This document shows positions 1 through 64,000 of a DNA stretch of 64,000 nt, one piece after another. A program made the position numbers and the translations under genes. The notes below the pieces were generated by a model. The model ran no database searches. It had not been told where the DNA came from and saw nothing but the letters and a program-made list of their open reading frames with translations. Source of the DNA: Lachnospiraceae bacterium (lineage in GTDB: Bacteria > Bacillota > Clostridia > Lachnospirales > Lachnospiraceae); NCBI GenBank assembly GCA_017542245.1, contig JAFXXN010000173.1:1-64000 (forward strand). Direction: 5' to 3'. The first letter of the stretch is position 1; every line of letters starts with the position of its first letter.

Positions 1-57
1 AATCTGAACGTGATGACACCGTCCGAGTATCATAAACAGTACTATTTGGTGGCATAA
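1..57 (+). pseudogene. C-terminal end of a possible IS3-type transposase (cut by window edge)
   Basis: The first bases read in frame 1 as an 18-residue tail, NLNVMTPSEYHKQYYLVA, closed by two TAA codons. The LNVMTP-EY pattern resembles the C-terminus of IS3/IS150-family integrase-type transposases, which often end in a (M/L)(T/S)PxEYR-like stretch. Only the tail is visible, so intactness cannot be judged. It could equally be the end of an unrelated protein. Confidence 0.4.
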
Positions 58-60
58 TAA

Positions 61-107
61 TACCGCCGGCTGCATATACAACTGGCGGTACGAAAATTTT
101 TTTAATT
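61..107 (+). terminator. Rho-independent terminator after the left-edge gene
   Basis: TACCGCC pairs with GGCGGTA across a 16-nt loop, extended by G-T and G-C pairs, and is followed by a T-rich run. It sits four bases after the double stop of the left-edge reading frame. Confidence 0.7.
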
Positions 108-116
108 TTTCACTGT

Positions 117-151
117 CCTCTTGACGGGTAGCATACCACTACGCTAAGAGG
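117..151. repeat. Imperfect hairpin between the left-edge gene and the permease
   Basis: CCTCTT pairs with AAGAGG, with an inner GTAG/CTAC stem and small internal loops. There is no T-tract on either side, so it is not a standard terminator. It could mark an insertion sequence end, given the transposase-like tail next door, but this is a guess. Confidence 0.3.
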
Positions 152-172
152 TGGGGAATATCTTCTGTTTTG

Positions 173-2170
173 TTATATCCATGTATATCCCAACAACTTT
201 ATCGGGCTTAAAAAATTCACTCCCGGTACCAGTTCAGCCACGAATACCCATATCACCATAATTATCGTCACTCTGCATATCACAGAAAACTTGTCATCTC
301 CCATATGGCTGATAAAAGCTGTAATTATCCCGATTATAACTCCAAACAGCCCTCGAACGATCAGAAGCAAAACAAAAAAGGTCTTGATTGAAACATACAA
401 GCCAAAGTCATTTAAGTATCTGAGTCCTTGTACCGGTGCATCCATATCAGGAAATTGCATGCTCTTATTTATCAGTATCATCTGAACTAACGAGAGGATT
501 ACAGGACATAAGAATGCTGTGGCTCCTACTATAAGCGGCTTAATCAGGCGTTTAACTCTCCTGCCCCTATAAGTTGAGTTTATCATCTGCTCCATATTTG
601 TATGCTTTTCAAACGCAAATATACCTGCCAATGCACCAATTATTGCAACTATTGCAAGGAATGACCCGCGTTCCCTGGTCTGAGTATCCCTGTTCAGCAA
701 AACATCGTATGCATAAGGTTCTACCAGCGAAACACTGTTTCCGGTCCACAGACGATATTCATTGGCAGACCTCAGATCCATCAGCACCGGTTCAAATGCC
801 TTCTGGTTTGCCCTGTTCTGGCTGAGGGCTTCCGAATACTTCACATAGCTGTCAGACCCAAATTTTCCTTCCGCTTCCAGATTCTCCAGCCTCTTTACAT
901 AATTCGCCTCGGATTGTTTCAGCTGGGCCATCCACCTCTCAGCATGCTCCATCTTGCTGTCATCAATTTCCCCACTGTATTTTTTATAATTCAGCCTCTC
1001 ATCCGGATCCGCACCATAAAAATATCCATACTTTAATGACTGTTGGATATGAAGCCCCAGACAAAGAATTATAAAAATAAACGCTCCCTGCCTGACAAAT
1101 ACCTTGTAGGATTCCCAACCTAAAAGCGTGCGCTGCAAAGCGAATCTTTCTTTTATTCTCCTGATCAATCCGCCCAGCCTTTCGCCACCCTTGTTCCTTA
1201 CGGCATATTTCCTGCCAAATATCAGGAAACCGGCCAATAACAACAGCACGCTAAGGATTATGGTTATAATGCACAGTACGCTCAATGCCCTTACCGCATG
1301 GTCAAACAGGTTAAGATACACGCTCCCGCAAAAAAAATCATCCGTTTTTATCAAAGAATAAAGATTTATATATTTAAATGTATTAAGACTCGAAACAGGT
1401 GGTATAAGTATCCCTGTCAGAATTTCAGCTATGACCAGCCCCCCCATTGTGCAGTAAAAAATGAAATCATTCACCAGACCCCTTAGGACATACATGATCA
1501 GTTCCATCAGAAAAACACCCATGGTTTTCACTACAACAAGAATCAGAACAAAGCCGATAATAGAAAACCCATATGGACATTTCTGGTATTCCGGGATGGA
1601 CTGTATTGGTCTGAACAAATCTCCCGTTCCAAATGTGAGTGCAGCACCTGTAAGATTTGCTCCCATAAGCAAAAGTACGCTCACAAAAGCCGTAAAAAAT
1701 AATATCCCGATCCTGTAAATGCACAATATCGACCGGCCTTTGCAGGTGGCTCTTACCATATGGACAAGCCCCTTTTTTCTCTCATCAAAAAAAGAACTGA
1801 CCACATAAAGCATAAAAAATAAAGCCAGAAGTTCAGGGATATGAGACTGAAAAAACAGAACCATCCCCCTATTTTCACCTGCTTCCGGCTCGGTCCCTAT
1901 AAGGCTTTCATACATTGTCATTGATTTAGCCGTCACTTCTGAAGCATACCCTTCTTCATAAAGCTTTAGCTGCGAACGCAGTTTCCCCTGCTTCACGGTT
2001 TTATCCAGGAAATATGGATATCCATTTATATACTGTTCCAGTTCATCCCCTGTCAGCGTTATTTCCTTGTTCGGGTTTGCCCCAAATATGAATATGCAGA
2101 TGCTCGCAACCAGCAGCAGGGAAAACAGCATCGTGGTTTTCTTATTATATACACGCAGGAATTCTACCAT
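173..2170 (-). CDS. ABC-2 type transporter permease, large
   Basis: A 665-residue polytopic membrane protein. It has an N-terminal anchor (about residues 12-32), then an extracytoplasmic segment, a block of membrane helices around 110-330, a second anchor near 360, a hydrophilic segment of roughly 120 residues (about 380-500), and a final block of helices to the C-terminus. Two membrane halves with large outside segments are typical of ABC-2 permeases that export lipids, peptides or antibiotics. The ATPase gene just upstream is the evident partner, with two lipoprotein genes before that. The substrate is unknown. The upstream GAGGCGG is a modest ribosome binding site. Confidence 0.8.
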   Translation of the reverse strand: MVEFLRVYNKKTTMLFSLLLVASICIFIFGANPNKEITLTGDELEQYINGYPYFLDKTVKQGKLRSQLKLYEEGYASEVTAKSMTMYESLIGTEPEAGENRGMVLFFQSHIPELLALFFMLYVVSSFFDERKKGLVHMVRATCKGRSILCIYRIGILFFTAFVSVLLLMGANLTGAALTFGTGDLFRPIQSIPEYQKCPYGFSIIGFVLILVVVKTMGVFLMELIMYVLRGLVNDFIFYCTMGGLVIAEILTGILIPPVSSLNTFKYINLYSLIKTDDFFCGSVYLNLFDHAVRALSVLCIITIILSVLLLLAGFLIFGRKYAVRNKGGERLGGLIRRIKERFALQRTLLGWESYKVFVRQGAFIFIILCLGLHIQQSLKYGYFYGADPDERLNYKKYSGEIDDSKMEHAERWMAQLKQSEANYVKRLENLEAEGKFGSDSYVKYSEALSQNRANQKAFEPVLMDLRSANEYRLWTGNSVSLVEPYAYDVLLNRDTQTRERGSFLAIVAIIGALAGIFAFEKHTNMEQMINSTYRGRRVKRLIKPLIVGATAFLCPVILSLVQMILINKSMQFPDMDAPVQGLRYLNDFGLYVSIKTFFVLLLIVRGLFGVIIGIITAFISHMGDDKFSVICRVTIIMVIWVFVAELVPGVNFLSPIKLLGYTWI

Positions 2171-2269
2171 ATAACTACCGCCTCATTTCATTATAAGTAT
2201 ATTTTTGATAGGGTATTAATAAATCTCAACCAAGAAGAGAATTAAGTACCTCAAATACCATTAAATCGA

Positions 2270-2306
2270 ACTCGTTTTGTCATCCCGAGCGCAAGCGAAG
2301 GATGAC
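2270..2306. repeat. Dispersed GTTTTGTCAT...GAGCGC...GAAG repeat, copy 1
   Basis: The sequence GTTTTGTCATcccGAGCGCaagcGAAGgATGAC lies between the ABC ATPase and permease genes. An inverted relative occurs near 6241-6273. It contains a small dyad (GTCATCC / GGATGAC) and behaves like a REP-type intergenic element. It leaves about 150 bases between two genes that should be cotranscribed. Confidence 0.6.
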
Positions 2307-2321
2307 ACTTGTTTAACACCA

Positions 2322-3053
2322 TCAGGATCTTTTCTCCGAATAATACAGGTACACATCTTCCAGCAAATTTCTTTTTCCTGTCACTTTATCCACCTCTTGC
2401 TTAAGTTCTTTTGGGGATGCATAACGAATAATCTCGCCTTTCTTAAGTAATACGACCTTATCCGCTATTGACTCTATATCGCTCACTATATGTGTAGTGA
2501 TTATAACTACCCTGTCCTTAGCCAACTCTGCAATATGGTTCCTTAAGCGTATCCTCTCCTCAGGATCAAGCCCAGCCGTCGGTTCGTCAAGTATCAGGAT
2601 TTTAGGATTGTCCAGCATGGCTGCTGCCAGAAGTACCCTCTGTCTCATACCCCCTGAAAAACCGCCAAGCTTAGTTGACGCATACTCCTTTAATCCAACC
2701 AGTGACAATAGCTCCGTAGTCTCTTTTTTCACCACAGAATGCTTCATGCCCTTCAGGGATCCTATGTATCTCAAAAATTGTCCCGCTGTAAAATCCTCAT
2801 ACATCCCCTGGAGCTGTGGAGTATAACCCAGAAGCTTTCTATATCCGGATCCCAGTTCCAGAATATCCCTTTCATTATACAAAATGCTTCCCGATGTCCT
2901 TTTTATGTTGTCCGTTATAAGATTTAACAATGTAGATTTTCCTGCTCCGTTCGCGCCCAGTATCCCTGTCACACCCTCATCTATCGTCAGGCTCACATTA
3001 TTAAGAGCGGTGAAGTCACCATATTTTTTTACCAGATTCTCTATTTTTAGCAT
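2322..3053 (-). CDS. ABC transporter ATP-binding protein
   Basis: A cytoplasmic ATPase that would drive the large permease downstream. It carries a Walker A motif (GANGAGKST), Q-loop glutamine in TPQLQGM, signature FSGGMRQR, Walker B ILILDEPTAGLDP and the H-loop in TTHIVSD. The length of 243 residues is normal for a single-domain exporter ATPase. A longer reading from a TTG at 3071 exists, but it would start inside a hairpin repeat. The ATG at 3053 has GGAG five bases before it, so that start was chosen. Confidence 0.9.
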   Translation of the reverse strand: MLKIENLVKKYGDFTALNNVSLTIDEGVTGILGANGAGKSTLLNLITDNIKRTSGSILYNERDILELGSGYRKLLGYTPQLQGMYEDFTAGQFLRYIGSLKGMKHSVVKKETTELLSLVGLKEYASTKLGGFSGGMRQRVLLAAAMLDNPKILILDEPTAGLDPEERIRLRNHIAELAKDRVVIITTHIVSDIESIADKVVLLKKGEIIRYASPKELKQEVDKVTGKRNLLEDVYLYYSEKRS

Positions 3054-3068
3054 ATCTTCTCCATTTTT

Positions 3069-3102
3069 CAATCACAGGGACGGTTCTTTCTCCCTCTGAT
3101 TG
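3069..3102. repeat. Hairpin element CAATCAcAGGGA...TCCCTcTGATTG
   Basis: An 11-bp stem with one C-C mismatch and a 10-nt loop fills the gap between the lipoprotein and ATPase genes. Its core (CAGGGACGGTTC...CTCTG) resembles the hairpin at 63822-63849 read on the other strand (CAGGGGAAGGTTC-CTCTG). There is no T-tract on the minus side, so readthrough into the ATPase is expected. Confidence 0.6.
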
Positions 3103-3105
3103 ATT

Positions 3106-4605
3106 TTACTCCTCATGCAACGTCCTGAATGTTTCACTCCATTCACCCTTGCCGCTTAATATATCTGCAATAGCACAGCTCTGATAAAATCTTCCGTTAA
3201 GTATATATGTACCCATCTCGGCATGGGTGATTTTTTCCTGTTCTTCCGGAGTATCCGGGAATGGTTTGGTATAAACCCTGTAAATTCTATCGTTACAGAT
3301 TTTAAACTCATCCTTTTGCAAAGTCAGATTGCCTGTATCCTGTTCATATGCCTGTTCACCAAGCTTTTCTCCAAAGTTATCCGGTTTTGCTGAATAAACA
3401 GTAACCTTATCCTTCTCTATCGTCACAAAATAATCACCATATACCAGCATATCCTTTTCTACAATTTTGTTTACGCCTGTCTCGCCTACCACCTTTTCAT
3501 ATATCTTTTCAGCATTGCCATCATCCTTTATCCTATAGGCAATGATCTTTTTATCATAGCGGCTGTTTCCTTTTCGTCCTTCAGCAGATTTATCCTCCGC
3601 CAATTCCGTATAAAACACATTGTTCTTTATTCCAACCATAACTCCATTGTATGCGTTCCAAGGACTTTTCTCAAATACGCCTTTATCAGTATCGTACCTA
3701 TACCAGCTTATCTTTGCATACCTATCAGCCATGCCGAAGTACACATAATCTCCCGAGCCTATCATCCAATATGGGAAATCATCCCCGTCATCGGTCATCT
3801 CATAAATTTTCTCCTTCTTCCCTGTCTTTATATCAATCCTTATTATCCCACCGCCTCGGAAACTGTCCTTACCTTTTCCAATTCTCAAGTAATACGGGCA
3901 ATAAGCATAACCTTTATGAACAACAAGATATTCCCGAGAGTCTCCGATATGTATATCCGGTTGGATGATGTATTCAGATCCGGTTTTGTTCTCAGCTTCA
4001 AACACTGTAGCCACACGGTCTATGGATGACCCATCCAGAGTAGTCCTATACAGCGCAAATGTACTTATTTCGTTATCGTTCTCCTCGCCATAAGTATATA
4101 GATATCCGTCATATATCTCCTGCCCAAAAACCCACAGCTTATTATAAGTTGCCACACAATCATCAGTCTGCTGGTGCCTGCATTCCGGTTTGTCACATAA
4201 ATGCACTGCTATTTGGGACTCCTTGTCAAAAAAGAACATATTCATGAGATTAGTCCTAACTGCAACATTTTGTCCCTTTTCATTGTACACGGTATTGACC
4301 AAACCAATATTGTAATAATATCCAAGTTCTGTCTCCATCACCTTGAATTGCCCATGATTGGCCTGATTATCTTCCGGCAGGTCATATTTTTCGCTTATGT
4401 GCTTGTCTATGTTCTTGCCACCATTTTTATCACCGGAAGCATTATTATCCCCATTATTTCCCAAATTGTTATCCACACCTTGTTCAGTGTCGTTTTTACC
4501 GTCACCATCGTTACTACCGGAACAGGCGGTAATGCCCATAACGATTATCATTGTCAAAATGAGCATAACCTGCCACCTTTTCTTTATTTTTCCAAGCAAT
4601 TCCAT
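3106..4605 (-). CDS. Lipoprotein with CX4CXHX5C motif, paralogue of the next gene upstream
   Basis: A 499-residue exported lipoprotein. The signal peptide ends in a lipobox (GITAC, lipid cysteine at about residue 28) and is followed by an acidic, Asn/Gly-rich linker to about residue 85. The rest is rich in short beta-strand-like repeats (YLYTYGEE, LYRTTLDG, DYVYFG), suggesting a beta-propeller-like domain. Cysteines 137, 142 and 150 with His144 form CX4CXHX5C, a possible metal site. It is clearly a paralogue of the 4630-6171 product: METELGYY, DKES, LDGSSID and HKG(Y/F)AY match. The start at 4605 has GGAAAGG seven bases upstream. The gene lies before the ABC exporter, so a cell-surface role tied to export is inferred. 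Confidence 0.75.
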   Translation of the reverse strand: MELLGKIKKRWQVMLILTMIIVMGITACSGSNDGDGKNDTEQGVDNNLGNNGDNNASGDKNGGKNIDKHISEKYDLPEDNQANHGQFKVMETELGYYYNIGLVNTVYNEKGQNVAVRTNLMNMFFFDKESQIAVHLCDKPECRHQQTDDCVATYNKLWVFGQEIYDGYLYTYGEENDNEISTFALYRTTLDGSSIDRVATVFEAENKTGSEYIIQPDIHIGDSREYLVVHKGYAYCPYYLRIGKGKDSFRGGGIIRIDIKTGKKEKIYEMTDDGDDFPYWMIGSGDYVYFGMADRYAKISWYRYDTDKGVFEKSPWNAYNGVMVGIKNNVFYTELAEDKSAEGRKGNSRYDKKIIAYRIKDDGNAEKIYEKVVGETGVNKIVEKDMLVYGDYFVTIEKDKVTVYSAKPDNFGEKLGEQAYEQDTGNLTLQKDEFKICNDRIYRVYTKPFPDTPEEQEKITHAEMGTYILNGRFYQSCAIADILSGKGEWSETFRTLHEE

Positions 4606-4629
4606 TCCATTTTCCTTTCCAATCACTGG

Positions 4630-6171
4630 TCAATCACTGCCTTCTTCAATCAAGTATACCAGTTCCCATCTTCCTTCTCCATTAAGAATGCTGTCTACAG
4701 GGCAGGAGTAGTAATAAACATATGAATCTATGCTTGCATCCCACTTCTGGGTATAATATAGTTTTCCGCCCGTCATCCTATACCCTTCATAGTAGTTATA
4801 TATAGCATTATTTTTTCTCTCGTCCCTTTCTGTAACAAACTCATCATCAAAGTTGAATACTCCGATATTTTTACCCCATTCATCTTCCTTTAAGCTATAC
4901 ATCAGGATTCTATTATTACAGATTAGAAACAGCTGTTCATCATTCACCATTATGTTTTTCGAAAACCAGCTATTTAATTCAATTTCACTTTTTTTAACAT
5001 CCGTGACTATGCATTTATCCTCAATCGCATCCAAGCTATATTTCCCATACACAAAAATCTTATACCCAACATCGTCATCGCTTAGTTCGTTTATAGTCAG
5101 ATCCCCATTTTCTAAACTTTTCTGTTTTCCCTCGTCCTTGATCAAATATCCCAGATCAAAGCCATACTTTTCATTTTCTGCCAACGGATTGTAATGATAC
5201 TGATTTTTTTTAAGGGTAATATCATATTTTTCAGCATAAGCCTTATCCCATTCGGTATAATCAACTGATTTTGTTGTAGTATTATATGACATCCAACCCT
5301 CAGGCCTATTATTCCCCCGCAAATACAAATATATTTCATCTCCTATGGCATATAGCCGGCAAGGGAATGAATCATTTGCAAGCTGAAGGTTATATACATC
5401 TTCTACATTTCCCGTATCTATGTTCATTCTCTTTAACCCGCCGCTCTTAAAGCCCATCATACCTTCCCCATCACGGAAATAATATGGCAGGTACGCAAAT
5501 CCCTTATGGATAATAAAATAATAGTCATCATCCAGAACATAGTTTGGTTTATCATAAAGCTTATTATCATTTATCTGCCTGTCTTCATATACCGTTCCAA
5601 CAATATCTATGCTTGATCCGTCCAATGGAACCCTGTACAGGTTAAACTTATATTCCTTATCAATCTGCTCTACCCCATACACATAAATATAATTCTCGTA
5701 CAATACCGTATTTATCACACGCAGGTTCTTATATGTCGCTACACAGCCTTCATCTCCCAGATGTTCACACTCCGGCCTGTTGCAGAGATAAATAATGATT
5801 CCGGACTCTTTATCAAGATACTTTAGATTCATCCAGTTTCTCCTCGTACCACTACCATGCCTGTATGAATTTACCGTATAGCTTGGCCAATACCCCAGAT
5901 TGAAATAATATCCCAACTCCGTCTCCATTATGTTAGTATAACCATTGTTGTTATAATTGTCAGGCTCATGATTTTTATTGGAGCCGGAGCCCGAATTATC
6001 CGCAGATTTGCCACCGTTTCCATTCTGGGTGTTTTCTGTTTTATCCTGCCGGCTTTCCGTTTCTGAGCTGTCGGAATTTTCAGTACCGTCATCTGAATCA
6101 TCATTACTTCCGCATGCAATTATAGAAAAAACTATAATTATTAAAAGTGCCGTAAAAATACATCTCTTCAT
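4630..6171 (-). CDS. Lipoprotein with CX4CXHX5C motif, first of a tandem pair
   Basis: A 513-residue exported lipoprotein with lipobox SIIAC (lipid cysteine at residue 20), then a long Ser/Asp/Asn/Gly-rich linker to about residue 78 and a beta-rich C-terminal domain. Cys130, Cys135, His137 and Cys143 form the same CX4CXHX5C motif as in the neighbouring paralogue. The start at 6171 has GGAGGTG six bases upstream, so the 12-residue longer reading was rejected. The stop lies 24 bases before the start of the next lipoprotein. No enzyme motif is visible. The function is unknown. Confidence 0.75.
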   Translation of the reverse strand: MKRCIFTALLIIIVFSIIACGSNDDSDDGTENSDSSETESRQDKTENTQNGNGGKSADNSGSGSNKNHEPDNYNNNGYTNIMETELGYYFNLGYWPSYTVNSYRHGSGTRRNWMNLKYLDKESGIIIYLCNRPECEHLGDEGCVATYKNLRVINTVLYENYIYVYGVEQIDKEYKFNLYRVPLDGSSIDIVGTVYEDRQINDNKLYDKPNYVLDDDYYFIIHKGFAYLPYYFRDGEGMMGFKSGGLKRMNIDTGNVEDVYNLQLANDSFPCRLYAIGDEIYLYLRGNNRPEGWMSYNTTTKSVDYTEWDKAYAEKYDITLKKNQYHYNPLAENEKYGFDLGYLIKDEGKQKSLENGDLTINELSDDDVGYKIFVYGKYSLDAIEDKCIVTDVKKSEIELNSWFSKNIMVNDEQLFLICNNRILMYSLKEDEWGKNIGVFNFDDEFVTERDERKNNAIYNYYEGYRMTGGKLYYTQKWDASIDSYVYYYSCPVDSILNGEGRWELVYLIEEGSD

Positions 6172-6198
6172 TTCACACCTCCGTATTTGTTTGAAACA

Positions 6199-6233
6199 TC
6201 GGCCCATTTGAATTCTGCTTCACGGTGGGCCGA
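6199..6233. promoter_or_regulatory. Inverted repeat TCGGCCCA...TGGGCCGA upstream of the lipoprotein operon
   Basis: An 8-bp perfect inverted repeat separated by 19 bases lies about 30 bases upstream of the lipoprotein start. It is GC-rich compared with the surroundings. It could be an operator or a 5' leader hairpin of the lipoprotein-ABC transcript. Confidence 0.4.
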
Positions 6234-6240
6234 CACCATA

Positions 6241-6273
6241 TGGATTCTTCGCTGCGCTCATAATGACAAAACC
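6241..6273. repeat. Dispersed GTTTTGTCAT...GAGCGC...GAAG repeat, copy 2
   Basis: Read on the minus strand this is GGTTTTGTCATtatGAGCGCagcGAAGaATCCA, a relative of the element at 2270-2306 in the opposite orientation. It lies between the kinase terminator and the lipoprotein operon. Confidence 0.55.
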
Positions 6274-6340
6274 CAAGTTTAACATACTACTGACAATGTA
6301 AATATGTTACAACAGCAAGTATACCATAATCCCCGAAAAA

Positions 6341-6382
6341 CAAAAGACTTCTGTCACAAATGGTCTCATTTGCAACAGAAGT
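6341..6382 (-). terminator. Terminator after the sensor kinase gene
   Basis: ACTTCTGT...CAAATG pairs with CATTTG...ACAGAAGT around a GTCT-like loop. On the minus strand it is followed by CTTTTGTTTTT. It separates the kinase from the lipoprotein operon. Confidence 0.75.
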
Positions 6383-6390
6383 GGAAAATT

Positions 6391-8220
6391 CTATGCGTTC
6401 ATTATCACAGAAACCTTGAATACTCCGTCCGTATCTTCTATATTAACAGTTCCCCCATGCTTTTCAGAAATTCTTCTTATCTGCTTCAGTCCCAGCCCAT
6501 GATTTTCCTTATCCTTTTTGGTAGTAATGAAGCTGCCGTTTTCCTTCTCAACCTTATCATAGAGATTTTCGCAGAAAATACACAGCATGTCCATCTGGCG
6601 CGCCGTCCTTATACTTATCCATCTGCCGTTTGCCTTTAGCCCTTCCACCGCTTCGATTGCATTATCTATGATATTTGCAAACAGCGAACACATTTCATAC
6701 TCTGAAACACTTATGCCGCTATAGTCATCCTCAATGCTCATTCTAAAGTCTATCCCTTTTGATACGGCCAGCGAATGCTTGTTCCACAATAACAAATCCA
6801 AAGCCTTCATTCCGGTTTTTTTGACATCCCCAACATTTGATGCAGCATCGGTCAGTTCCGTCAGGTATTTCTTTGCCTCCTCGTTCCTACCCGCATTCAT
6901 CAGGAAAAGAACAGCAGAGAGATGATTGTTCATGTCATGCTTTAATGTTCTCATTTCATTATATTTATCATTTATCTCCGTCAAATATTCCTGTTCTGCC
7001 TGCTTTCTCTCAGTAGTCACGAAGCTTCGGAATCTAAATTCCATGATTATGAGCATTATTGCCATTACAAGTACGGAAGCTATAATAAATCCATATATTT
7101 CCTTATGTGAAAACATTAGCATTTTTTCCAGGCTTACGATTCCCGTAATGTCAAACAGGCTTCCTTTCAAAACAGAAAACTCCAGAATAAATCCCAGCCC
7201 CAATACAACTATGCTTAATAAATTCCTTTTCTTTAAAATTATAAGCACCAATCCACTATAAATGACATAATATGCCAAAACCTTAAGTACTGTTCGCAGT
7301 AACAAAAACAGGCCCATGCTTATATTCACAGTACAGGTTTTATATCCTGTCACCGTCTGAATCGGATAGCCGAGCTCCCCGATATCGAAGGTCTGACTTA
7401 CCGCAACTCCCTCCAGTAAGAACAAGCATATCAGTCCTGCTATAAACAGACCACTATATAAACCTCTTCCGTTCCCTTCATTCATAACGGATTTTTTGCG
7501 TTTAACCAGATCTCCTGAAACGGCTATAGAGCATATCAGCACCATAAGTACAGCCATCATATTTCCAAAGGGATTATCCATCAACTTCTCAAATCCGGTA
7601 GTAATATATGCTCTCATCTTAATATCAGAAAGCTCCGAATATTCAGTTCCCTTACTTTTAATATCATCCTTTGTTTCGTCATCAAAAATCCTGATCTCAG
7701 AAAGTTTTTGAGAATGATCTATGACGTACTGTACATAACTCTCATATTCTATTGCATACGAAAGAGCTCCATACACGGCCAGATATGTCTGATATTTATC
7801 ATCTATCTGAGATGTCGTTAGACTATTATACCATCCATAAACATTGTAGATTTCTTCCCTTTCATATCTGACCTTATCCAGATATACATAGTCCTTATCT
7901 GATTTTTCTATTTCTGTCAGGGCGTTTTTCTCGAGTATCAGATCTTTATATTGTCGTATTCTGAATATTTCCTTACCATAGTATTCAGTCTTTTCAGCGT
8001 ATTCACCATAATCTATTCCCTGTAATATGAAATTAGCTTCATTTACCTGTTCTGACGATAACTTCAGGACATAACCCTCCCACTTTAAGTGCGTCTGCAG
8101 GTCATCTTTACCCACGGTATAATCGTACATCTGGTTCCTGTTATAGAAAGAAGTCACCAGATATGCAAATACTATGCAGAATAGAATCCCCAGAACAAAA
8201 TACAAAAGGTGCTTTCTCAT
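6391..8220 (-). CDS. Sensor histidine kinase, GHKL/AgrC type
   Basis: A 609-residue membrane kinase. An N-terminal anchor is followed by an outside domain of about 170 residues, then a cluster of seven or so membrane helices. The dimerisation/phospho-acceptor segment LKHDMNNHL has His near residue 428, typical of kinases that pair with LytTR regulators. The ATP domain follows with N-box NIIDNAIEA and G-box NHGLGLKQIRRI. The ATG at 8220 overlaps the regulator stop as ATGA, so the pair is translationally coupled. The signal is not evident. Confidence 0.88.
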   Translation of the reverse strand: MRKHLLYFVLGILFCIVFAYLVTSFYNRNQMYDYTVGKDDLQTHLKWEGYVLKLSSEQVNEANFILQGIDYGEYAEKTEYYGKEIFRIRQYKDLILEKNALTEIEKSDKDYVYLDKVRYEREEIYNVYGWYNSLTTSQIDDKYQTYLAVYGALSYAIEYESYVQYVIDHSQKLSEIRIFDDETKDDIKSKGTEYSELSDIKMRAYITTGFEKLMDNPFGNMMAVLMVLICSIAVSGDLVKRKKSVMNEGNGRGLYSGLFIAGLICLFLLEGVAVSQTFDIGELGYPIQTVTGYKTCTVNISMGLFLLLRTVLKVLAYYVIYSGLVLIILKKRNLLSIVVLGLGFILEFSVLKGSLFDITGIVSLEKMLMFSHKEIYGFIIASVLVMAIMLIIMEFRFRSFVTTERKQAEQEYLTEINDKYNEMRTLKHDMNNHLSAVLFLMNAGRNEEAKKYLTELTDAASNVGDVKKTGMKALDLLLWNKHSLAVSKGIDFRMSIEDDYSGISVSEYEMCSLFANIIDNAIEAVEGLKANGRWISIRTARQMDMLCIFCENLYDKVEKENGSFITTKKDKENHGLGLKQIRRISEKHGGTVNIEDTDGVFKVSVIMNA

Positions 8221-9035
8221 AAAATTCCCTTTACCTTGTTTAATACCGCGCACAGAACATCATTTCTTTTTCTTCTGCTAAGCGGCAGCTCCCTGTCATT
8301 CGACATCGTAACCGTATCATTTCCAACACGCTTTATCTCACGGATATTTACAAATATCGCCTTGTATATCTCGACAAAGTCATCTGCCGGAAGCATCTCA
8401 GCCAGCTTTCCTATACCCAAAGGGCTTTCGATTTCTTCACTGGTAATACCAGTATTATGGTTATGGACTTCTTTGGATGGCATTCTCATATTTGACCCAT
8501 CAGAATTCTTTACCGTCAGTCTACTACACCTTCCATCCGACTCAACCCACAGAATATCCTGTAGTTTTATTACAGCCGTTTCCTTGTCGAATCCTGCACC
8601 GTCACTACGGGTATCATCATTTCGAACAGCTTTCTTTACGGGAACAGCTATGGTGTTGGATTTTTGTTTTTCCATGAATCTTGAAAGTGCTTCCGGCAGT
8701 CTCGTATCCATATCTTTCTTAACCACATAATCAAGGGCATCCACACTATATCCCTGGTATGCCCTGTTCTCTATGCCGGTCACAAATATCACAGGAATGT
8801 CTATATTTTTGTCTTTTAAAATCCTCGCTATCTCCATCCCGTCACAATGTTTCATCTGCAGATCCATAAGTATAAGGTCATATTTCCACCCTTCATCAAT
8901 TTTCCCCATAAGCAGAGTTGCATCAGAAAAAGAGTCAGTTGCTATGCCGACTTTCTTTTCTCTAAAAAAATCCGCTGTCTTTTCTTTAATTAAATCAAGA
9001 TAAACTCTTTCATCCTCACAAATAGCTATTCTCAT
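8217..9035 (-). CDS. LytTR-family response regulator
   Basis: A 272-residue regulator. The N-terminal receiver domain has the acidic pair Glu7-Asp8, phospho-acceptor Asp58 (LILMDLQM) and the conserved Lys in YVVKKD. The C-terminal half is a LytTR DNA-binding domain (ILWVESDGR, then FVEIYKAIFVNIREIKRV). The receiver-LytTR linker with a basic stretch (AVPVKKAVRND) is normal. The gene is first in an operon with the GHKL kinase and has AAAGGA upstream. Targets are unknown. The nearby lipoprotein/ABC exporter operon is an obvious candidate, by analogy with LytTR-controlled exporters. Confidence 0.9.
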   Translation of the reverse strand: MRIAICEDERVYLDLIKEKTADFFREKKVGIATDSFSDATLLMGKIDEGWKYDLILMDLQMKHCDGMEIARILKDKNIDIPVIFVTGIENRAYQGYSVDALDYVVKKDMDTRLPEALSRFMEKQKSNTIAVPVKKAVRNDDTRSDGAGFDKETAVIKLQDILWVESDGRCSRLTVKNSDGSNMRMPSKEVHNHNTGITSEEIESPLGIGKLAEMLPADDFVEIYKAIFVNIREIKRVGNDTVTMSNDRELPLSRRKRNDVLCAVLNKVKGIL

Positions 9036-9075
9036 TATTGTTTCCTTTGCATTATGCTGATAATATTCCTAAAAA

Positions 9076-9103
9076 ATTATAACACAACTCAGATTAGCGG
9101 TAA
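9076..9103 (-). promoter_or_regulatory. Candidate sigma-A promoter of the regulator-kinase operon
   Basis: On the minus strand TTACCG, a 16-base spacer and TATAAT lie about 40 bases before the start codon. The -10 is consensus; the -35 is moderate. Confidence 0.5.
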
Positions 9104-9218
9104 ATACATTCTGCACAAGTGGAGGGTATACTGTCAGAAACGGTATCTTTTAGATAAAAAGCTTCTCTCGGGCTTCCTTATTTCCGAGAAGAACGTTAAG
9201 TTAGTTTACACAATAAAA

Positions 9219-9268
9219 AAAGCACTGATTGAATGTCAATAAATATCGAGCATTCTGTCAGTGCTTTA
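9219..9268. terminator. Strong stem-loop downstream of the membrane-protein gene
   Basis: AAAGCACTGA pairs with TCAGTGCTTT, extended by GAATG/CATTC after a 2-base internal loop. Runs of A on one side and T on the other suit termination in either direction. It would close the channel operon arriving on the minus strand. The 9036-9360 gap otherwise holds the regulator promoter and a repeat; no gene was seen. Confidence 0.7.
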
Positions 9269-9320
9269 TTTTATGCTGTTTCAACTATTATCATGAAAAT
9301 ATAGTCAATTTTGTAAACAT

Positions 9321-9350
9321 CACCTGAAAACGCCTTCAGCGTTTCCTCGC
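9321..9350. repeat. Dispersed palindromic repeat GAAAACGCC-TTC-AGCGTTTCC, copy 1
   Basis: The core GAAAACGCCTTCAGCGTTTC is a near-perfect hairpin. Relatives occur at 46731-46763 and 63879-63910. Each lies directly after the 3' end of a gene in the same orientation (cGAGGAAACGCTG...GGCGTTTTC read along the gene). It lacks a T-tract. Confidence 0.75.
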
Positions 9351-9360
9351 TAACAAATCA

Positions 9361-10110
9361 TCAGCCACCAAAATAGCTTCCTAAACTAAATCCGGTAGGC
9401 AAAGGAATGGTGATCATATAGATTGTTGTAAGGATAAGTCCAATTATTGCAATAATGAGTACTACCGCACGATTTGGTATTCCTTTAAAGATTCCGACTA
9501 TACCAAGTAAGAAAAGTACAAGTGAATAAATAACACTGACAAGATTGTACGCATCGCCGTTGGAATTATCCTTCTGTCCCTCTTCAAGAAAAGTCTTAGA
9601 CTGTTCAAGAAGTACATTCGCCGATTCATAGTATCTGTCAAGCATGCCCTCAACTTCAAACGGAGAACTCATACCATCAGTCATCTCTAAGGCAGCCTGA
9701 GCAAGAATCGGACTGCCGTTCTGATCCAGGTAATTATCCAGCTTTGCTGCGATTAATTGTGCTTCAAGCTCATTTCCGTTAGCTTCCGCCAATGATTGGT
9801 CAAAAGAATAATCCATAACGGTATTCCATGTCAGCAGATCAGACAGATATGTCTGTAAACCGGCATTGTATTCTGCATTTCCTTCTGCTGCAAGGTTGTT
9901 GCTCTTTGTATAATTTGTTGCCTGATTTCCACCGTGTAATGAGCTTATCCACGATGCCCATGCTGTAAGAAGAGCCGTTATGCCAAGGAATATTGCTACA
10001 AGAACTTCTATTCTGTTCGCACTAAAGAAGCCTTTCTTCTCTTCCTTCTTACCATTCTTATCATCCTGCTTAATCTCGTCATTTGTGTTTTCTTTTGTTT
10101 TCTCAGCCAT
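9361..10110 (-). CDS. Membrane protein of unknown function in the sodium-channel operon
   Basis: About 249 residues. A charged Lys/Glu-rich cytoplasmic N-terminus (1-30) is followed by one membrane helix (about 34-52), an outside or coiled region of about 110 residues (SSLHGG...FLEEGQKDNSNG), and two helices at the C-terminus ending in a Gly/Phe-rich tail. No family is recognised; the layout recalls DUF4337-like membrane proteins. The start at 10110 follows AGGCAGG. It is last in the channel-lipoprotein-membrane protein series, which suggests but does not prove a shared role. Confidence 0.65.
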   Translation of the reverse strand: MAEKTKENTNDEIKQDDKNGKKEEKKGFFSANRIEVLVAIFLGITALLTAWASWISSLHGGNQATNYTKSNNLAAEGNAEYNAGLQTYLSDLLTWNTVMDYSFDQSLAEANGNELEAQLIAAKLDNYLDQNGSPILAQAALEMTDGMSSPFEVEGMLDRYYESANVLLEQSKTFLEEGQKDNSNGDAYNLVSVIYSLVLFLLGIVGIFKGIPNRAVVLIIAIIGLILTTIYMITIPLPTGFSLGSYFGG

Positions 10111-10140
10111 ATTCTGCCTGCCTTTCCAGTATTTTATAAA

Positions 10141-10166
10141 TGCCCCACAGTATACACCATGGGGCA
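10141..10166 (-). terminator. Hairpin between the lipoprotein and membrane-protein genes
   Basis: TGCCCCA pairs with TGGGGCA across 12 bases. On the minus strand it is followed by ATTTATAAAA, a poor T-tract, so any termination would be partial. Confidence 0.4.
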
Positions 10167-10196
10167 AACAAGAGTTCATTCCGAAGAAATGATTAA

Positions 10197-10748
10197 TTAT
10201 TCGTAATCTTCTTCACCTTCTGAATAGGTCTCTTCTTCTCCGCCTTCTGAAGCGCCTTCTGAAGCACCTGCAGAGCTGCCGTCTGATATTCCGGCGCTGT
10301 TAGCTATCTGATAAGCATCATCAAGGTTTTTGCTGCCCTTTACGAAGATGTATTCAACTGCGGTACTCTCGCTTTCACCGAGCTTCATAGAAAGGGTATC
10401 AGCCTTTTCATCATAGATTAATGAGATTGCAAGCTGATCGCCAAGGTATCCTTCAACACCGTTGCTGCGCTTCTTAAGAGTAAATGTAGAATTAACATGA
10501 GCACCTGATCCATCAGTATTCAATGCATCATTCTTAATTTCTGTATCGGTAATAGTGTAGTTTAAGTAAAGGAAGCACTCATGCATTCCTTTTTCATTTG
10601 CTACATCTGTAATGGTTTTTCCACCGATTGTGCTAAGTGTCCAATCACCCTTTACCTTGTTCATGTCGATACCGCCACAAGCTGTTAAGCTCAGCATCAT
10701 TACTACAACCAATAACATGGCTGCAACTGCTTTGAAACTTTTTTTCAT
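10197..10748 (-). CDS. Small lipoprotein, lipocalin-like, in the sodium-channel operon
   Basis: A 183-residue lipoprotein with signal peptide and lipobox LTAC, then IDMNKVKGDWTLSTIGGKT, which looks like the first strand of a lipocalin-type barrel (VKGxW). Beta-strand-rich sequence continues to about residue 145. The C-terminal tail of about 25 residues is acidic and Ser/Ala/Gly/Glu-rich (GASEGASEGGEEE), probably disordered. It is preceded by a good GGAG-type site and follows the channel gene by 84 bases. Confidence 0.7.
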   Translation of the reverse strand: MKKSFKAVAAMLLVVVMMLSLTACGGIDMNKVKGDWTLSTIGGKTITDVANEKGMHECFLYLNYTITDTEIKNDALNTDGSGAHVNSTFTLKKRSNGVEGYLGDQLAISLIYDEKADTLSMKLGESESTAVEYIFVKGSKNLDDAYQIANSAGISDGSSAGASEGASEGGEEETYSEGEEDYE

Positions 10749-10832
10749 TTCCTTTTTTCTCCTCTTCTAATTAAAACAATATTTATCAAAACGGCAAATG
10801 CCGAAATGAACTGACTTTTGGAAAACCTAAGC

Positions 10833-11657
10833 TTATTTGTCTTCCATTTTGGTAAGCATCTCTTCAAGTTTTGTAAGATGTTCCTTCACTGCATCAATCT
10901 CTTTTTTAATATCCGCAGTACCCTTTGCCTCATGCTCTTCTTTCTTGTTGAATTCTGCGACCTCACTGATGGCATTTACTACGATACCCACTACAACATT
11001 CATCATGGTGAACGAAGATATCAGAACGAAAGGAACGAAGTAAGCCCATGCGTAACTGAATACATCCATTACCGGTCGGCTGATACCCATAGACCAGCTC
11101 TCAAGTGTCATAACCTGGAACAGAGTATACATAGCTTTCGGAATGTCTCCGAACCATTCAGGAAAAGCTTCTCCGAACTGTGAAACTCCTATTATGGAGA
11201 AAATATAATAAATGATCAGAAGAAGCAACGCTGTCCAAGTAATCCCGGGGATTGACTTTCCGATGGCGGAAATAATCACCTGCAACGGTTTTAAGGAACT
11301 TACCATCTTAAAACCTCTGAGGCCTTTAAGCGAACGGAAAACCCTGAACACTCTCAGTATTCTTACAGAAGAAAGAACTGACAAACCTGAAAGAATCGAA
11401 GCTATAACAATTATAAAGTCGAACCAGTTCCACGCGCTCTTAAAATATCCAAAGAACTTATATGCGATCATCTTCAAAAGCATTTCAACAACAAAAATGC
11501 CAAGGCATATCGTATCAATGACCGAAAGAATATCCCCTATAGAATCCTCTATCTTCTGATTTGTCTGAAGTCCAAGTACTATGGAATTGATTACGATTAC
11601 AATAAGAATAGTATTTTGGAACAGACTACTGTCCACAAATTTCTTCAATTTTTCCAT
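10833..11657 (-). CDS. Voltage-gated sodium channel, NaChBac/BacNav type
   Basis: A 274-residue single-repeat ion channel. S1-S4 occupy about residues 15-120. S4 carries charges every third residue (R99, R102, R105, R108, K111, R114, K117). S5, pore and S6 follow (141-232). The selectivity filter TLESWSM at 184-190 matches the bacterial sodium-channel signature, with Glu186 as the field-strength glutamate. The end of S6 (FVLISSFTMMNVVVGIVV) is followed by a charged coiled coil (239-272), the usual tetramerisation tail of BacNav channels. The start at 11657 was preferred over one 7 codons earlier, which includes the GGAGG. Confidence 0.92.
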   Translation of the reverse strand: MEKLKKFVDSSLFQNTILIVIVINSIVLGLQTNQKIEDSIGDILSVIDTICLGIFVVEMLLKMIAYKFFGYFKSAWNWFDFIIVIASILSGLSVLSSVRILRVFRVFRSLKGLRGFKMVSSLKPLQVIISAIGKSIPGITWTALLLLIIYYIFSIIGVSQFGEAFPEWFGDIPKAMYTLFQVMTLESWSMGISRPVMDVFSYAWAYFVPFVLISSFTMMNVVVGIVVNAISEVAEFNKKEEHEAKGTADIKKEIDAVKEHLTKLEEMLTKMEDK

Positions 11658-11693
11658 AATTACTGTAGTCCTCCACATTTTTACGCCTTTGCG

Positions 11694-11722
11694 TTTATAT
11701 CATAACGTATGTTAAAAATCAA
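11694..11722 (-). promoter_or_regulatory. Promoter of the sodium-channel operon
   Basis: On the minus strand TTGATT, a 17-base spacer and TATAAA lie about 35 bases before the channel start. It is divergent from the regulator promoter at 11772. Confidence 0.6.
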
Positions 11723-11728
11723 CATTTT

Positions 11729-11768
11729 TCGCACGAATGGCATTTTATATCGCACGAAAAGCATTTTT
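11729..11768. promoter_or_regulatory. Two direct repeats TCGCACGAAnnGCATTTT between divergent promoters
   Basis: TCGCACGAAtgGCATTTT at 11729 and TCGCACGAAaaGCATTTTT at 11750 are 21 bases apart, two helical turns. They sit just upstream of the -35 of the regulator promoter and next to the -35 of the channel promoter. LytTR proteins bind paired direct repeats, so autoregulation by the 11878 gene is a fair inference. Confidence 0.65.
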
Positions 11769-11771
11769 AGG

Positions 11772-11800
11772 TTGACAGTAAGCGTCTTTACTGATAAAAT
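11772..11800 (+). promoter_or_regulatory. Promoter of the second LytTR regulator gene
   Basis: TTGACA, a 17-base spacer and TAAAAT. The leader to the start codon is about 70 bases. Confidence 0.75.
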
Positions 11801-11877
11801 TGTATAGCTAATTATATTTAATAAGAAAACTAATGAAAATATATATAACATTATTATATAATAATTGAGGGATTGTA

Positions 11878-12597
11878 ATGAATATCGCTATTGTAGATGA
11901 TACTGAACTGGAAGCCAAGATCATCACAAAATTTATTAAAGAGTATTCCGCTCAAAACAAAATAAAATCAGAAATCTCTTACTTTAACAGAGCAGAAGAT
12001 TTCCTTAAAAACTATAGCCCATACAAATATACCGTCATTTTTATGGATATTTATATGGAAGGCATAACAGGCATAGACGCTGCCAGGCAGATTCTGCAAA
12101 AGGACAGTGACGCCAAAGTAGTATTTCTGACAAGCAGTCCTGACCATATGGCAGATGCACTGATGATGCATGCCTTTGACTATCTGCAGAAACCAACGGA
12201 TAAAGACCGGTTCTTTCATCTTATGGATGATATCACAAAAAAGCAGACATCTATACGCAAAAATCTATACTTCACATTTGAAAAAAAGGACTACAGTATT
12301 GACGTCAGTGATATTATTTCAATATGTTCCAATGGGCATTATGTTGACATAAAGCTTACGTCAGGAGAAATCTATAAACCTTATCTAACTTTTTCTTCGA
12401 TTTACGATGAATTGTCCGATGGAAGTTTTCTCCTCATTAACCGAGGAATTCTGGTAAATATGGACTATGTGAGCAGCTTTGAGAGCGGAATATGTAATCT
12501 TAAAGATGAAACCATTCTTCCTATAAATATAAAAAAGAAAAAAGCGTTGGAACAGACTTGGGAAAACTATAAATTTACAAAAAGATTTAACCATTGA
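11878..12597 (+). CDS. LytTR-family response regulator without adjacent kinase
   Basis: 239 residues. The receiver domain has Asp7-Asp8, phospho-acceptor Asp57 (VIFMDIYM), the Thr/Ser in FLTSS and Lys in DYLQKPTD. The C-terminal LytTR domain spans about 130-235 (IISICSNGHYVDIKLTSGE, then SFLLINRGILVNMDYV). No histidine kinase gene lies nearby, so it is an orphan or uses a distant kinase. GAGGG precedes the start. It is transcribed away from the sodium-channel operon, with direct repeats in the shared intergenic region. Confidence 0.9.
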   Translation: MNIAIVDDTELEAKIITKFIKEYSAQNKIKSEISYFNRAEDFLKNYSPYKYTVIFMDIYMEGITGIDAARQILQKDSDAKVVFLTSSPDHMADALMMHAFDYLQKPTDKDRFFHLMDDITKKQTSIRKNLYFTFEKKDYSIDVSDIISICSNGHYVDIKLTSGEIYKPYLTFSSIYDELSDGSFLLINRGILVNMDYVSSFESGICNLKDETILPINIKKKKALEQTWENYKFTKRFNH

Positions 12598-12656
12598 TTT
12601 TACAGCAAGAGTATGATAAAATCAGAAAGATAGTTTTTAACCTAAGGAGACCGGCT

Positions 12657-13172
12657 ATGAAAAGATATGTAGCACTTATAATATCTGTAATGTGTTTAGC
12701 TTTATGTGCCTGCAATAAGACTCCCACTGAGGATAATACAGTAACATTAAGCCCTGAAGAGCAGGAAAAATATGACAAATTACACGAAGCAAGAATGCGG
12801 AGAGTAGATTTCGAAAACTCAGAATTAAAAACATATTCCGAAAATTATATCCTTGATATCGTAAAAGATGTATTTCCAGACAAAAATACCGATAGTATTA
12901 AAATCGTGATACAGAAAGAATTTCCTACCGAAGAAGATATAAAAGCTCTTGGCGGCGACACCGATAAAGCATTTGAGCTCTTCAAAACAGGAGATTTTAC
13001 CATAAGTGTTACCCAGCTTGATTACAGCCCTTTCTTTACTGAAGAAGAACGTGTACAATTTATGGATGCCTTGGGAGAACGTGGATTTACCGCACATGTT
13101 GAGATGGGGTATTACGAATACGCCTATCTCGTTAACGGAGAAGTTCATCTTGAGCCCAAACCGATGTATTAA
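12657..13172 (+). CDS. Small lipoprotein of unknown function
   Basis: 171 residues. The signal peptide ends in LCAC (lipid cysteine near residue 18), followed by a polar, charged chain with DIVKDVFPDKNTDSIK and a C-terminal region of alternating strands (GFTAHVEMGYYEYAYLVNG). No family is recognised. The ATG at 12657 has AAGGAG eight bases upstream; a longer reading starting at the end of the regulator lacks a ribosome binding site. Confidence 0.65.
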   Translation: MKRYVALIISVMCLALCACNKTPTEDNTVTLSPEEQEKYDKLHEARMRRVDFENSELKTYSENYILDIVKDVFPDKNTDSIKIVIQKEFPTEEDIKALGGDTDKAFELFKTGDFTISVTQLDYSPFFTEEERVQFMDALGERGFTAHVEMGYYEYAYLVNGEVHLEPKPMY

Positions 13173-13215
13173 GCCCGAAACTGAAAGAAAACATTTATGA
13201 AAGGTGACTCATCAT

Positions 13216-13938
13216 ATGGCTGATTATATTATGGCAGACGTTCAGGGTGATATAAACTCTTTTAACAGGCTTCTTGACAAAATAGCTTTTAAGAGTGGAG
13301 AAGACCGCCTTATAATAAACGGGAACATTCTTGACATAAGGTCGAATGGTATTAAAATCCTTTTCACTGTTAAAGATATGGTTGAAAAGGGTGACGCCGT
13401 AATGATAAAGGGAAATCACGAGTTGTTTATCCAAATGTGCATGGAAGGAACCCTTACCGAAAGAAACTGGGTAAGATCTTATGATGAAAGTATGCTCAAA
13501 GAATTACAAAAGCTTGAGAAAGATAAACAGGATGAATTATTAACCTTTATAAAAGGGCTGCCGTTGTATATTGAACGCGAGACACCCAAATTCGGAAAAA
13601 CAATAATCACGCACACAGGACTTATGAACGATTATCTGGTGGCCGGGCCTGACGAATGCATAGATGCGGAGGCCTCTATCCGGAATGCTGTCAACAATGA
13701 TGAGTACGGATATCTGATTTCTGCGGATATTCATTATTGGGGACACGAAAAATTAAACAAAATAGATAAATATATTATATGCGGTCATGTTCCCACTTAC
13801 CAGCTTGGACCTGAATATAAAGGCAGGATTTTCAGGTCAAAAAAATATATGGATATAGATGCCGGATCCGGATATCGTGAGCGCGGCGGACGATTGGCAT
13901 GTTATTCTATAGATGAAGACAAAGAATTTTATGTATAA
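13216..13938 (+). CDS. PPP-family metallophosphatase-like protein with altered metal ligands
   Basis: 240 residues with the layout of serine/threonine phosphatase 1 and Ap4A hydrolase-type PPP enzymes. The first motif reads ADVQGD, so Asp8 is kept but the usual His is Gln10. The second reads INGNILDIRSNG where GDxxDRG is usual, so Asp37 is Asn and Arg41 is Ile. GNHE (66-69), ITHTGL and CGHVPT are intact. Two of six expected metal ligands are therefore changed. It may be weakly active, use one metal or be a binding protein. The ATG at 13216 has AAGGTG nine bases upstream. Confidence 0.75.
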   Translation: MADYIMADVQGDINSFNRLLDKIAFKSGEDRLIINGNILDIRSNGIKILFTVKDMVEKGDAVMIKGNHELFIQMCMEGTLTERNWVRSYDESMLKELQKLEKDKQDELLTFIKGLPLYIERETPKFGKTIITHTGLMNDYLVAGPDECIDAEASIRNAVNNDEYGYLISADIHYWGHEKLNKIDKYIICGHVPTYQLGPEYKGRIFRSKKYMDIDAGSGYRERGGRLACYSIDEDKEFYV

Positions 13939-13942
13939 TAAA

Positions 13943-13970
13943 GGCCCGGATTATTCCGGGTCTTTCGTAA
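13943..13970 (+). terminator. Hairpin terminator after the phosphatase-like gene
   Basis: GGCCCGG pairs with CCGGGTC (one G-T) around a 6-base loop, then TTTCGTAA. The T-run is short. Confidence 0.55.
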
Positions 13971-14017
13971 TAGCAAAGTCTTGACATAAATATTATCATA
14001 GAAGTGAGGAAAATCAC

Positions 14018-15625
14018 ATGAAACAGACCTTTGAATTACCGAATGGGATCGATGAATGTCTGAAATATCTTCAGGAAGTTTTTGATGGATTCAAACTAAA
14101 AAAAGCAGAAAAAAACAGAGCCCTTCTTATGGCTGAAGAAAGTCTGACCAGCATTTCAAAGCACAGTAAAGACAGTGTTCTGACCGTGACTGTAAAAAGA
14201 TACATAGGAAAAATCAAAGTTTGTCTGATGGCTGACGGCGAAAGATTTGATCCTTTTGAAGATGCATCGGATGTAAATGCTATACTGATGAAATCTTTCT
14301 CACCGGATCTGAAATATGTCCATACACATACCAAGAATCGCATCACCATCTCGGCATATAAATCCAGAAACCTTTTCCTATACAGAATAATCGGAGCAGC
14401 GCTTTTAGCAGGATTACTCTCATTAATACTTCGTAATGTATGCTCGGATGAGACCCGAACCTATCTTACAAATAATGTATTTGCCGTAATGAAGGATATC
14501 TACATGAACGCGCTGACCATGATGATCGCGCCTCTGATATTCTTCTCGATATCGTCATCCATAGCGGGTTTTGGAAACGCCGCAGATATAGGCAGAGTCG
14601 GTGCCCGTATAATGGGCATATATCTGATGACTACTGTCATATGCATATCTATAGGTTTCGGCCTGACTTTCCTTCTTAAACCCTATGATTATGCTGAAGC
14701 CGTTCAAAGTACTGCTGCCGATGTGTCGCAGTATACAACAACTCAGATAGATACATCCGTCAAAGGATTCTTAATGAGTATCGTTCCGTCTAATTTCTTC
14801 GAACCTTTTGTCAAGAATGATACCATTCCTATTATGTTCCTTGCTTTTCTTGTCGGTCTCGCAACTCTTCTTGCAGGTGAAAAAACAAGACCTTTTGCAA
14901 CCTTCCTTGATTCAGGAAATGCAGTGTTTATGAAAATCGCAGATGTAGTAATGCAATTGATCCCGATCATGATCTTTTCATACGTCTGTGTTACTCTTGT
15001 TCCGCCAAAAAGCGGATTAAACAGTGGCAGCCTCAAGTCCATGATCTGTGCCGCGGTAGCATTTGTACTTACTATTATCATTATGCTGGTTGTATATAAT
15101 CTGTTGCTGTGGCTTATGGGTGGATTAAATCCGTTTAAATTGCTAAAAAAATATGCTCCGCACGCACTAAAGGTCATTGTAATGGGGTCAAGCAGTGCCG
15201 CAATACCTATAAATATGCAGGTATGTGAAGAGCTAGGCGTTCCGTCTAAGATTTATTCACTCTCAATTCCTTTGGGAGCAACGATAAATATGGACGGTAT
15301 CAGCATGTATCTTGCTGTGTTCGGACTCACATTTGCCAAGATATACGGTATTGAAATTACTCTCCCAGTACTTCTCTCGATGGCTTTTACTATAATAATG
15401 CTTTCCGCAGGTGCCCCTACCATATACGGTGTCAGTCTCATCTGCCTTTCAGTAATGTTAACTTCCATTAATGTTCCTGTTGATGAAGCTCTCGGTCAGG
15501 CTGTAGGAATGGAAGTTATCGCCGGTATGTTTAGAACAATCAATAACTCCATCGGAGATATGGTCGGTACACTTATCACAGCATCTAAAGAAGGAGTCCT
15601 GGATCTGGCTAAATATAATAAATAA
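14018..15625 (+). CDS. Dicarboxylate/amino acid:cation symporter (DAACS) with N-terminal GHKL-like domain
   Basis: 535 residues. From about residue 120 it is a DAACS (GltP/DctA-like) carrier: SSSAAIPINM (hairpin 1), LGATINMDG (TM7), GAPTIYG and RTINNSIGDMVGT (TM8). Aligned by eye to GltPh, Arg397, Thr398, Asn401 and Asp405 have counterparts (R506, T507, N510, D514). Asp394, which holds the substrate amino group, is Gly, so a dicarboxylate rather than an amino acid is suggested. Residues 1-115 are extra: AEESLTSISKHSKD followed by VKVCLMADGERFDP resembles the N-box region of RsbW/anti-sigma-type ATPases. GAGG precedes the start. Confidence 0.85.
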   Translation: MKQTFELPNGIDECLKYLQEVFDGFKLKKAEKNRALLMAEESLTSISKHSKDSVLTVTVKRYIGKIKVCLMADGERFDPFEDASDVNAILMKSFSPDLKYVHTHTKNRITISAYKSRNLFLYRIIGAALLAGLLSLILRNVCSDETRTYLTNNVFAVMKDIYMNALTMMIAPLIFFSISSSIAGFGNAADIGRVGARIMGIYLMTTVICISIGFGLTFLLKPYDYAEAVQSTAADVSQYTTTQIDTSVKGFLMSIVPSNFFEPFVKNDTIPIMFLAFLVGLATLLAGEKTRPFATFLDSGNAVFMKIADVVMQLIPIMIFSYVCVTLVPPKSGLNSGSLKSMICAAVAFVLTIIIMLVVYNLLLWLMGGLNPFKLLKKYAPHALKVIVMGSSSAAIPINMQVCEELGVPSKIYSLSIPLGATINMDGISMYLAVFGLTFAKIYGIEITLPVLLSMAFTIIMLSAGAPTIYGVSLICLSVMLTSINVPVDEALGQAVGMEVIAGMFRTINNSIGDMVGTLITASKEGVLDLAKYNK

Positions 15626-15627
15626 TA

Positions 15628-15656
15628 TTGTATTTTTACTGCTTACATGATATAAT
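15628..15656 (+). promoter_or_regulatory. Promoter of the secreted Big2 protein gene
   Basis: TTGTAT, a 17-base spacer and TATAAT, directly after the symporter stop codon. Confidence 0.65.
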
Positions 15657-15737
15657 AATTCCTGCAGATACACATAGTTGATTCTGAACATAAAACACCG
15701 TTCAGGAAAGATATTTATTATGTCAGGAGGATGTATT

Positions 15738-16970
15738 ATGAGGAAAAACTTTTTTAGGGGATTAGCAACCATCACTTTGTCGGTTGTGCTGGCAACGGGT
15801 TCTGCAGCTGTTCCGATAACAACTCAAACAGCTGTAAGCGCAGCCACTACAGGCGAAAGTGAAAGCAAAAGTATAACCGTAAAAGTCGGTGCTAAATACA
15901 AAATAAAAATCAAAAACATCAAAAAAGTTGCGACAAGCAGTAAAAAAATCGCGAGTGTAACCAAAAAGGGAGTTATCACCGCTAAAACGGCCGGTGAAGA
16001 AGCTACAGTTACAATTACAACAAAGGATGGTTCTGTTTATATTTTTAATGTAACCGTTCCTAACGCTTCAATTAATAAGAAAACAAAAAAGCTTAAAGTA
16101 GATGAAGAATTTACACTGAAAGTATCTAAGGCCAAGAATATCGAGTGGTCCTCAGACGATACAAGCGTAGCTGAAGTAGACAGTTCGACCGGCGTGGTAA
16201 CCGCAATCTCCGCCGGAACCGTAACAATCTCCGGCAAAGTTTATAATTCCGTATTTAAATGTACGGTAACTGTAGAAGAACCTAAAGATCCCGAAGATCC
16301 CTTGGATGTTCCTACAGAAGAATCAAAAGTAAAGCAGCCTACAATAACCTATTCAGAGAAAAACAGGCAGGCTCAGCGCAGTGATAAGCTTATAAGCGAA
16401 GTAGTCAATGAGGCTAAGATCACATTTAATGGATTCCCTACCACCGCAGCAGACCTAAAAAAAATTACACGTACAGACGGAAACGGTTCTAAAGAAGACG
16501 GCAAACAGGACGGCAAGTATCTTACAGTAGCTCTTGCCATTTCAGCCATTGCTGCATATTCTAACGGTGACAGCAAAAACGGTCAAGCCATGCTGAATGA
16601 ACTTTTAATATCCCCGACCATTTCAGCTGCCTATGTCGGTGATGCATCATATATTGGTCAGGATAACTTTGATTACGATAATAAAAGAGAAAAACTTCCC
16701 TGGGGATTCTTTGACGGTGCAACACCCGAAAACAGTCATAAGCCCGATGAGCCATATACCATAACATTGGAAGAAAGTGTATATGCCCCCACGACAAGCA
16801 CGATCTACGGAGCTACTCTTACCTTAGAGGAAATATACATCCATATTGATACACATCCCTGCCTTTCAAATACTCTTTCTATAAAAGTATACAAGGATCC
16901 CAAAGACGGTAACTGGTACTTATGGCCCAGCGGATTCTATGCGCTTTATCATGGTGGTTCTGTAAGATAA
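15738..16970 (+). CDS. Secreted protein with Ig-like Big2 domains
   Basis: 410 residues. A signal peptide (1 to about 34, ending AVSAA) is followed by two beta-sandwich repeats of the Big2 type: ITVKVGAKYKIKI...TAKTAGEEATVTI, and LKVDEEFTLKV...VVTAISAGTVTISGKV. A Pro/Glu-rich linker (EEPKDPEDPLDVP) leads to a C-terminal domain of about 180 residues with an all-beta end (LWPSGFYALYHGG), not recognised. There is no sorting motif or membrane tail, so it is probably released or loosely held. The ATG at 15738 has AGGAGG seven bases upstream. Confidence 0.75.
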   Translation: MRKNFFRGLATITLSVVLATGSAAVPITTQTAVSAATTGESESKSITVKVGAKYKIKIKNIKKVATSSKKIASVTKKGVITAKTAGEEATVTITTKDGSVYIFNVTVPNASINKKTKKLKVDEEFTLKVSKAKNIEWSSDDTSVAEVDSSTGVVTAISAGTVTISGKVYNSVFKCTVTVEEPKDPEDPLDVPTEESKVKQPTITYSEKNRQAQRSDKLISEVVNEAKITFNGFPTTAADLKKITRTDGNGSKEDGKQDGKYLTVALAISAIAAYSNGDSKNGQAMLNELLISPTISAAYVGDASYIGQDNFDYDNKREKLPWGFFDGATPENSHKPDEPYTITLEESVYAPTTSTIYGATLTLEEIYIHIDTHPCLSNTLSIKVYKDPKDGNWYLWPSGFYALYHGGSVR

Positions 16971-17031
16971 TGTCTTTTGTCTGAAAAACATATAAGATCG
17001 GAATCATTTCTAAAACACTCTATAACATAAT

Positions 17032-17070
17032 AAAATAAGCTGACATATCAAAAGTGTGTCAGCTTATTTT
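17032..17070. terminator. Bidirectional terminator between convergent genes
   Basis: AAAATAAGCTGACA pairs with TGTCAGCTTATTTT, a 14-bp perfect stem flanked by A and T runs. It overlaps the stop codon of the minus-strand DUF4886 gene by two bases. Confidence 0.9.
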
Positions 17071-17902
17071 ATGAAGCGGCCTTCGCTGCCACTCTTCTCA
17101 TCTCATCCGAGATACATTTAGGACGATATTTTATTTCTTCGGGAGAAATATCCAGTATCGTTGAAAGAAGTGTAAGTCCGACTATATATCGGCCGGCATA
17201 TGTAAGATGTCTCCCATCAGTAGTAAAAGTATCCCCAAAAGAAGAACTTCTGGCATTCTGAATTGCTGTACCAGCTGGTACGATCAAGTCTATTTTTGCA
17301 TTTGTCTTAATCTTCTTTTCCGTCGCATAAACAATTTTTTCATACATTAATTCCTGGTCATAATTATATGCGCCAAACCTTTTTGCCTTATAATCACTTT
17401 GGAATGCCCATACCATGTTCCAGATAAACTTCGTGTGTTTTCCGACCCGTTTTCTTACATACTTCAGTAAACTGTTAAGAGGTTTGTATGTTGAAGGTTT
17501 TCCCGCGTCACCGCTGTACTGCAGAAACATAACATAATCCCAGTCTTCATCAGCAAGAGCTTCGCTGATGCTCACATTATCGGTTATCTCCCACTCTCCG
17601 GCAGTCTTTTTATAATATTTGTATGCTTTGTTGTCATCTCTTGCATTTATCCGGTGCTTTTTAAGTGAACAGCTTCCTATATACAGATTTCCCACAATTA
17701 CTTCGTCTATCCCTAAATCCTTAGCCATCTCATAAACATAGAACAGACTGTTTGACGAAAAACTGTTCCCTATAGCGATGATTTTAAGTTCCTTCGGTAT
17801 TTCCTTAGCATCTGTCATGACCGATGCCGGAACATCGCTGATAAAAACCGGCACTGCAATAATAAGTATAAATATGATGCAGAGTATTTTTATTTTTTTC
17901 AT
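17069..17902 (-). CDS. DUF4886 family SGNH-hydrolase-like protein, exported
   Basis: 277 residues with a hydrophobic signal segment at 1-27. GNSFSSNS (block I serine of the SGNH/GDSL fold) and DGRHLTYAG (Asp-x-x-His, catalytic pair) near the C-terminus fit DUF4886 esterase-like proteins. The segment FLQYSGDAG in the middle is also typical. It would act outside the cell on an ester or carbohydrate acetyl group; the substrate is unknown. It follows cstA by 13 bases with only a weak ribosome binding site, so coupling to cstA is likely. Confidence 0.75.
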   Translation of the reverse strand: MKKIKILCIIFILIIAVPVFISDVPASVMTDAKEIPKELKIIAIGNSFSSNSLFYVYEMAKDLGIDEVIVGNLYIGSCSLKKHRINARDDNKAYKYYKKTAGEWEITDNVSISEALADEDWDYVMFLQYSGDAGKPSTYKPLNSLLKYVRKRVGKHTKFIWNMVWAFQSDYKAKRFGAYNYDQELMYEKIVYATEKKIKTNAKIDLIVPAGTAIQNARSSSFGDTFTTDGRHLTYAGRYIVGLTLLSTILDISPEEIKYRPKCISDEMRRVAAKAAS

Positions 17903-17915
17903 AAGATTTTCTGAT

Positions 17916-19436
17916 TTATGCCTTTTTCTTATTTCCCCTGTAAATCGCGAGAGCTGCTACCAATGCGGCAAATGTCAATCCGATGATCATAGAGACCTCA
18001 TAAGAAAGTGAGAATCCGATAGAAGCTCCCATCAGATACGAACATGTTACGAACGAATAAAATACAAGCGGGATAAGCGGTATCCATAAATATTTCTTCT
18101 TATCATGCTGCATCAGCCATATAAGGATTGAGGCTAAAGCAAATATGGCTACTGTCTGGTTTGACCAGCCAAAATATCTCCATACGATATTGAAACCGTT
18201 CGGATTCACTTTAGCTAAGATAAGAGTGACATAAGCAAGAGCAAAAATAGGGATAGCTAAAGCAAGTCTTTTAAGCCCTTTATTCTGCTTTACATGAAAT
18301 GTCTCTGCCAGAATAAGGCGTACCGAACGAAGAGCTGTATCGCCTGATGTTATCGGAAGAACTATAACTCCTATAACCGCTATTATTCCTCCTACGGAAC
18401 CAAGCATATTCTTACATACAACTCCGACTACACTGGTTGCGGATATCTGCTTAAGCTGACCTTCTACCAGCATAAAGTATCCCCAGCCCTTCTCTGTCTG
18501 CTGCATGGTAATACCCATATCTCCGGCTCCCGCACTTATCATAGCCATAGTTCCTGCAGCCCACACCATTGCAATAAAGCCTTCTACTAACATCATGTTA
18601 TAGAATGTAAAGCGTCCTTCCTTCTCATGCTTCATAGTTCTTGTAACAAGAGTAATCTGCGTAGAATGAAAACCGGAAAGAATTCCGCAGGCAACGGTTA
18701 TGAAAAATGTCGGGATAAAATTCTCGCTGCTGAAATATGCTCCAAAGTCAAAACCATTCAAGGTCCACGAACCCCAAATTTCCGATAAAGGATACCCTTT
18801 CACAAAGAGCATAATAAATACTCCGACAGCAGAGAGCAAAAGTACCGCACCAAACAGCGGGTATACCTTTCCTATTATTTTATCAATAGGAAGAACTGCG
18901 GCAACTAAGTAATAAATGAATATACAGGAATAGATTATCCATGTGGAAGCTTCATCTGCCGTCCCACCAAATCCAAATACCTGTGTAGCCATAATATCTC
19001 CCGGAGTATAAATAAAAACTACTCCGACCAGGAAAGTAACCAGGCATACAAAAACAGTATATAACTTGTGAATAGCAGCATTTGTATTTAATTTGATCAT
19101 TTCAGGCATCTGAATTCCGCCTTCTCTTACAGAAATCATTCCTGAAAAGTAATCATGCATAGCTCCGCCTATCACACAGCCTATAGGAATAGTGATAAAC
19201 GCTATCGGTCCAAACAGTATCCCTTGAATAGGTCCAAGAATCGGTCCTGTTCCGGCAATATTTAACAGATTTATAAGAGAGTTCTTCCACTTTGGCATAG
19301 CTACATAATCTACGCCGTCTGCTTTAGTATATGCAGGTGTCTTTCTGTTATCGGGTGAAAAAACCTTTTGACATAATGCACCATAAAGGGCTCCGCCCAC
19401 AATAAGAATAGCTAAACCAATAATAAACGTTATCAT
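17916..19436 (-). CDS. cstA: Carbon starvation protein A family transporter
   Basis: 506 residues with about 14 membrane helices. Near the N-terminus are the CstA hallmarks NLLNIAGTGPILGPIQG and GGAMHDYFSGM. Central and C-terminal segments (GGIIAVIGVIVLPITSGDTALRS, YFGWSNQTVA) also match. CstA family members import peptides or pyruvate. This version is shorter than the E. coli protein, as usual in Clostridia. The start has GAAGGAGG upstream. Which of the two substrates applies cannot be told from sequence. Confidence 0.9.
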   Translation of the reverse strand: MITFIIGLAILIVGGALYGALCQKVFSPDNRKTPAYTKADGVDYVAMPKWKNSLINLLNIAGTGPILGPIQGILFGPIAFITIPIGCVIGGAMHDYFSGMISVREGGIQMPEMIKLNTNAAIHKLYTVFVCLVTFLVGVVFIYTPGDIMATQVFGFGGTADEASTWIIYSCIFIYYLVAAVLPIDKIIGKVYPLFGAVLLLSAVGVFIMLFVKGYPLSEIWGSWTLNGFDFGAYFSSENFIPTFFITVACGILSGFHSTQITLVTRTMKHEKEGRFTFYNMMLVEGFIAMVWAAGTMAMISAGAGDMGITMQQTEKGWGYFMLVEGQLKQISATSVVGVVCKNMLGSVGGIIAVIGVIVLPITSGDTALRSVRLILAETFHVKQNKGLKRLALAIPIFALAYVTLILAKVNPNGFNIVWRYFGWSNQTVAIFALASILIWLMQHDKKKYLWIPLIPLVFYSFVTCSYLMGASIGFSLSYEVSMIIGLTFAALVAALAIYRGNKKKA

Positions 19437-19681
19437 CTATATTTAACCTCCTTCAAACCTTGTAGGATTAAAATATACCACATCCATCACTAACGATCTG
19501 TCAATTTACCATACTATTTACATAAAACTATGAGTATATACTATCACCAGAACCTCAGATAGTCAAGTTTTAAGCAAATCTTTCACATTTTAAAGGAATC
19601 CATTTTTATATTTCAAAAATCTGTAATGATATTATATGTACAGAAAGCAATACAAACTTAAAGATGCAGGGAGGTGTCGAT

Positions 19682-20071
19682 ATGCTGGACGATAAAGCCA
19701 TGATCATATCTTATGAGGAAAAGAAAAACGAAGACGGATACCCATACTTTGAATCTATGGATATCAAGCATTTTATAAGAGAGAATGATACTATAACTGT
19801 TAACAAAAAGCTAAACGTCAGGTGTATCAACAACGAAGAAACTATATTTTTAATATTCGATGATTTCGAGTATGGAATAGCGTATGATCAGCAATCAGGT
19901 ATTTTGACATTTATTGATTATGCAACAGGAAGACATATCTGGAAAAGCCTGTCTAAGCTGAAGAACATAGTAGCTTCCAAGGGATTTACGCTTTCACAAA
20001 TGGATAAAATGATGCATCGTTGGAAGGAAAAGAAACCGGTGCACAGACCCAACAGCCACCGGATTTCTTAA
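19682..20071 (+). CDS. Small hypothetical cytoplasmic protein
   Basis: 129 residues, no signal or membrane helix. It begins MLDDKAMIISYEEKKNEDG, has a beta-rich middle (FLIFDDFEYGIAYDQQSG) and a basic C-terminus (MHRWKEKKPVHRPNSH). No family is recognised. GGGAGGTG lies six bases before the ATG at 19682, so the gene looks real. It stands alone between divergent and convergent neighbours. Confidence 0.6.
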   Translation: MLDDKAMIISYEEKKNEDGYPYFESMDIKHFIRENDTITVNKKLNVRCINNEETIFLIFDDFEYGIAYDQQSGILTFIDYATGRHIWKSLSKLKNIVASKGFTLSQMDKMMHRWKEKKPVHRPNSHRIS

Positions 20072-20086
20072 TTCCCTCCTCTTAAA

Positions 20087-20911
20087 CTATCGTGCTGAAG
20101 AATCGCTTTCTCCAGATTTGCCATCTGCGCTAAATCGTCTTCCAAAATAGATGCCTCGATAATATCCCGCAGCATATAAATAATATTTAAAATCTTTAAA
20201 GTAAACCTTTTTCCCAGATTTCAACTTCTTTATCTGTTTTTTTGTAAGTTTATAATTCTGTTTTAATTCATCAATATTGTCATAGGTGTCTATCTCATAT
20301 TTTAAAACTTTTGTTTTTCCTGATTTTATTGTCTTAAAACTAGGTTCTTTTGAAGTATTTTCTATATCCAGAATAGCTATCTTCATGGTCGAATCCGAAA
20401 TATTTTTTAATGTAACTTCATAATATTCCTTTATGATCCCATTTTTATCCATTTTTATATATGCTTTCTCAACTCCGTCTATAGGTGTTCCATCAAGCGG
20501 ATTTTCAGTTGCTTCAACAAGTTTTAACTTAAATGTAATAACCGTTTTACCATTTTTATCAAATAACTGGATCGTGTATATTCCGGTTTCAGCAAAAAAA
20601 CTTGGACTCAAATGTAATCTCGTATTCTGATTGCCATAACTAGAATAAATAATCTGACTTGCCCTTATCTTATCATATCCGACCACATTATAATCCGTTA
20701 TGGTATCTTCAATGTCAAACGTTTGGCCTTTATACATTTTTAGTGTTTCATTGTTCTTTAATCTATGAACTACAATTAATTTTTGTTCATCACTATCAAA
20801 AATCCCCAAAGCGACACTAACCTCTTTAGCATTAATTTTTGTCTCGTTTAAAGACAATATGCATATAATTGTTAATAGTAATGACATTAAGCATATTATG
20901 TATTTTTTCAT
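20087..20911 (-). CDS. Secreted protein of unknown function
   Basis: 274 residues with a signal peptide (1-28, ending INAK). The chain is beta-rich, with an Ig-like stretch LSPSFFAETGIYTIQLFDKNGKTVITFKLKLVE around residues 100-135, a second part resembling a surface-protein domain (YYEVTLKNISDSTMKIAILDIENTS) and a basic, Tyr-rich C-terminal part (FKYYLYAAGYYRG). GGAGG stands eight bases before the ATG. No enzyme motif is visible. It converges with the small hypothetical gene. Confidence 0.6.
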   Translation of the reverse strand: MKKYIICLMSLLLTIICILSLNETKINAKEVSVALGIFDSDEQKLIVVHRLKNNETLKMYKGQTFDIEDTITDYNVVGYDKIRASQIIYSSYGNQNTRLHLSPSFFAETGIYTIQLFDKNGKTVITFKLKLVEATENPLDGTPIDGVEKAYIKMDKNGIIKEYYEVTLKNISDSTMKIAILDIENTSKEPSFKTIKSGKTKVLKYEIDTYDNIDELKQNYKLTKKQIKKLKSGKKVYFKDFKYYLYAAGYYRGIYFGRRFSADGKSGESDSSAR

Positions 20912-21054
20912 CTTTAATCCTCCATATAAGTAATTCAGATAAAGTCAATAATCAAATCGTCTATATATGCTCTGTTATAACTTCATTATACATTTTTAGA
21001 TAGCTACTACGGAAAACAATAACAAAAAATCCCCTAATAGTCAACACTGAAATT

Positions 21055-21063
21055 TGGTATAAT
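21055..21063 (+). promoter_or_regulatory. Extended -10 promoter of the second Big2 gene
   Basis: TGGTATAAT is an extended -10; no good -35 lies at the right distance. The leader is about 120 bases. Confidence 0.5.
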
Positions 21064-21188
21064 AGCCTCTTTGTATAAGAATTTTCCGTCATTTAGAAAG
21101 TTATAACTATAGCAATATAAAATACTTGAAACAATTTGTTCAAGGGTATATAATTATGGAAAATCTAAAAACACGAGGTATAGAATCT

Positions 21189-22031
21189 ATGAGAAAATTT
21201 AAAACTATCATTCTATCTCTGGTACTTATCATATCATTAGCAGGTATAGGATACGCTAAGCTTGATTACCAGCCTGTTTACGCGGCAACCGATACCGATG
21301 GTTTATGCGAAATGATCGAAGACACCATTGAATCAGATAAAAAAGATCTGAATGATCTGTCTCCTATTCTAAAGAAAGCCTATGAAAAACTTGTTTCGGC
21401 ATTCAAAAAATTAGGTACCCTAGCCAAAGATATTTCTAAGGTCGTAAAGATGTATAACGCACTTGATGAAACCTCGGAGGATTATCCGGAGAAGCTTCAG
21501 GAATTTTTTAAAGAGTATAATAAGCTTGGACCTGTAAAGAGAAAAGTAGTTGATTTTTGTACAGGAGTTTTAAATGCAAAAGACCAGCTTCTTGCAAACG
21601 TACGCCATATAGTATTAGTAGATCTTTATTCAGAAAAACAGCTTGATGGTCAGCTTGACGGTGAAGAAGTTTTCGTTTCAGAAAACGAAGCAGTTGCTGT
21701 GGTTAGTAAATCCGGGAAAATAACAGCGACAAGTGTTGGGATAACCAAAGTTGAAGCAACAAATTCCGCCGGTGAAGAGGAAACCTTCAGAATCTTCGTA
21801 AAAAAGCCTCTACTGGCTTCAAAAGTAGCCGTAAAAAAGGGAAACAAAATAAATATTACTGTATCTTCCGAATACAGCATTTTAAAAGTTGTTTCAGGAA
21901 GCAACAAAATCAGTGTCGAGCAGAATGGCAACGTACTTTCGGTAGAAGGCAAAAAGAAAGGAACCGCCTATATCTATGTGGGAACAACATCCGGAAAAAC
22001 GCTAAAATACAAGGTGAAGATCTCGGGATAA
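21189..22031 (+). CDS. Secreted helical protein with a C-terminal Big2 domain
   Basis: 280 residues with a signal peptide (about 1-32, ending VYAA). Residues 35-155 are mainly helical and charged (DTIESDKKDLNDL, KLVSAFKKLGTLAKD). A Big2-like Ig fold follows (FVSENEAVAVVSKSGKITAT, GITKVEATNSAGEE), then a second strand-rich repeat ending KGTAYIYVGTTSGKTLKYKV. The chosen ATG has ACGAGG ten bases upstream; an earlier in-frame ATG at 21156 is possible. It is probably a surface or secreted binding protein. Confidence 0.65.
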   Translation: MRKFKTIILSLVLIISLAGIGYAKLDYQPVYAATDTDGLCEMIEDTIESDKKDLNDLSPILKKAYEKLVSAFKKLGTLAKDISKVVKMYNALDETSEDYPEKLQEFFKEYNKLGPVKRKVVDFCTGVLNAKDQLLANVRHIVLVDLYSEKQLDGQLDGEEVFVSENEAVAVVSKSGKITATSVGITKVEATNSAGEEETFRIFVKKPLLASKVAVKKGNKINITVSSEYSILKVVSGSNKISVEQNGNVLSVEGKKKGTAYIYVGTTSGKTLKYKVKISG

Positions 22032-22113
22032 ATTTATCGTTATATAACCTTCGAATTATCTTAGGAAATCTAATTTACAGAAAAACTTTCATACACTCCG
22101 ATATTTTGAAAAT

Positions 22114-22153
22114 ACGCAGGTAGAGCATCAGCCCCGCCTGCGTTAATGTTTTT
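22114..22153 (+). terminator. Terminator after the second Big2 gene
   Basis: ACGCAGG pairs with CCTGCGT over a 16-base loop, then TAATGTTTTTT. The rest of the 22032-22266 gap shows nothing else. Confidence 0.75.
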
Positions 22154-22266
22154 TACCAATTTTTTGTTTTCAAATTGTAATCAAGTTTTTTCTATAATAA
22201 TTAGGAATATATTTTTTATTTGCATAAACTTTCTCAAATTATAAGCAATAAATGTAGCTCTGTATT

Positions 22267-23601
22267 TTATCCCCCATAAAATTCTGTTTTGGTGGGATTT
22301 GCCTGGATCATAATCGCACTTTGGTTAAACACTTTTATAAGTTCATCAGACACCTTATGGATGCTTTCTTCATCAGTATCGCTTAAATAAATCACCAAAG
22401 TGTATTCCTTATAAACGATATCTCCGTCTATCCAGCCGCCATCAGCCTCCATAATGGTATATCCGCCGAAATGTTTAAGAAGAATTTCTTTAGCCTTTTC
22501 TTTAGCTTCTTCAGGCGAAAATACGGGTTCATTTGTATCCTTATCATTAGTTCCTAAGTATAATACATACTGTACATCTGTAAATTTCTCGGCATCTGCA
22601 TTTTTTCTGGCTCTATACTCAGAAGCCTCTGCCAATAAATACTTAAAGAATTTCATTGCTTTCTTCATACTCATGTATTCATCGGCGTTATCAATATTAT
22701 TAACATTTTTATTTACAGAAACTTCCGGATGGAACTGGATACCTAATGCAAATGTCTTATCCGTTCTCTCAACAGCTTCGATCATCTCCACACCGTTAAT
22801 ATTTACAGAACCTGTAACCTTAAGCCTGGTATCATCCACATTCAACAAAGCTTGATGATGCCACGAAGGACATCCGGTAAGCTTTGTTTTACCGACTATA
22901 TTATAAAGATGAGATTTCTTAGCTATAATAACATCATGAGATGCATAATCACGGTATGAATCAGGAGTAGCTTTAACATTTCTATGTTCATAGTTATACT
23001 CAACACCAATACTCTCAAAATAAGTAGGTATATCCTGAATAACTTCAGAGCCGGATACAACTCCTAAAAGCTGCATGCCGCGGCAGGAGCCCAAGATGGG
23101 GATGTCCATGTCCAGACAATATGTCATTGTGAGGTAATCAGAAACATCTCTTTCTGCATTATAATCAAGTTCTTCCTCTATACCATGCCACTTTTTCTGC
23201 TTATAATACAAGCTGGGGCTGATATCTTCCCCGCCGGTAAATACTACGGCATCAACATCTGCTACCGCTTCGGCTGCATTTGAACCATACCAGGTATTAT
23301 TTCTTATAAGCTTTCCTGCTGCATTAGTCAGAGCTCCTGTCTTAGCAACACCCTTTTTCAACTTCCCATTCTTGTCATATTTCAAATCAGCAGACTTGAC
23401 CTGGGACAACAAAATCCAATTTCCCCCTGCTTTTTCAATTGCCAAACAAATATTGGTATAGAACTCTGAGTCTGTATCTGCTCTCCATGCAATCCCAATC
23501 AAAGGCTTGGATACGTCAGATTCAGAGGCAAATGCGTCTACATTTGTCACTCCTATACATAAAACGATTACAAGCAAGAAAGATAACATTTTCTTCTTCA
23601 T
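22267..23601 (-). CDS. Exported class I glutamine amidotransferase-like hydrolase (peptidase C26) with extra C-terminal domain
   Basis: 444 residues. A signal peptide (1-27, AFAS) is followed by a PuuD-like C26 domain: VFTGGEDISPSLY, nucleophile Cys in GSCRGMQLLG, and catalytic HPE in GIQFHPEVS. Such enzymes hydrolyse gamma-glutamyl amides; an exported form would act on wall or extracellular gamma-glutamyl bonds. The last 110 residues (VQYVLYLGTND...GGWIDGDIVYKEYTLVIYL) resemble the small DUF3574 fold. GGAGG precedes the start. It lies 21 bases after the AAA ATPase gene and is probably cotranscribed with it. Confidence 0.75.
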   Translation of the reverse strand: MKKKMLSFLLVIVLCIGVTNVDAFASESDVSKPLIGIAWRADTDSEFYTNICLAIEKAGGNWILLSQVKSADLKYDKNGKLKKGVAKTGALTNAAGKLIRNNTWYGSNAAEAVADVDAVVFTGGEDISPSLYYKQKKWHGIEEELDYNAERDVSDYLTMTYCLDMDIPILGSCRGMQLLGVVSGSEVIQDIPTYFESIGVEYNYEHRNVKATPDSYRDYASHDVIIAKKSHLYNIVGKTKLTGCPSWHHQALLNVDDTRLKVTGSVNINGVEMIEAVERTDKTFALGIQFHPEVSVNKNVNNIDNADEYMSMKKAMKFFKYLLAEASEYRARKNADAEKFTDVQYVLYLGTNDKDTNEPVFSPEEAKEKAKEILLKHFGGYTIMEADGGWIDGDIVYKEYTLVIYLSDTDEESIHKVSDELIKVFNQSAIMIQANPTKTEFYGG

Positions 23602-23622
23602 ATTTACATGCCTCCATAATTA

Positions 23623-24672
23623 TTATTCGTCATAGTTATCCAGTACATATTCTTCAAATAACGGTAAGGTAAAACTGACATATCCGCGTCCTTCGCCATC
23701 TATTATACCCCGTTTTACTAAGCGTTTTCTGTACGGATTGAACTCATTAGTTTCCATATTTAGTTCTTTTCGTATCTCAGAAATTTTCCCTGATTTAACT
23801 TTTGCGATACCGTAAGCTAATCTTTTGTCACCTTTAGATAAACCGGACCAGATTTTCTCGTATACATAATCTTCAAGATATTGCCTGAAATCACCTAAAG
23901 CATCTTTGTAATTTCCATTGTTACTCCAAGTGAAATAACCTAATACTTGGAATGCAAATGAATATCCTTTGGTTAGTTTTGCCATATGCATAGCTGTTTG
24001 ATCGTTAGTTTTAAATGTTTCTTTGTAATTGTCAGCTATGGTCCTGATATTTAAAGGTTTGAGTTCTATCTTAGGTGCCCTATACAGAAAAGTCAGTGTT
24101 TTTTCATTCTGTAATAAGTCAATATTCTCATACAGTCCTGTCATTAATAGAAAAATGGGAAGATTCTTTCGAATGAAAATCTGAAACGATCCGGCGAAAA
24201 CTCGCATATTTGCATTTTTAGCAACTTCATCGATTGTAACAAGTAATTTTTTTTTGCATTTTTTTATCGTCAAAAGCATTTTTTCTATGGCAGTTTCTAT
24301 ATCTCTTATAGGGGCTACACCATCTATCTCTACTCCAAAACCAAAGAATGATAGATTTATCTTTGCAGTTTTGAACATTTGGGCAAGTGCAGTTTCTCCG
24401 GATAATTTTGCTGCCAGCCCCTCTAATAAATCCAATTCAGGATTGAGTTCGACAACTATCCAATCTCCGGAAGCCTGAATCTTTTGAGACAGTTCTGTCA
24501 TATACACCGTTTTGCCACTGCCTCTTACTCCTGTAATCATATAGAGTTGCTGTGAAGGATTATCATCATTAAAAGTCTCTATGATATCATTCATGCTTGA
24601 ATTCCTTGAAATTATCTGCTTGGGCGACTTGCCAAAGCTCAATGTATAAGGATTTTTTAACGCTTGCGCCAT
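23623..24672 (-). CDS. AAA-type ATPase with C-terminal winged helix
   Basis: 349 residues. An ORC/Cdc6-like or STAND-like P-loop ATPase: Walker A GVRGSGKT near residue 50, Walker B LLVTIDEVAK near 155, and a sensor region around FLLMTGLYENI. The C-terminal quarter (KSGKISEIRKELNMETNEFNPYRKRLVKRGII) is a winged helix-turn-helix. Such ATP-binding proteins are common, poorly characterised accessory genes in gut Firmicutes. AAGGAG precedes the ATG. The 5' leader is filled by CAGTAAA repeats, so tight regulation, probably by its own winged helix, is inferred. Confidence 0.75.
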   Translation of the reverse strand: MAQALKNPYTLSFGKSPKQIISRNSSMNDIIETFNDDNPSQQLYMITGVRGSGKTVYMTELSQKIQASGDWIVVELNPELDLLEGLAAKLSGETALAQMFKTAKINLSFFGFGVEIDGVAPIRDIETAIEKMLLTIKKCKKKLLVTIDEVAKNANMRVFAGSFQIFIRKNLPIFLLMTGLYENIDLLQNEKTLTFLYRAPKIELKPLNIRTIADNYKETFKTNDQTAMHMAKLTKGYSFAFQVLGYFTWSNNGNYKDALGDFRQYLEDYVYEKIWSGLSKGDKRLAYGIAKVKSGKISEIRKELNMETNEFNPYRKRLVKRGIIDGEGRGYVSFTLPLFEEYVLDNYDE

Positions 24673-24684
24673 GGTTTTCTCCTT

Positions 24685-24774
24685 GATTTACTGTGGTTTA
24701 CAGTTTTATGTTTTTTTACTGTTGTTTACTGTTTTATAATTCTTTTACTGTTGTTTACTGTCGTTTACTGTTTT
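24685..24774 (-). promoter_or_regulatory. Array of CAGTAAA-type direct repeats in the ATPase leader
   Basis: Read on the plus strand, TTTACTGT occurs six times plus one TTTACAGT. Within clusters the copies are spaced by 10 bases (TTTACTGTTG TTTACTGTCG). They fill the roughly 95 bases between the transcription start and the ribosome binding site. The helical phasing suggests cooperative binding of a protein along one face of the DNA. Confidence 0.8.
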
Positions 24775-24775
24775 G

Positions 24776-24804
24776 ATATTAGCATTAAATCAAATATTTG
24801 TCAA
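24776..24804 (-). promoter_or_regulatory. Promoter of the AAA ATPase gene
   Basis: TTGACA, a 17-base spacer and TAATAT on the minus strand, directly before the repeat array. Confidence 0.75.
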
Positions 24805-24879
24805 CAGAAAAAAGATAGAAAGAAGAAAATAAGAACCATGAATCAAATTTTTGCTACTTCTGTCAAAAGACTAATAGTA

Positions 24880-25728
24880 TCAGTACATGAACCTGATACT
24901 ATCATATATTTCCTTGAAATTAATTCTACACTTACCATCCCAAATATTTACCTGAACCTTATCATCAAATGTGTATTCTACGGGATAGGGAGATTTTTCA
25001 AAAAAATAGACAATTACTTTCTTTGTTTCAGGAACTACCATCCAGTACTCCCTAACACCTGCGTTTTTATACTTATTTAGTTTGCGAATAGTATCGTGAT
25101 ACCAATTTGAAGGCGATACTACCTCTATGATAAAATCAGGTGCTCCGTAAATTCTTGCCTTAGTTACTTTGTTTTTATCACATACAACAAATACATCCGG
25201 TTCAACAACAGTTTTGTCATCACAGTCCAGTTGCACGTCCATAGGAGCGCAAAAAGCCATGCAAGATCCCTTATTAGCTCTTATATGATTGCATAATGAT
25301 GTCGCTATTTGAAGATTAAATTGCTGATGTATAGCTGTAGGTGAAGACATATCATAAAACACACCATCTATCAGTTCAACCCGGATATCATCCGGTAAAG
25401 CCAGATAGTCTTTGAGCGTCTTGTTGTGTTTATTTAAAGCCAATGCACTTGTCCCATCGGTAGCCAAATACTCGGCTTCATTTTCCTCTGTCCTACTTAT
25501 AGAATCTTTTTCTGCAATGTCGCAATTATAAGAATTCTCGACAGTAACATTTTCCTTTTTTCGTTCAAAAAATTTACTAAGAGCTTCAAGAGTGATTCTG
25601 CGAGGAGTATATGTAGTTCCGCTGAATACTTTCTGGATAGTACTTACCGGAACTCCGGCTTTTTCCGCTATATATTCATTAGAATAACCATAATCTTTTT
25701 TTATTTTTATCATTTCCCGAATAGTCAT
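24880..25728 (-). CDS. XRE-type HTH fused to a Uma2-family PD-(D/E)XK nuclease-like domain
   Basis: 282 residues. An N-terminal HTH (about 1-55: IAEKAGVPVSTIQKVFSG) is joined by a polar linker to a Uma2 (DUF820) domain from about residue 105. Nuclease-fold signatures VELIDGVFYD, VEPDVFVV and PDFIIEVVSPSN followed by RKLNKYKNAGVREYWMV are all present, so the PD-(D/E)XK core seems intact. Most Uma2 proteins lack the HTH. The start at 25728 has GGAGG nine bases upstream. The biological role of Uma2 proteins is not established. Confidence 0.82.
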   Translation of the reverse strand: MTIREMIKIKKDYGYSNEYIAEKAGVPVSTIQKVFSGTTYTPRRITLEALSKFFERKKENVTVENSYNCDIAEKDSISRTEENEAEYLATDGTSALALNKHNKTLKDYLALPDDIRVELIDGVFYDMSSPTAIHQQFNLQIATSLCNHIRANKGSCMAFCAPMDVQLDCDDKTVVEPDVFVVCDKNKVTKARIYGAPDFIIEVVSPSNWYHDTIRKLNKYKNAGVREYWMVVPETKKVIVYFFEKSPYPVEYTFDDKVQVNIWDGKCRINFKEIYDSIRFMY

Positions 25729-25881
25729 ATGATACGCGCCTCCATTATGAAAAATAACATAAATAAACACTTATCATCCATAAAAATACCATTTATTATA
25801 CACCATACAAATATAATGCCATATTAGTGCCATTTTGTCAATAAAAAACTCTATCAGCTTAGCAGGCGGTTTGTTTGTATG

Positions 25882-25932
25882 TACCTGCGATGTATATACC
25901 AGCGATACACCTGTGATACCAAAAATGATACA
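25882..25932. repeat. Degenerate short tandem repeats upstream of the HTH-Uma2 gene
   Basis: Variants of CC(T/A)G(C/T)GATAC recur: CCTGCGATGTA, CCAGCGATACA, CCTGTGATACC and AATGATACA. Spacing is 12-15 bases. They could be binding sites for the HTH-Uma2 protein, 150 bases upstream of its gene. The rest of the 25729-26074 gap holds a terminator hairpin and no gene. Confidence 0.4.
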
Positions 25933-25964
25933 AAATTAGGTTAGACCCTTTATGGAATCTAACC
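25932..25964 (-). terminator. Hairpin after the CFI-box protein gene
   Basis: GGTTAGA pairs with TCTAACC over a 12-base loop. On the minus strand it is followed by TAATTTTG. Confidence 0.55.
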
Positions 25965-26074
25965 CTTTGAGCTTAGCTAATAACATTTGTTGTGAATAAT
26001 AACATCGCATATTAAATTATAAATCGCATATTTTTACAATTTCAATGTTTTAAGTCATAATTTAAGCATAATCT

Positions 26075-27298
26075 TTAATCCTCATAGCTTGACGATTCAT
26101 ATCCTCTTTCTATTAGATTTTTAACCATTCGATCCAATTTTTTCTTCCAAATATTTCTAAACCACCCTTTATCTCCAAACCACTTTACGAGTGTTGGACT
26201 AATGGCATAATAAAATCTAATAAATCCACGCCCATACCAAGTTTTTGAAAGACTGTAGTCACGAAATCTTCTTAAAGTCCATACTTCAGGGCAATCATAA
26301 CTTCCATAAACAGCAGTAGCTATATAGCAGCCTTTTTTACCATAAATATTAAATTGCGGATTTATCTGTCTGATTTTTGCTTTCCATTCATATATTTTCT
26401 GATTATTAGGTTTCAATATATTACTTTCTGGTCTAAAATACGAATACCTATTTGTACTTGGATTATATAAACAACCATAAGAATTATTAATATGTGTCGC
26501 AACAATAATCATACTATTATATTTTTCACAAGATTTTTCTGAGCTTATATTCAGCGAAAGCTGAATCAATTCTATAATTATATATCCTCTATCCATGAAA
26601 GACTTCCATTCTTCCTTTGTCGGATGAGGATCTGATTTATACTCTTTTAAAACAACATTTTCCCATGCTAATAATGCACTTGAATATATATAATCTCCGA
26701 TTTCTTTTGAGAAATCACCTGCTATTCCACCCCATTTAGATACTACTTCATAATTATATTTAGTAAGCAGAGAAATCTTTTCTTCTGTATTTTTTAAATT
26801 TGCTTTTGTAGGATTCGCAACAAAAGTATCACAACATAATTTTACAATCGAAATAAGAAAAGGTACCATATACTCTGAAGCATTCTTTTCTAATCTTGTT
26901 TTTTCCTGCTCCGGTGCATTTTCTATAGATTTTGTAAAACAGTTAATTACTTCATCTACACGCAAAAAATCTACCGTAGACTGCCTTCCAGCAGATTTTC
27001 CTTTTAAAAACCAAGCCATATAATCCTTTAAATCACTTTCAAGGATTTTATTACAATAACTTTCAGACTCTCTAAAATTATTTGACGCAAAGGCACTCTC
27101 AGCCATTTGATAGTAATTTACCAAACGCTCTGAATCATCGATTTTAACTGCACTACCTGAAACATCAACAACACCTTCAATTAAAAGTTTTTTCGCCTCT
27201 TCAAGAGTATATTTTGCTCCACAGAATTGACATACAAAAACACCATCTTGTTTAATAAGGTCAGAATTTCCACACATTTCACATCTTATCTGCTTCAT
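26075..27298 (-). CDS. Zinc-ribbon protein with TPR-like middle and CFI-box C-terminal domain
   Basis: 407 residues. The N-terminal zinc ribbon has CEMCGN...CQFCGAKY (four cysteines, residues about 6-28). A helical TPR-like region follows (YYQMAESAFASNNFRESESYCNKIL). The last 80 residues begin GCYIATAVYGSYDCPEVW and continue RRFRDYSLSKTWYGRGFIRFYY, which is the CFI-box-CTERM domain found at the end of many otherwise unrelated bacterial proteins. Its role is unknown. The ATG at 27298 has GGAG eight bases upstream. Confidence 0.75.
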   Translation of the reverse strand: MKQIRCEMCGNSDLIKQDGVFVCQFCGAKYTLEEAKKLLIEGVVDVSGSAVKIDDSERLVNYYQMAESAFASNNFRESESYCNKILESDLKDYMAWFLKGKSAGRQSTVDFLRVDEVINCFTKSIENAPEQEKTRLEKNASEYMVPFLISIVKLCCDTFVANPTKANLKNTEEKISLLTKYNYEVVSKWGGIAGDFSKEIGDYIYSSALLAWENVVLKEYKSDPHPTKEEWKSFMDRGYIIIELIQLSLNISSEKSCEKYNSMIIVATHINNSYGCLYNPSTNRYSYFRPESNILKPNNQKIYEWKAKIRQINPQFNIYGKKGCYIATAVYGSYDCPEVWTLRRFRDYSLSKTWYGRGFIRFYYAISPTLVKWFGDKGWFRNIWKKKLDRMVKNLIERGYESSSYED

Positions 27299-27346
27299 AT
27301 TCATTTCTCCTCTTATAAAAATATCCTATTCACTATTTTAGTATTT

Positions 27347-27811
27347 TCATTTATAGCTTTCAAATGCCTTCTTTAGCAAAGCATTTAGAATTAACTTAGA
27401 TTGTGGAACCTCATTAAATGCTAAGTATGAAGCTTCAAATGTTCCGTTTATTTTGTCTAGGACAAACTGTATTCTTGCCTTTACTTCTGTGTTCATATAC
27501 ATACAATAACCTGTAAACTCAACAACATCTAGATTTTCTTTCGCATTGTCTGCGTTCCCATTACCATCATTATTGGAGCCCTCTTGTGTTCCAACAAAAT
27601 ACTTCCATGTTGGAGATGAAAAGAATGATGTAAATGCTTGCTCATACGAAACATCCGGATACAAATTGGGATGCCCGCCTTTTACCATGAGTACATTCTC
27701 ATCATCTAAATCGAAAAAGTTCGCCGCTTGATCAGTAAAATCACTAAAATCACATCCTGACATCATTGCCATAATCATTATTATCAATAAAACATTAATT
27801 AGTCTTTTCAT
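27347..27811 (-). CDS. Small lipoprotein under the c-di-GMP riboswitch
   Basis: 154 residues. A signal peptide with lipobox MSGC is followed by an acidic region (DFSDFTDQAANFFDLDDENVLMVKGGHP) and a C-terminal domain of mixed strands (VVEFTGYCMYMNTEVKARIQFVLD). No family name is recognised. The ATG overlaps the HTH gene stop by four bases and has GGAAAGGAG upstream, so the two are translated from one mRNA. The product is a candidate c-di-GMP-controlled surface protein. Confidence 0.7.
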   Translation of the reverse strand: MKRLINVLLIIMIMAMMSGCDFSDFTDQAANFFDLDDENVLMVKGGHPNLYPDVSYEQAFTSFFSSPTWKYFVGTQEGSNNDGNGNADNAKENLDVVEFTGYCMYMNTEVKARIQFVLDKINGTFEASYLAFNEVPQSKLILNALLKKAFESYK

Positions 27812-28026
27812 GCCTTTTCTCCTTTCCCATATATCTTCCGCCAACCCTTATACTCTCCGGATTTTACTCTTGAATCAACCGGTCTTTCCATTTCCTCTGG
27901 GATTAGCCAAACCCTTCCTGCTCGTTCTGCTTCTGGAATTTTTCCCAAAGTACAGTATTGTGATACTGCCCTTATGGAAAGTCCCCATTTCTCAGCTGCT
28001 TCCTTTGTCGTCATATAGCCTTTCAT
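27808..28026 (-). CDS. Small helix-turn-helix (excisionase/MerR-like) protein
   Basis: 72 residues. MTTKEAAEKWGLSIRAVSQYC is a winged-helix first half of the MerR/excisionase type, followed by AGRVWLIPEEMERP, the usual beta-wing of HTH_17 proteins. A basic Lys/Gly tail ends the chain. The ATG at 28026 has GGAGG seven bases upstream. The gene sits directly behind a riboswitch and terminator. It probably binds DNA, but target and function are unknown. Confidence 0.75.
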   Translation of the reverse strand: MKGYMTTKEAAEKWGLSIRAVSQYCTLGKIPEAERAGRVWLIPEEMERPVDSRVKSGEYKGWRKIYGKGEKA

Positions 28027-28045
28027 ACTCATACCTCCTTGTGAT

Positions 28046-28084
28046 AGTAAAAAAGCACTGTAGCCTTTAGGACTACAATGCTTT
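28046..28084 (-). terminator. Attenuator terminator of the c-di-GMP riboswitch
   Basis: On the minus strand AAAGCATTGTAG pairs with CTACAGTGCTTT (one T-G) and is followed by six T. It lies between the aptamer and the HTH ribosome binding site, so it can stop transcription before the gene. Confidence 0.85.
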
Positions 28085-28097
28085 AACAATCAATTCA

Positions 28098-28192
28098 GTA
28101 TAGGTGCAGCTGGCTGACATGAGAAAACATCCTTGTATTACTTTTAGTCCCTAAAGCTTTGCGTCACATCTTTTCAGATGTTTTGCTATAAT
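28098..28192 (-). ncRNA. Cyclic di-GMP-I (GEMM-I) riboswitch aptamer
   Basis: Read on the minus strand: a P1 pairing TATAG/CTATA, then GCAAAAC, a hairpin ACATCT-GAAA-AGATGT with the GNRA tetraloop, the invariant GACGCAAAGC, GGGACTAA and a closing GTCAGCCAGCTGCACC. These are the landmarks of the GEMM-I class in the right order and spacing. The G before CAAA, equivalent to G20 of the Vibrio Vc2 aptamer, favours c-di-GMP over cGAMP. It precedes the HTH-lipoprotein operon, with a terminator between. Confidence 0.9.
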
Positions 28193-28206
28193 TTTTTAAT
28201 ACATTG

Positions 28207-28235
28207 ATTATAAGCTTTATAAAGAAAAATGTCAA
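28207..28235 (-). promoter_or_regulatory. Consensus promoter of the riboswitch transcript
   Basis: TTGACA, a 17-base spacer and TATAAT on the minus strand. Transcription would begin just upstream of the aptamer. Confidence 0.85.
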
Positions 28236-28304
28236 TAAAAATTTTATAAACTCCAATTTAAAACACCTTGTTTAAAAAATCTCTTCCATGATATCTTAAT
28301 TATC

Positions 28305-28874
28305 TTAGTCTTTGCCCAATTTGTATAATACAATATATCCGGTTGCTATCAAGCCTACACCTAATATTACAAATATTACTTCTTTGCTTCCACTTATAAC
28401 CAAGAATATTATACCTGCTAATGCCAAATAAGACATCCAGAGTATAATAATCCCCTTCGCAGTTTTTCTATCTAATTGAGAATCATCCCTTATTGAAAGA
28501 AGTTTTGTCAAAAAAACCATTATCGGCAGGCTTATCATTACTCCCACAATAAACCAGATATATTTACTGTTCTCTGATTCTTTCAAAGTTCCTATTATAG
28601 CAATAATAATAATTACAAGAGTAATCAAAGTATACAGACCTAGAAAAACCAAGAGTATCTTATTTCTTAAATCATCATGCTCCAGTTCTGTTTTCCTTAT
28701 ATAGGTCCGGTACTCCTCTTTTCTTATCTCGGCTTCGTCAATATTTCTGTAAATATACTCTCTTCTTTCATTAATACTTTGCCCTAAAAGAGGACTTCCG
28801 CAGTAAGGACAGAATCTAATCTCATTTCCCATTTCCAATCCTGCTCCGCATGAAGGACAGTAAATCTTTGTCAT
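28305..28874 (-). CDS. Zinc-ribbon membrane protein of unknown function
   Basis: 189 residues. An N-terminal zinc ribbon with CPSCGAGL...FCPYCGSPL is followed by a charged helical linker to about residue 65, then four membrane helices to the end. The layout is typical of small membrane proteins with a cytoplasmic zinc ribbon. No family function is known. The ATG at 28874 has GAGGAG eight bases upstream; two nearer starts are too close to it. Confidence 0.7.
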   Translation of the reverse strand: MTKIYCPSCGAGLEMGNEIRFCPYCGSPLLGQSINERREYIYRNIDEAEIRKEEYRTYIRKTELEHDDLRNKILLVFLGLYTLITLVIIIIAIIGTLKESENSKYIWFIVGVMISLPIMVFLTKLLSIRDDSQLDRKTAKGIIILWMSYLALAGIIFLVISGSKEVIFVILGVGLIATGYIVLYKLGKD

Positions 28875-28959
28875 TTCCATCACTCCTCTCTTAGGGTCTG
28901 ATTTCTTTCTGCATGTATTATATCAATATTATTGCCTAAGATTTAAAAACGGATTCCAT

Positions 28960-30975
28960 TTACCTATCCTCAAAATAAAACTCTATTGAATTAAAGTATG
29001 GTAGTATTTTTTCTTCTATCTCATCTTTAGCCCCAATGTGAGTAAGATTGGGAGCATAAATACTATAATAATATTCAGTCGCATAGAAAAGTTTTCCATC
29101 ACTAAATAAAAGAACTTTTATTTTAGCATATTTACCTAAATTTTTCTTTTTTTGTTTTAATTCTATATATATTCGCGATCCTCCTGTATTGTAATGAACA
29201 GCCTCCACGGCATCCGTGTCCCCAGCCCAAATTGATTCGTACGAATACTCAGAAAATGAGTATAAATAGCTATTATTTATATATCCATTTCTGACACGTA
29301 AAATAAAAACATTATTTTTTCCTTTTGTTAAAGAAATTGAATCTGTACCGTAATCATAAATATTTCCCTTTTTATCTTTTATATAAAGTACTAAATCAAC
29401 ATCTATTGTTTTTTTTGCCTCAACCACATAGACAAGATATTCATATTTTTCATCGCTGCTTGTATATCTGTATGAGTTTATCACTTTATAAGCACTAGTA
29501 TCATTTAATTTTGGAATAAAAGGTTTAACTGACAACACTCCACTTCCGTTTGCCATATAAACGGTTCCTGATTCTTTGTCTGTAACTTCTTTATTACAAG
29601 CAACCTGCCCATTAGTATCAGAATAATAGTAATTGGACCCTATATAAGTAAATCTATCTGTAATAAGTGAACCATCGTCCTCAAATATATAAAGCTGACC
29701 TTTTATCTTTGTTAAGCCCTTTCCTATTGAGTGCCCATTCTTATAATAATATTTTTTACCATTTTCAGTAATCCAACCGCTTATATCTTTTATAGTTCTA
29801 CATTCAATTTTCTTAGACAGTTTTTGTTCTGTTACAACTCCGTTTTCTTTGGCATTTACCGCTATTTTAAAATAATAAACCGTGTCCGGATTTAACTTTT
29901 TTACGGTATATGTTGTTTTTTTAGTCTGTTCTAGAAATATATATTCCTTTTTTTCTGAATCATACATATATACCGAATAGCTTTTTGCATTTTCAACACT
30001 ATTCCACGCAAGGCTTATTTTATTTGTTTCAGAAGTATATGTAATACCTGTAGGCGCATCTAACTTCCCTACCTTTACTTTACATTTCAGTTTTTCATCT
30101 CCCAGCTTAACGATTATAGTTGCTTTTCCTGAAGATACAGCAACAAGATTTCCATTTTTTATCGCTACTACCCCACTATCAGACGAACTGTATTGTGGCT
30201 TCGCTTTTGATCCAATTATATTAATCTTAATTTTTTGTCCCTTAGTAGCAATAATCGAGTCATTTGATAAACTACTACTATTAATTATTACTTTACATTC
30301 AAGGACTTGTGCGCCAACTTCTGCAGTAATATAAGCTATTCCTGGTTTCAGAGCTGTTATTTTACCATCCTGAACAGTAGCAATTTTTTTGTCACTTGAT
30401 TTCCATTTGACATCATTACATCCTTCAACAAAGTTTATAATTTCCTCCCCCGAATACATCTCTAAATTATTAAATTTTATTTTATTGGAAAGCACTTCAA
30501 CTTTCCAATACTGAGACCAACTTCCTACTTGGGCAATGATAGCAGCTATTCCCGGATTTAATGCCGTGATATTTCCGTTACTATCTACACATACTATTTT
30601 ACTATCCGTAGAAATCCACTTTACATCAGTAGTAGAATCTGAAATCTTAAGGACTTCTTTTTCACCCGAATAAAGTCTTAAATCAATATCTGAATTCGTT
30701 CTTGATAATACTTTCGCTTTAAAACTAACTGATGTATTATGGTAAGTTCCTATTGGTACATCAACTATATTGTTTTCTGCCTCTGGCATCAATATCGTTG
30801 CACTTAAACCTGATTTGTCGGCGTATACAAAATCTCCCAAATTATATATTCCACTGTGAATAGGCTCGTTTGCATAGATCTTCATATCTGTAATTGAAAC
30901 GCAGATAATTGAAAATAATGCTATTGCAAAACATGATAATGTTTTTATTATATTTCTACACATCGTTCTTTTCAT
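28960..30975 (-). CDS. Large secreted protein with Big2, Fn3 and choline-binding-like repeats
   Basis: 671 residues. A signal peptide (1-36, IYANEP) is followed by an N-terminal strand region, then three Big2-like repeats (WISTDSKIVCVDSNGNITAL; WKSSDKKIATVQDGKITAL; YSSSDSGVVAIKNGNLVAV), a fibronectin type III domain (APTGITYTSETNKISLAWNS) and two wall-binding-type repeats (GWITENGKKYYYKNG; YIGSNYYYSDTNGQVA). The C-terminal 180 residues are unrecognised. Domain order fits a surface adhesin or scaffold. AAAGGAG precedes the ATG at a slightly long distance. Confidence 0.8.
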   Translation of the reverse strand: MKRTMCRNIIKTLSCFAIALFSIICVSITDMKIYANEPIHSGIYNLGDFVYADKSGLSATILMPEAENNIVDVPIGTYHNTSVSFKAKVLSRTNSDIDLRLYSGEKEVLKISDSTTDVKWISTDSKIVCVDSNGNITALNPGIAAIIAQVGSWSQYWKVEVLSNKIKFNNLEMYSGEEIINFVEGCNDVKWKSSDKKIATVQDGKITALKPGIAYITAEVGAQVLECKVIINSSSLSNDSIIATKGQKIKINIIGSKAKPQYSSSDSGVVAIKNGNLVAVSSGKATIIVKLGDEKLKCKVKVGKLDAPTGITYTSETNKISLAWNSVENAKSYSVYMYDSEKKEYIFLEQTKKTTYTVKKLNPDTVYYFKIAVNAKENGVVTEQKLSKKIECRTIKDISGWITENGKKYYYKNGHSIGKGLTKIKGQLYIFEDDGSLITDRFTYIGSNYYYSDTNGQVACNKEVTDKESGTVYMANGSGVLSVKPFIPKLNDTSAYKVINSYRYTSSDEKYEYLVYVVEAKKTIDVDLVLYIKDKKGNIYDYGTDSISLTKGKNNVFILRVRNGYINNSYLYSFSEYSYESIWAGDTDAVEAVHYNTGGSRIYIELKQKKKNLGKYAKIKVLLFSDGKLFYATEYYYSIYAPNLTHIGAKDEIEEKILPYFNSIEFYFEDR

Positions 30976-31047
30976 AATTATTTTTGCTCCTTTTCTTTTT
31001 TATCTTTTATTTCAATTTTGTTATTTATCTTAATGTCTCACTGTTTT

Positions 31048-31893
31048 TTATTTCTTCAACTCAATCTTATCGACCCATGCACTTGGAATTGTTATAGTAG
31101 CTCCCGAAGTTGCAGTATATGAATATAATCCAAGTGAATATCCATATATTGTAATCTTATCATCCTCAAGTAGTCTGAAGGTTAGAATCGAAGGATCATA
31201 TGCACAATATAATACTGTATCATAACTGTTATTTACAGCAAGTCGGATATGCGTTTCATTTGTCCCTTCCAGAACTTGAAGAACTTTACCTGAAAATTTT
31301 ATTTTCTTTGCAATATAGTCATCAGGTGTTCTGGCAAGCTGGTTATAGGTTATCCCTGTATTATAGCCCTTTTTCTCTTCCTCTTCTTTCTTCTTCTGTT
31401 CTTCTTCCTCTGCCTTTTTCTTTTTTTCCTCTTCTTCCTTTATCTTCTTTTCAGCCTCGATTTTTCTGGCCTCGGCTTCTTTTTCATCTAATTCTTCAAA
31501 TGGCTGCATTTTCTTTTTGTACTCCGAATACTCCGTATTCAAAGTGTTATATTGCCCCTGCAAATAATCATACTGATTTTGTAACTTGTCGTATTTATCA
31601 GACATATCATCATAAAGTTTTTTCTCTTCGGACATATCGATATTAAGCATTTTATTTTCTTCAGTTAATTTATCGTATTCTTTGTCTTTACTTTCTATTT
31701 CCGATTTTAAACCTGCGTTTTCCTCAGTAAGTTTTTTAACTTCTGATTCTGTATTTTCCATTTTAGTTTTTATGCTGGTAAGCTCTTCTGAGACTTTGTT
31801 ATATTCAGCTTGTGTTACTACGGCCTCCGAATTGCCTGAACATGCACATAACAACATACACAGTACAACAATTATCAACATAGTTTTCTTCAT
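31048..31893 (-). CDS. Coiled-coil lipoprotein with OB-fold-like C-terminal domain
   Basis: 281 residues. Signal peptide with lipobox LCAC. Residues about 30-150 form a long coiled coil (KLTEENAGLKSEIESKDKEY...). Next comes a highly charged Glu/Lys run of about 40 residues. The C-terminal domain (TGITYNQLARTPDDYIAKKI, KFSGKVLQVLEG, DKITIYGYSLG) resembles the nucleic-acid-type OB fold seen in many Firmicute lipoproteins. It probably projects from the membrane through the wall. GGGGG precedes the ATG. Confidence 0.75.
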   Translation of the reverse strand: MKKTMLIIVVLCMLLCACSGNSEAVVTQAEYNKVSEELTSIKTKMENTESEVKKLTEENAGLKSEIESKDKEYDKLTEENKMLNIDMSEEKKLYDDMSDKYDKLQNQYDYLQGQYNTLNTEYSEYKKKMQPFEELDEKEAEARKIEAEKKIKEEEEKKKKAEEEEQKKKEEEEKKGYNTGITYNQLARTPDDYIAKKIKFSGKVLQVLEGTNETHIRLAVNNSYDTVLYCAYDPSILTFRLLEDDKITIYGYSLGLYSYTATSGATITIPSAWVDKIELKK

Positions 31894-31968
31894 AAAAAAG
31901 CACCCCCAATTCATCTTTTCTTTCTTTTAACTACTCCTATATTCTACAATATTTTTTCACTGTTTTGG

Positions 31969-31983
31969 TGTGCTGTCAGCACA
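31969..31983. promoter_or_regulatory. Palindrome TGTGCTGtCAGCACA between divergent genes
   Basis: A perfect 15-bp palindrome with a single central base, 75 bases from the lipoprotein start and about 50 bases upstream of the kinase -10. It is a candidate operator for either gene. No regulator can be assigned. Confidence 0.5.
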
Positions 31984-32015
31984 AATTTAGCGGTATATTT
32001 TGCCGCATAAACAAC

Positions 32016-32045
32016 TTGCCAATGTATACTGATTTGTGATATTAT
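32016..32045 (+). promoter_or_regulatory. Kinase promoter with a block shared by the second XRE gene
   Basis: TTGCCA, an 18-base spacer and TATTAT. The 27 bases from CCAATGTATACTGATTTGTG onward match a block at 34446-34473 with few changes. The shared block is longer than promoter elements require, so it is probably also a binding site. Confidence 0.65.
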
Positions 32046-32086
32046 GACTGTGTTGGATTTTTATTCAAAGTAAAGAGGTGTGTCGG

Positions 32087-33940
32087 ATGACAGACGAGGA
32101 ACTTAACATTGAGCTTAAGCTTTCATATTACAAAGAGATAGGTGTACTGAGCGAAGAACATGGAGTATACCTTGTTCAGCATGTCGAAACATCGAAAACT
32201 TATGTAAAGAAAGTCAGAAAACTTTATAACCCCGAAGTCTACAAACAGCTACGCGAACATCCCGTTGCCGGTGTTCCAAGAATTTTTGACTTTTTTGAAA
32301 AAGACGGGAAGCTTATTGTCATAGAAGAATATATTTCCGGTACCGATCTTTCTTCATATCTTAAAGAACATGGTGCATTTTCCGAGAAAGAAACCGTTGA
32401 ATTCGGAATTATGCTCTGTGATATTCTCAGCCGTATCCATTCACTTACTCCACCCATCATTCACAGGGATATTAAACCTTCCAATATCATGCTTACCGAT
32501 GACAAACGTATCATATTATTGGACCTTAACAGCGCTAAACCTGTAACCAAAGGACAAAAGCAGGATACTTTGCTTCTTGGTACCCACGGCTTTGCTGCCC
32601 CCGAGCAATATGGTTTTGGTGCTTCAAATGTTCAGACAGACCTGTATGCTGTCGGCATTCTTCTTAAAGTTATGCTTTCCGGGTTCGATGATAAAGATTC
32701 CGGAATTTTTCAGAATGAACCAATCATCAAGTGTTCTGCCAAACTTCTTTCTGTCATCGATAAATGTACTCAGCTTTCTCCTGATAAGCGTTACTCTTCA
32801 GCCATCGAGCTTAAAGACGCCCTATTAAAATGTCAGAATAAGCCCACTTTTAAGCCTGTTTATTCTCTTATAGCATGTATGGTTCTTATTGTAGTTGTAC
32901 TTACAGTATGTATAGTCAAGGCTTTGCAAAAAAATGATAAAACCACAATTACGCCGGAGCCCTCGGTTACCGAAGAAATAACCCCTGAAACTACTCCCGA
33001 TGCATCTCCAACTCCTACAACACCGGCTCCTTCTCCGTCTCCTACCGAAATTCCGGCCGATGATGGTTTAAACCTTAACAGCCCGGTCGGTACTTACGAA
33101 GGTAATGACAAAGAGAAACTCGTTATATCCGCGAATGGATTGGCATATTATTACTGTGTTGATGTTGAATTTACAGAAGTGGAGTGTCCATGGACATATA
33201 AAGATAATAAGCTTACCATAACCCTTTCCCTTATGCACTGTGATATAACTGCTGATATAAAGTCTGACTTTTCAGAACTTACCCTAAAAACAGACAGCTA
33301 TAACTGGAACACTGAAGTATTCACTAAAGTAAGCGCCGATGCAGAAAGCTTCATTCTTGACCCTCCACCTTCTGCAAATGAAATGATATCTGTTCTTTCA
33401 TCGGGTGAAAAAGTTTTTGAGCTTGAAGGTATCCGTTTTACCGTACCCAAACATTTCAGAATGGTTCCAGACGAGTCATATAATTCATATTTGGGTCTGA
33501 ACAGTCGTGGCAGGTTTGGTTCTGTATCCACTAAATATATCATTCTCTTAGATACCGATGTGGGATACAATGATCCATATGACGCTTTTGAAGCTAATAT
33601 TATCTCATATCCTATAAGTATTAATTTTGAATCTATTAAATCAGATCCAAAATCTGCTGCTTCACAATATATGTCTTCATTCCTTGATAACTTACAGGTA
33701 ACCTATACAGAAGAGCCGGTCGTAGGAGGAAGAAATTCTGTTTTAGTAACTGTCAGCGGAACTCTGAACAGCGGCTTTGGAGAGCTTTATTCAAATATAT
33801 ATACCGGTTACGTAGTATTTATCCCAACAGAAAATCCTGACCGTGTTCTGTCACTTCAAATGTTACAGCGTGTGGGTACCAAAAATAACGACGAGGAGAG
33901 TTTTCGTTTTGTCTTAGAGAATGCTGTGGGAATCGAATAA
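32087..33940 (+). CDS. Transmembrane serine/threonine protein kinase
   Basis: 617 residues. Kinase domain at about 10-250: catalytic loop IIHRDIKPSN (Asp128, Lys130, Asn133), metal-binding motif LLDLNSAK, where DFG is replaced by DLN (Asp146 kept), and APEQYG in the activation region. The glycine-rich loop is degenerate. A membrane helix (259-279) leads to a Thr/Pro-rich wall-spanning linker and an outside region with a lipocalin-like part (PVGTYEGNDKEKLVISA) and a second domain. No PASTA repeats, so it is not PrkC. The start at 32087 has GAGGTG six bases upstream. It is followed by an XRE-like regulator gene 29 bases later. Confidence 0.85.
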   Translation: MTDEELNIELKLSYYKEIGVLSEEHGVYLVQHVETSKTYVKKVRKLYNPEVYKQLREHPVAGVPRIFDFFEKDGKLIVIEEYISGTDLSSYLKEHGAFSEKETVEFGIMLCDILSRIHSLTPPIIHRDIKPSNIMLTDDKRIILLDLNSAKPVTKGQKQDTLLLGTHGFAAPEQYGFGASNVQTDLYAVGILLKVMLSGFDDKDSGIFQNEPIIKCSAKLLSVIDKCTQLSPDKRYSSAIELKDALLKCQNKPTFKPVYSLIACMVLIVVVLTVCIVKALQKNDKTTITPEPSVTEEITPETTPDASPTPTTPAPSPSPTEIPADDGLNLNSPVGTYEGNDKEKLVISANGLAYYYCVDVEFTEVECPWTYKDNKLTITLSLMHCDITADIKSDFSELTLKTDSYNWNTEVFTKVSADAESFILDPPPSANEMISVLSSGEKVFELEGIRFTVPKHFRMVPDESYNSYLGLNSRGRFGSVSTKYIILLDTDVGYNDPYDAFEANIISYPISINFESIKSDPKSAASQYMSSFLDNLQVTYTEEPVVGGRNSVLVTVSGTLNSGFGELYSNIYTGYVVFIPTENPDRVLSLQMLQRVGTKNNDEESFRFVLENAVGIE

Positions 33941-33969
33941 ATACAATTTTGAAAGGAATGATTCTTTCC

Positions 33970-34416
33970 ATGAACGAGGATACTACCTCTCGGCTCGATG
34001 AGATATTAAAAAAAGCTGGGCCAAAAGATTTCTCTAAATTTTCTGAAGAGGATTTAAAAGAAAATCTGCCTTCCCTAGCAGATTACCTTAATGAATATAT
34101 TGCAAAAGAAGGGCTTGTACTGTCGGATATAGTTAAGAAGAGTACCCTTTCTAAGGATTATGCTTATGCAATCCTCAACGGTAACCGTTCTAAACCTACA
34201 AAAGACCGTATAATTGCTCTCTGTCTCGCTATGCACATGGATCTTAAGTCTGTCCAGAGAGCTCTCAAGCTCTGCGAAATGGTCCTTTATTCAAAAAACA
34301 AAAGGGATGCTGCTTTCATCATCTGTTTCAATAACGAGATATATGATATTGATAAAGTAAACAGTTTTCTTGAAGAAAATAATCTTGCAATTTTAGAGAC
34401 CAGTAAGCTGTCATAA
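33970..34416 (+). CDS. XRE-like regulator, first of two paralogues
   Basis: 148 residues. An N-terminal charged segment precedes a helix-turn-helix (LSDIVKKSTLSKDYAYAILNGNRSKPTKDR), followed by helical DMLLKSV-type segments and a C-terminal part with KRDAAFIICFNNEIYDIDKVN. The whole C-terminal half is repeated in the 34549-34992 protein, so they arose by duplication. Cotranscription with the kinase is likely. AAAGGA stands 12 bases before the ATG, a rather long distance. Confidence 0.75.
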   Translation: MNEDTTSRLDEILKKAGPKDFSKFSEEDLKENLPSLADYLNEYIAKEGLVLSDIVKKSTLSKDYAYAILNGNRSKPTKDRIIALCLAMHMDLKSVQRALKLCEMVLYSKNKRDAAFIICFNNEIYDIDKVNSFLEENNLAILETSKLS

Positions 34417-34445
34417 ACCGCTTTAAAGTTTGTACTACCAGTACA

Positions 34446-34473
34446 CCAAATGTATTTTGATTTGTGCTATCAT
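34446..34473 (+). promoter_or_regulatory. Promoter block shared with the kinase gene
   Basis: CCAAATGTATTTTGATTTGTGCTATCAT aligns with the block upstream of the kinase with one added base and four changes. The -10 is TATCAT; the -35 is poor. This points to a common activator or repressor, possibly one of the XRE-like proteins themselves. Confidence 0.6.
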
Positions 34474-34548
34474 CTATTTTGTTCAAATGATACTGCTGTT
34501 CTATCCGATTTCCGTTTGAACAATATTGGTAAGGAGCACATATCTACA

Positions 34549-34992
34549 ATGATCGATGAAAAGGCTTTAGACATTTATGATAAGCTAAATTGCATAAAAA
34601 AAGAGCGGTTCGGAGACTTTTGTAAGGAAAGCCTGTCTAGTCCGCTGCCAACCATATCGGAATATCTCTATAGCTATATCATCTCACACAAGCTTTCTCT
34701 CGCGGAAATTATAAAAAACAGCGGTCTTTCAAAGGATTATGCCTATGCCATCTTAAACGGCAACCGTACAAATCCCGCCAGAGACCGTGTTATTGCTCTG
34801 TGTCTTTCTATGAACATGTCTTTATATGAAGCTTCTGTTGCACTCGCTCTCTGTAAAACTATTCTCTATCCCTATGACAAACGTGATGCTGCCATTATTC
34901 TCTGTTTTAGCCAGAAAATCTATGATATTGATACTGTCAATCTGTTTTTAATTGAAAACGGACTTCCCGTCCTTGAAACTACTAAGAGCTGA
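34549..34992 (+). CDS. XRE-like regulator, second of two paralogues
   Basis: 147 residues. The HTH (LAEIIKNSGLSKDYAYAILNGNRTNPARDR) is nearly identical to that of the preceding gene, including SKDYAYAILNGNR. The C-terminal part (KRDAAIILCFSQKIYDIDTVN) also matches. The N-terminal 45 residues differ. It has its own promoter. AAGGAG lies 12 bases before the ATG at 34549, matching the long spacing of its paralogue. Confidence 0.75.
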   Translation: MIDEKALDIYDKLNCIKKERFGDFCKESLSSPLPTISEYLYSYIISHKLSLAEIIKNSGLSKDYAYAILNGNRTNPARDRVIALCLSMNMSLYEASVALALCKTILYPYDKRDAAIILCFSQKIYDIDTVNLFLIENGLPVLETTKS

Positions 34993-35030
34993 TATCCCTA
35001 AATATCTCAAAATATCCCAGATTCCGAAAA

Positions 35031-35072
35031 AAAATTCCGGAAAAATTTTCCGGAATTTTTTTATGCCCTATT
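35031..35072 (+). terminator. Terminator after the second XRE-like gene
   Basis: AAATTCCGGAAAA pairs with TTTTCCGGAATTT and is followed by seven T. It isolates the diguanylate cyclase gene. Confidence 0.9.
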
Positions 35073-35132
35073 AAGTTTTCGCGTCAATATGTCGATATAA
35101 TAATGTGTACTAATTTCAATCGGAGGTTTACT

Positions 35133-36428
35133 ATGGATAAAAGTATTGAAAACTATACCGTAGATGACATTGCAGGCTTGATAAAGGATAATACAGATGC
35201 CATTCTTATTGTGGATGCTTCTGCAGATATTTATAAATCTCTTAAAAGAACCGGAATTTTTTCCGATCTCATCGAACAGACCGGAAGCTATCACGAGCTT
35301 ATAGAAAAACTCTGGTTTCATTTAAACAAAACTATGGACAAGATTGCCGAAGATTATCAGGTATTTGTACCGACTTACGGTAAGTTCAGCGGCAAATACA
35401 GTAACCGCTTAAAGATTACTGTAAATGACGTTCCTCACGCTGTACAGATGACAGTATATCCCAAAAGGGACGACTTTTATATTTTAATCTTAGATGAGCT
35501 GGATACAAGCGAATATCTTAAGGATTTCTTCACAAACGAAAAAGTTACAACCATTCAGAACACCTATCTGTTTTCAATGTATATAGATCTTGCGAAGGAT
35601 TCAACAAGCAGTATAAGTGTTACGGAAATTTCAGATGAGACAATTCATTCAAGTGTTAAGTACTCTGAATGGAGAATGATGATTGTTAACATGATCTGGC
35701 CGGATGACCAGACCATGTTCTTAGAACGTACAGATCCCGAATATCTGAAGAAAAATCTCATGCCCGGACGTACTTCTTCTTTTGATTGCCTCATGCAGAA
35801 CCTTGAGGGAAAATACATCTGGGTAAAACTAATCTTCTCTCGTTCGGAAACCAATAACAGTGAGGAAGACTTCCGTTATGTATTCATGGTTCAGGATATC
35901 CACGAGAATTCCGTTCAGCTTATGTCTACCCTCAAAAAATATGAAGAGCTGGCTTCAAAAGATGCCCTTACCGATGTCTTCAATCATGGACGTATAGAAA
36001 CAGAGATCAATAACGCCATAGAAATTGTAGGCCGTACCGGCAGGTCTGTTTCAATGATGATGTTTGATATCGATTTCTTTAAGAATGTTAACGATAAATT
36101 CGGGCACGCTGTAGGCGATATGACACTCAAACACTTTACATATATGCTCAAAGACTACTTTAAGAACAATAATACCGTTATAGGGCGCTGGGGCGGAGAA
36201 GAATTCGTTGCTGTATGCTACGATGCCGATATCGAGACTGCTATAAGATACGCTGAAGAGATAAAAGAAAATATCTCCAAGGAAGAGTATAAAGTCGCCG
36301 GAAAGATTACCTGCAGTATAGGTATTACCGCCATAACCAACGAGGACAATTTCAGTTCTGCCTTTGAGCGTATGGACAAAGCGCTTTATAAGGCAAAGTC
36401 AGACGGCAGGAACTGTGTCCGTTATTGA
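35133..36428 (+). CDS. GGDEF-domain diguanylate cyclase
   Basis: 431 residues, no membrane helix or signal peptide. Residues 1-260 form a sensor region in which a PAS-like module precedes the catalytic domain (YIWVKLIFSRSETNN...VFMVQDIHEN). The GGDEF domain spans about 265-431, with DIDFFKNVNDKFGHAVGD and active-site GGEEF at about 354-358. The RxxD inhibitory site five residues before it is absent (NNNTVIGRW). GGAGG lies six bases before the ATG at 35133. It should make c-di-GMP from GTP. A c-di-GMP riboswitch lies 7 kb away. Confidence 0.9.
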   Translation: MDKSIENYTVDDIAGLIKDNTDAILIVDASADIYKSLKRTGIFSDLIEQTGSYHELIEKLWFHLNKTMDKIAEDYQVFVPTYGKFSGKYSNRLKITVNDVPHAVQMTVYPKRDDFYILILDELDTSEYLKDFFTNEKVTTIQNTYLFSMYIDLAKDSTSSISVTEISDETIHSSVKYSEWRMMIVNMIWPDDQTMFLERTDPEYLKKNLMPGRTSSFDCLMQNLEGKYIWVKLIFSRSETNNSEEDFRYVFMVQDIHENSVQLMSTLKKYEELASKDALTDVFNHGRIETEINNAIEIVGRTGRSVSMMMFDIDFFKNVNDKFGHAVGDMTLKHFTYMLKDYFKNNNTVIGRWGGEEFVAVCYDADIETAIRYAEEIKENISKEEYKVAGKITCSIGITAITNEDNFSSAFERMDKALYKAKSDGRNCVRY

Positions 36429-36450
36429 TATTAAGGTAAATTTTTCTTTC

Positions 36451-36496
36451 AGATATCCCCCACCTGTGCTACTAAGGTGTGGGATATCTTTTATTT
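36451..36496. terminator. Bidirectional terminator between convergent genes
   Basis: AGATATCCC...ACCT pairs with AGGT...GGGATATCT and is followed by TTTATTTTG. It separates the cyclase from the exporter operon. Confidence 0.85.
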
Positions 36497-36498
36497 TG

Positions 36499-38106
36499 TT
36501 ATACCCTTGATTTCTTTGCCAGCGAGATTGACTTCCTGTAGCACAAAGAAGTAAGCAGTCCGAATACCAGGATAAGCAGAGCTATAAGCAGGCTATGTTC
36601 AATACTGCGTCCGGCTAATACCATGATAACTCCCAGTATCATACCTCCAAACATATTGGGGAACATATAGATTACGACTGCTGAACTCTGTTTGATGACT
36701 TCGATCTCGTTTTCCCAATCAAGCTTCATGTGCTTTATTCCGCATACACATCCCCACGTAGTCGAAAAAGCACACATTACACAACTGAGTATTATATATA
36801 AAACAGTGTCTATTATTGGAGTACGTGTTACTATACATAAACTTAATGTTGTGAATATCATAAACGGGACAGTTATATACATATTAAAAAGCATCTTGCC
36901 CTGATACAGTTTTTTCTTTTCAATCGGCAGACTCTGAACTATCCAGTAGTTTTTTCCTTCCAGTGACGGAGTGGCTGTAGTTGTCGCAAACATACCGATG
37001 AAGAAATAAGATATAAATGGAATTGCGGGTCTAAGTATCGAAATTCCATCGGGTATAGCCTTTAAAACCAGTTCATCCAATTTATCCGGTCCTATGACAA
37101 GTGCTACGATTCCCACAATTAAAGAGAATATCATACCCATAGCTCCATTCGTCAAGTATACGGAAGAACCTGTCATTCTCTTAAATTCTTTAAAAGCAAT
37201 AGCATTTAAGATGCTGCTCTTCTTCTGCTTTGACATCTTATAATTCTTTGCTGCCGCATGTGATTTAAGATTTGAATTTATCTTTCTGTATGACCTGCCG
37301 ACTATAAAGAATGTCAGCCCAAACAGTATTACACTTGTCCCTACCAGAAGGCTTGTTTCCAATATCCCATCATTAATTACAGCTTTCGAAAACCAGCCTA
37401 TAGGCAGATATATTTCAGACACATTATCCATGGTCCCGGACACACTTTCAAGCGTAGCCTGGACCTTATTGTTTCTAAACATATCTTCCATGAAAAATCT
37501 TGCTGCAAAACAAAAAAGTACAAATATGACCGTCAATACGGTCTGGATAATGGTCTTGTTTTTAAACCCTGAGCTTACTTTTGCGATAAGAAAACCGATA
37601 AATGCAGATAACAGCATAGGGATTATGGGAATGATCAGCGCCAATATGATCCATAACGGATAAACATAAAATTTCGGTGCTGCATAAATCCCATATCCGA
37701 TGATCATAGAAAGAGATATGCTTAAAAACCACGGCAGACTGTTTATGTACATGTACAGAAACTTACATCCGGCAACTGAGCTTGTCTTAAACGGAAGTGA
37801 CATAAGCATATCATATTCTTTGAAATTAAAAAGATAACCGTTGGTTTTAAATAATGTAAATACAAATGCAAGCACACTGATGGTACCCGCACACATTGCA
37901 GGAACCGAATCTATAAGTCCATACTCTCCGTATCCTATGCACATCCCGATACAGTATGCCATAAGCATTAAGTAGAGTATGCCTACGCCGATAAAACCTC
38001 CTGCTATTTTCTTCTTTTTCTTTTTATCTTTACAGTGTTTATACTGATTGATCCTGCTGGTCGACAAGAGCAATCCTTTTAGAAGTAGGAAATTTTTATT
38101 TTTCAC
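36499..38106 (-). CDS. ABC-2 type exporter permease (about 12 helices)
   Basis: About 535 residues. Two sets of membrane helices flank central cytoplasmic segments (INQYKHCKDKKKKKK near the N-terminus). FNFKEYDMLMSLPFKTS and PSLEGKNYWIVQSLPIEKKKLY are characteristic of the YhaP/ABC-2 family. The start was set at the GTG at 38106: GGAGG lies six bases before it, and it overlaps the end of the ATPase gene. It is the last gene of the seven-gene operon. Confidence 0.85.
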   Translation of the reverse strand: MKNKNFLLLKGLLLSTSRINQYKHCKDKKKKKKIAGGFIGVGILYLMLMAYCIGMCIGYGEYGLIDSVPAMCAGTISVLAFVFTLFKTNGYLFNFKEYDMLMSLPFKTSSVAGCKFLYMYINSLPWFLSISLSMIIGYGIYAAPKFYVYPLWIILALIIPIIPMLLSAFIGFLIAKVSSGFKNKTIIQTVLTVIFVLFCFAARFFMEDMFRNNKVQATLESVSGTMDNVSEIYLPIGWFSKAVINDGILETSLLVGTSVILFGLTFFIVGRSYRKINSNLKSHAAAKNYKMSKQKKSSILNAIAFKEFKRMTGSSVYLTNGAMGMIFSLIVGIVALVIGPDKLDELVLKAIPDGISILRPAIPFISYFFIGMFATTTATPSLEGKNYWIVQSLPIEKKKLYQGKMLFNMYITVPFMIFTTLSLCIVTRTPIIDTVLYIILSCVMCAFSTTWGCVCGIKHMKLDWENEIEVIKQSSAVVIYMFPNMFGGMILGVIMVLAGRSIEHSLLIALLILVFGLLTSLCYRKSISLAKKSRV

Positions 38107-38824
38107 TCTCAGCCTCCAAGAATGTTTCCTCAAGAGAATGGCCTTCGGTAAGTTCCTGCATGCTTCCGGAAGCTATGATCCGTCCATTCTTTATTATGGC
38201 AACTTTATTACATAATTTTTCAGCAACATCCAATACATGCGTTGAGAAAAATATAGCTGTTCCCTTTTCGCACATCTCTTTCATGATATTTTTAAGAATA
38301 AATGCTGCTTTTGGATCGAGACCCACAAAAGGTTCATCCAGTACCATCAGCTTAGGATTATGGATAAGAGCCGATATAATCGCCAGTTTCTGTTTCATAC
38401 CGTGCGAATATGAACCGATAAGATCTCCGAGTGATTCAGTGATTTCAAAGATATCGGCATATTTCTTTATGCCTTCTTCACGTTCCTTAGAGCCTATTTC
38501 AAAAACATCGGCTATGAAATTCAGATACTGGATACCGGTAAGATTTTCGTAAAGATCGGGATTATCGGGAATATATGCAGTAATCCGTTTGCACTCCATA
38601 GGCTCATCTTTCACTGAATGTCCGTCAATAAAAATATCACCTTCGGTAAAGTCCAGAACTCCTACCACCGCACGGATAGTTGTGGATTTTCCTGCTCCGT
38701 TATGTCCTATGAATCCGTAGATGTCACCTTCCATAACCGTTAGTGTTACATTATCTGCCGCTCTTTTTCCTTCTCCATAAGTTTTTGAATAGTTTTTTAT
38801 TTCCAATACCGGTTTTTCGGTCAT
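38096..38824 (-). CDS. ABC transporter ATP-binding protein
   Basis: 242 residues. Walker A GHNGAGKST, Q-loop IPDNPDL, signature YSHGMKQKL, Walker B LMVLDEPFVGLDP and H-loop FFSTHVLD. The partner is the overlapping permease. GGGAGG lies eight bases before the ATG. No specific substrate can be assigned. Confidence 0.92.
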   Translation of the reverse strand: MTEKPVLEIKNYSKTYGEGKRAADNVTLTVMEGDIYGFIGHNGAGKSTTIRAVVGVLDFTEGDIFIDGHSVKDEPMECKRITAYIPDNPDLYENLTGIQYLNFIADVFEIGSKEREEGIKKYADIFEITESLGDLIGSYSHGMKQKLAIISALIHNPKLMVLDEPFVGLDPKAAFILKNIMKEMCEKGTAIFFSTHVLDVAEKLCNKVAIIKNGRIIASGSMQELTEGHSLEETFLEAESEK

Positions 38825-38849
38825 ATTTTTAATCCTCCCTTTTCAATCT

Positions 38850-40280
38850 TTATGATCTTTTTAACTGTTTTAGCTGTGGTGTAACACTGAAAAAGACTTC
38901 ACTTGTTTCCTCCGCTGTCTCACCGCCTATATAATAGGTTACTCCATCAGCTGTTACTTTTATACAATTTCCATTCTGCGGATTCAGAAAAACCTTACAA
39001 CTGCTTTCTCCGTTAACCGCAAAACTGCCTTTCAGCAGATTATCTATTCCAAAGCCTGCTATTTTTACGAACTTAAGTGAATTAGTATCATTTATAAGAA
39101 CTATGTCAGACACGGAATCAAAATCAATCTCGTAATCATTTTTTAAGTGATGACAAACAATCTTATTATCTTCTGTATAAAGCTTTAAAGGTGTAGCTTC
39201 GGAAATTCCAAGATAAACCATTGCTCCAAAGTTAAATAAGATTACTGCTATTATAAGTCCGCAGATGATTTTGCCTACAGGATGTGCAAGATTAAATGTT
39301 CCGCCCACTCCCACTCTTTTTTTGACAAAAAGTCTTTTATTATTTGGATTATAATAGATAAGCCCTCCGATCCATTGATCGTCTTCATCCTCCGAAACAG
39401 TCATTTCTTTCTTGTATCTGTTTTCAATCTTTCTATCCCTGTTCGTGAATAGTATTATTGCTGCTATCAGAATTACCATATAAACACATAGGCAAATGAG
39501 TATTTCGATTTCTGAATAAACAAACATAGAAAAAACTGTCACAAAACCGGATAAAAGTATCGTATGCATCCAGAGAAATATCATTGTAAAATTCGACAGA
39601 TTTTTCTTCTTTGCTCTGTTATAATTTGCATTTATATCTGAATCCGAAGATATTACTTCATTTTTAAGGCCATCCATAATATATGCGGCAATAATTATTA
39701 TAAATTCAGTCAGCCAGATTATTGCTGAACCGCCTGTGCATACAAATGTTCCCTCAATGCCGGTATTTGTTGGGATTACTTTTAAATCCACCAGCAAAGA
39801 TGCTATAACTGCTAATAATCCCAAAAATAACGGAGGAATTATCTTCGAAAATTTTAATGTGTGTACAGCTCCGGCATTACGAAAATCGGTAAGGCTTACT
39901 TTCTTTTCAATTTCCAGTCCAAGACTTTTTTTCAAAGTCTTCATCTCCTTGTTACCGAGAGTAAAAGGAAGCGCCATCCCTATTATGGCCGCAAACATCA
40001 GTATCAGCCATCCCATTACCTGCAGGATGAAGTTTCCGAGTACTAAAATGAGCACCGCAGTCAAAATACTCGCAATCAGAATTTTTAATGCCTGACTGCG
40101 TCTTCTTTGGCAGATATCCAAAACCGTTTCCGCATTTTCCCCTTCTGTATACTCTTTTCTGCTCATAACACCGAATATCAGCTTATTTTTTTTCGGGTTT
40201 TTCGGATATAAAACAATGAATAATATTACGAGTACCGGAAGAAGGCAGACACACATTACCACACTGAATAATATTTCCAT
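38850..40280 (-). CDS. DUF5808-domain membrane protein
   Basis: 476 residues with about eight membrane helices in the first 320 residues. DEDDQWIGGLIYYNPNNKR followed by LFVKKRVGVGG and NLAHP is the DUF5808 signature, often next to a DUF1648-like helical region. The C-terminal 100 residues form a beta-rich cytoplasmic or outside domain. It is encoded between a GntR regulator and an ABC exporter, as is common for this family in Firmicutes. The ATG overlaps the GntR stop by one base (TGATG), with GGGAGGG upstream. Confidence 0.78.
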   Translation of the reverse strand: MEILFSVVMCVCLLPVLVILFIVLYPKNPKKNKLIFGVMSRKEYTEGENAETVLDICQRRRSQALKILIASILTAVLILVLGNFILQVMGWLILMFAAIIGMALPFTLGNKEMKTLKKSLGLEIEKKVSLTDFRNAGAVHTLKFSKIIPPLFLGLLAVIASLLVDLKVIPTNTGIEGTFVCTGGSAIIWLTEFIIIIAAYIMDGLKNEVISSDSDINANYNRAKKKNLSNFTMIFLWMHTILLSGFVTVFSMFVYSEIEILICLCVYMVILIAAIILFTNRDRKIENRYKKEMTVSEDEDDQWIGGLIYYNPNNKRLFVKKRVGVGGTFNLAHPVGKIICGLIIAVILFNFGAMVYLGISEATPLKLYTEDNKIVCHHLKNDYEIDFDSVSDIVLINDTNSLKFVKIAGFGIDNLLKGSFAVNGESSCKVFLNPQNGNCIKVTADGVTYYIGGETAEETSEVFFSVTPQLKQLKRS

Positions 40281-40648
40281 CACTTGCCCTCCCAATACAG
40301 TTCAACAAGATTTAAAATTTCCTGTTTTTCCACTCCGGATATCCGCGCTTCCGAAATTATTCTCTTCAGTTCGGTTTTATTTGCATCCGAAACAGATGCT
40401 TCCTTTTTTATCTCGGTACGGATCCTTGCTCCGTTTTTACGGTCGGTCATAATATACCCTTCAGTTTTTAGCAGCTGATAAGCTTTACTTACCGTCATGG
40501 TATTTATTCCCATTTCGAGAGCCAGGTCACGCACCGTCGGAAGTTTTTCGCCTGCCTGCAGCTCTCCGCTGGAAATTCCCATAACTATCTGATTTCTCAG
40601 CTGCATATATATCGGTACATCCGAAAGTTCATCTATTCTTATGATCAT
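40280..40648 (-). CDS. GntR-family transcriptional regulator, YtrA subfamily
   Basis: 122 residues. An N-terminal winged helix (IYMQLRNQIVMGISSGELQAGEKLPTVRDLA, MTVSKAYQLLKTEGYI) is followed by a short C-terminal helical part of about 45 residues, too short for an effector domain. That is the YtrA type, which usually represses neighbouring ABC-exporter genes. Likely operator: the inverted repeat at 42637-42655 over the operon start. GGAAGG precedes the ATG. Confidence 0.9.
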   Translation of the reverse strand: MIIRIDELSDVPIYMQLRNQIVMGISSGELQAGEKLPTVRDLALEMGINTMTVSKAYQLLKTEGYIMTDRKNGARIRTEIKKEASVSDANKTELKRIISEARISGVEKQEILNLVELYWEGK

Positions 40649-40701
40649 GCCTTTAACCTTCCATACGTTCTGTCTTATCTTCCGTTTATTGCTCTTATAT
40701 T

Positions 40702-41463
40702 TTACAGTTTTCTTTTATCAAATACTATAACACCTATTATAACACAAATGATGATCATTATGGAAGATATAATTACAGCTCCTGAAAAATCAGATGTTAG
40801 AGCTGCTCCGGTAGAAAGTTCGAGTCCATCCGCAAGTTTAACCGGCATATATTTGCTGATGCTCGGTATTTGTCTTAAGAGGATCGATATGAACAGTATA
40901 CCTCCGGTTCCCAAAAGTACCTGTCCACTGTTTCCTGACATCGTACCGAACATTACAAGAAGGCTCATAACCAACATCCCAAGAAGCCATAAGAACAATA
41001 TTCCAAAGAACAGATTCGGCACTTCATCTTCGCCCCAGAAATACTTTGTATAACCAAGGGTTATTCCGGTATATAAGAGGAAAAGCAGAGTCCATGTTCC
41101 GTATCCGACCAATAGTTTTGCTAAGAATATTTTTCTCCGGGACAGGCCTTTTGTAACAACCAGTACAAGGCTTCCTTTTTGATATTCACCGGTAAAACCC
41201 GTGCTGTTCATGAGAATAAATGCTATTATGATCATAAGCGCATTTTTATAATACTGTGTCCAGCTTGTAAGTGCATTTACTGTTACTTTCCCGACTTGTA
41301 ATCCCTGTTCTGACAAAGAATCCTGTAACATCTCGTATAACCAGGGAGTCAGTTTTGCCATGGCAGGATTAAGAATCCCAAAAATAATAAATATAATCCC
41401 AAGAATGAACAGACGTCCCGTACGGGTAAGTTCCATGCATTCCTTTTTTATATATGCTGTCAT
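40702..41463 (-). CDS. ABC-2 type exporter permease, small
   Basis: 253 residues with six membrane helices. The early cytoplasmic segment (MTAYIKKECMELTRTGR), SSTGFTGEYQKGSLVLVVTKG-like loop and terminal helix ending FDKRKL fit a permease of the ABC-2 family. The ATG overlaps the ATPase stop as TAATG, and AGGAG lies eight bases before it. Confidence 0.88.
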   Translation of the reverse strand: MTAYIKKECMELTRTGRLFILGIIFIIFGILNPAMAKLTPWLYEMLQDSLSEQGLQVGKVTVNALTSWTQYYKNALMIIIAFILMNSTGFTGEYQKGSLVLVVTKGLSRRKIFLAKLLVGYGTWTLLFLLYTGITLGYTKYFWGEDEVPNLFFGILFLWLLGMLVMSLLVMFGTMSGNSGQVLLGTGGILFISILLRQIPSISKYMPVKLADGLELSTGAALTSDFSGAVIISSIMIIICVIIGVIVFDKRKL

Positions 41464-42368
41464 TATTTTTCTCCTATCGCATCTATAAATATATCCTCTA
41501 ATGTCGGCTCCTGTTTTTCTATCCTGATAAATGGCAGTTTATTATCTGCCAGATAACGGAGCAGTTCGGGTAGTCTTAAATTATCGCTTAAGATAACAGT
41601 CTCTTCTTTATTACCTTTAAGATCAAAAATTTCAGAAATTCTTCTGGCATCTTCCTCTCTCTCCATCTTTATCTCAACAGCATTTCCCCTCCGTTTGTTT
41701 TTTACTTCCTCAATAGTTCCCTGCATGATGATCCTGCCTTCGTTTAACAATGCCATCTCATCACATATATGCTCAACATCCGAAAGAATATGTGTTGAAA
41801 AAATAATGGTTGTCTCTTCCTTTGCCGAAACCAGTATGTCAAGAATTTCCTTTCGGCCTATAGGGTCTAAGGCTGATGTAGGTTCATCGCATATCAGCAG
41901 TTTAGGTTTTGAAAGAAGTGCCTGAGCTATACCAAGCCTTTGTTTCATACCTCTTGAAAACCCTTTTATACGATGTTTTTCCTTTCCTAAACCTACCAGC
42001 TTGAGTAGTTCTTCACTGCGTGTGCGGATTTCCTTTTGCTCCATTCCGGTTATTTCCCCACAGAAAGCAAGATACTCATAAGGTGTCATAAAAGAATAAT
42101 ACTCGGGTACATCCGGAAGATATCCTATGTACTTATTCGTTTTATTATTTCCATAGGTTACTCTTTCGCCCTCTACCAGAATCTCTCCCGTGTCTTTCTC
42201 AAGAAGTCCCAGGACGATTTTCATGGTAGTAGTCTTTCCCGCTCCGTTTTTTCCTACAAATCCAAAAACTTTTTTCTCAGGAACCTTAAGGTTCACTCCT
42301 CTCAGTACCTTTTTATCACTGAAATGCTTTTCCAATCCTTCTATTTCCAATATATTGTGAACTGCCAT
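41463..42368 (-). CDS. ABC transporter ATP-binding protein with C-terminal extension
   Basis: 301 residues. Walker A GKNGAGKTT, Q-loop LPDVPEY, signature FSRGMKQRL, Walker B LLICDEPTSALDP and H-loop FSTHILSD. Beyond the usual 220 residues it has a C-terminal domain (DARRISEIFDLKG...LPFIRIEKQEPTLEDIFI) typical of ATPases that pair with ABC-2 permeases such as YxlF. The partner is the small permease. GAAGGG precedes the ATG. Confidence 0.9.
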   Translation of the reverse strand: MAVHNILEIEGLEKHFSDKKVLRGVNLKVPEKKVFGFVGKNGAGKTTTMKIVLGLLEKDTGEILVEGERVTYGNNKTNKYIGYLPDVPEYYSFMTPYEYLAFCGEITGMEQKEIRTRSEELLKLVGLGKEKHRIKGFSRGMKQRLGIAQALLSKPKLLICDEPTSALDPIGRKEILDILVSAKEETTIIFSTHILSDVEHICDEMALLNEGRIIMQGTIEEVKNKRRGNAVEIKMEREEDARRISEIFDLKGNKEETVILSDNLRLPELLRYLADNKLPFIRIEKQEPTLEDIFIDAIGEK

Positions 42369-42399
42369 AACCTATTCCCTTCATAAATGGTTTGTTATT

Positions 42400-42603
42400 T
42401 CATGCCTCTTCTTTGCCAAGAACAAAATATAAAATCGGTCCTATAAATTCCATGCCTACTATGGTGATGATAACCCATAATACCCTGTTGCCCCTCTTAT
42501 AATTCTCATGAGTAAAAATATGACGAAGCGTTATAACAAGTAAGATAACCTCCGCAATGATAAGTGGGATGATAAATGGTAAAAGTTCTTTAATGTCAGG
42601 CAT
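42400..42603 (-). CDS. PLDc_N (YxlE-like) small membrane protein
   Basis: 67 residues, two membrane helices. The sequence WVIITIVGMEFIGPILYFVLGK is the Cardiolipase_N/PLDc_N signature, as in the B. subtilis YxlE protein, which is encoded with an ABC exporter. It is the first gene of the operon. AAAAGGAGG lies seven bases before the ATG. Confidence 0.88.
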   Translation of the reverse strand: MPDIKELLPFIIPLIIAEVILLVITLRHIFTHENYKRGNRVLWVIITIVGMEFIGPILYFVLGKEEA

Positions 42604-42636
42604 AATGTTCCTCCTTTTGTATATCCTGTATGTTTT

Positions 42637-42655
42637 GTATTATTTGTTGTAATAC
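42637..42655. promoter_or_regulatory. Inverted repeat GTATTA-TTTGTTG-TAATAC at the operon start
   Basis: A 6-bp perfect dyad over 7 bases lies next to the -10 and across the start of transcription. It is the likely operator of the YtrA-type GntR protein made by the same operon. Confidence 0.65.
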
Positions 42656-42657
42656 AT

Positions 42658-42686
42658 ATAATATATCGTTAATGATTTTTTGTCAA
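42658..42686 (-). promoter_or_regulatory. Promoter of the double-exporter operon
   Basis: TTGACA, a 17-base spacer and TATTAT on the minus strand. Confidence 0.8.
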
Positions 42687-42704
42687 TACATTTTTTATAA
42701 TTTT

Positions 42705-42742
42705 TTTGTAAATAAAAAAACTGTGCCACAAAACACAGTTTT
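42705..42742 (-). terminator. Terminator after the PTS gene
   Basis: AAAACTGTG pairs with CACAGTTTT; on the minus strand it runs into TTTTTTTATTT. Confidence 0.85.
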
Positions 42743-42753
42743 AAGTTTACAAA

Positions 42754-43860
42754 TCAATCTTTTTTATTATTGTCCGCTTGTATCTGATTTATGATCGCTT
42801 TCTTCTGTATATATGTAAGTCCAAAACCTATAGGAAAGGCGATGAGCATTGAAACCAAAAACATTCCAAACCCCTCTCCCGTATAAGCCACACTTGTGAC
42901 AAAACTCGGGAATGCAAACGTTATACATTGTGAACCGGCCATGCCTGCAATAGCTCCGCCGACTGCACCGGCGACGCAAGCTGAGATCATAGCTCTCGGT
43001 CTTTTCATCGTAACCCCGAAAAGAGCAGGCTCGGTAACTCCCAATGCTGAAGAGAGTGCAGCCTGAAATGCTATATTCCTCTGTTTCTTATCCTTGTGCA
43101 TAAAAGCAATCGCCAGTGCCGCTCCGCATTGTCCGTAAACCGCTCCTCCCAAAAGGGGCAGCAACAGGTCAAATCCATCGGCCGCAATACTTGCTATACT
43201 TATCGGAACAATACTCCAGTGAGCCCCGATAAAAACCATAGGCTGGATTATAAAGCCCATAAATACTCCGGCCGCAACATGATTCCATTGGTAAAGCTGG
43301 CGGAATAAATATGTCAGGAAGTCTCCTATCCATGTTCCCAAAGGTCCAAACAGAAGAAACGTCACAGGAAGAACTATGATACAGCAGAAAATAGGTTTTA
43401 AAAAGCCTTTTATTGCGTCAGGCAGAATCTTATCAAATGGTTTTTCAACAAAATACAGAAGCCCGACTCCCAGTATGACAGGTATTACACTTGAATGATA
43501 AACTGCCGGCTGTATATCAAATGCCAGAAATGGTAAACTCCTTCCATTTTCCAGAACATCAATCAGATCCGGATAAAGCATGGCCACCGGTATCAGCAAT
43601 GCGATATACATATCGGTTTTCCACTGTTTTGAAGCTGTGATTGCCAAAAAGAACGGCAAAAAATAGAAAAATCCATCGGACACGGCATAAAACACCATGT
43701 ATAGGCCGTCATCTTTTGACAGCACTCCCGCCCCCACCAAAAGGAGTATGACACTTTTTATTATGCTGGCAGCTGTCAGATAATTGATTATCGGAACAAA
43801 TATTCCGGAAATCTGATCAACCACGCGTTTATATAATCCGGGTTTTTTACTAGTTTCCAT
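42754..43860 (-). CDS. PTS sugar transporter subunit IIC (beta-glucoside family), IIC only
   Basis: 368 residues, about ten membrane helices. It contains GIFVPIINYLTAASIIKS near the N-terminus, FIGAHWSIVPI and GVTEPALFGV, which are hallmarks of the Bgl/Scr IIC domain. The usual fused IIB and IIA domains are absent and no PTS gene is nearby, so it must use IIA and IIB from elsewhere or serve as a non-PTS carrier or sensor. There is no clear ribosome binding site before the ATG, and the gene starts 28 bases after tcdA. Confidence 0.82.
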   Translation of the reverse strand: METSKKPGLYKRVVDQISGIFVPIINYLTAASIIKSVILLLVGAGVLSKDDGLYMVFYAVSDGFFYFLPFFLAITASKQWKTDMYIALLIPVAMLYPDLIDVLENGRSLPFLAFDIQPAVYHSSVIPVILGVGLLYFVEKPFDKILPDAIKGFLKPIFCCIIVLPVTFLLFGPLGTWIGDFLTYLFRQLYQWNHVAAGVFMGFIIQPMVFIGAHWSIVPISIASIAADGFDLLLPLLGGAVYGQCGAALAIAFMHKDKKQRNIAFQAALSSALGVTEPALFGVTMKRPRAMISACVAGAVGGAIAGMAGSQCITFAFPSFVTSVAYTGEGFGMFLVSMLIAFPIGFGLTYIQKKAIINQIQADNNKKD

Positions 43861-43888
43861 ATTTGTTATTTTTATGTGATATTTTAGG

Positions 43889-44650
43889 TTAAAAAGCTTT
43901 ACTGCTCAGATTGTTTATGATCTCTCCGGCTATTATAAGTCCTGCTACAGACGGAACAAATGCTGTTGATCCCGGGATATCCCTTCTTTTAGAACCTTTT
44001 TGTTCAGTATCCTGAGAACATATATCATCCTGCCTGCAGCTTACAGACATGTCTTCAAAAGGACGTTTCGGCATTTCTTTGGAGTAAACTACTTTAAGGC
44101 TCTCAATTCCTCTTTTTCTGCATTCCCGACGCATCACTTTAGCTAACGGACATATAGAAGTTTCATATATATCAGCTATCTCAAAAGCTGAAGGATCGGT
44201 TTTGTTTCCTGCCCCCATACTCGAAATAACAGGAGTACCGGCCTTCTTTGCGTTTTCTATGATTGTGAGCTTCCCTGTTACCGTATCTATCGCGTCTACT
44301 ATATAATCATATTCTTTAAAATCAAACTGATCCTGGGTTGCCGGAAGGTAAAATGTTTTATAAGTTCTAACAATACATTCCGGATTTATTTCTTCTATTC
44401 TCTCTTTTGCAACATCAACTTTATACTTTCCGATTGTCTTCACGGTTGCAATAATCTGTCTGTTAATATTGCTAAGACTTACCTTATCATGGTCTATCAG
44501 ATCTAGGGCTCCGATTCCGGACCTCGCAAGGGCTTCAACAACATATCCTCCTACTCCGCCTATCCCAAATACAGCAACCCTTGATGAGGCAAATTTTTGC
44601 ATAGCTTTCTCTCCATACAGAAGCTGTGTTCTTGAAAACTGATTAAGCAT
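43889..44650 (-). CDS. tcdA: tRNA threonylcarbamoyladenosine dehydratase
   Basis: 253 residues of the ThiF/E1-like family. FGIGGVGGYVVEALARSGIG is the nucleotide-binding motif, DxxNRQ reads SNINRQIIAT, and CPLAKVMRRECRKRGI is typical of the YgdL/CsdL (TcdA) group. It converts t6A37 to the cyclic form in ANN-decoding tRNAs using ATP. GGAGG lies seven bases before the ATG. An unusual polar insertion (SCRQDDICSQDTEQKGSKRRD) lies near residue 215. Confidence 0.88.
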   Translation of the reverse strand: MLNQFSRTQLLYGEKAMQKFASSRVAVFGIGGVGGYVVEALARSGIGALDLIDHDKVSLSNINRQIIATVKTIGKYKVDVAKERIEEINPECIVRTYKTFYLPATQDQFDFKEYDYIVDAIDTVTGKLTIIENAKKAGTPVISSMGAGNKTDPSAFEIADIYETSICPLAKVMRRECRKRGIESLKVVYSKEMPKRPFEDMSVSCRQDDICSQDTEQKGSKRRDIPGSTAFVPSVAGLIIAGEIINNLSSKAF

Positions 44651-44686
44651 ATCTGTCTGCCTCCGATTTCTGTGCTGTCATTTTTT

Positions 44687-45988
44687 TTATAATCCCAGCC
44701 CAAGTACTGCAAGTGCCGCTATTATTGCCGGTATTGAAACAATCACTCCGTTTTTAATATATGAAGTATATCTGAATGCTACGTGGTTCTTCTTTAAAAT
44801 ATTGCTCCACATAATTGCAGCAAGTGCTCCTACAGGTGTCAGAAGCGCTCCTAGATTTGAACCTATGGTCGATGCATAAACGGCGGCCTCGGTAATAGTT
44901 GCTGAAGCATTACCGATTATGGGACAGAACAGTACGCTCATCGGGATATTGTTTATCATATTGGCAGTCAAAAATGAAGCCGCACCATATGAAAATTCCG
45001 GATGACTGCATTCAAGCAGTGTGCTTATCTTCTCTGTTACTCCGTATTTATCCAAAGTAAGTACTATTACAAACATTGAGATTATAAACGGGACCATCTC
45101 CCACGGTACTCTTTTTAGGCAATCTTTCAGTTCATTTCCATGTGTATGTGAAAGTCCTCTGTAACACAGGTCAAATATAAACAGGGAACAGGCAAATACA
45201 AGTGTTATCAGCCACATCTCAAGATTTATATATGCAGATATTACAAGCATAATAGTACAGAGTGACAGGTGAAGAAGTCCTATTCCAAGAAGTCTCTTGT
45301 CTGTTATCTTTTCTTCCGCCTTATTGGGTTTCAGAGGTTCAGCCAGTTTTTTTCTGAACAATAGATAAAGAACGATAAACGCTACCAGTCCCGCTGCAAG
45401 TGTAAGAAGAGCCATAACTTTAAAGTATTCCATAAAAGTTATCCCGTTAGCGGTTGCCAGATAAATATTGGTAGGATTTCCTATCACAAACATCATGCTC
45501 CAGGTATTCGCAGCCACAAGTTCACAGAAAAGATAGGGTGTCGGATCTATTCTTGCATTCTTTGCGAAATAACAGATAAAAGGGGTAAAGGTCAGTATTA
45601 TGATATCATTTGAAGTGAATACTGTAAGTACGGATACTATAACAAAAAGGAAAACAAATAATTTCTTCTGACTCGCCTTTGCCCTTGAGAGTGTAAAGCA
45701 TGCCATATATCTGAAAAAGCAGACCTCGTCAAGAAATACGGAAAGTATCGACATAGAGAAAAACAGTACCAGTATCTTGATCGGATTTACCGCAGTGTCT
45801 GCTGACAGGCCTTCAGCTACTTCTTTCAGTGATATGCTGTTGGTCAGTATCAGGGCTAATGCTCCGACCATTACTACCATCCAGTATATGCTGACATTAT
45901 GTTTCTTTATATTCACCGACGGCTTTACAAGTATTGAGGTAAGCAACCCCGCACATGTAAAGACGGAAATACCGACTGCTGTTTCCAC
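44687..45988 (-). CDS. ArsB/NhaD-type (SLC13-like) ion transporter
   Basis: 433 residues with about eleven helices. FTSNDIIILTFTP and VIGNPTNIYLATA in the middle, and MINNIPMSVLF and GSNLGALLTPVGALAAIMW in the C-terminal half form the twin repeats of the ion-transporter superfamily (ArsB, NhaD, CitM). The substrate is not certain: arsenite, sodium or a dicarboxylate are all possible. No ars regulator or reductase gene lies nearby. The start is a GTG after AAGGGAAGG. Confidence 0.82.
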   Translation of the reverse strand: METAVGISVFTCAGLLTSILVKPSVNIKKHNVSIYWMVVMVGALALILTNSISLKEVAEGLSADTAVNPIKILVLFFSMSILSVFLDEVCFFRYMACFTLSRAKASQKKLFVFLFVIVSVLTVFTSNDIIILTFTPFICYFAKNARIDPTPYLFCELVAANTWSMMFVIGNPTNIYLATANGITFMEYFKVMALLTLAAGLVAFIVLYLLFRKKLAEPLKPNKAEEKITDKRLLGIGLLHLSLCTIMLVISAYINLEMWLITLVFACSLFIFDLCYRGLSHTHGNELKDCLKRVPWEMVPFIISMFVIVLTLDKYGVTEKISTLLECSHPEFSYGAASFLTANMINNIPMSVLFCPIIGNASATITEAAVYASTIGSNLGALLTPVGALAAIMWSNILKKNHVAFRYTSYIKNGVIVSIPAIIAALAVLGLGL

Positions 45989-46049
45989 CTTGTTTTACCT
46001 TCCCTTTCACGATCAAAATCATATCCGATATCATGCACTCAGATACGAG

Positions 46050-46078
46050 ATTATACACTTATGTTTCCTTATAGTCAA
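46050..46078 (-). promoter_or_regulatory. Promoter of the ArsB/NhaD-like gene
   Basis: TTGACT, a 17-base spacer and TATAAT on the minus strand; the leader is about 55 bases. It may also serve tcdA and the PTS gene. Confidence 0.75.
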
Positions 46079-46145
46079 GGGGTTTTCACAAAATATTTTG
46101 TTCAATCTCAGGTATTCTGGTAATCAGGGCATTCAATGAATACAA

Positions 46146-46174
46146 TTGACAAAAATAAGGAAATGATTTAGAAT
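46146..46174 (+). promoter_or_regulatory. Promoter of ispF
   Basis: TTGACA, a 17-base spacer and TAGAAT, with the leader of about 50 bases before the ispF start. Confidence 0.7.
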
Positions 46175-46229
46175 TCAAATGTAACAGGCAGTTGAGTAAA
46201 CATTATTTTATATCAGAAAGGGATTATCT

Positions 46230-46697
46230 ATGAGAATCGGAACAGGATACGATGTACATAAATTGACTGAAAACAGGAAGCTTATTCTCGGAGGTGTTGA
46301 GATTCCTTATGAAAAGGGACTTTTAGGTCATTCTGATGCGGATGTGCTTATTCATGCCATAATGGATGCTATTTTAGGAGCTGCCGCTCTCGGAGATATA
46401 GGTAAACATTTTCCCGACAATGACGACAGATACAAGGGGATTTCAAGCATGCTGCTTTTAAAAGAAGTAGCAAAAAAAATCGATAATGCAGGATATCAAA
46501 TAGGAAATATCGATTCCACCATAATTGCACAAAAACCAAAGCTGGCACTGTATATCCCCGCAATGAAGGAAAATATTGCTTATGCCCTCGGAATAGATCC
46601 CGGTCTCATAAATATTAAAGCGACAACAGAAGAAGGCCTGGGATTTACCGGTGAAGGACTCGGCATAGCTTCCCAGGCCATTTGTCTGTTACTGTAA
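46230..46697 (+). CDS. ispF: 2-C-methyl-D-erythritol 2,4-cyclodiphosphate synthase
   Basis: 155 residues, full family length. Metal ligands Asp8, His10 (GYDVHK) and His42 ([10 protein letters not shown]) are present; GHSDAD at 34-38 and GDIGKHFPD follow. The C-terminal [13 protein letters not shown] motif is intact. It makes MEcPP in the non-mevalonate isoprenoid pathway. It stands alone with its own promoter, and AAAGGG lies before the ATG. Confidence 0.96.
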
Positions 46698-46700
46698 TAT

Positions 46701-46727
46701 AACAAAAGATGCTCTGCATCTTTTGTT
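46701..46727 (+). terminator. Hairpin after ispF
   Basis: AACAAAAGATGC pairs with GCATCTTTTGTT around TCT. A run of TTTT is part of the stem, so the termination signal is compact. Confidence 0.7.
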
Positions 46728-46730
46728 ACC

Positions 46731-46763
46731 AAGGAAACGCTGCAGGCGTTTTCGATGTGACTT
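46731..46763. repeat. Dispersed palindromic repeat, copy 2
   Basis: AAGGAAACGCTGCAGGCGTTTTCGATGTGAC, the same element as at 9321 and 63879. It lies directly after the ispF terminator in the same orientation relative to ispF. Confidence 0.75.
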
Positions 46764-46776
46764 TGACTTCATGTCA

Positions 46777-47511
46777 TCATTTACTTGCTGTTTTAAGTGA
46801 AATTGCCACCTCTGCGTAACTGGTTGAGATATAGCTTATCTCATTATCTATCATTACTGCATAGAACAGCTGTGTAGAATATTCCGGATAGTACTCATAG
46901 AGCGCTCCCGTTTTGGCCTGAAGCCTGACTTCACAGGTAGTGTTCGGTTCTTTTCGGACATTTACATCGTTTCCGACAACTTTTATTTTCAAAGCACCCA
47001 ATTCACGAATTTTCTTAATTGCGGCATCGTCTGTAAGAATATACTGTGTAGATACATAACCGGTAACATTCCCTGATTTAATCTTGAACCAGTCACTTCC
47101 TCTTTCAATGATTTTTCCGTATCCATTTGCCGGAAGCGATCCGACTACCTTCTTATCCTGTCCTGCGCCTTCGCGCACATTCATCTTATCGCTTACATTC
47201 GCAACTATGTAATCAAATTTCGTATGATCCGGAGCCACAAGAGGAGTGGGTGTAGGTGTTGTTTCTCCGCTATCCGGTGTGGGTGTCGGCTCATCAATGG
47301 GACTTGGAGCAAGAGAAGGAGTGGGTTTTTCTGCCGTTTTGGTTCCTGACTTCTCGACTTTTTCCTTTGCATCATTCAACTGATTTGAAATAGCGTCCTT
47401 AACTTCTTCAGATACTTTATCATTTGATTCATTCAGTACCAGAAATCCTACCCATCCAATGAATATTACCAATAATATCAGGCTTGAGATCAAGCCAACG
47501 TTCTTTCTCAT
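46777..47511 (-). CDS. SH3-domain membrane-anchored protein
   Basis: 244 residues. One N-terminal membrane helix (1-23, no cleavage site) leads to a Glu/Lys/Thr-rich segment and a Pro/Thr-rich wall linker (PTPSLAPSPIDEPTPTPDSG). A bacterial SH3 domain follows (KMNVREGAGQDKKVVGSL...WFKIKSGNVTGYVSTQYIL), then a second, partial SH3-like unit (VNVRKEPNTTCEVRLQAKTG). It probably binds peptidoglycan. AAAGGA lies nine bases before the ATG. It is downstream of the DUF5050 gene, likely in one operon. Confidence 0.8.
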   Translation of the reverse strand: MRKNVGLISSLILLVIFIGWVGFLVLNESNDKVSEEVKDAISNQLNDAKEKVEKSGTKTAEKPTPSLAPSPIDEPTPTPDSGETTPTPTPLVAPDHTKFDYIVANVSDKMNVREGAGQDKKVVGSLPANGYGKIIERGSDWFKIKSGNVTGYVSTQYILTDDAAIKKIRELGALKIKVVGNDVNVRKEPNTTCEVRLQAKTGALYEYYPEYSTQLFYAVMIDNEISYISTSYAEVAISLKTASK

Positions 47512-47564
47512 CTTTTGATTTCCTTTCATACTATGTCAGTGTTCTCATCCTTCAGAACTTCAGA

Positions 47565-48680
47565 TTATTTCGAAGGAGGATTAAAAACGCTAAGCTGACG
47601 TTCAGTATAATCATATGCATAAACCTGCTCTGTAAAATAGTCAAAGAAAAAGCAGTATCCACCGGCGACATTCAGCCATTTATAATTTCCGTCCCGGATT
47701 TTTTCTGTCTCATTCTTTTCCCTGTCAAACATATAAACAGCACTGTTGTCACCTTCATCACAATTATAGAAAATATATCTTCCGTCTGAAGTTATATTGT
47801 ACCATGTAACCGGCTTTGCAACAATACATTTTCTTTCCTTATCCTCATAATCCGTTAAAAAGATATTATAATTATCTGCAACGGAAACATAGAAAATCCC
47901 CTCTTCCGTAGCTATGGGCATATATGACTTAGTTTCCACGGCAACACTTGATACACCTGACTGTTTAAGTGAATGGATGTTAGATTCATTTAAATTCCCC
48001 GAATAATACAGGTTTCCATTATAAACCGACACAACCGGCGTATCATCGCTGAAAAGTTTCTTCTCGTTTTCTCCGGCTATATCAGCTTTATATAACGAAA
48101 GTGCTGAATTCTTGTAAACCTGATAGTAAAGCTCGTTATCATATAAAACAAGGCTTCCGCAAGGCTCTGAGGATATTTTTGCAAGCGCACTTCCGTTCTT
48201 CTTTATTCTATATACGCCGGTACTAAAGAAAATAAAGATGCTTTTTGTCGGATTTTCTTTTTTATTGTTCTGTCTTGTATAATAAACATAATTTTCATCA
48301 ACATTAATATATCTTACATAGTCATTATACAATTTTTTGAAGTTACTTATTGAACTATCCATCGAGTATAGAGTATAATCATCGTTCGGATTACTGAAAT
48401 AGATTTTTCCTCCGTTTTCGCAGAAAAGGCCTCCGTTATACAGATTACCCGCTGTATTTCCTATCGTTCCTGGAGCACTTTTTTGTACTTTTCCCGATAT
48501 ATAATTATATATAAGAAGTCCCGCCACTAAAAGGATTATGACCGAAATGATCAGAACAGGTTTTAACGAGCTTTTTTTGCCGGTTTCTTTTTTGCTTACG
48601 GTCGTTCTGCTGTTTCGGATATTATCTTTACTATTTACTTTTACAATGTTCTTTGAATCCTTAACCGTTCTGTCATCCAT
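47565..48680 (-). CDS. DUF5050 membrane-anchored beta-propeller-like protein
   Basis: 371 residues. A cytoplasmic basic N-terminus (about 1-40) and one membrane helix (41-62) precede an outside domain rich in repeated strands: GNLYNGGLFCENGGKIYFSN, YTLYSMDSSIS and later GRYIFYNC match the DUF5050 family. The repeats suggest a beta-propeller. GGAAGGAGG favours the second ATG at 48680; the first ATG is too close to it. The function is unknown. Confidence 0.8.
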   Translation of the reverse strand: MDDRTVKDSKNIVKVNSKDNIRNSRTTVSKKETGKKSSLKPVLIISVIILLVAGLLIYNYISGKVQKSAPGTIGNTAGNLYNGGLFCENGGKIYFSNPNDDYTLYSMDSSISNFKKLYNDYVRYINVDENYVYYTRQNNKKENPTKSIFIFFSTGVYRIKKNGSALAKISSEPCGSLVLYDNELYYQVYKNSALSLYKADIAGENEKKLFSDDTPVVSVYNGNLYYSGNLNESNIHSLKQSGVSSVAVETKSYMPIATEEGIFYVSVADNYNIFLTDYEDKERKCIVAKPVTWYNITSDGRYIFYNCDEGDNSAVYMFDREKNETEKIRDGNYKWLNVAGGYCFFFDYFTEQVYAYDYTERQLSVFNPPSK

Positions 48681-48805
48681 ACCCATAATCCTCCTTCCTG
48701 TATACTTTTGCTGCCATGTATTTATAAATATATTTACGTAACCATTTAATTATATATGATTATATCCTATTAGAAGCAAAAATACAACCATTATCCCTGT
48801 CAGTC

Positions 48806-48834
48806 TTGACATTTTCTTGGTATATAGGTATCAT
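48806..48834 (+). promoter_or_regulatory. Promoter of the S66 peptidase gene
   Basis: TTGACA, a 17-base spacer and TATCAT. The resulting leader is about 120 bases. Confidence 0.75.
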
Positions 48835-48838
48835 TATA

Positions 48839-48960
48839 TGATGCTACGGTCAAAAAGTCCGGTAGCAAAACAAAGTTTTGTCCCAACATCAGTCTATAAA
48901 TGTATCGGTGGCATATGCAGGTCCGTCACCGGTATTGTTGCGCCTGCGGCAAGGTATGAT
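48839..48960 (+). other. Structured 5' leader of the S66 peptidase gene
   Basis: By eye the first part folds as a three-way junction: TGATG/CATCA closes two hairpins, GCTAC...GTAGC and CAAAAC-AAA-GTTTTG. A second hairpin CGGTG...CACCG follows before the AAGG ribosome binding site. No known riboswitch class was recognised. Confidence 0.4.
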
Positions 48961-48962
48961 AT

Positions 48963-50057
48963 ATGAGATATCCCGATTTTTTAAAAGATAACGGAACTAT
49001 AGGTTTCATCGCTCCCTCTTTCGGCTGCGCTTCATTAGAACCATACTTTTCAAGATTTAAATCCGCTCTTGACTACTTCAGAAGCCTTGGATATTCGACA
49101 GTTATAGGTCCAAATGTCTATGCTGAATACGGTATAGGTAAAAGTAATACTCCCGAAAAATGCGGTGAAGAGATTATTGACTTCTTTACAGAAAACAAGT
49201 GTGATGTTATTATCTCCGTAGGCGGCGGTGAGACTATGTGCGAAGATCTCGCATTTGTTGATTTTTCAAAAATCGCATCATCCGAACCTAAGTGGTTTCT
49301 GGGATATTCTGATAATACCAATCTCACCTTTACTCTCCCGACTTTATGTGATACGGCCGCCATTTACGGCCCCTGCGCGTCTTCTTTTGGCATGAAACCT
49401 TTGCATCCTTATCTTACCGATACTTTTAAGCTTTTGACCGGTAAAGAGATGAAATTTAAAAATTACGATAAATGGGAAGCTGAAAGCTTAAGCAGTGAAG
49501 AAAATCCGCTGGCAACCGTCAACGCTACTGAACCGTTCACCCTTTCTGCATACCGGAACGGAATTTATTATCTCAATGATACAGATACAGTTTCAGTAAA
49601 TTCGTCAGAAAAAGCTCATGTTGACTCGTTTAATTCGGAATTCTCAGGAAGACTACTCGGAGGGTGTCTGGATATTCTCACTATTCTTTGCGGAACTAAA
49701 TTTGACAAGGTTAAGGATTTTAACGAAAGGTATTCAGATGACGGAATCATCTGGTATTTAGAATCATGTGACCTAAACCCTCTTTCCATTACCAGAAGCC
49801 TATGGCAGCTTGAAAATGCAGGCTGGTTTGAAAAAACAAAGGGCTTCCTTATAGGACGCCCTCTGCATATTAACGAAAGTATCATGGGTCTTGACTGCCG
49901 CGAGGCATTTATCAGGATTTTAAAGAAACATAATATCCCGATAATCCTCGATATCGATCTCGGTCATCTTCCGCCCCAGATGCCCATAATCTCCGGAGCG
50001 ATAGGAAATGTAAGTGTAAATGGCAATTCTATATCCATCACTCATATCCTGAAATAG
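48963..50057 (+). CDS. S66-family serine peptidase (LD-carboxypeptidase/MccF-like)
   Basis: 364 residues, cytoplasmic. Catalytic Ser116 lies in GYSDNT, Glu267 in WYLESCD and His335 in LGHLPP, the S66 triad. VGGGETMC and YGPCAS also match. Members cleave L,D bonds in recycled muropeptides or inactivate microcin C-like compounds; the closer resemblance is to the MccF branch (364 residues with an insertion near 170-210). The N-terminal segment RYPDFLKDNGTIGFIAPSFG is typical. AAGG lies eight bases before the ATG. Confidence 0.88.
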   Translation: MRYPDFLKDNGTIGFIAPSFGCASLEPYFSRFKSALDYFRSLGYSTVIGPNVYAEYGIGKSNTPEKCGEEIIDFFTENKCDVIISVGGGETMCEDLAFVDFSKIASSEPKWFLGYSDNTNLTFTLPTLCDTAAIYGPCASSFGMKPLHPYLTDTFKLLTGKEMKFKNYDKWEAESLSSEENPLATVNATEPFTLSAYRNGIYYLNDTDTVSVNSSEKAHVDSFNSEFSGRLLGGCLDILTILCGTKFDKVKDFNERYSDDGIIWYLESCDLNPLSITRSLWQLENAGWFEKTKGFLIGRPLHINESIMGLDCREAFIRILKKHNIPIILDIDLGHLPPQMPIISGAIGNVSVNGNSISITHILK

Positions 50058-50068
50058 AACCTCAATAT

Positions 50069-51100
50069 TTACATATATTTCAGTAATTCATCCCTTACTG
50101 CATCAAGTCTTGCTTCTGAAAGTCCGAAATTCATGCTTTTATAAGACCATGCAGCCCTGCCGATATTGTATTTTGTAAATATTTTGTTTATTGTTTTATA
50201 CCATTCAAGAGTATCTTCTTTTGTTGCCAGGTCGATAACACCATATTCGCCGCAGTATAACGGAACATTATACTTTTCTGCTGCCTCAATAGCGAATTTA
50301 AACTGTTCTTCAAAATATATACTGTCTATTACGTCATCCTCGCTTCCGGGTACAAAGAAATCCTTTGCCCAGTTAGCACTCATAGTACTGCAGACTTTCT
50401 TATACTCTTTATAGGTATTTTTAAATCCCATTCTGAAATCCGGAGGCATTACATCCACCCAGCCTGCTCCCTGATGAGTAAAAATAAGAGGCTCATAACA
50501 GTGGAAATTATATACAATATTCTCATCATACGGAGCATCAAGATCTTTTACCGCAAAAACATGGTTGTTCCAATAACTTCCGACAAGAATAACAACCTTC
50601 GGAGCAATCTTTCTTATTTCTTCTATTGTGCGACGGATAATCTTATTCCAAGTAGTGATATACGCTCTATCGGTCACTTCATTAAGAAGTTCAAAGGCTA
50701 CTCTGTCACCGATATTTCCGTACTTAGAAGCAAGCTTTCCCCACATATTTACAAAACGATCCTGTAAAGCTTCATCATCAAAAAATCCGGTCTCATTTTC
50801 ACCCTTGTCAAAAGAAAAACCATATGTCTTATGGATATCAAGGATCATGTTCAATCCGTATTTACCGCACCAGTCTATTGCCTTGTCAAGATACTCAAAT
50901 CCTTTGTCAATATAATTTGCCTCATCATCCTGGAACAGATTGTAATCCACGGGAATTCTCACATGATCGAGTCCCCATCCTTTTATGGTCTCAATATCCG
51001 ACTCCTTAATAAAACTGTCATAATGTTCATAGGTATGCTTACACTGTGAAAGCCAGCCGCCTAAATTCACACCCTTTTTGTAACCTTTCCAATCTCTCAT
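50069..51100 (-). CDS. Glycoside hydrolase family 5 (cellulase-like), intracellular
   Basis: 343 residues with a full (beta/alpha)8 GH5 domain. NLGGWLSQ and VRIPVDY near the start, His90 (ILDIHK), acid/base Glu141 (LLNEVT), NFHCYEP (His200, Tyr202) and nucleophile Glu285 (YCGEYGV) are all present. There is no signal peptide or carbohydrate-binding module, so it would act on imported oligosaccharides. Substrate may be beta-glucan, glucomannan or xylan oligomers. GGGGAGG precedes the ATG. It ends 11 bases from the convergent S66 gene. Confidence 0.9.
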   Translation of the reverse strand: MRDWKGYKKGVNLGGWLSQCKHTYEHYDSFIKESDIETIKGWGLDHVRIPVDYNLFQDDEANYIDKGFEYLDKAIDWCGKYGLNMILDIHKTYGFSFDKGENETGFFDDEALQDRFVNMWGKLASKYGNIGDRVAFELLNEVTDRAYITTWNKIIRRTIEEIRKIAPKVVILVGSYWNNHVFAVKDLDAPYDENIVYNFHCYEPLIFTHQGAGWVDVMPPDFRMGFKNTYKEYKKVCSTMSANWAKDFFVPGSEDDVIDSIYFEEQFKFAIEAAEKYNVPLYCGEYGVIDLATKEDTLEWYKTINKIFTKYNIGRAAWSYKSMNFGLSEARLDAVRDELLKYM

Positions 51101-51132
51101 AGCAATTTGCCTCCCCGTCTTTGTTCAAAAAT

Positions 51133-51168
51133 CCAAAAGCCGTTCAAACTTGCCTGAAAAAGGCTTTG
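51133..51168 (-). terminator. Terminator after the HAD gene
   Basis: CAAAGCC pairs with GGCTTTTG; on the minus strand it is followed by GATTTTTG. Confidence 0.6.
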
Positions 51169-51194
51169 AGACTTTCGAAATTATTAAATAATCT

Positions 51195-51857
51195 TCAGCA
51201 TAAAAGCTCCGCAACAGTTTTAAGATCCGGAAGTATCTTCCATGCTTTGTTTCTCATCTCATCATCCGGTCCGATAATATCAGGAACCATGATTGCTTTC
51301 ATTCCGGCTGAATATGCAGCACGGATACCATTAAAAGAATCCTCTATTACTATGCATTCCGAAGGAACACTTCCGAGTCTTTCACAGCTTCTAAGAAATA
51401 TCTCGGGATTGGGTTTTCCCTTTGAAAACATCCCTCCGGCAATTATATCATCAAAATACCCTATAAGTTTTGTATCAGTCAGCTGTGGAACAACTCTGTC
51501 TATAGGTGTTGAAGATGCCAGTCCAAGCTTATAACCCTTCTCTTTTAATTCATTAAGGCATTCTGCAGCATAATACTTTAAAGGCATTCCATCTTCTTCA
51601 ACCATCCTGTCAAAATAATTCAGCGTCTTATTTCTAAACTCTGCTCCGGAAATTGGCGCTCCGCTCTTTAACATATATCTGTCAAGAACACTTATTATAT
51701 TTGTATCAGGGGTACCTATACACTCTTCGAATGCTTCCATGATATTGGCTATACTATACTCTTCGGCAAGTTCAATCCAGGCTTTCTTATCCAGATTCTC
51801 GGAGTCAAAAAGTACACCGTCCATATCAAATATTACAGTTGTTATATTATCATACAT
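51195..51857 (-). CDS. HAD-superfamily hydrolase, beta-phosphoglucomutase-like
   Basis: 220 residues. HAD motif I FDMDGVLFDSE (two Asp), motif II GLASSTP, motif III KGKPNPEIF with the Lys, and motif IV CIVIEDSFNGI. The four-helix cap in between (subfamily IA) fits PGMB or 2-deoxyglucose-6-phosphatase-like enzymes. The substrate is not determined. Position next to GH5 suggests sugar phosphates, but that is inference. Confidence 0.86.
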   Translation of the reverse strand: MYDNITTVIFDMDGVLFDSENLDKKAWIELAEEYSIANIMEAFEECIGTPDTNIISVLDRYMLKSGAPISGAEFRNKTLNYFDRMVEEDGMPLKYYAAECLNELKEKGYKLGLASSTPIDRVVPQLTDTKLIGYFDDIIAGGMFSKGKPNPEIFLRSCERLGSVPSECIVIEDSFNGIRAAYSAGMKAIMVPDIIGPDDEMRNKAWKILPDLKTVAELLC

Positions 51858-51922
51858 AATTACAAATATCTTTCCGAATTAATATACTATTTTGTACTAT
51901 TAAGCAAAAAACACGTTGAAAC

Positions 51923-52402
51923 TCATTTATGATAGGGTGCGCCGGATATTATCCGGTATGACCTGTAAATCTGTTCCAAAAGGATAACCCTCATAAGCTG
52001 ATGTGGGAAGGTCATGTCAGAAAAACTGAGCTGCATATCACATTTCTTAAGCACTTCATCAGATAAACCCAATGATCCTCCGATAATAAACCCGATGTGA
52101 CCCACGCCACGTGTTCCAAGCTCTTCAAGCGTAGAGGCAAGTTCTTCCGAAGACAGCTTTTTCCCTTTTATAGCAAGAGCAATGTAATAACAGCCATCCT
52201 TAAACTTGGAAAGAAGTCTCTCCCCTTCCTTTTCCTTTATCTTCTGTTCGATAGCTTCACTTGCTCCGTCAGGAGTCTTCTCATCCTGCACTTCAATTAT
52301 CTCCAGATTACAATATCTTGATAATCTCTTTACATATTCCGCAATTGCGTCAGAAAAAAATTTTTCCTTTATTTTCCCGACACATAAAATTGTTATCTTC
52401 AA
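51923..52402 (-). CDS. rlmH: 23S rRNA (pseudouridine1915-N3)-methyltransferase
   Basis: 159 residues, the family's usual length. IIGGSLGLSDEVLK (SAM-binding knot) and MTFPHQLMRVILLEQIYRS, ending GAPYHK, are diagnostic of the RlmH SPOUT enzyme. The start was set at a TTG at 52402, because the first residues KITILCVGKIKEKF align with RlmH N-termini. The TTG overlaps the stop of the CNNM/CBS gene (TTGA), so translational coupling is expected. A longer reading would start inside that gene. Confidence 0.93.
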   Translation of the reverse strand: MKITILCVGKIKEKFFSDAIAEYVKRLSRYCNLEIIEVQDEKTPDGASEAIEQKIKEKEGERLLSKFKDGCYYIALAIKGKKLSSEELASTLEELGTRGVGHIGFIIGGSLGLSDEVLKKCDMQLSFSDMTFPHQLMRVILLEQIYRSYRIISGAPYHK

Positions 52403-53730
52403 CTTCCGGCTTTTTCTCCTGTCTCTTTCTTGGGACCACCCGTCACTCTGCACTTACGTATCATCTTATTCTTAACTTCCAGAATACTGATGGTATAATC
52501 TCCATATGACACATTTTCTCTCTCCCCATCACTGGGAATTCTGTCAAGCAAACTGATTATAAGGCCGTTCACAGTATCGAAGTTCTCCAGATCGGATTCC
52601 TTTATACTTATGTCCGTCTCTTCGGACACCTCATTCAGAGTAGCCTCTCCCCTAAGAATATATGAACCGTCCTTGGCCTTAATAATCATCTGTTCTTCGT
52701 TGTCAAATTCGTCTTCAATATCTCCGACTATCTCTTCAAGAATATCTTCCATGGCGACAATACCTGCTGTCTGACCATATTCGTCAATAACGATGGCCAT
52801 ATGATTCTTTTTCACCTGCATCTGGTTAAAAAGCTCATCAATAGTCATGGTATCCGGTACAAAGAACGGCTTTCTTGCTATATCCTTTAAAGTCTTATTC
52901 TTATACTCTCCCGAAGCATAGCATTTTGCAACATCTTTAAGATGCAGGACACCGATAATATTATCAATATCTTCAGTATAAAGCGGATATCTTGAAAAAG
53001 CCTCACCTGCCATAAATCCCATAGCTTCTTCTATTCCAAGTTCCGAATCAACCGCAACTATCTTGGTCCTATGCGTCATAATGTCCTTTGTCTGTTTCTC
53101 GTCAAAGGATATAATATTGGAGATCATTTCGGCCTCATCATCATCTATGACGCCTTGTTCCTGACCCTCATTTACGATGGAGATTATCTCTTCTTCTGTT
53201 ACATTTTCTTCAAGATCCTTAAGCTTTATTCCGAACGGAAGAAGTACAAGGGCACAGCATCCTTCAAGTAAAGCACTTAAAGGTTTAAAGAAAAATGTAA
53301 TAAACTTCATAAAACTGAAAGTGCTGAAGAATATGCTCTCCGTATTCCTGTTTGCAAGTCTGTCCGGAAGAATATATGTGAAAAGAATAACCAGAAAAAT
53401 AACTGCTAAAGAAACTATTATCCCTACAGCAATCTGTATCCAGTAAATATCAATCCCTGCCACAATGGCTTTTAAAGGACTTGAAATAAACAGCATTCCA
53501 ATGAATATCCATGCAATGCCTCTTATAAGCCAGCAGGCATTATAAAAGCTGTTCTCATGTCTGTCGATAAATTCAAGTGCATTTTTGGCTTTTTCATTTC
53601 CTTCTTCACTCAAATTTTTCAGTTCGTTCAGACTTACATGCTCAAATGCTGATTTAGCAAGAGCTACAAAAAAATCAAAAATGGTAATAAAGGTAATGAT
53701 CAGGGCTGCCGCCCATGGATTTATGTCCAT
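52399..53730 (-). CDS. CNNM/CorC-type membrane protein with CBS pair (hemolysin-related)
   Basis: 443 residues. A DUF21/CNNM transmembrane domain at about 1-150 precedes two CBS domains (KDIMTHRTKIVAVDSELG at about 215 and FFVPDTMTIDELFNQMQ, 280-340) and a C-terminal CorC/HlyC domain (GEATLNEVSEETDISI). Proteins of this type move magnesium or other divalent ions, or control ion homeostasis. The old name hemolysin C is misleading. GGGAGGAA precedes the ATG closely. Confidence 0.88.
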   Translation of the reverse strand: MDINPWAAALIITFITIFDFFVALAKSAFEHVSLNELKNLSEEGNEKAKNALEFIDRHENSFYNACWLIRGIAWIFIGMLFISSPLKAIVAGIDIYWIQIAVGIIVSLAVIFLVILFTYILPDRLANRNTESIFFSTFSFMKFITFFFKPLSALLEGCCALVLLPFGIKLKDLEENVTEEEIISIVNEGQEQGVIDDDEAEMISNIISFDEKQTKDIMTHRTKIVAVDSELGIEEAMGFMAGEAFSRYPLYTEDIDNIIGVLHLKDVAKCYASGEYKNKTLKDIARKPFFVPDTMTIDELFNQMQVKKNHMAIVIDEYGQTAGIVAMEDILEEIVGDIEDEFDNEEQMIIKAKDGSYILRGEATLNEVSEETDISIKESDLENFDTVNGLIISLLDRIPSDGERENVSYGDYTISILEVKNKMIRKCRVTGGPKKETGEKAGS

Positions 53731-53748
53731 TTCCTCCCTTTCCGGTCA

Positions 53749-55230
53749 TCAGTCCTGTTTCATAGAAACTGCCTGTTCATTAAGATGCCCAACTATTACC
53801 ATCATCTCATCAACTGTCGTTGAATTTCTAAGGCTTGACTCATATGTCTCTTTAGCATGAGCCGAAACCTCTTCCATGATGGCCGAAATATTCTGTACCG
53901 CATCGATTATAGTCTTATTTGCTTCTGCCAGTCTGTCCACAGCTTTAGAAAGACCGTCAGCATTTCTTTCAATATCATGTGAATCGGATTTGATAATATC
54001 AAGGTTCTTGACCGTTACCATAGTAGCGTCATGCTGTCTCCTGCTGCTCTCGATAAATGCATTTATTACCTTGTCAACATCTAACAGTTTCTTCTCTATG
54101 CCTGATATCAGTTCATTTATGTCACCTGTTGCACTCTGCGTCTGATTTGCAAGATTGGATATCTCACTTGCAACTACCGAGAAGCCTCTTCCAGCTTCAC
54201 CGGCTCTCGCCGCCTCTATGCTGGCATTAAGAGCAAGAAGCGATGTCTGATCTGCAACATTGTTAATAAGCTCGACAATTCCCTGCATCTGTTTTGTACT
54301 GTTTTTAAGTTCGGAAAGTTCTTTTGTTGCTTCCAATGAAAACTTGTCGGAAGTCTCAACCTCTTTTTCAAGACTGTCCATATTGTCGGAACCTATAGCA
54401 ATAGCTTTTCCTGTTTCAGATACACTCTGAGAGATTGCATTCGCATGTGCTGCAACATCATCCAGTCTTCCCTGTATTTCTTCCGTCATCACAATCTGCG
54501 TCTGGACAGAATCAGAAGTAAGCCCCGTACCTGTACTTACCTCTTCCATAGCGTAACATGTTCTTTCCATAGCCTCATGCAGTTCTTTCATCTTAACATT
54601 CATTTGGCTGATGCCTCCGGAAAGTTCATTTGATACAGCAAGTACGGTATCGAGAAGGGTTGCTGCGTGATTCTTTTCCTGCTTTATACTTTCAAGCTTT
54701 TCCCTGTTAATGATAACTCCGGTATTCGCAACAAATATATTAAATATTCCGCAAAGCAGAAGAAGAAGGATCTGGATTTCTGAAGTCACCACTTTTTCGG
54801 ATGACATGCCATATAAAAGAGCTTCAAAAGCAACCGAAGCGATATTTATAACATTGTAAGTAATAGCTGTAGTGATAGCAAATTTTTTATCGGCATATGC
54901 ATTAAGTGCGATCATAATAACAAGTGCATAAGTAAACACCAGGTCATTATTAGCGGTAAACAGCATAAATCCCCATGGCAGCGCAAATCCCAAAAGAATG
55001 ATATATTTTACTATATCAATGTATTTTCGAGTAAAATGAATAACAAGGACAATCGCTCCCGGAATCCATAGAGAAACAAAAACAGTTATAAAATAGCTCA
55101 AGGCCCTGTTTCCCTTTATTACTTCCAAAAGATAGGCAAAAGTAATAACAGATATCGTAATGATATAACATAAAATGGCTGCCTTATTCCGGCGTACTTC
55201 GTCAGATATAACATTCTTCCTATTACCCAT
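53749..55230 (-). CDS. Methyl-accepting chemotaxis protein without outside ligand domain
   Basis: 493 residues. Six membrane helices at about 18-190 replace the usual periplasmic sensor. The signalling domain follows: the hairpin tip [30 protein letters not shown] with flanking methylation helices. There is no HAMP domain of clear form. It should couple to CheA/CheW; ligand sensing would be through the membrane helices. AGGTG lies six bases before the ATG at 55230; the reading that begins 37 codons earlier runs into the asd terminator. Confidence 0.88.
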
Positions 55231-55296
55231 AGTATTCACCTGCCTTAAAAATATAAAATCCCATAAAATCATTATAGCAAATTTCATGTAAAAATC

Positions 55297-55350
55297 AATC
55301 AAAAAAAAAAAATGCACGGTCCCGGAATCTGTTCCATGCACCGTGCATTT
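55297..55350 (-). terminator. Strong terminator after asd
   Basis: AAATGCACGGT pairs with ACCGTGCATTT; on the minus strand it is followed by a run of about 12 T. Confidence 0.92.
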
Positions 55351-55388
55351 CAGCCTTTGTTTTAGTAAATACGATCAGTTCAAACCAA

Positions 55389-56465
55389 TCAATAAATATA
55401 TCCTTTAGCTTTAAGAAGTTCTGCCATCAGAACGGCTCCGCCGGCAGCACCTCTTAATGTATTGTGTGATAAACCTACAAACTTGTACTGATAAACCTTA
55501 TCCTCTCTAAGTCTTCCCATGCATACTGCCATACCGCCTTCGGTATCACGGTCAAGCTTTGTCTGAGGACGGTTATCTTCCTCAAAATAATGTATGAACT
55601 GTTTAGGAGCTGAAGGAAGCTCTAATTCCTGAGGAACACCTTTGAAATTTGCCCACTTTTCAAGTATCTGCTCTTTGGTGGGTTTCTTCTTAAAGTTTAC
55701 AAATACTGCTGCCATATGCCCGTTTGTAACAGGTACACGAATACACTGTGTCGTTATTACAGGACTCTGTGCCTTAACAATCACACCGTTCTCAATATGT
55801 CCCCAGATTCTTAACGGTTCCTGTTCGGACTTTTCTTCCTCACCGCCGATATAAGGAATAACATTGTCAACCATCTCAGGCCAATCCTTGAAGTTCTTTC
55901 CTGCACCGGAGATAGCCTGATATGTTGTAGCAACAACCGTCTCGGGCTCAAACTCTGAAAGTGCGAATAATGCGGGTGTATAGCTCTGGATAGAACAATT
56001 AGGCTTAACTGCCACAAATCCCTTCTTTGTTCCAAGTCTCTTTTTCTGGAACTCAATAACATCTGTATGTTCAGGATTAAGCTCCGGAACTATCATGGGC
56101 ACATCAGGAGTCCAGCGATGTGCACTGTTATTGGAAACTACGGGAACCTCAGCTTTTGCATAAGCTTCTTCTGCAGCAGCGATTTCTTCCTTTGTTCCTT
56201 CATAAGCACTGAATACAAAATCTACCTGAGAAGTTACCTTTTCAATTTCATTAACATTTAAAACAACCAGATCCTTAACTGCTGCCGGCATGGGTGTATC
56301 CATCTTCCATCTGTCACCTACTGCCTCAGCGTAAGTCTTGCCTGCACTTCTGGGGCTTGCAGCAACCGCTGCCACTTCAAACCAAGGATGATTCTCAAGT
56401 AACTGAATAAATCTCTGTCCTACCATACCCGTTGCGCCGAGTATTCCTGCTTTTAATTTTGCCAT
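55389..56465 (-). CDS. asd: Aspartate-semialdehyde dehydrogenase
   Basis: 358 residues. NADP-binding ILGATGMVGQRF is at the N-terminus, catalytic Cys157 lies in KPNCSIQ, and His250 in RVPVTNGH. The CSIQ form marks the archaeal/fungal-like branch of the family that many Clostridia carry. It reduces aspartyl phosphate to the semialdehyde feeding DapA, homoserine and diaminopimelate synthesis. AAGGAAGG lies before the ATG at 56465. It is separate from the riboswitch operon. Confidence 0.95.
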   Translation of the reverse strand: MAKLKAGILGATGMVGQRFIQLLENHPWFEVAAVAASPRSAGKTYAEAVGDRWKMDTPMPAAVKDLVVLNVNEIEKVTSQVDFVFSAYEGTKEEIAAAEEAYAKAEVPVVSNNSAHRWTPDVPMIVPELNPEHTDVIEFQKKRLGTKKGFVAVKPNCSIQSYTPALFALSEFEPETVVATTYQAISGAGKNFKDWPEMVDNVIPYIGGEEEKSEQEPLRIWGHIENGVIVKAQSPVITTQCIRVPVTNGHMAAVFVNFKKKPTKEQILEKWANFKGVPQELELPSAPKQFIHYFEEDNRPQTKLDRDTEGGMAVCMGRLREDKVYQYKFVGLSHNTLRGAAGGAVLMAELLKAKGYIY

Positions 56466-56658
56466 AATGCTTCCTTCCTTTCTATTCTGCCCCACCCAAA
56501 AACCTTCTGTTCATGTCACAGATACGGTATACAATAAAACACTGCTCTGTGTTGTTTTTATCATGCGTACATTTGTCCGTCTGTGAAAATCTTTTGTAAT
56601 ATTAACACATAAAAAAACAAAATGCAAGCACTTTTTTAACTTTTTTTATATTAATAAA

Positions 56659-56695
56659 GAAATCCCATTTTGACCATAAATCAAAATAAGATTTC
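56659..56695 (-). terminator. Hairpin after coaX
   Basis: GAAATC...ATTTTGA pairs with TCAAAAT...GATTTC. On the minus strand it is followed by TTTATTAAT, a weak T-tract. The rest of the 56466-56705 gap is AT-rich; a modest asd promoter is likely there but was not pinned down. Confidence 0.55.
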
Positions 56696-56705
56696 GTAAA
56701 AATTC

Positions 56706-57476
56706 TTATCTGATGTTTTTGTTATAAATTATCTCAAGCCCCTTCATCGTAAGCCTTCTGTCATACTCGTCTATCATGGAAGTAGCCTGTGAAATGATAC
56801 CGCCGAGTCCTCCGGTTGCAACAACTTTCATCTCTTTCAGACCGGCCTCTTCCTTTACTCTTTTAATAATATACTCTGTCTGTCCGATACATCCGTACAA
56901 AAGTCCTGCCTGCATACTGGATACAGTATCGTTTGCAAGTATGGTGTCGGGCAGTTTAATCTCTATTTCGGGAAGCTTAGCAGTATCACTCCAAAGCGCA
57001 TTGGCACTTATTCTTATTCCCGGACATGTTATACCGTAACGGAACGATCCGTCCTTTTCTACCAGATCATAAGTAGTTGCAGTTCCAAAATCAATGACCA
57101 TCGTATTTCCGCCATAAATAGAATAGGCAGCTGCCAGATCGACTATTCTGTCGGCCCCGGCTTCTTTGGCATTTGCAAGCCTTATCTTTATTCCTGTTTT
57201 GGTTCCCGCTCCAACTTCCATCGGACGTATTCCTGTAAGCTTTATTATACCGTTAACAAGAGAATGCATTATAGCCGGAACCACGCTTGATACAATACAG
57301 CCGTCAATGCCGTCTATGGGCAGATCTTTTATCATAAGCTGTTCCCGAATGGCAGCGCTGAATTCATCCGATGTTCTTGGAAGTTTTGTTGTCATGGCGA
57401 AAAAAGCCAAAAACTCTCCGTTATTGATAACCGCGAAATTTGTGTTGGTATTTCCTACGTCAATAGCAAGTAACAT
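56706..57476 (-). CDS. coaX: Type III pantothenate kinase
   Basis: 256 residues. The ASKHA-type phosphate motif AIDVGNTNT is at the N-terminus. [26 protein letters not shown] and GGLGGI are the CoaX hallmarks. It makes 4'-phosphopantothenate, the first step of coenzyme A synthesis, in the cytoplasm and does not need feedback inhibition by CoA. AGGAG lies before the ATG; it is the last gene of the dapA operon, 10 bases after dusB. Confidence 0.95.
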
Positions 57477-57486
57477 ATACTTTCTC

Positions 57487-58470
57487 CTATATATTTTTAT
57501 TTATTCCGGTCTGAAGTTTTTCTCCGTATTTCCTTAACCGGCTTAAAATATCTTCTGATGTAAGACAAAGATTAATATCTCTTCTGAGTCCGGCCGAATA
57601 CGGGAAACCTTCGGTATACCACGCAACATGTTTCCTCATTTCACGAACCGCCGTCCATTCACCTTTTAGTTCGATAAGCATTAAAAGATGCCGTTCTATC
57701 ATCTCATAAACTTCTTCAAAGCTTGGCTTTACTGTCTTTTCTCCCTTATCAAGATAGCTCTTTATACTTCTGAAAAGCCATGGATTTCCCTGAACTCCTC
57801 TTGCAACCATAACTGCGTCACATCCGGTATATTCGAACATCCTTTTGGCATCTTCGGGAGAAAAAATATCTCCGTTCCCGATAACGGGAATCCTGACCTT
57901 TTGTTTTACTTCGGTAATTATGTCCCAATCGGCTTTTCCACTGTAATACTGTGCACGTGTACGTCCGTGTACCGCTATGGCCGAAGCTCCGCTCTCTTCC
58001 AACACGTGAGCAAATTCGGGCGCATTTCTGTCCTCAGCCTCAAAACCTTTCCTGATCTTTATCGTAACGGGCTTCTTTACAGCTTTAACAATACTGCTTA
58101 CTATTTCACCCGCAAGCTTCGGATTTTTCATTAGAGCGGAACCCTCACCGTTATTGACCACTTTAGGAACAGGACAGCCCATATTTATATCAAATATGTC
58201 AAAATTCAGTTCTTCTATTCTTTTTGCGGTTTCAGCCATTATTTCCGGCTCACTTCCGAAAAGCTGCATAGCAACCGGTCTTTCTCTCTCATCGACCTTA
58301 AGCATATCCTTGGTATTGGAATTATTATAATGTATTCCCTTTGCACTGACCATTTCAGTATAGATCAAGTCAGCTCCCTGCTCTTTACAGAGGATTCTAA
58401 AGGGCATGTCCGTAACCCCCGCCATGGGGCCTAAGAAAACACGCCCTGCTTCAATATTTCCTATTTTCAT
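57487..58470 (-). CDS. dusB: tRNA-dihydrouridine synthase B
   Basis: 327 residues. [12 protein letters not shown] (FMN site), [10 protein letters not shown] (catalytic Cys), and [15 protein letters not shown] with VARG(V/A)QGNPW complete the Dus signature. It reduces uridine 17-like positions in tRNA with NADPH. It follows the DUF6145-like gene by 30 bases and has a weak ribosome binding site, so it relies partly on coupling. Confidence 0.93.
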
Positions 58471-58500
58471 TTTTCAAGAACCTGATACCGTTTTTATTTG

Positions 58501-58830
58501 TTACAGTTCTTCTTTTCTGATAAACACTTTATAGTATTTTTCCAGGCTTTCAAACAATTCCTGTTTTGTATTTTTCATTTTTTTGATCAGAAGCTCGCTT
58601 CCTATCTCATCGTAAAGAAGATCTCCCTCATCGCAGGATGAGATCAGCTGTAATTCACCGTCACTGTCGAACATCATAGTGAATATCCCGCCAACTTCTT
58701 CGGTATAAAGAACACACATTATCTTAAGCTCGTCTTTAACGGCTTTGGGCAGTTTTTCAAACAGCTTGTCAAGATAATACTTCTGTGTATAGGAATTGCT
58801 GACACACATTATCAGTTCCTTTGGATCCAT
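58501..58830 (-). CDS. Small conserved protein, DUF6145-like
   Basis: 109 residues from the ATG at 58830, which has AAAGGAG six bases upstream. MCVSNSYTQKYYLDKLFEKLPKA, then ELKIMCVLYTEEVGGIF and LYDEIGSELLIKK are conserved blocks that I associate with the DUF6145 family, common beside dapB and dusB in Lachnospiraceae. There is no enzyme motif. The function is unknown. The family name is from memory of similar proteins and is only moderately certain. Confidence 0.7.
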   Translation of the reverse strand: MDPKELIMCVSNSYTQKYYLDKLFEKLPKAVKDELKIMCVLYTEEVGGIFTMMFDSDGELQLISSCDEGDLLYDEIGSELLIKKMKNTKQELFESLEKYYKVFIRKEEL

Positions 58831-58869
58831 GAAAAGCTCCTTTATACTTCTTAAGTTATCCTTTATCAA

Positions 58870-59646
58870 TCAGCCTATAACGTCAGACATGGTATACAGT
58901 CCCGCAGGTTTTCCGGCAAGAAATGTTGCGGCACTCACAGCTCCCTTAGCAAATACATTTCTCGAATAAGCTGTATGTTTGATCTCTACGACCTCATCAA
59001 GTCCTGCAAATATTACTTCATGATCACCGACTATGCTTCCGCCTCTTACAGCAGATATGCCTATTTCATTCTTGGGTCTGGCCATGCTCCTGTCAGAGCG
59101 GTCATAAACATATTCATATCTTCCGTCACAAGCTGCATTAATAGCATCTGCAAGCAAAAGCGCTGTTCCTGAAGGAGCATCCTTCTTCTGGTTATGATGA
59201 CGTTCAACTATTTCAATATCATATCCGTTATCTGCAAGAATCTGAGCCGCAGTCTGAATAAGTTTAGCCAGAGTATTGATTCCAAGCGACATATTTGCCG
59301 AACGAAGTATAGCTACCTTTTCCGAAGCCTCTTTTATCTGAGCCAATTGTTCCTCGGAATATCCGGTCGTGCAAAGAACTACAGGTACATTCTTCGAAAC
59401 AGAATATTCAAGTATCGAATCAAGTGCTTTTGGAGAAGAAAAATCAATTATTACGTCAGCACTCTCTTTCACATCGGAAATAACTTTATATACAGGAAAT
59501 TCTGCATCTTCCTCACAAATATCCACACCTGCTACGATTTTCAATTCCTGAGTATTTTTTTCATCCTGTGTACAGCTTTCTTTAACTATCCGGCGAACGG
59601 CATTTCCCATTCTTCCGAAGCATCCGCAAAATATTATATTAACCAT
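58870..59646 (-). CDS. dapB: 4-hydroxy-tetrahydrodipicolinate reductase
   Basis: 258 residues. The Rossmann N-terminus is IIFCGCFGRMGNAV. VERHHNQKKDAPSGTALLLA is the catalytic block (His-His and Lys), and GVDICEEDAEFPV and FSSPKALDSILEYS are in place. It reduces the product of DapA with NAD(P)H. AGGAGGA stands before the ATG, 27 bases after dapA. Confidence 0.95.
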   Translation of the reverse strand: MVNIIFCGCFGRMGNAVRRIVKESCTQDEKNTQELKIVAGVDICEEDAEFPVYKVISDVKESADVIIDFSSPKALDSILEYSVSKNVPVVLCTTGYSEEQLAQIKEASEKVAILRSANMSLGINTLAKLIQTAAQILADNGYDIEIVERHHNQKKDAPSGTALLLADAINAACDGRYEYVYDRSDRSMARPKNEIGISAVRGGSIVGDHEVIFAGLDEVVEIKHTAYSRNVFAKGAVSAATFLAGKPAGLYTMSDVIG

Positions 59647-59673
59647 ACTCTTCCTCCTTTAGAATAAACAAAA

Positions 59674-60567
59674 TCAGATGATACCAAGCCTCTTCATCTC
59701 AGCCTTGAGAGCCTCTGCATGCGCTTCTTCCATTTCACATAAAGGATTACGAAGCGGTCCTGTCTTAAAGCCCATAAACCTGCAGGCAGTCTTAACAGGG
59801 ATAGGATTAACTTCCGAGAATAACATATCTACCAGAGGCAGGTACTTTAACTGAAGCTCCAGGCTTCCTTTTGTATCTCCTTTTAAGAACTTATCTACAA
59901 TAAGATGGGTATCCATAGGTGCTACATGTGAAAGAACAGAAATAACACCCTTGCCGCCCAGTGAAAGTACAGGAACTATTGCATTGTCATCGCCCGAATA
60001 AATTGCAATCTTATCACCGCAGAGCTGTGCAACCTTTGCAGTCCATCCGATGTTTCCCGTAGCATCCTTTACAGCTACTATATTTTCATAACTTTCACAT
60101 AATTTCTTAACTGTTTCAGGAAGAATATTTACGCCTGTTCTTCCGGGGATGTTATAAAGGATAACCGGAATATTTATGGCTTCAGCAGTCCTTCCGAAAT
60201 GCTCGATAAGTCCCTTCTGTGTAGCCTTGTTGTAATACGGTGAAACAAGAAGTACTGCATCCGCTCCGGCTGATTCAGCCTCCTTGGAAAGATAGATGGC
60301 AGTCTCGGTGCAGTTTGAACCGGTTCCCGCAATAACGGGCACTCTTTTGTTTACATATTCGGCAACAAATCTGATACACTCAATATGTTCTTCATGTGTG
60401 AGGGTTGATGCTTCTCCCGTTGTTCCGCAGACAACGATAGCGTCAGTTCCGTTTTCTATCTGAAAATCGATCAATTTCTTAAATTCCTCGTAATTAACAC
60501 TCTTATCCTCATTCATGGGTGTTACAATAGCTATCGCCGAACCTGTAAAAATCACTTTCTTACTCAT
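59674..60567 (-). CDS. dapA: 4-hydroxy-tetrahydrodipicolinate synthase
   Basis: 297 residues. The Schiff-base Lys167 is in VAVKDATG, Tyr138 is in YNIPGRTG, and Thr49-Thr50 are in CGTTGEAS, so the aldolase active site is complete. It condenses pyruvate with aspartate semialdehyde. AGGAGG lies nine bases before the ATG. A lysine riboswitch and terminator sit in its leader, so expression falls when lysine is high. Confidence 0.96.
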   Translation of the reverse strand: MSKKVIFTGSAIAIVTPMNEDKSVNYEEFKKLIDFQIENGTDAIVVCGTTGEASTLTHEEHIECIRFVAEYVNKRVPVIAGTGSNCTETAIYLSKEAESAGADAVLLVSPYYNKATQKGLIEHFGRTAEAINIPVILYNIPGRTGVNILPETVKKLCESYENIVAVKDATGNIGWTAKVAQLCGDKIAIYSGDDNAIVPVLSLGGKGVISVLSHVAPMDTHLIVDKFLKGDTKGSLELQLKYLPLVDMLFSEVNPIPVKTACRFMGFKTGPLRNPLCEMEEAHAEALKAEMKRLGII

Positions 60568-60640
60568 ACTCTTTCAACCTCCTGAAAATTAAATACATTT
60601 ATTAAGCAATCTTGCACCGAGGGCATTTCGCTTATCGTGC

Positions 60641-60671
60641 AAAAAAGAAAGCGCCGATGGAAATCGACGCT
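60641..60671 (-). terminator. Terminator of the lysine riboswitch
   Basis: On the minus strand AGCGTCGAT pairs with ATCGGCGCT (one T-G) around TTCC and is followed by TTCTTTTTT. The competing antiterminator is TAAAG-c-TACAA with TTGTACTTTA just upstream, which shares the TTTAG at the base of the terminator. Confidence 0.85.
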
Positions 60672-60716
60672 AAAGTACAATCTATACTGAGTTGCATACT
60701 CATCTGTTGTAGCTTT

Positions 60717-60881
60717 AGGTAGCGCTCCATCAAGAATGATGACAGTCAAAGGGCTGTTAACCCAATAACCAACCCCCATAGTTCAAGGAATATGAGGATT
60801 TCGGCATCTCATCCTTTCACTTTTCTTCTCCCATGCCTGACATGTCCGAAAAGCTACTGATAATCGATGCACCTCTACCAA
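60717..60881 (-). ncRNA. Lysine riboswitch (L-box)
   Basis: Read on the minus strand: GGTAGAGGTGC, then AGTA, GTGAAAGGATGAGATGCCGA, GGGTTGG, TGACTGTCATCATTCTTGATGGAGCGCTACC. P1 is GGTAG/CTACC with the GAGGTGC/GGAGCG-type core. These are the L-box landmarks in order. It lies in the dapA leader, whose product is the first enzyme of lysine synthesis. The 60568-60983 gap holds only this leader, its terminator, a further hairpin TTGCAC...GTGCAA at 60610-60640 and the promoter. Confidence 0.95.
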
Positions 60882-60889
60882 ACAACCGT

Positions 60890-60918
60890 ATATTAACATA
60901 ACCAAAATATTATGTCAA
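60890..60918 (-). promoter_or_regulatory. Promoter of the lysine-riboswitch operon
   Basis: TTGACA, a 17-base spacer and TAATAT on the minus strand, just before the aptamer. Confidence 0.85.
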
Positions 60919-60983
60919 TATGTTTTTTGTAAAATTACAAACTTGTACAAATGTATGTCCCCAAAAGACACTTTTCCCAATCT

Positions 60984-61688
60984 TTATGCAAAAGCTTCAA
61001 GAGCCACTTCCATCATGTTACGGAATCCGGTCTGACGCTCTTCGGGACTCAAAGCTTCGTTTCTGTATAAATGATCCGATACTGTAAGCATGCAAAGGGA
61101 ATTTTTTCCGAAACGTGCTGCATTCATATAGAAAAGAGCTGCTTCCATTTCTACTCCGAGCACTCCCATCTTCTTCCATCTGTCATTAATGCTCGGATCC
61201 TCTACGTAAAAATAATCCGTAGAAATAACATTTCCTACAACCGTCTTTACTCCAAGTCTTTCAGCAGTATCAACTGCCTTTCTCAAAAGCTCATATGTTG
61301 CAACCGGTGCATAGTGCCCCGGAAGGTTGAAATTACTTACATAGTTGGAATCTGTACATGCTCCGATGGCAATAACAAGATCACCCAAAGCTATATCATC
61401 GGAATATGCGCCCATTGATCCGATACGGATAATGTTTTCAACATCATAGAAATTAAAAAGCTCATAGGTATAAATACCTACAGAAGGCATTCCCATTCCG
61501 CCTCCCATAACTGATATCTTCTTGCCCTTATACGTTCCGGTATATCCGAACATATTCCGGACAGTATTAAAGCAGACAATATCCTCCAAATAGTTTTCAG
61601 CAATGTACTTCGCCCTTAACGGATCTCCGGGCATAAGAACTGTCTTAGCTATGTCGCCTTTGTTGGCACTGTTATGCGGTGTACTCAT
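60984..61688 (-). CDS. deoD: Purine-nucleoside phosphorylase, DeoD type
   Basis: 234 residues. His5, Gly21-Asp22 (LMPGDPLRA) and GSMGAYS are phosphate and nucleoside site residues; GVEMEAA and TVSDHLYR complete the DeoD signature. It cleaves purine nucleosides with phosphate. The ribosome binding site is weak (GATAAG). It starts 91 bases after the PHP gene; an inverted repeat TACTGT...ACAGTA lies between. Confidence 0.93.
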   Translation of the reverse strand: MSTPHNSANKGDIAKTVLMPGDPLRAKYIAENYLEDIVCFNTVRNMFGYTGTYKGKKISVMGGGMGMPSVGIYTYELFNFYDVENIIRIGSMGAYSDDIALGDLVIAIGACTDSNYVSNFNLPGHYAPVATYELLRKAVDTAERLGVKTVVGNVISTDYFYVEDPSINDRWKKMGVLGVEMEAALFYMNAARFGKNSLCMLTVSDHLYRNEALSPEERQTGFRNMMEVALEAFA

Positions 61689-61778
61689 TTTCTTATCCGG
61701 ATCAACAACCCTTTCCCCTTTCTATATTTTTGACAAAATACTGTCATATGTACATTTACAGTACTTCTCCTACAAAAG

Positions 61779-62588
61779 TCATTTAAGTCCCAAGTCTTCA
61801 AGTTCAACCTGCCTACCGATATTGCGTTCATCATACAGGAACATCGGAAGCATATTCTTCATCTCCGGTGTGATGATCTTCCTCTCTTCGGGAATCAAAG
61901 GAATAAAACCTTTTCCTGATTTTATCCGTTCCACATAATCTTTAATATCATTAAGCGGCTCTTCAAACAGCATTCCCGCAATCGACGGTGCAAGATTCTT
62001 AGCTTCATGAAGATCTGTTCCGGATGTCATTGTTATGTTTCTGTCTTTACAGAAATTATAAGCAAATGCATCCTGATATACAGGATTACCGAAATTACAT
62101 ACTTCCATGGCATGACACTGAAGAGGATGCAGCTTAACCTTTTGTATATAAGGTCGCTCCCTGAAGGGATGGGCCCCTACCACAAGACCTCCTGCCTCAT
62201 CTACAATTTTAAACAATTCATCATGAGGACAGTCCTTAACTTCAGGATGCTTTTTTAACCATGCTTTATCAAGACCGTAAATCAGATACTCATCTACAAG
62301 CCTGTTTGCCTCCCAGCCGAAAAAGACTTTAACCCCCTGCTTGTCTCCTTCTTCTTTCGCCAGCTCGTATCCTTTACAAAACTCTTCTACGAAATCCTCC
62401 CAAGGTAGAGATCTGTCAACAGCCGTATTTCCATGAAAGAAATGATCTGTAATGATCATTCCGTCATAACCAAGCTCCTTAAATGTATGTATATAATCTG
62501 CCGCATGAGTCCGTGAGCAGGCACTGCTCTCACATGTATGCATATGGACTTCATATTTGTAAGGATACTTATCATTTTTTTTCAACAT
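61779..62588 (-). CDS. PHP-domain phosphoesterase
   Basis: 269 residues. HMHTCESS (motif I), ITDHFFHG, WEANR, GAHPFRE and TSGTDLHEA supply the histidines and aspartates of the PHP metal site. It is a stand-alone PHP protein, probably a phosphatase or nuclease on small substrates; nothing shows which. GGAGG lies five bases before the ATG at 62588, so the 22-residue longer reading was rejected. Confidence 0.85.
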   Translation of the reverse strand: MLKKNDKYPYKYEVHMHTCESSACSRTHAADYIHTFKELGYDGMIITDHFFHGNTAVDRSLPWEDFVEEFCKGYELAKEEGDKQGVKVFFGWEANRLVDEYLIYGLDKAWLKKHPEVKDCPHDELFKIVDEAGGLVVGAHPFRERPYIQKVKLHPLQCHAMEVCNFGNPVYQDAFAYNFCKDRNITMTSGTDLHEAKNLAPSIAGMLFEEPLNDIKDYVERIKSGKGFIPLIPEERKIITPEMKNMLPMFLYDERNIGRQVELEDLGLK

Positions 62589-62644
62589 AAATTCCTCCAT
62601 AGGGCCAAAAACTGTTCTGCCCCCAACTTTCGATACTGAATAAA

Positions 62645-62673
62645 AGTATAACACTATATAGTATTATAATCAA
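62645..62673 (-). promoter_or_regulatory. Promoter of the PHP gene
   Basis: TTGATT, a 17-base spacer and TATACT on the minus strand, just after the stop of the DUF3810 gene. Confidence 0.55.
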
Positions 62674-62682
62674 TAAAAATAT

Positions 62683-63789
62683 TTAGGCTTTTCCTTCTCT
62701 CTTCCTCTTCTCAGCAAGCAGAAGATCTACCATTCTTCCGTAACTTTTTGTCCCATCCTCAACACTGTTCATTTTCAGATATGTGTTATTCATTTTTTCA
62801 CCGGCATTGCTTAATGCAGTATCTTTAAACTCCGCCCAGTATTTTGAATTTTCCCTATAATCCAGAAGAACTCCTTCGCTGTATTTTGCATTCAGTTCAT
62901 AATATCTGTCTTTATCGGCAGCATACAGCTGATTTCCCGTATGAACAAGAGCAAGCATATATCCGCTGTATCTCAGTTCAGGAGAATCCGAATTAACACA
63001 GGCCAAATACCCGATATAATTTGCCTCGTCCTCCCGCATAAATCCCCTAAGATGGCTAAGCTCATGACAGGTAGTGTAGGCTAAGGAATAATCAGGAATA
63101 TCAACATTTATATTGGATTCAACAGTCCACGGAAAATACACGCCGGTAATATTAAATTCCGACATGACTCTTGAAAAAATAACCGGTTTGGCATACGGGT
63201 AAAAGCCGGAAAGGATATCGTATTCTTCTGCCAGTTTACTCATTGCTTTCCTGCATTCCTCCGACCTTTCCCTGTTACTCATGGCCGAAACAAATGTCTG
63301 ACCTTCTTCAATATTAAGTGCGTCTCTTGCTGCATTTGTTTTTTCTATCAATTCCTCACATAAGTCATAGAGTTCATCCACTGTTGACTTTCTTATTTCC
63401 AGACCACTGAATTTTGTAAATTCATATCTGTAGTAATTGGTACCTGCGCCTATCATAAACCATATAAAAACAATACCCACTGCTATAAACAGGAATCTTA
63501 TCGAATCCAGTACGGTATACAGTTTTTCCTTTGATCTTATAATTCTTATGATTGAGATAACCGGATACGCTGCTACTCCCAACGCAAAAAATATCAATAG
63601 CCACTCAGCTACGGAAAATGGAAGGAAACCATCTATAACAGACATGATAAAACCATATACCCTGTATATCCCCCTGGCAAAAACATATTCAGCTATATCA
63701 CTGCTGCTCTTTGCCAAAATAAGACAAAGAAGCCCTATAGGCCAACAAAGTAAAATCAGATTCCTTTTCTGTCTTATAATCTTTTTCAT
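62683..63789 (-). CDS. DUF3810 membrane protein with HExxH zinc motif
   Basis: 368 residues. Three membrane helices in the first 115 residues are followed by a soluble domain. TTCHELSHLRGFMREDEANYIGY holds the HExxH motif and a downstream Glu, as in gluzincin-type metalloproteases and DUF3810 proteins. A zinc-dependent membrane-linked peptidase acting outside the cell is a fair inference; it is not proven. The first residues carry a basic segment. No clear neighbour relation is seen. Confidence 0.78.
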   Translation of the reverse strand: MKKIIRQKRNLILLCWPIGLLCLILAKSSSDIAEYVFARGIYRVYGFIMSVIDGFLPFSVAEWLLIFFALGVAAYPVISIIRIIRSKEKLYTVLDSIRFLFIAVGIVFIWFMIGAGTNYYRYEFTKFSGLEIRKSTVDELYDLCEELIEKTNAARDALNIEEGQTFVSAMSNRERSEECRKAMSKLAEEYDILSGFYPYAKPVIFSRVMSEFNITGVYFPWTVESNINVDIPDYSLAYTTCHELSHLRGFMREDEANYIGYLACVNSDSPELRYSGYMLALVHTGNQLYAADKDRYYELNAKYSEGVLLDYRENSKYWAEFKDTALSNAGEKMNNTYLKMNSVEDGTKSYGRMVDLLLAEKRKREGKA

Positions 63790-63821
63790 TTACATATACC
63801 AACTGATCCTAAAAATATACA

Positions 63822-63849
63822 GGTGCCAGAGGAACCTTCCCCTGACACC
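63822..63849 (-). terminator. Hairpin after the chemotaxis receptor gene, repeat-related
   Basis: On the minus strand GGTGTCAGGGG pairs with CCTCTGGCACC (two wobbles) and is followed by TGTATATTTTT. Its core resembles the hairpin element at 3069-3102. Confidence 0.65.
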
Positions 63850-63878
63850 CTCAAATGATCATAATGACTAAGGTCAAT

Positions 63879-63910
63879 GTCACCTCGAAAACGCCTTCAG
63901 CGTTTCCTCG
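63879..63910. repeat. Dispersed palindromic repeat, copy 3
   Basis: GTCACCTCGAAAACGCCTTC and AGCGTTTCCTCG, the same element as at 9321 and 46731. It begins at the base next to the stop codon of the receptor gene. Confidence 0.8.
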
Positions 63911-64000
63911 TTATATCTTGAATACCTTAACTTCATTCTTCAGTTCATCCAGATTTTCACCAAGCTTTATGGCCGTCTTATCCAGATTTTCAATGTTATT
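63911..64000 (-). CDS. C-terminal end of a methyl-accepting chemotaxis protein (partial)
   Basis: The last 29 codons read NNIENLDKTAIKLGENLDEL and KNEVKVFKI, closed by TAA. A final helix ending in (V/L)xxFKI is typical of chemoreceptor C-termini. The rest lies beyond the window, so the assignment rests on this tail only. Confidence 0.6.
   Translation of the reverse strand, partial: NNIENLDKTAIKLGENLDELKNEVKVFKI

Follow-up and report, generated by a model that had tools for sequence, protein, structure and literature searches.

A control cassette that recurs in Lachnospiraceae probably takes two inputs, one through a predicted operator in the promoter spacer and one through a c-di-GMP riboswitch of the OFF type, both placed ahead of a small HTH gene and a variable cargo gene. 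We describe it from one copy in the window (the whole stretch of DNA analysed, 64 kb). At low c-di-GMP the nascent RNA would, as computed, pair the inner strand of the aptamer with the left arm and loop of the terminator, giving read-through; when the ligand holds the aptamer together, the folds suggest that the terminator would form and the operon would be silenced. The HTH protein would bind the spacer of its own promoter, probably as a dimer, as conservation of the spacer and its co-divergence with the recognition helix suggest, and most likely represses this promoter, to judge from the near-consensus promoters. The cargo of the window copy would be a lipoprotein whose start overlaps the stop of the HTH gene. 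As riboswitch and HTH gene stand together ahead of unrelated cargo in a group of Lachnospiraceae, we regard the pair as a standard cassette for control and not as a switch for one gene.

The Locus in the Window

The sequence-only reading had described a consensus promoter, a GEMM-I aptamer and a terminator with six T within 190 bases, followed by an HTH gene and an overlapping lipoprotein gene, and all these elements are present, the lipoprotein as a prediction. Its observation named no strand; all elements lie on the minus strand. It missed the element in the promoter spacer, the genus-wide recurrence of the riboswitch-HTH pair and the A at the selectivity base of the aptamer. The covariance search with RF01051 that it had proposed gave a score well above the gathering threshold. 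The features, all on the minus strand, are as follows.

28235-28207, minus: sigma-A-type promoter TTGACA-17-TATAAT, 12/12 consensus bases
28213..28229, minus: proposed HTH operator in the 17-bp spacer, an element common to HTH promoters with and without riboswitch
28224-28215, minus: perfect 10-bp palindrome CTTTATAAAG, read from the sequence, spacer positions 6-15, centre 10.5
28197-28102, minus: c-di-GMP-I (GEMM-I) aptamer, RF01051, 62.4 bits (gathering 35), E 8.1e-10, model 1-87
28156-28145, minus: predicted antiterminator 5' strand CTTTAGGGACTA within the aptamer, from duplex energy and the minimum-energy fold of 132-146-nt transcripts
28084-28052, minus: intrinsic terminator hairpin plus six T, 14 pairs, −17.9 kcal/mol
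28075-28065, minus: predicted antiterminator 3' strand TAGTCCTAAAG within the terminator, from duplex energy and transcript folds
28039-28034, minus: Shine-Dalgarno sequence AGGAGG of the HTH gene, from the sequence
27808-28026, minus: small HTH protein, 72 aa, ATG at 28026, HTH_59/HTH_17, excisionase-like (Pfam, PHROG)
27347-27811, minus: cargo, 154-aa predicted lipoprotein, start overlapping the HTH stop as ATGA, from the sequence
26075-27304, minus: possible third gene, zinc-ribbon/TPR-like with CFI-box-CTERM domain (NCBIfam NF041770, E 6.5e-21)

None of 200 shuffles of the terminator folds equally well. The hairpin starts 17 nt past the aptamer, and the 3' strand of the aptamer is not part of it. 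The 190-nt stretch as a whole, the first ~35 nt of which are promoter and not RNA, has no clear excess of stability (z −1.5; 13/200 shuffles as stable). A second copy of the promoter within 3 mismatches was not found in the window. The only other Rfam match at gathering score in the window is a lysine riboswitch (60712-60885, minus strand, 108.8 bits, gathering 30).

The stop of the HTH gene (TGA, 27810-27808) overlaps the ATG of the lipoprotein gene (27811-27809). The predicted lipoprotein (27347-27811) has a lipobox-like MKRLINVLLIIMIMAMMSGC, recognized by eye, in which a residue other than the usual Leu stands at −3; it has no Pfam match up to E 0.1 and no NCBIfam match up to E 0.001, and in 24 genus genomes a match was found in one, its own. 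The third gene begins 42 nt downstream of the lipoprotein gene, and its product (26075-27304) has weak Pfam zinc-ribbon and TPR matches. Since a promoter-like site with 10/12 consensus bases (27363-27335) precedes it, this gene may or may not share the transcript. Near the module, at 24880-25770 of the window, lies a gene for a Uma2 plus HTH_3 protein.

A Recurrent Riboswitch-HTH Pair

In the genome of the window there are five GEMM-I sites, and all five lie ahead of an HTH gene of the same kind, one of which is broken (L002). Locus L002 (1501-1919) is a near-copy of the window promoter-riboswitch region; its HTH frame breaks off some ten codons in and continues as a zinc-ribbon/TPR-like frame. 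The 24 genus genomes together hold 32 GEMM-I matches (31 above cut-off), distributed over 11 genomes, and 14 of the 32 lead an HTH gene, the broken one included. Conversely, 13 of the 14 HTH copies of at least 110 bits in these genomes stand directly behind a GEMM-I riboswitch; the remaining copy comes fourth in an operon headed by another such riboswitch (L022). This set favours riboswitch-led copies, since these were the source of both the HTH profile (A1) and the seed model. The stand-alone genus homologues L234 and L238 (~58 bits) have no riboswitch, and directly behind six genus riboswitches with separate terminators, and behind L022, there is no HTH gene. Part of the riboswitch count of genome G000 may come from a relative, since G000 shows 8.6% contamination. 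Two species-level genomes of the genus carry loci, L004 and L026, that are 96.3% identical over 2.5 kb.

Outside the genus the link is rarer. An HTH gene stands behind 2 of the best-scoring 141 GEMM-I stretches of other genera, and 5 of the best 29 out-of-genus HTH loci are riboswitch-led, two of them known from coordinates. The HTH family itself is common: among 298 genomes drawn from the bacterial family of the window, 180 have a match at E 1e-12. Six of seven named relatives are uncultured Lachnospiraceae, and two are labelled as from goat omasum and water-buffalo rumen; the seventh, Candidatus Limicola (L250), has the HTH gene without GEMM-I. In other genera of the family GEMM-I aptamers also occur in tandem, as two or three copies (L093 on G241:C26, L072, L079, L127).

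The cargo behind the HTH gene changes from locus to locus. Family matches were obtained for a dynamin-like GTPase, a polysaccharide deacetylase, an SPFH protein, a Uma2 protein and an esterase; a GH3-like enzyme and an ABC transporter were recognized by eye alone. The Uma2 protein is encoded at 6-890 of riboswitch locus L012, behind the HTH gene. The distances between aptamers correlate with the distances between HTH proteins, within the genus (Mantel r 0.53, p 0.0006, n = 11) and with other genera included (r 0.45, p 0.0001, n = 16), and for this reason the riboswitch-HTH pair appears to behave as a unit with changing cargo. One protein in these comparisons, that of L009, carried a stray residue introduced when its start was restored.

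A Predicted Operator Between −35 and −10

A generic word search of the upstream regions gave nothing above shuffles, and the spacer element appeared only upon aligning the promoters. In the 14 riboswitch-led HTH promoters found, two of which (L004 and L026) are near-duplicates, the 17-bp spacer has C at position 6 in 14/14, T or G at position 5 in 14/14 and G at position 15 in 13/14. Among other GEMM-I promoters C6 occurs in 11/68. The window spacer keeps C6 and G15 but has T instead of the usual G at position 7. At 5 of the 19 riboswitch-led HTH loci (L008, L009, L010, L012, L029) there was no promoter within the thresholds.

If the HTH protein binds the spacer, homologues without a riboswitch should therefore carry the element as well, and this prediction was tested. 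From 37 homologues without GEMM-I in front, 26 promoters with at least 10/12 consensus bases and a 17-bp spacer were drawn, and 25 of them have C6; after removal of those of at least 70% identity the count was 16/17. When promoters of at least 9/12 were admitted, 28 of 30 riboswitch-free homologues had C6, with L236 lacking the motif. Seven of the 37 had no promoter or a 16-bp spacer. Control promoters, which are sequence matches and not mapped starts, have C6 in 33/189 (at least 10/12) and 121/652 (at least 9/12). In a smaller control set C6 was present in 7/17 promoters (Fisher 0.0025 for [TG]C), and in 4/14 once L252, L258 and L274, true promoters of riboswitch-led HTH genes, were taken out.

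Positions 6 and 15 are complementary in a fraction of 0.72 of the HTH promoters versus 0.25 of the controls. Dyad symmetry about centre 10.5 is 0.40 versus 0.25 in controls, and about centre 6.5 it is equally raised (0.43 versus 0.26), so that either centre may be that of the dimer site. The distance between recognition helices correlates with that between spacers (r 0.52, n = 42; 0 of 10,000 permutations), and after removal of the rest of the protein a partial r of 0.39 is left; L222, L224 and L236 were part of this set. Because recognition helix and spacer co-diverge, we propose that the HTH protein probably autoregulates through the predicted spacer operator in its own promoter. Repression is the likelier sign, since the HTH promoters are near consensus. 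Another candidate operator, the inverted repeat GCCACC-N-GGTGGC upstream of L005 (imperfect at L003), was rejected because it is found at one genome site only.

Domains of the same HTH family also open frames of ~560-640 aa (L219, L221, L237, L218, L235), which by eye look ATPase-like. Their promoter spacers contain TTCGGAA/TTCGAA-like elements, with further copies upstream in several of them.

Relay to Other Genes

The sequence-only reading had suggested that c-di-GMP may be relayed by the HTH protein to further genes. In a narrow form this stood: there is a likely operator in the HTH gene's own promoter, and similar elements are present in some sister riboswitch promoters. The wider regulon was not found by two pattern searches of the own genome, where the patterns match little beyond riboswitch promoters; these two patterns lend a global regulon no support. 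The second pattern has four exact matches there, three riboswitch promoters and the promoter of one other HTH gene, an HTH-ATPase-like fusion gene without riboswitch; with one mismatch allowed there were 15 matches, against 12 when the pattern was reversed as a control. In the 24 genomes the first pattern matched 20 times and its reversed control twice. Seven of these lie at GEMM-I promoters; at the other 13 loci no riboswitch was found at gathering score.

The sequences would allow a relay among sister riboswitch operons. C6 together with G15 occurs in 4 of 10 GEMM-I promoters of the genus that are not HTH-led, versus 2 of 58 in other genera (Fisher 0.003). The genomes of all four encode an HTH copy as well, and one of the four, L022, has the HTH gene further down its own operon. 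We tentatively extend the proposal, while thinking it rather doubtful, to a portable c-di-GMP/HTH module in which riboswitch and HTH gene would move and co-evolve as a unit, the cargo would vary and the HTH proteins would act in trans on matching sister promoters. If this is true, one messenger would be sensed by RNA and then once more by a family of repressors acting at promoter spacers, and the recognition helix would predict the operator.

Direction of the Switch

The pairing of aptamer and terminator with one bulged G, which had been noticed by eye, was reproduced by calculation (−15.9 kcal/mol), and so was the OFF direction, in which the ligand silences the operon; for this direction the support is computational. 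Against the same terminator the window pairing (28156-28145 with 28075-28065) beats 16 of 16 other aptamers, and 1 of 500 single-base shuffles of the terminator stretch equals it (p = 0.002). Growing transcripts were folded from an assumed start at ~28200, taken from the position of the promoter. Three P3 pairs were tracked: their probability is 0.59-0.73 at 92-100 nt, 0.00 from 122 nt and 0.00-0.05 at 132-146 nt. Over this last range the fold of lowest energy is the antiterminator (mean pair probability 0.41-0.78), and at 150 nt it has given way to the terminator (mean pair probability 0.91). In these models the expression platform alternates with the aptamer, in that the antiterminator uses aptamer bases and the fold switches between 146 and 150 nt. 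Because in growing transcripts the antiterminator forms first and the terminator later, the ligand should turn the operon off. Once the transcript is complete, forcing the terminator gives a more stable fold (−36.7 kcal/mol) than forcing the antiterminator (−29.3 kcal/mol), and the antiterminator would therefore have to act transiently.

Native aptamer-terminator pairings are also stronger than re-dealt ones elsewhere, with p 0.0012 for 10 HTH-led loci and p 0.0042 for 17 loci. In a swap test of 18 of the 21 genus loci with separate terminators (L007, L010 and L026 were left out), native sets cross-pair with 18.9 and swapped sets with 15.0 pairs (p < 0.0001, 20,000 permutations). The native aptamer came first in just 4 of the 18 loci; that of the window came second and that of L004 13th. 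In a narrower duplex test the pairing at L003, L007, L018, L028 and L030 was no better than in shuffles. The window locus (L001) and its paralogue L002 differ by three substitutions in the hairpin, each of which, compared by eye, keeps a standard terminator or antiterminator pair.

The terminator is separate from the aptamer in 14/14 HTH-led genus loci. The 16 other genus loci comprise 6 with a separate, 9 with an overlapping and 1 with a weak terminator (Fisher 0.0007 without the weak one). In the nine (L011, L013, L014, L015, L016, L019, L020, L024, L025) the 3' strand of the aptamer is the left arm of the terminator. Since this layout is the opposite one, ON-type and OFF-type layouts coexist in the genus.

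That the window riboswitch itself is an ON switch, with c-di-GMP promoting read-through as in the GEMM-I loci with overlapping terminators, is unlikely. The ON-type layout, with the 3' strand of the aptamer as left arm of the terminator, accounts for 9 of the 30 classified genus loci, and the greater stability of the terminator fold on the full transcript fits an ON switch as well. The Bc1 riboswitch of B. thuringiensis loses terminator structures on c-di-GMP binding, as observed by SHAPE-MaP, and has its ribosome-binding site trapped once c-di-GMP is bound (PMC11218506). The window terminator, however, does not share the 3' strand of the aptamer, 17 nt away, and the alternative pairing uses up the P3 strand of the aptamer, as the near-zero P3 probabilities at 132-146 nt indicate. 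We therefore retain the OFF direction.

The Ligand

In the RF01051 alignment the base equivalent to G20 of Vc2 is an A, at 28187 (model position 11). An A at this position is present in 8/14 HTH-led versus 3/16 other genus loci (Fisher 0.057) and in 16 of the best-scoring 141 GEMM-I stretches of other genera. Kellenberger in 2015 and Nelson in 2015 reportedly found G20 to go with a preference for c-di-GMP and A20 with one for cGAMP. The window thus has the base that marks GEMM-Ib, by a rule that we do not take as sufficient. The A raises the question whether the ligand could be 3',3'-cGAMP (GEMM-Ib-like) instead of c-di-GMP, a reading that is supported by the A in the window and by its frequency in the HTH-led loci, and which we nevertheless consider improbable. 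According to one study, the Vc2-20 position is a selectivity factor and no hard filter (PMC9262584). Versions of the aptamer with A and with G coexist in the own genome ahead of the same HTH family, which argues against cGAMP.

The synthases point in the same direction. Hypr enzymes have Ser at the guanine-contact position of the GGDEF domain. The own genome has 35 GGDEF matches, of which all but the five weakest were read at this position; the 30 comprise 27 Asp and 3 Asn, and a Ser was absent. A search with the SMODS family found no SMODS-type synthase in the own genome at E 0.01 or better. The second mark of GEMM-Ib, a cGAMP synthase of the Hypr GGDEF or CD-NTase kind in the genome, was accordingly not seen in the 30 of 35 GGDEF domains and the SMODS search, and the cGAMP reading is weakened by both results. 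About 7 kb from the riboswitch, at 35103-36428 on the plus strand, a GGDEF protein with Asp at the guanine-contact position is encoded, which is likely a diguanylate cyclase. Even with an A as the selectivity base, c-di-GMP is more likely to be the ligand than cGAMP.

The HTH Protein

The HTH protein matches Pfam HTH_59 (35.3 bits, gathering 27, E 1.1e-8) and HTH_17 (32.2 bits, gathering 27, E 1.3e-7), the domain covering residues 4-48 of 72. Its only PDB sequence match below E 0.1 is the C-terminal end of k-cTRP5 (8etq_A, E 2.5e-6), which covers residues 31-62. As far as our searches of the open-access literature show, this small HTH family is uncharacterised.

Could the HTH protein be loaded at the promoter as an antiterminator of the lambda-Q/AlpA kind and override the riboswitch terminator, giving a latch? 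AlpA likewise has its binding element in the stretch that separates −35 from −10, and it lets transcription pass intrinsic terminators further downstream (PMC7969949, PMC9371919); the separate terminators in 14/14 HTH-led genus loci would suit such a role. The same spacer element is, however, present in riboswitch-free homologues, the gap between promoter and gene at L237 is just ~30 nt, and the 72-aa protein is little beyond its HTH domain, whereas in AlpA an N-terminal segment forms a ring in the RNA exit channel. An AlpA chain was not among the PDB sequence matches of the HTH protein. We consider such an antiterminator very improbable and keep to a probable repressor.

The description of the protein as excisionase-like held as sequence similarity, its best phage-family match being a PHROG excisionase (PHROG 2655, E 8.4e-10), but a scan of 16 ORFs from 20 to 38 kb showed no integrase or recombinase. 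That the protein serves a mobile element as a genuine excisionase (recombination directionality factor) and is under the riboswitch incidentally is hardly credible: L001 and L002 do share promoter, riboswitch and first HTH codons and then diverge, but besides the missing integrase the family-matched cargo consists of GTPase, SPFH, deacetylase, Uma2 and esterase proteins, not of transfer genes.

Comparison with Known Systems

Among the closest known systems is Cd1 upstream of flgB in C. difficile, an OFF switch acting via a transient antiterminator (PMC9262584); the window shares with it the class-I aptamer, the terminator and, as computed, the OFF direction through a transient antiterminator. 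Unlike Cd1, the window riboswitch has a small HTH gene and variable cargo as target rather than flagellar genes, has A as selectivity base and is preceded by a promoter with a proposed HTH operator.

TfoY of Vibrio cholerae presumably is, by family, a different protein from the window HTH. In Vc2-tfoY a bound class-I c-di-GMP riboswitch likewise limits the production of a regulator; unlike the window riboswitch, Vc2 restricts translation, and the accessible text describes no repeated riboswitch-regulator cassette (PMC7371385). The cmrRST system of C. difficile also has a c-di-GMP riboswitch ahead of a self-controlling regulator, but the riboswitch is of class II, the direction is positive, the regulators are response regulators, and the positive autoregulation works through TSS4, a promoter distinct from that of the riboswitch (PMC8844915).

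With AlpA of P. aeruginosa and lambda-type Q proteins the module shares an element between −35 and −10 with a terminator downstream; unlike them, the window HTH has no room for an RNA-exit-channel part, and no sequence relation was seen. With the small excisionase-like and MerR-type HTH proteins (HTH_59, HTH_17; PHROG 2655) the window HTH shares the sequence family; unlike these it sits behind a riboswitch, with no recombinase seen nearby.

In titles and abstract starts of the open-access literature we found no description of the pairing of a c-di-GMP riboswitch with such an HTH gene. Regulators under c-di-GMP riboswitches are already known from tfoY and cmrRST. New is the element within the spacer, inside −35/−10, that is common to the HTH promoters; it offers a testable code between recognition helix and operator for a common group of small HTH proteins that extends far past those with a riboswitch.
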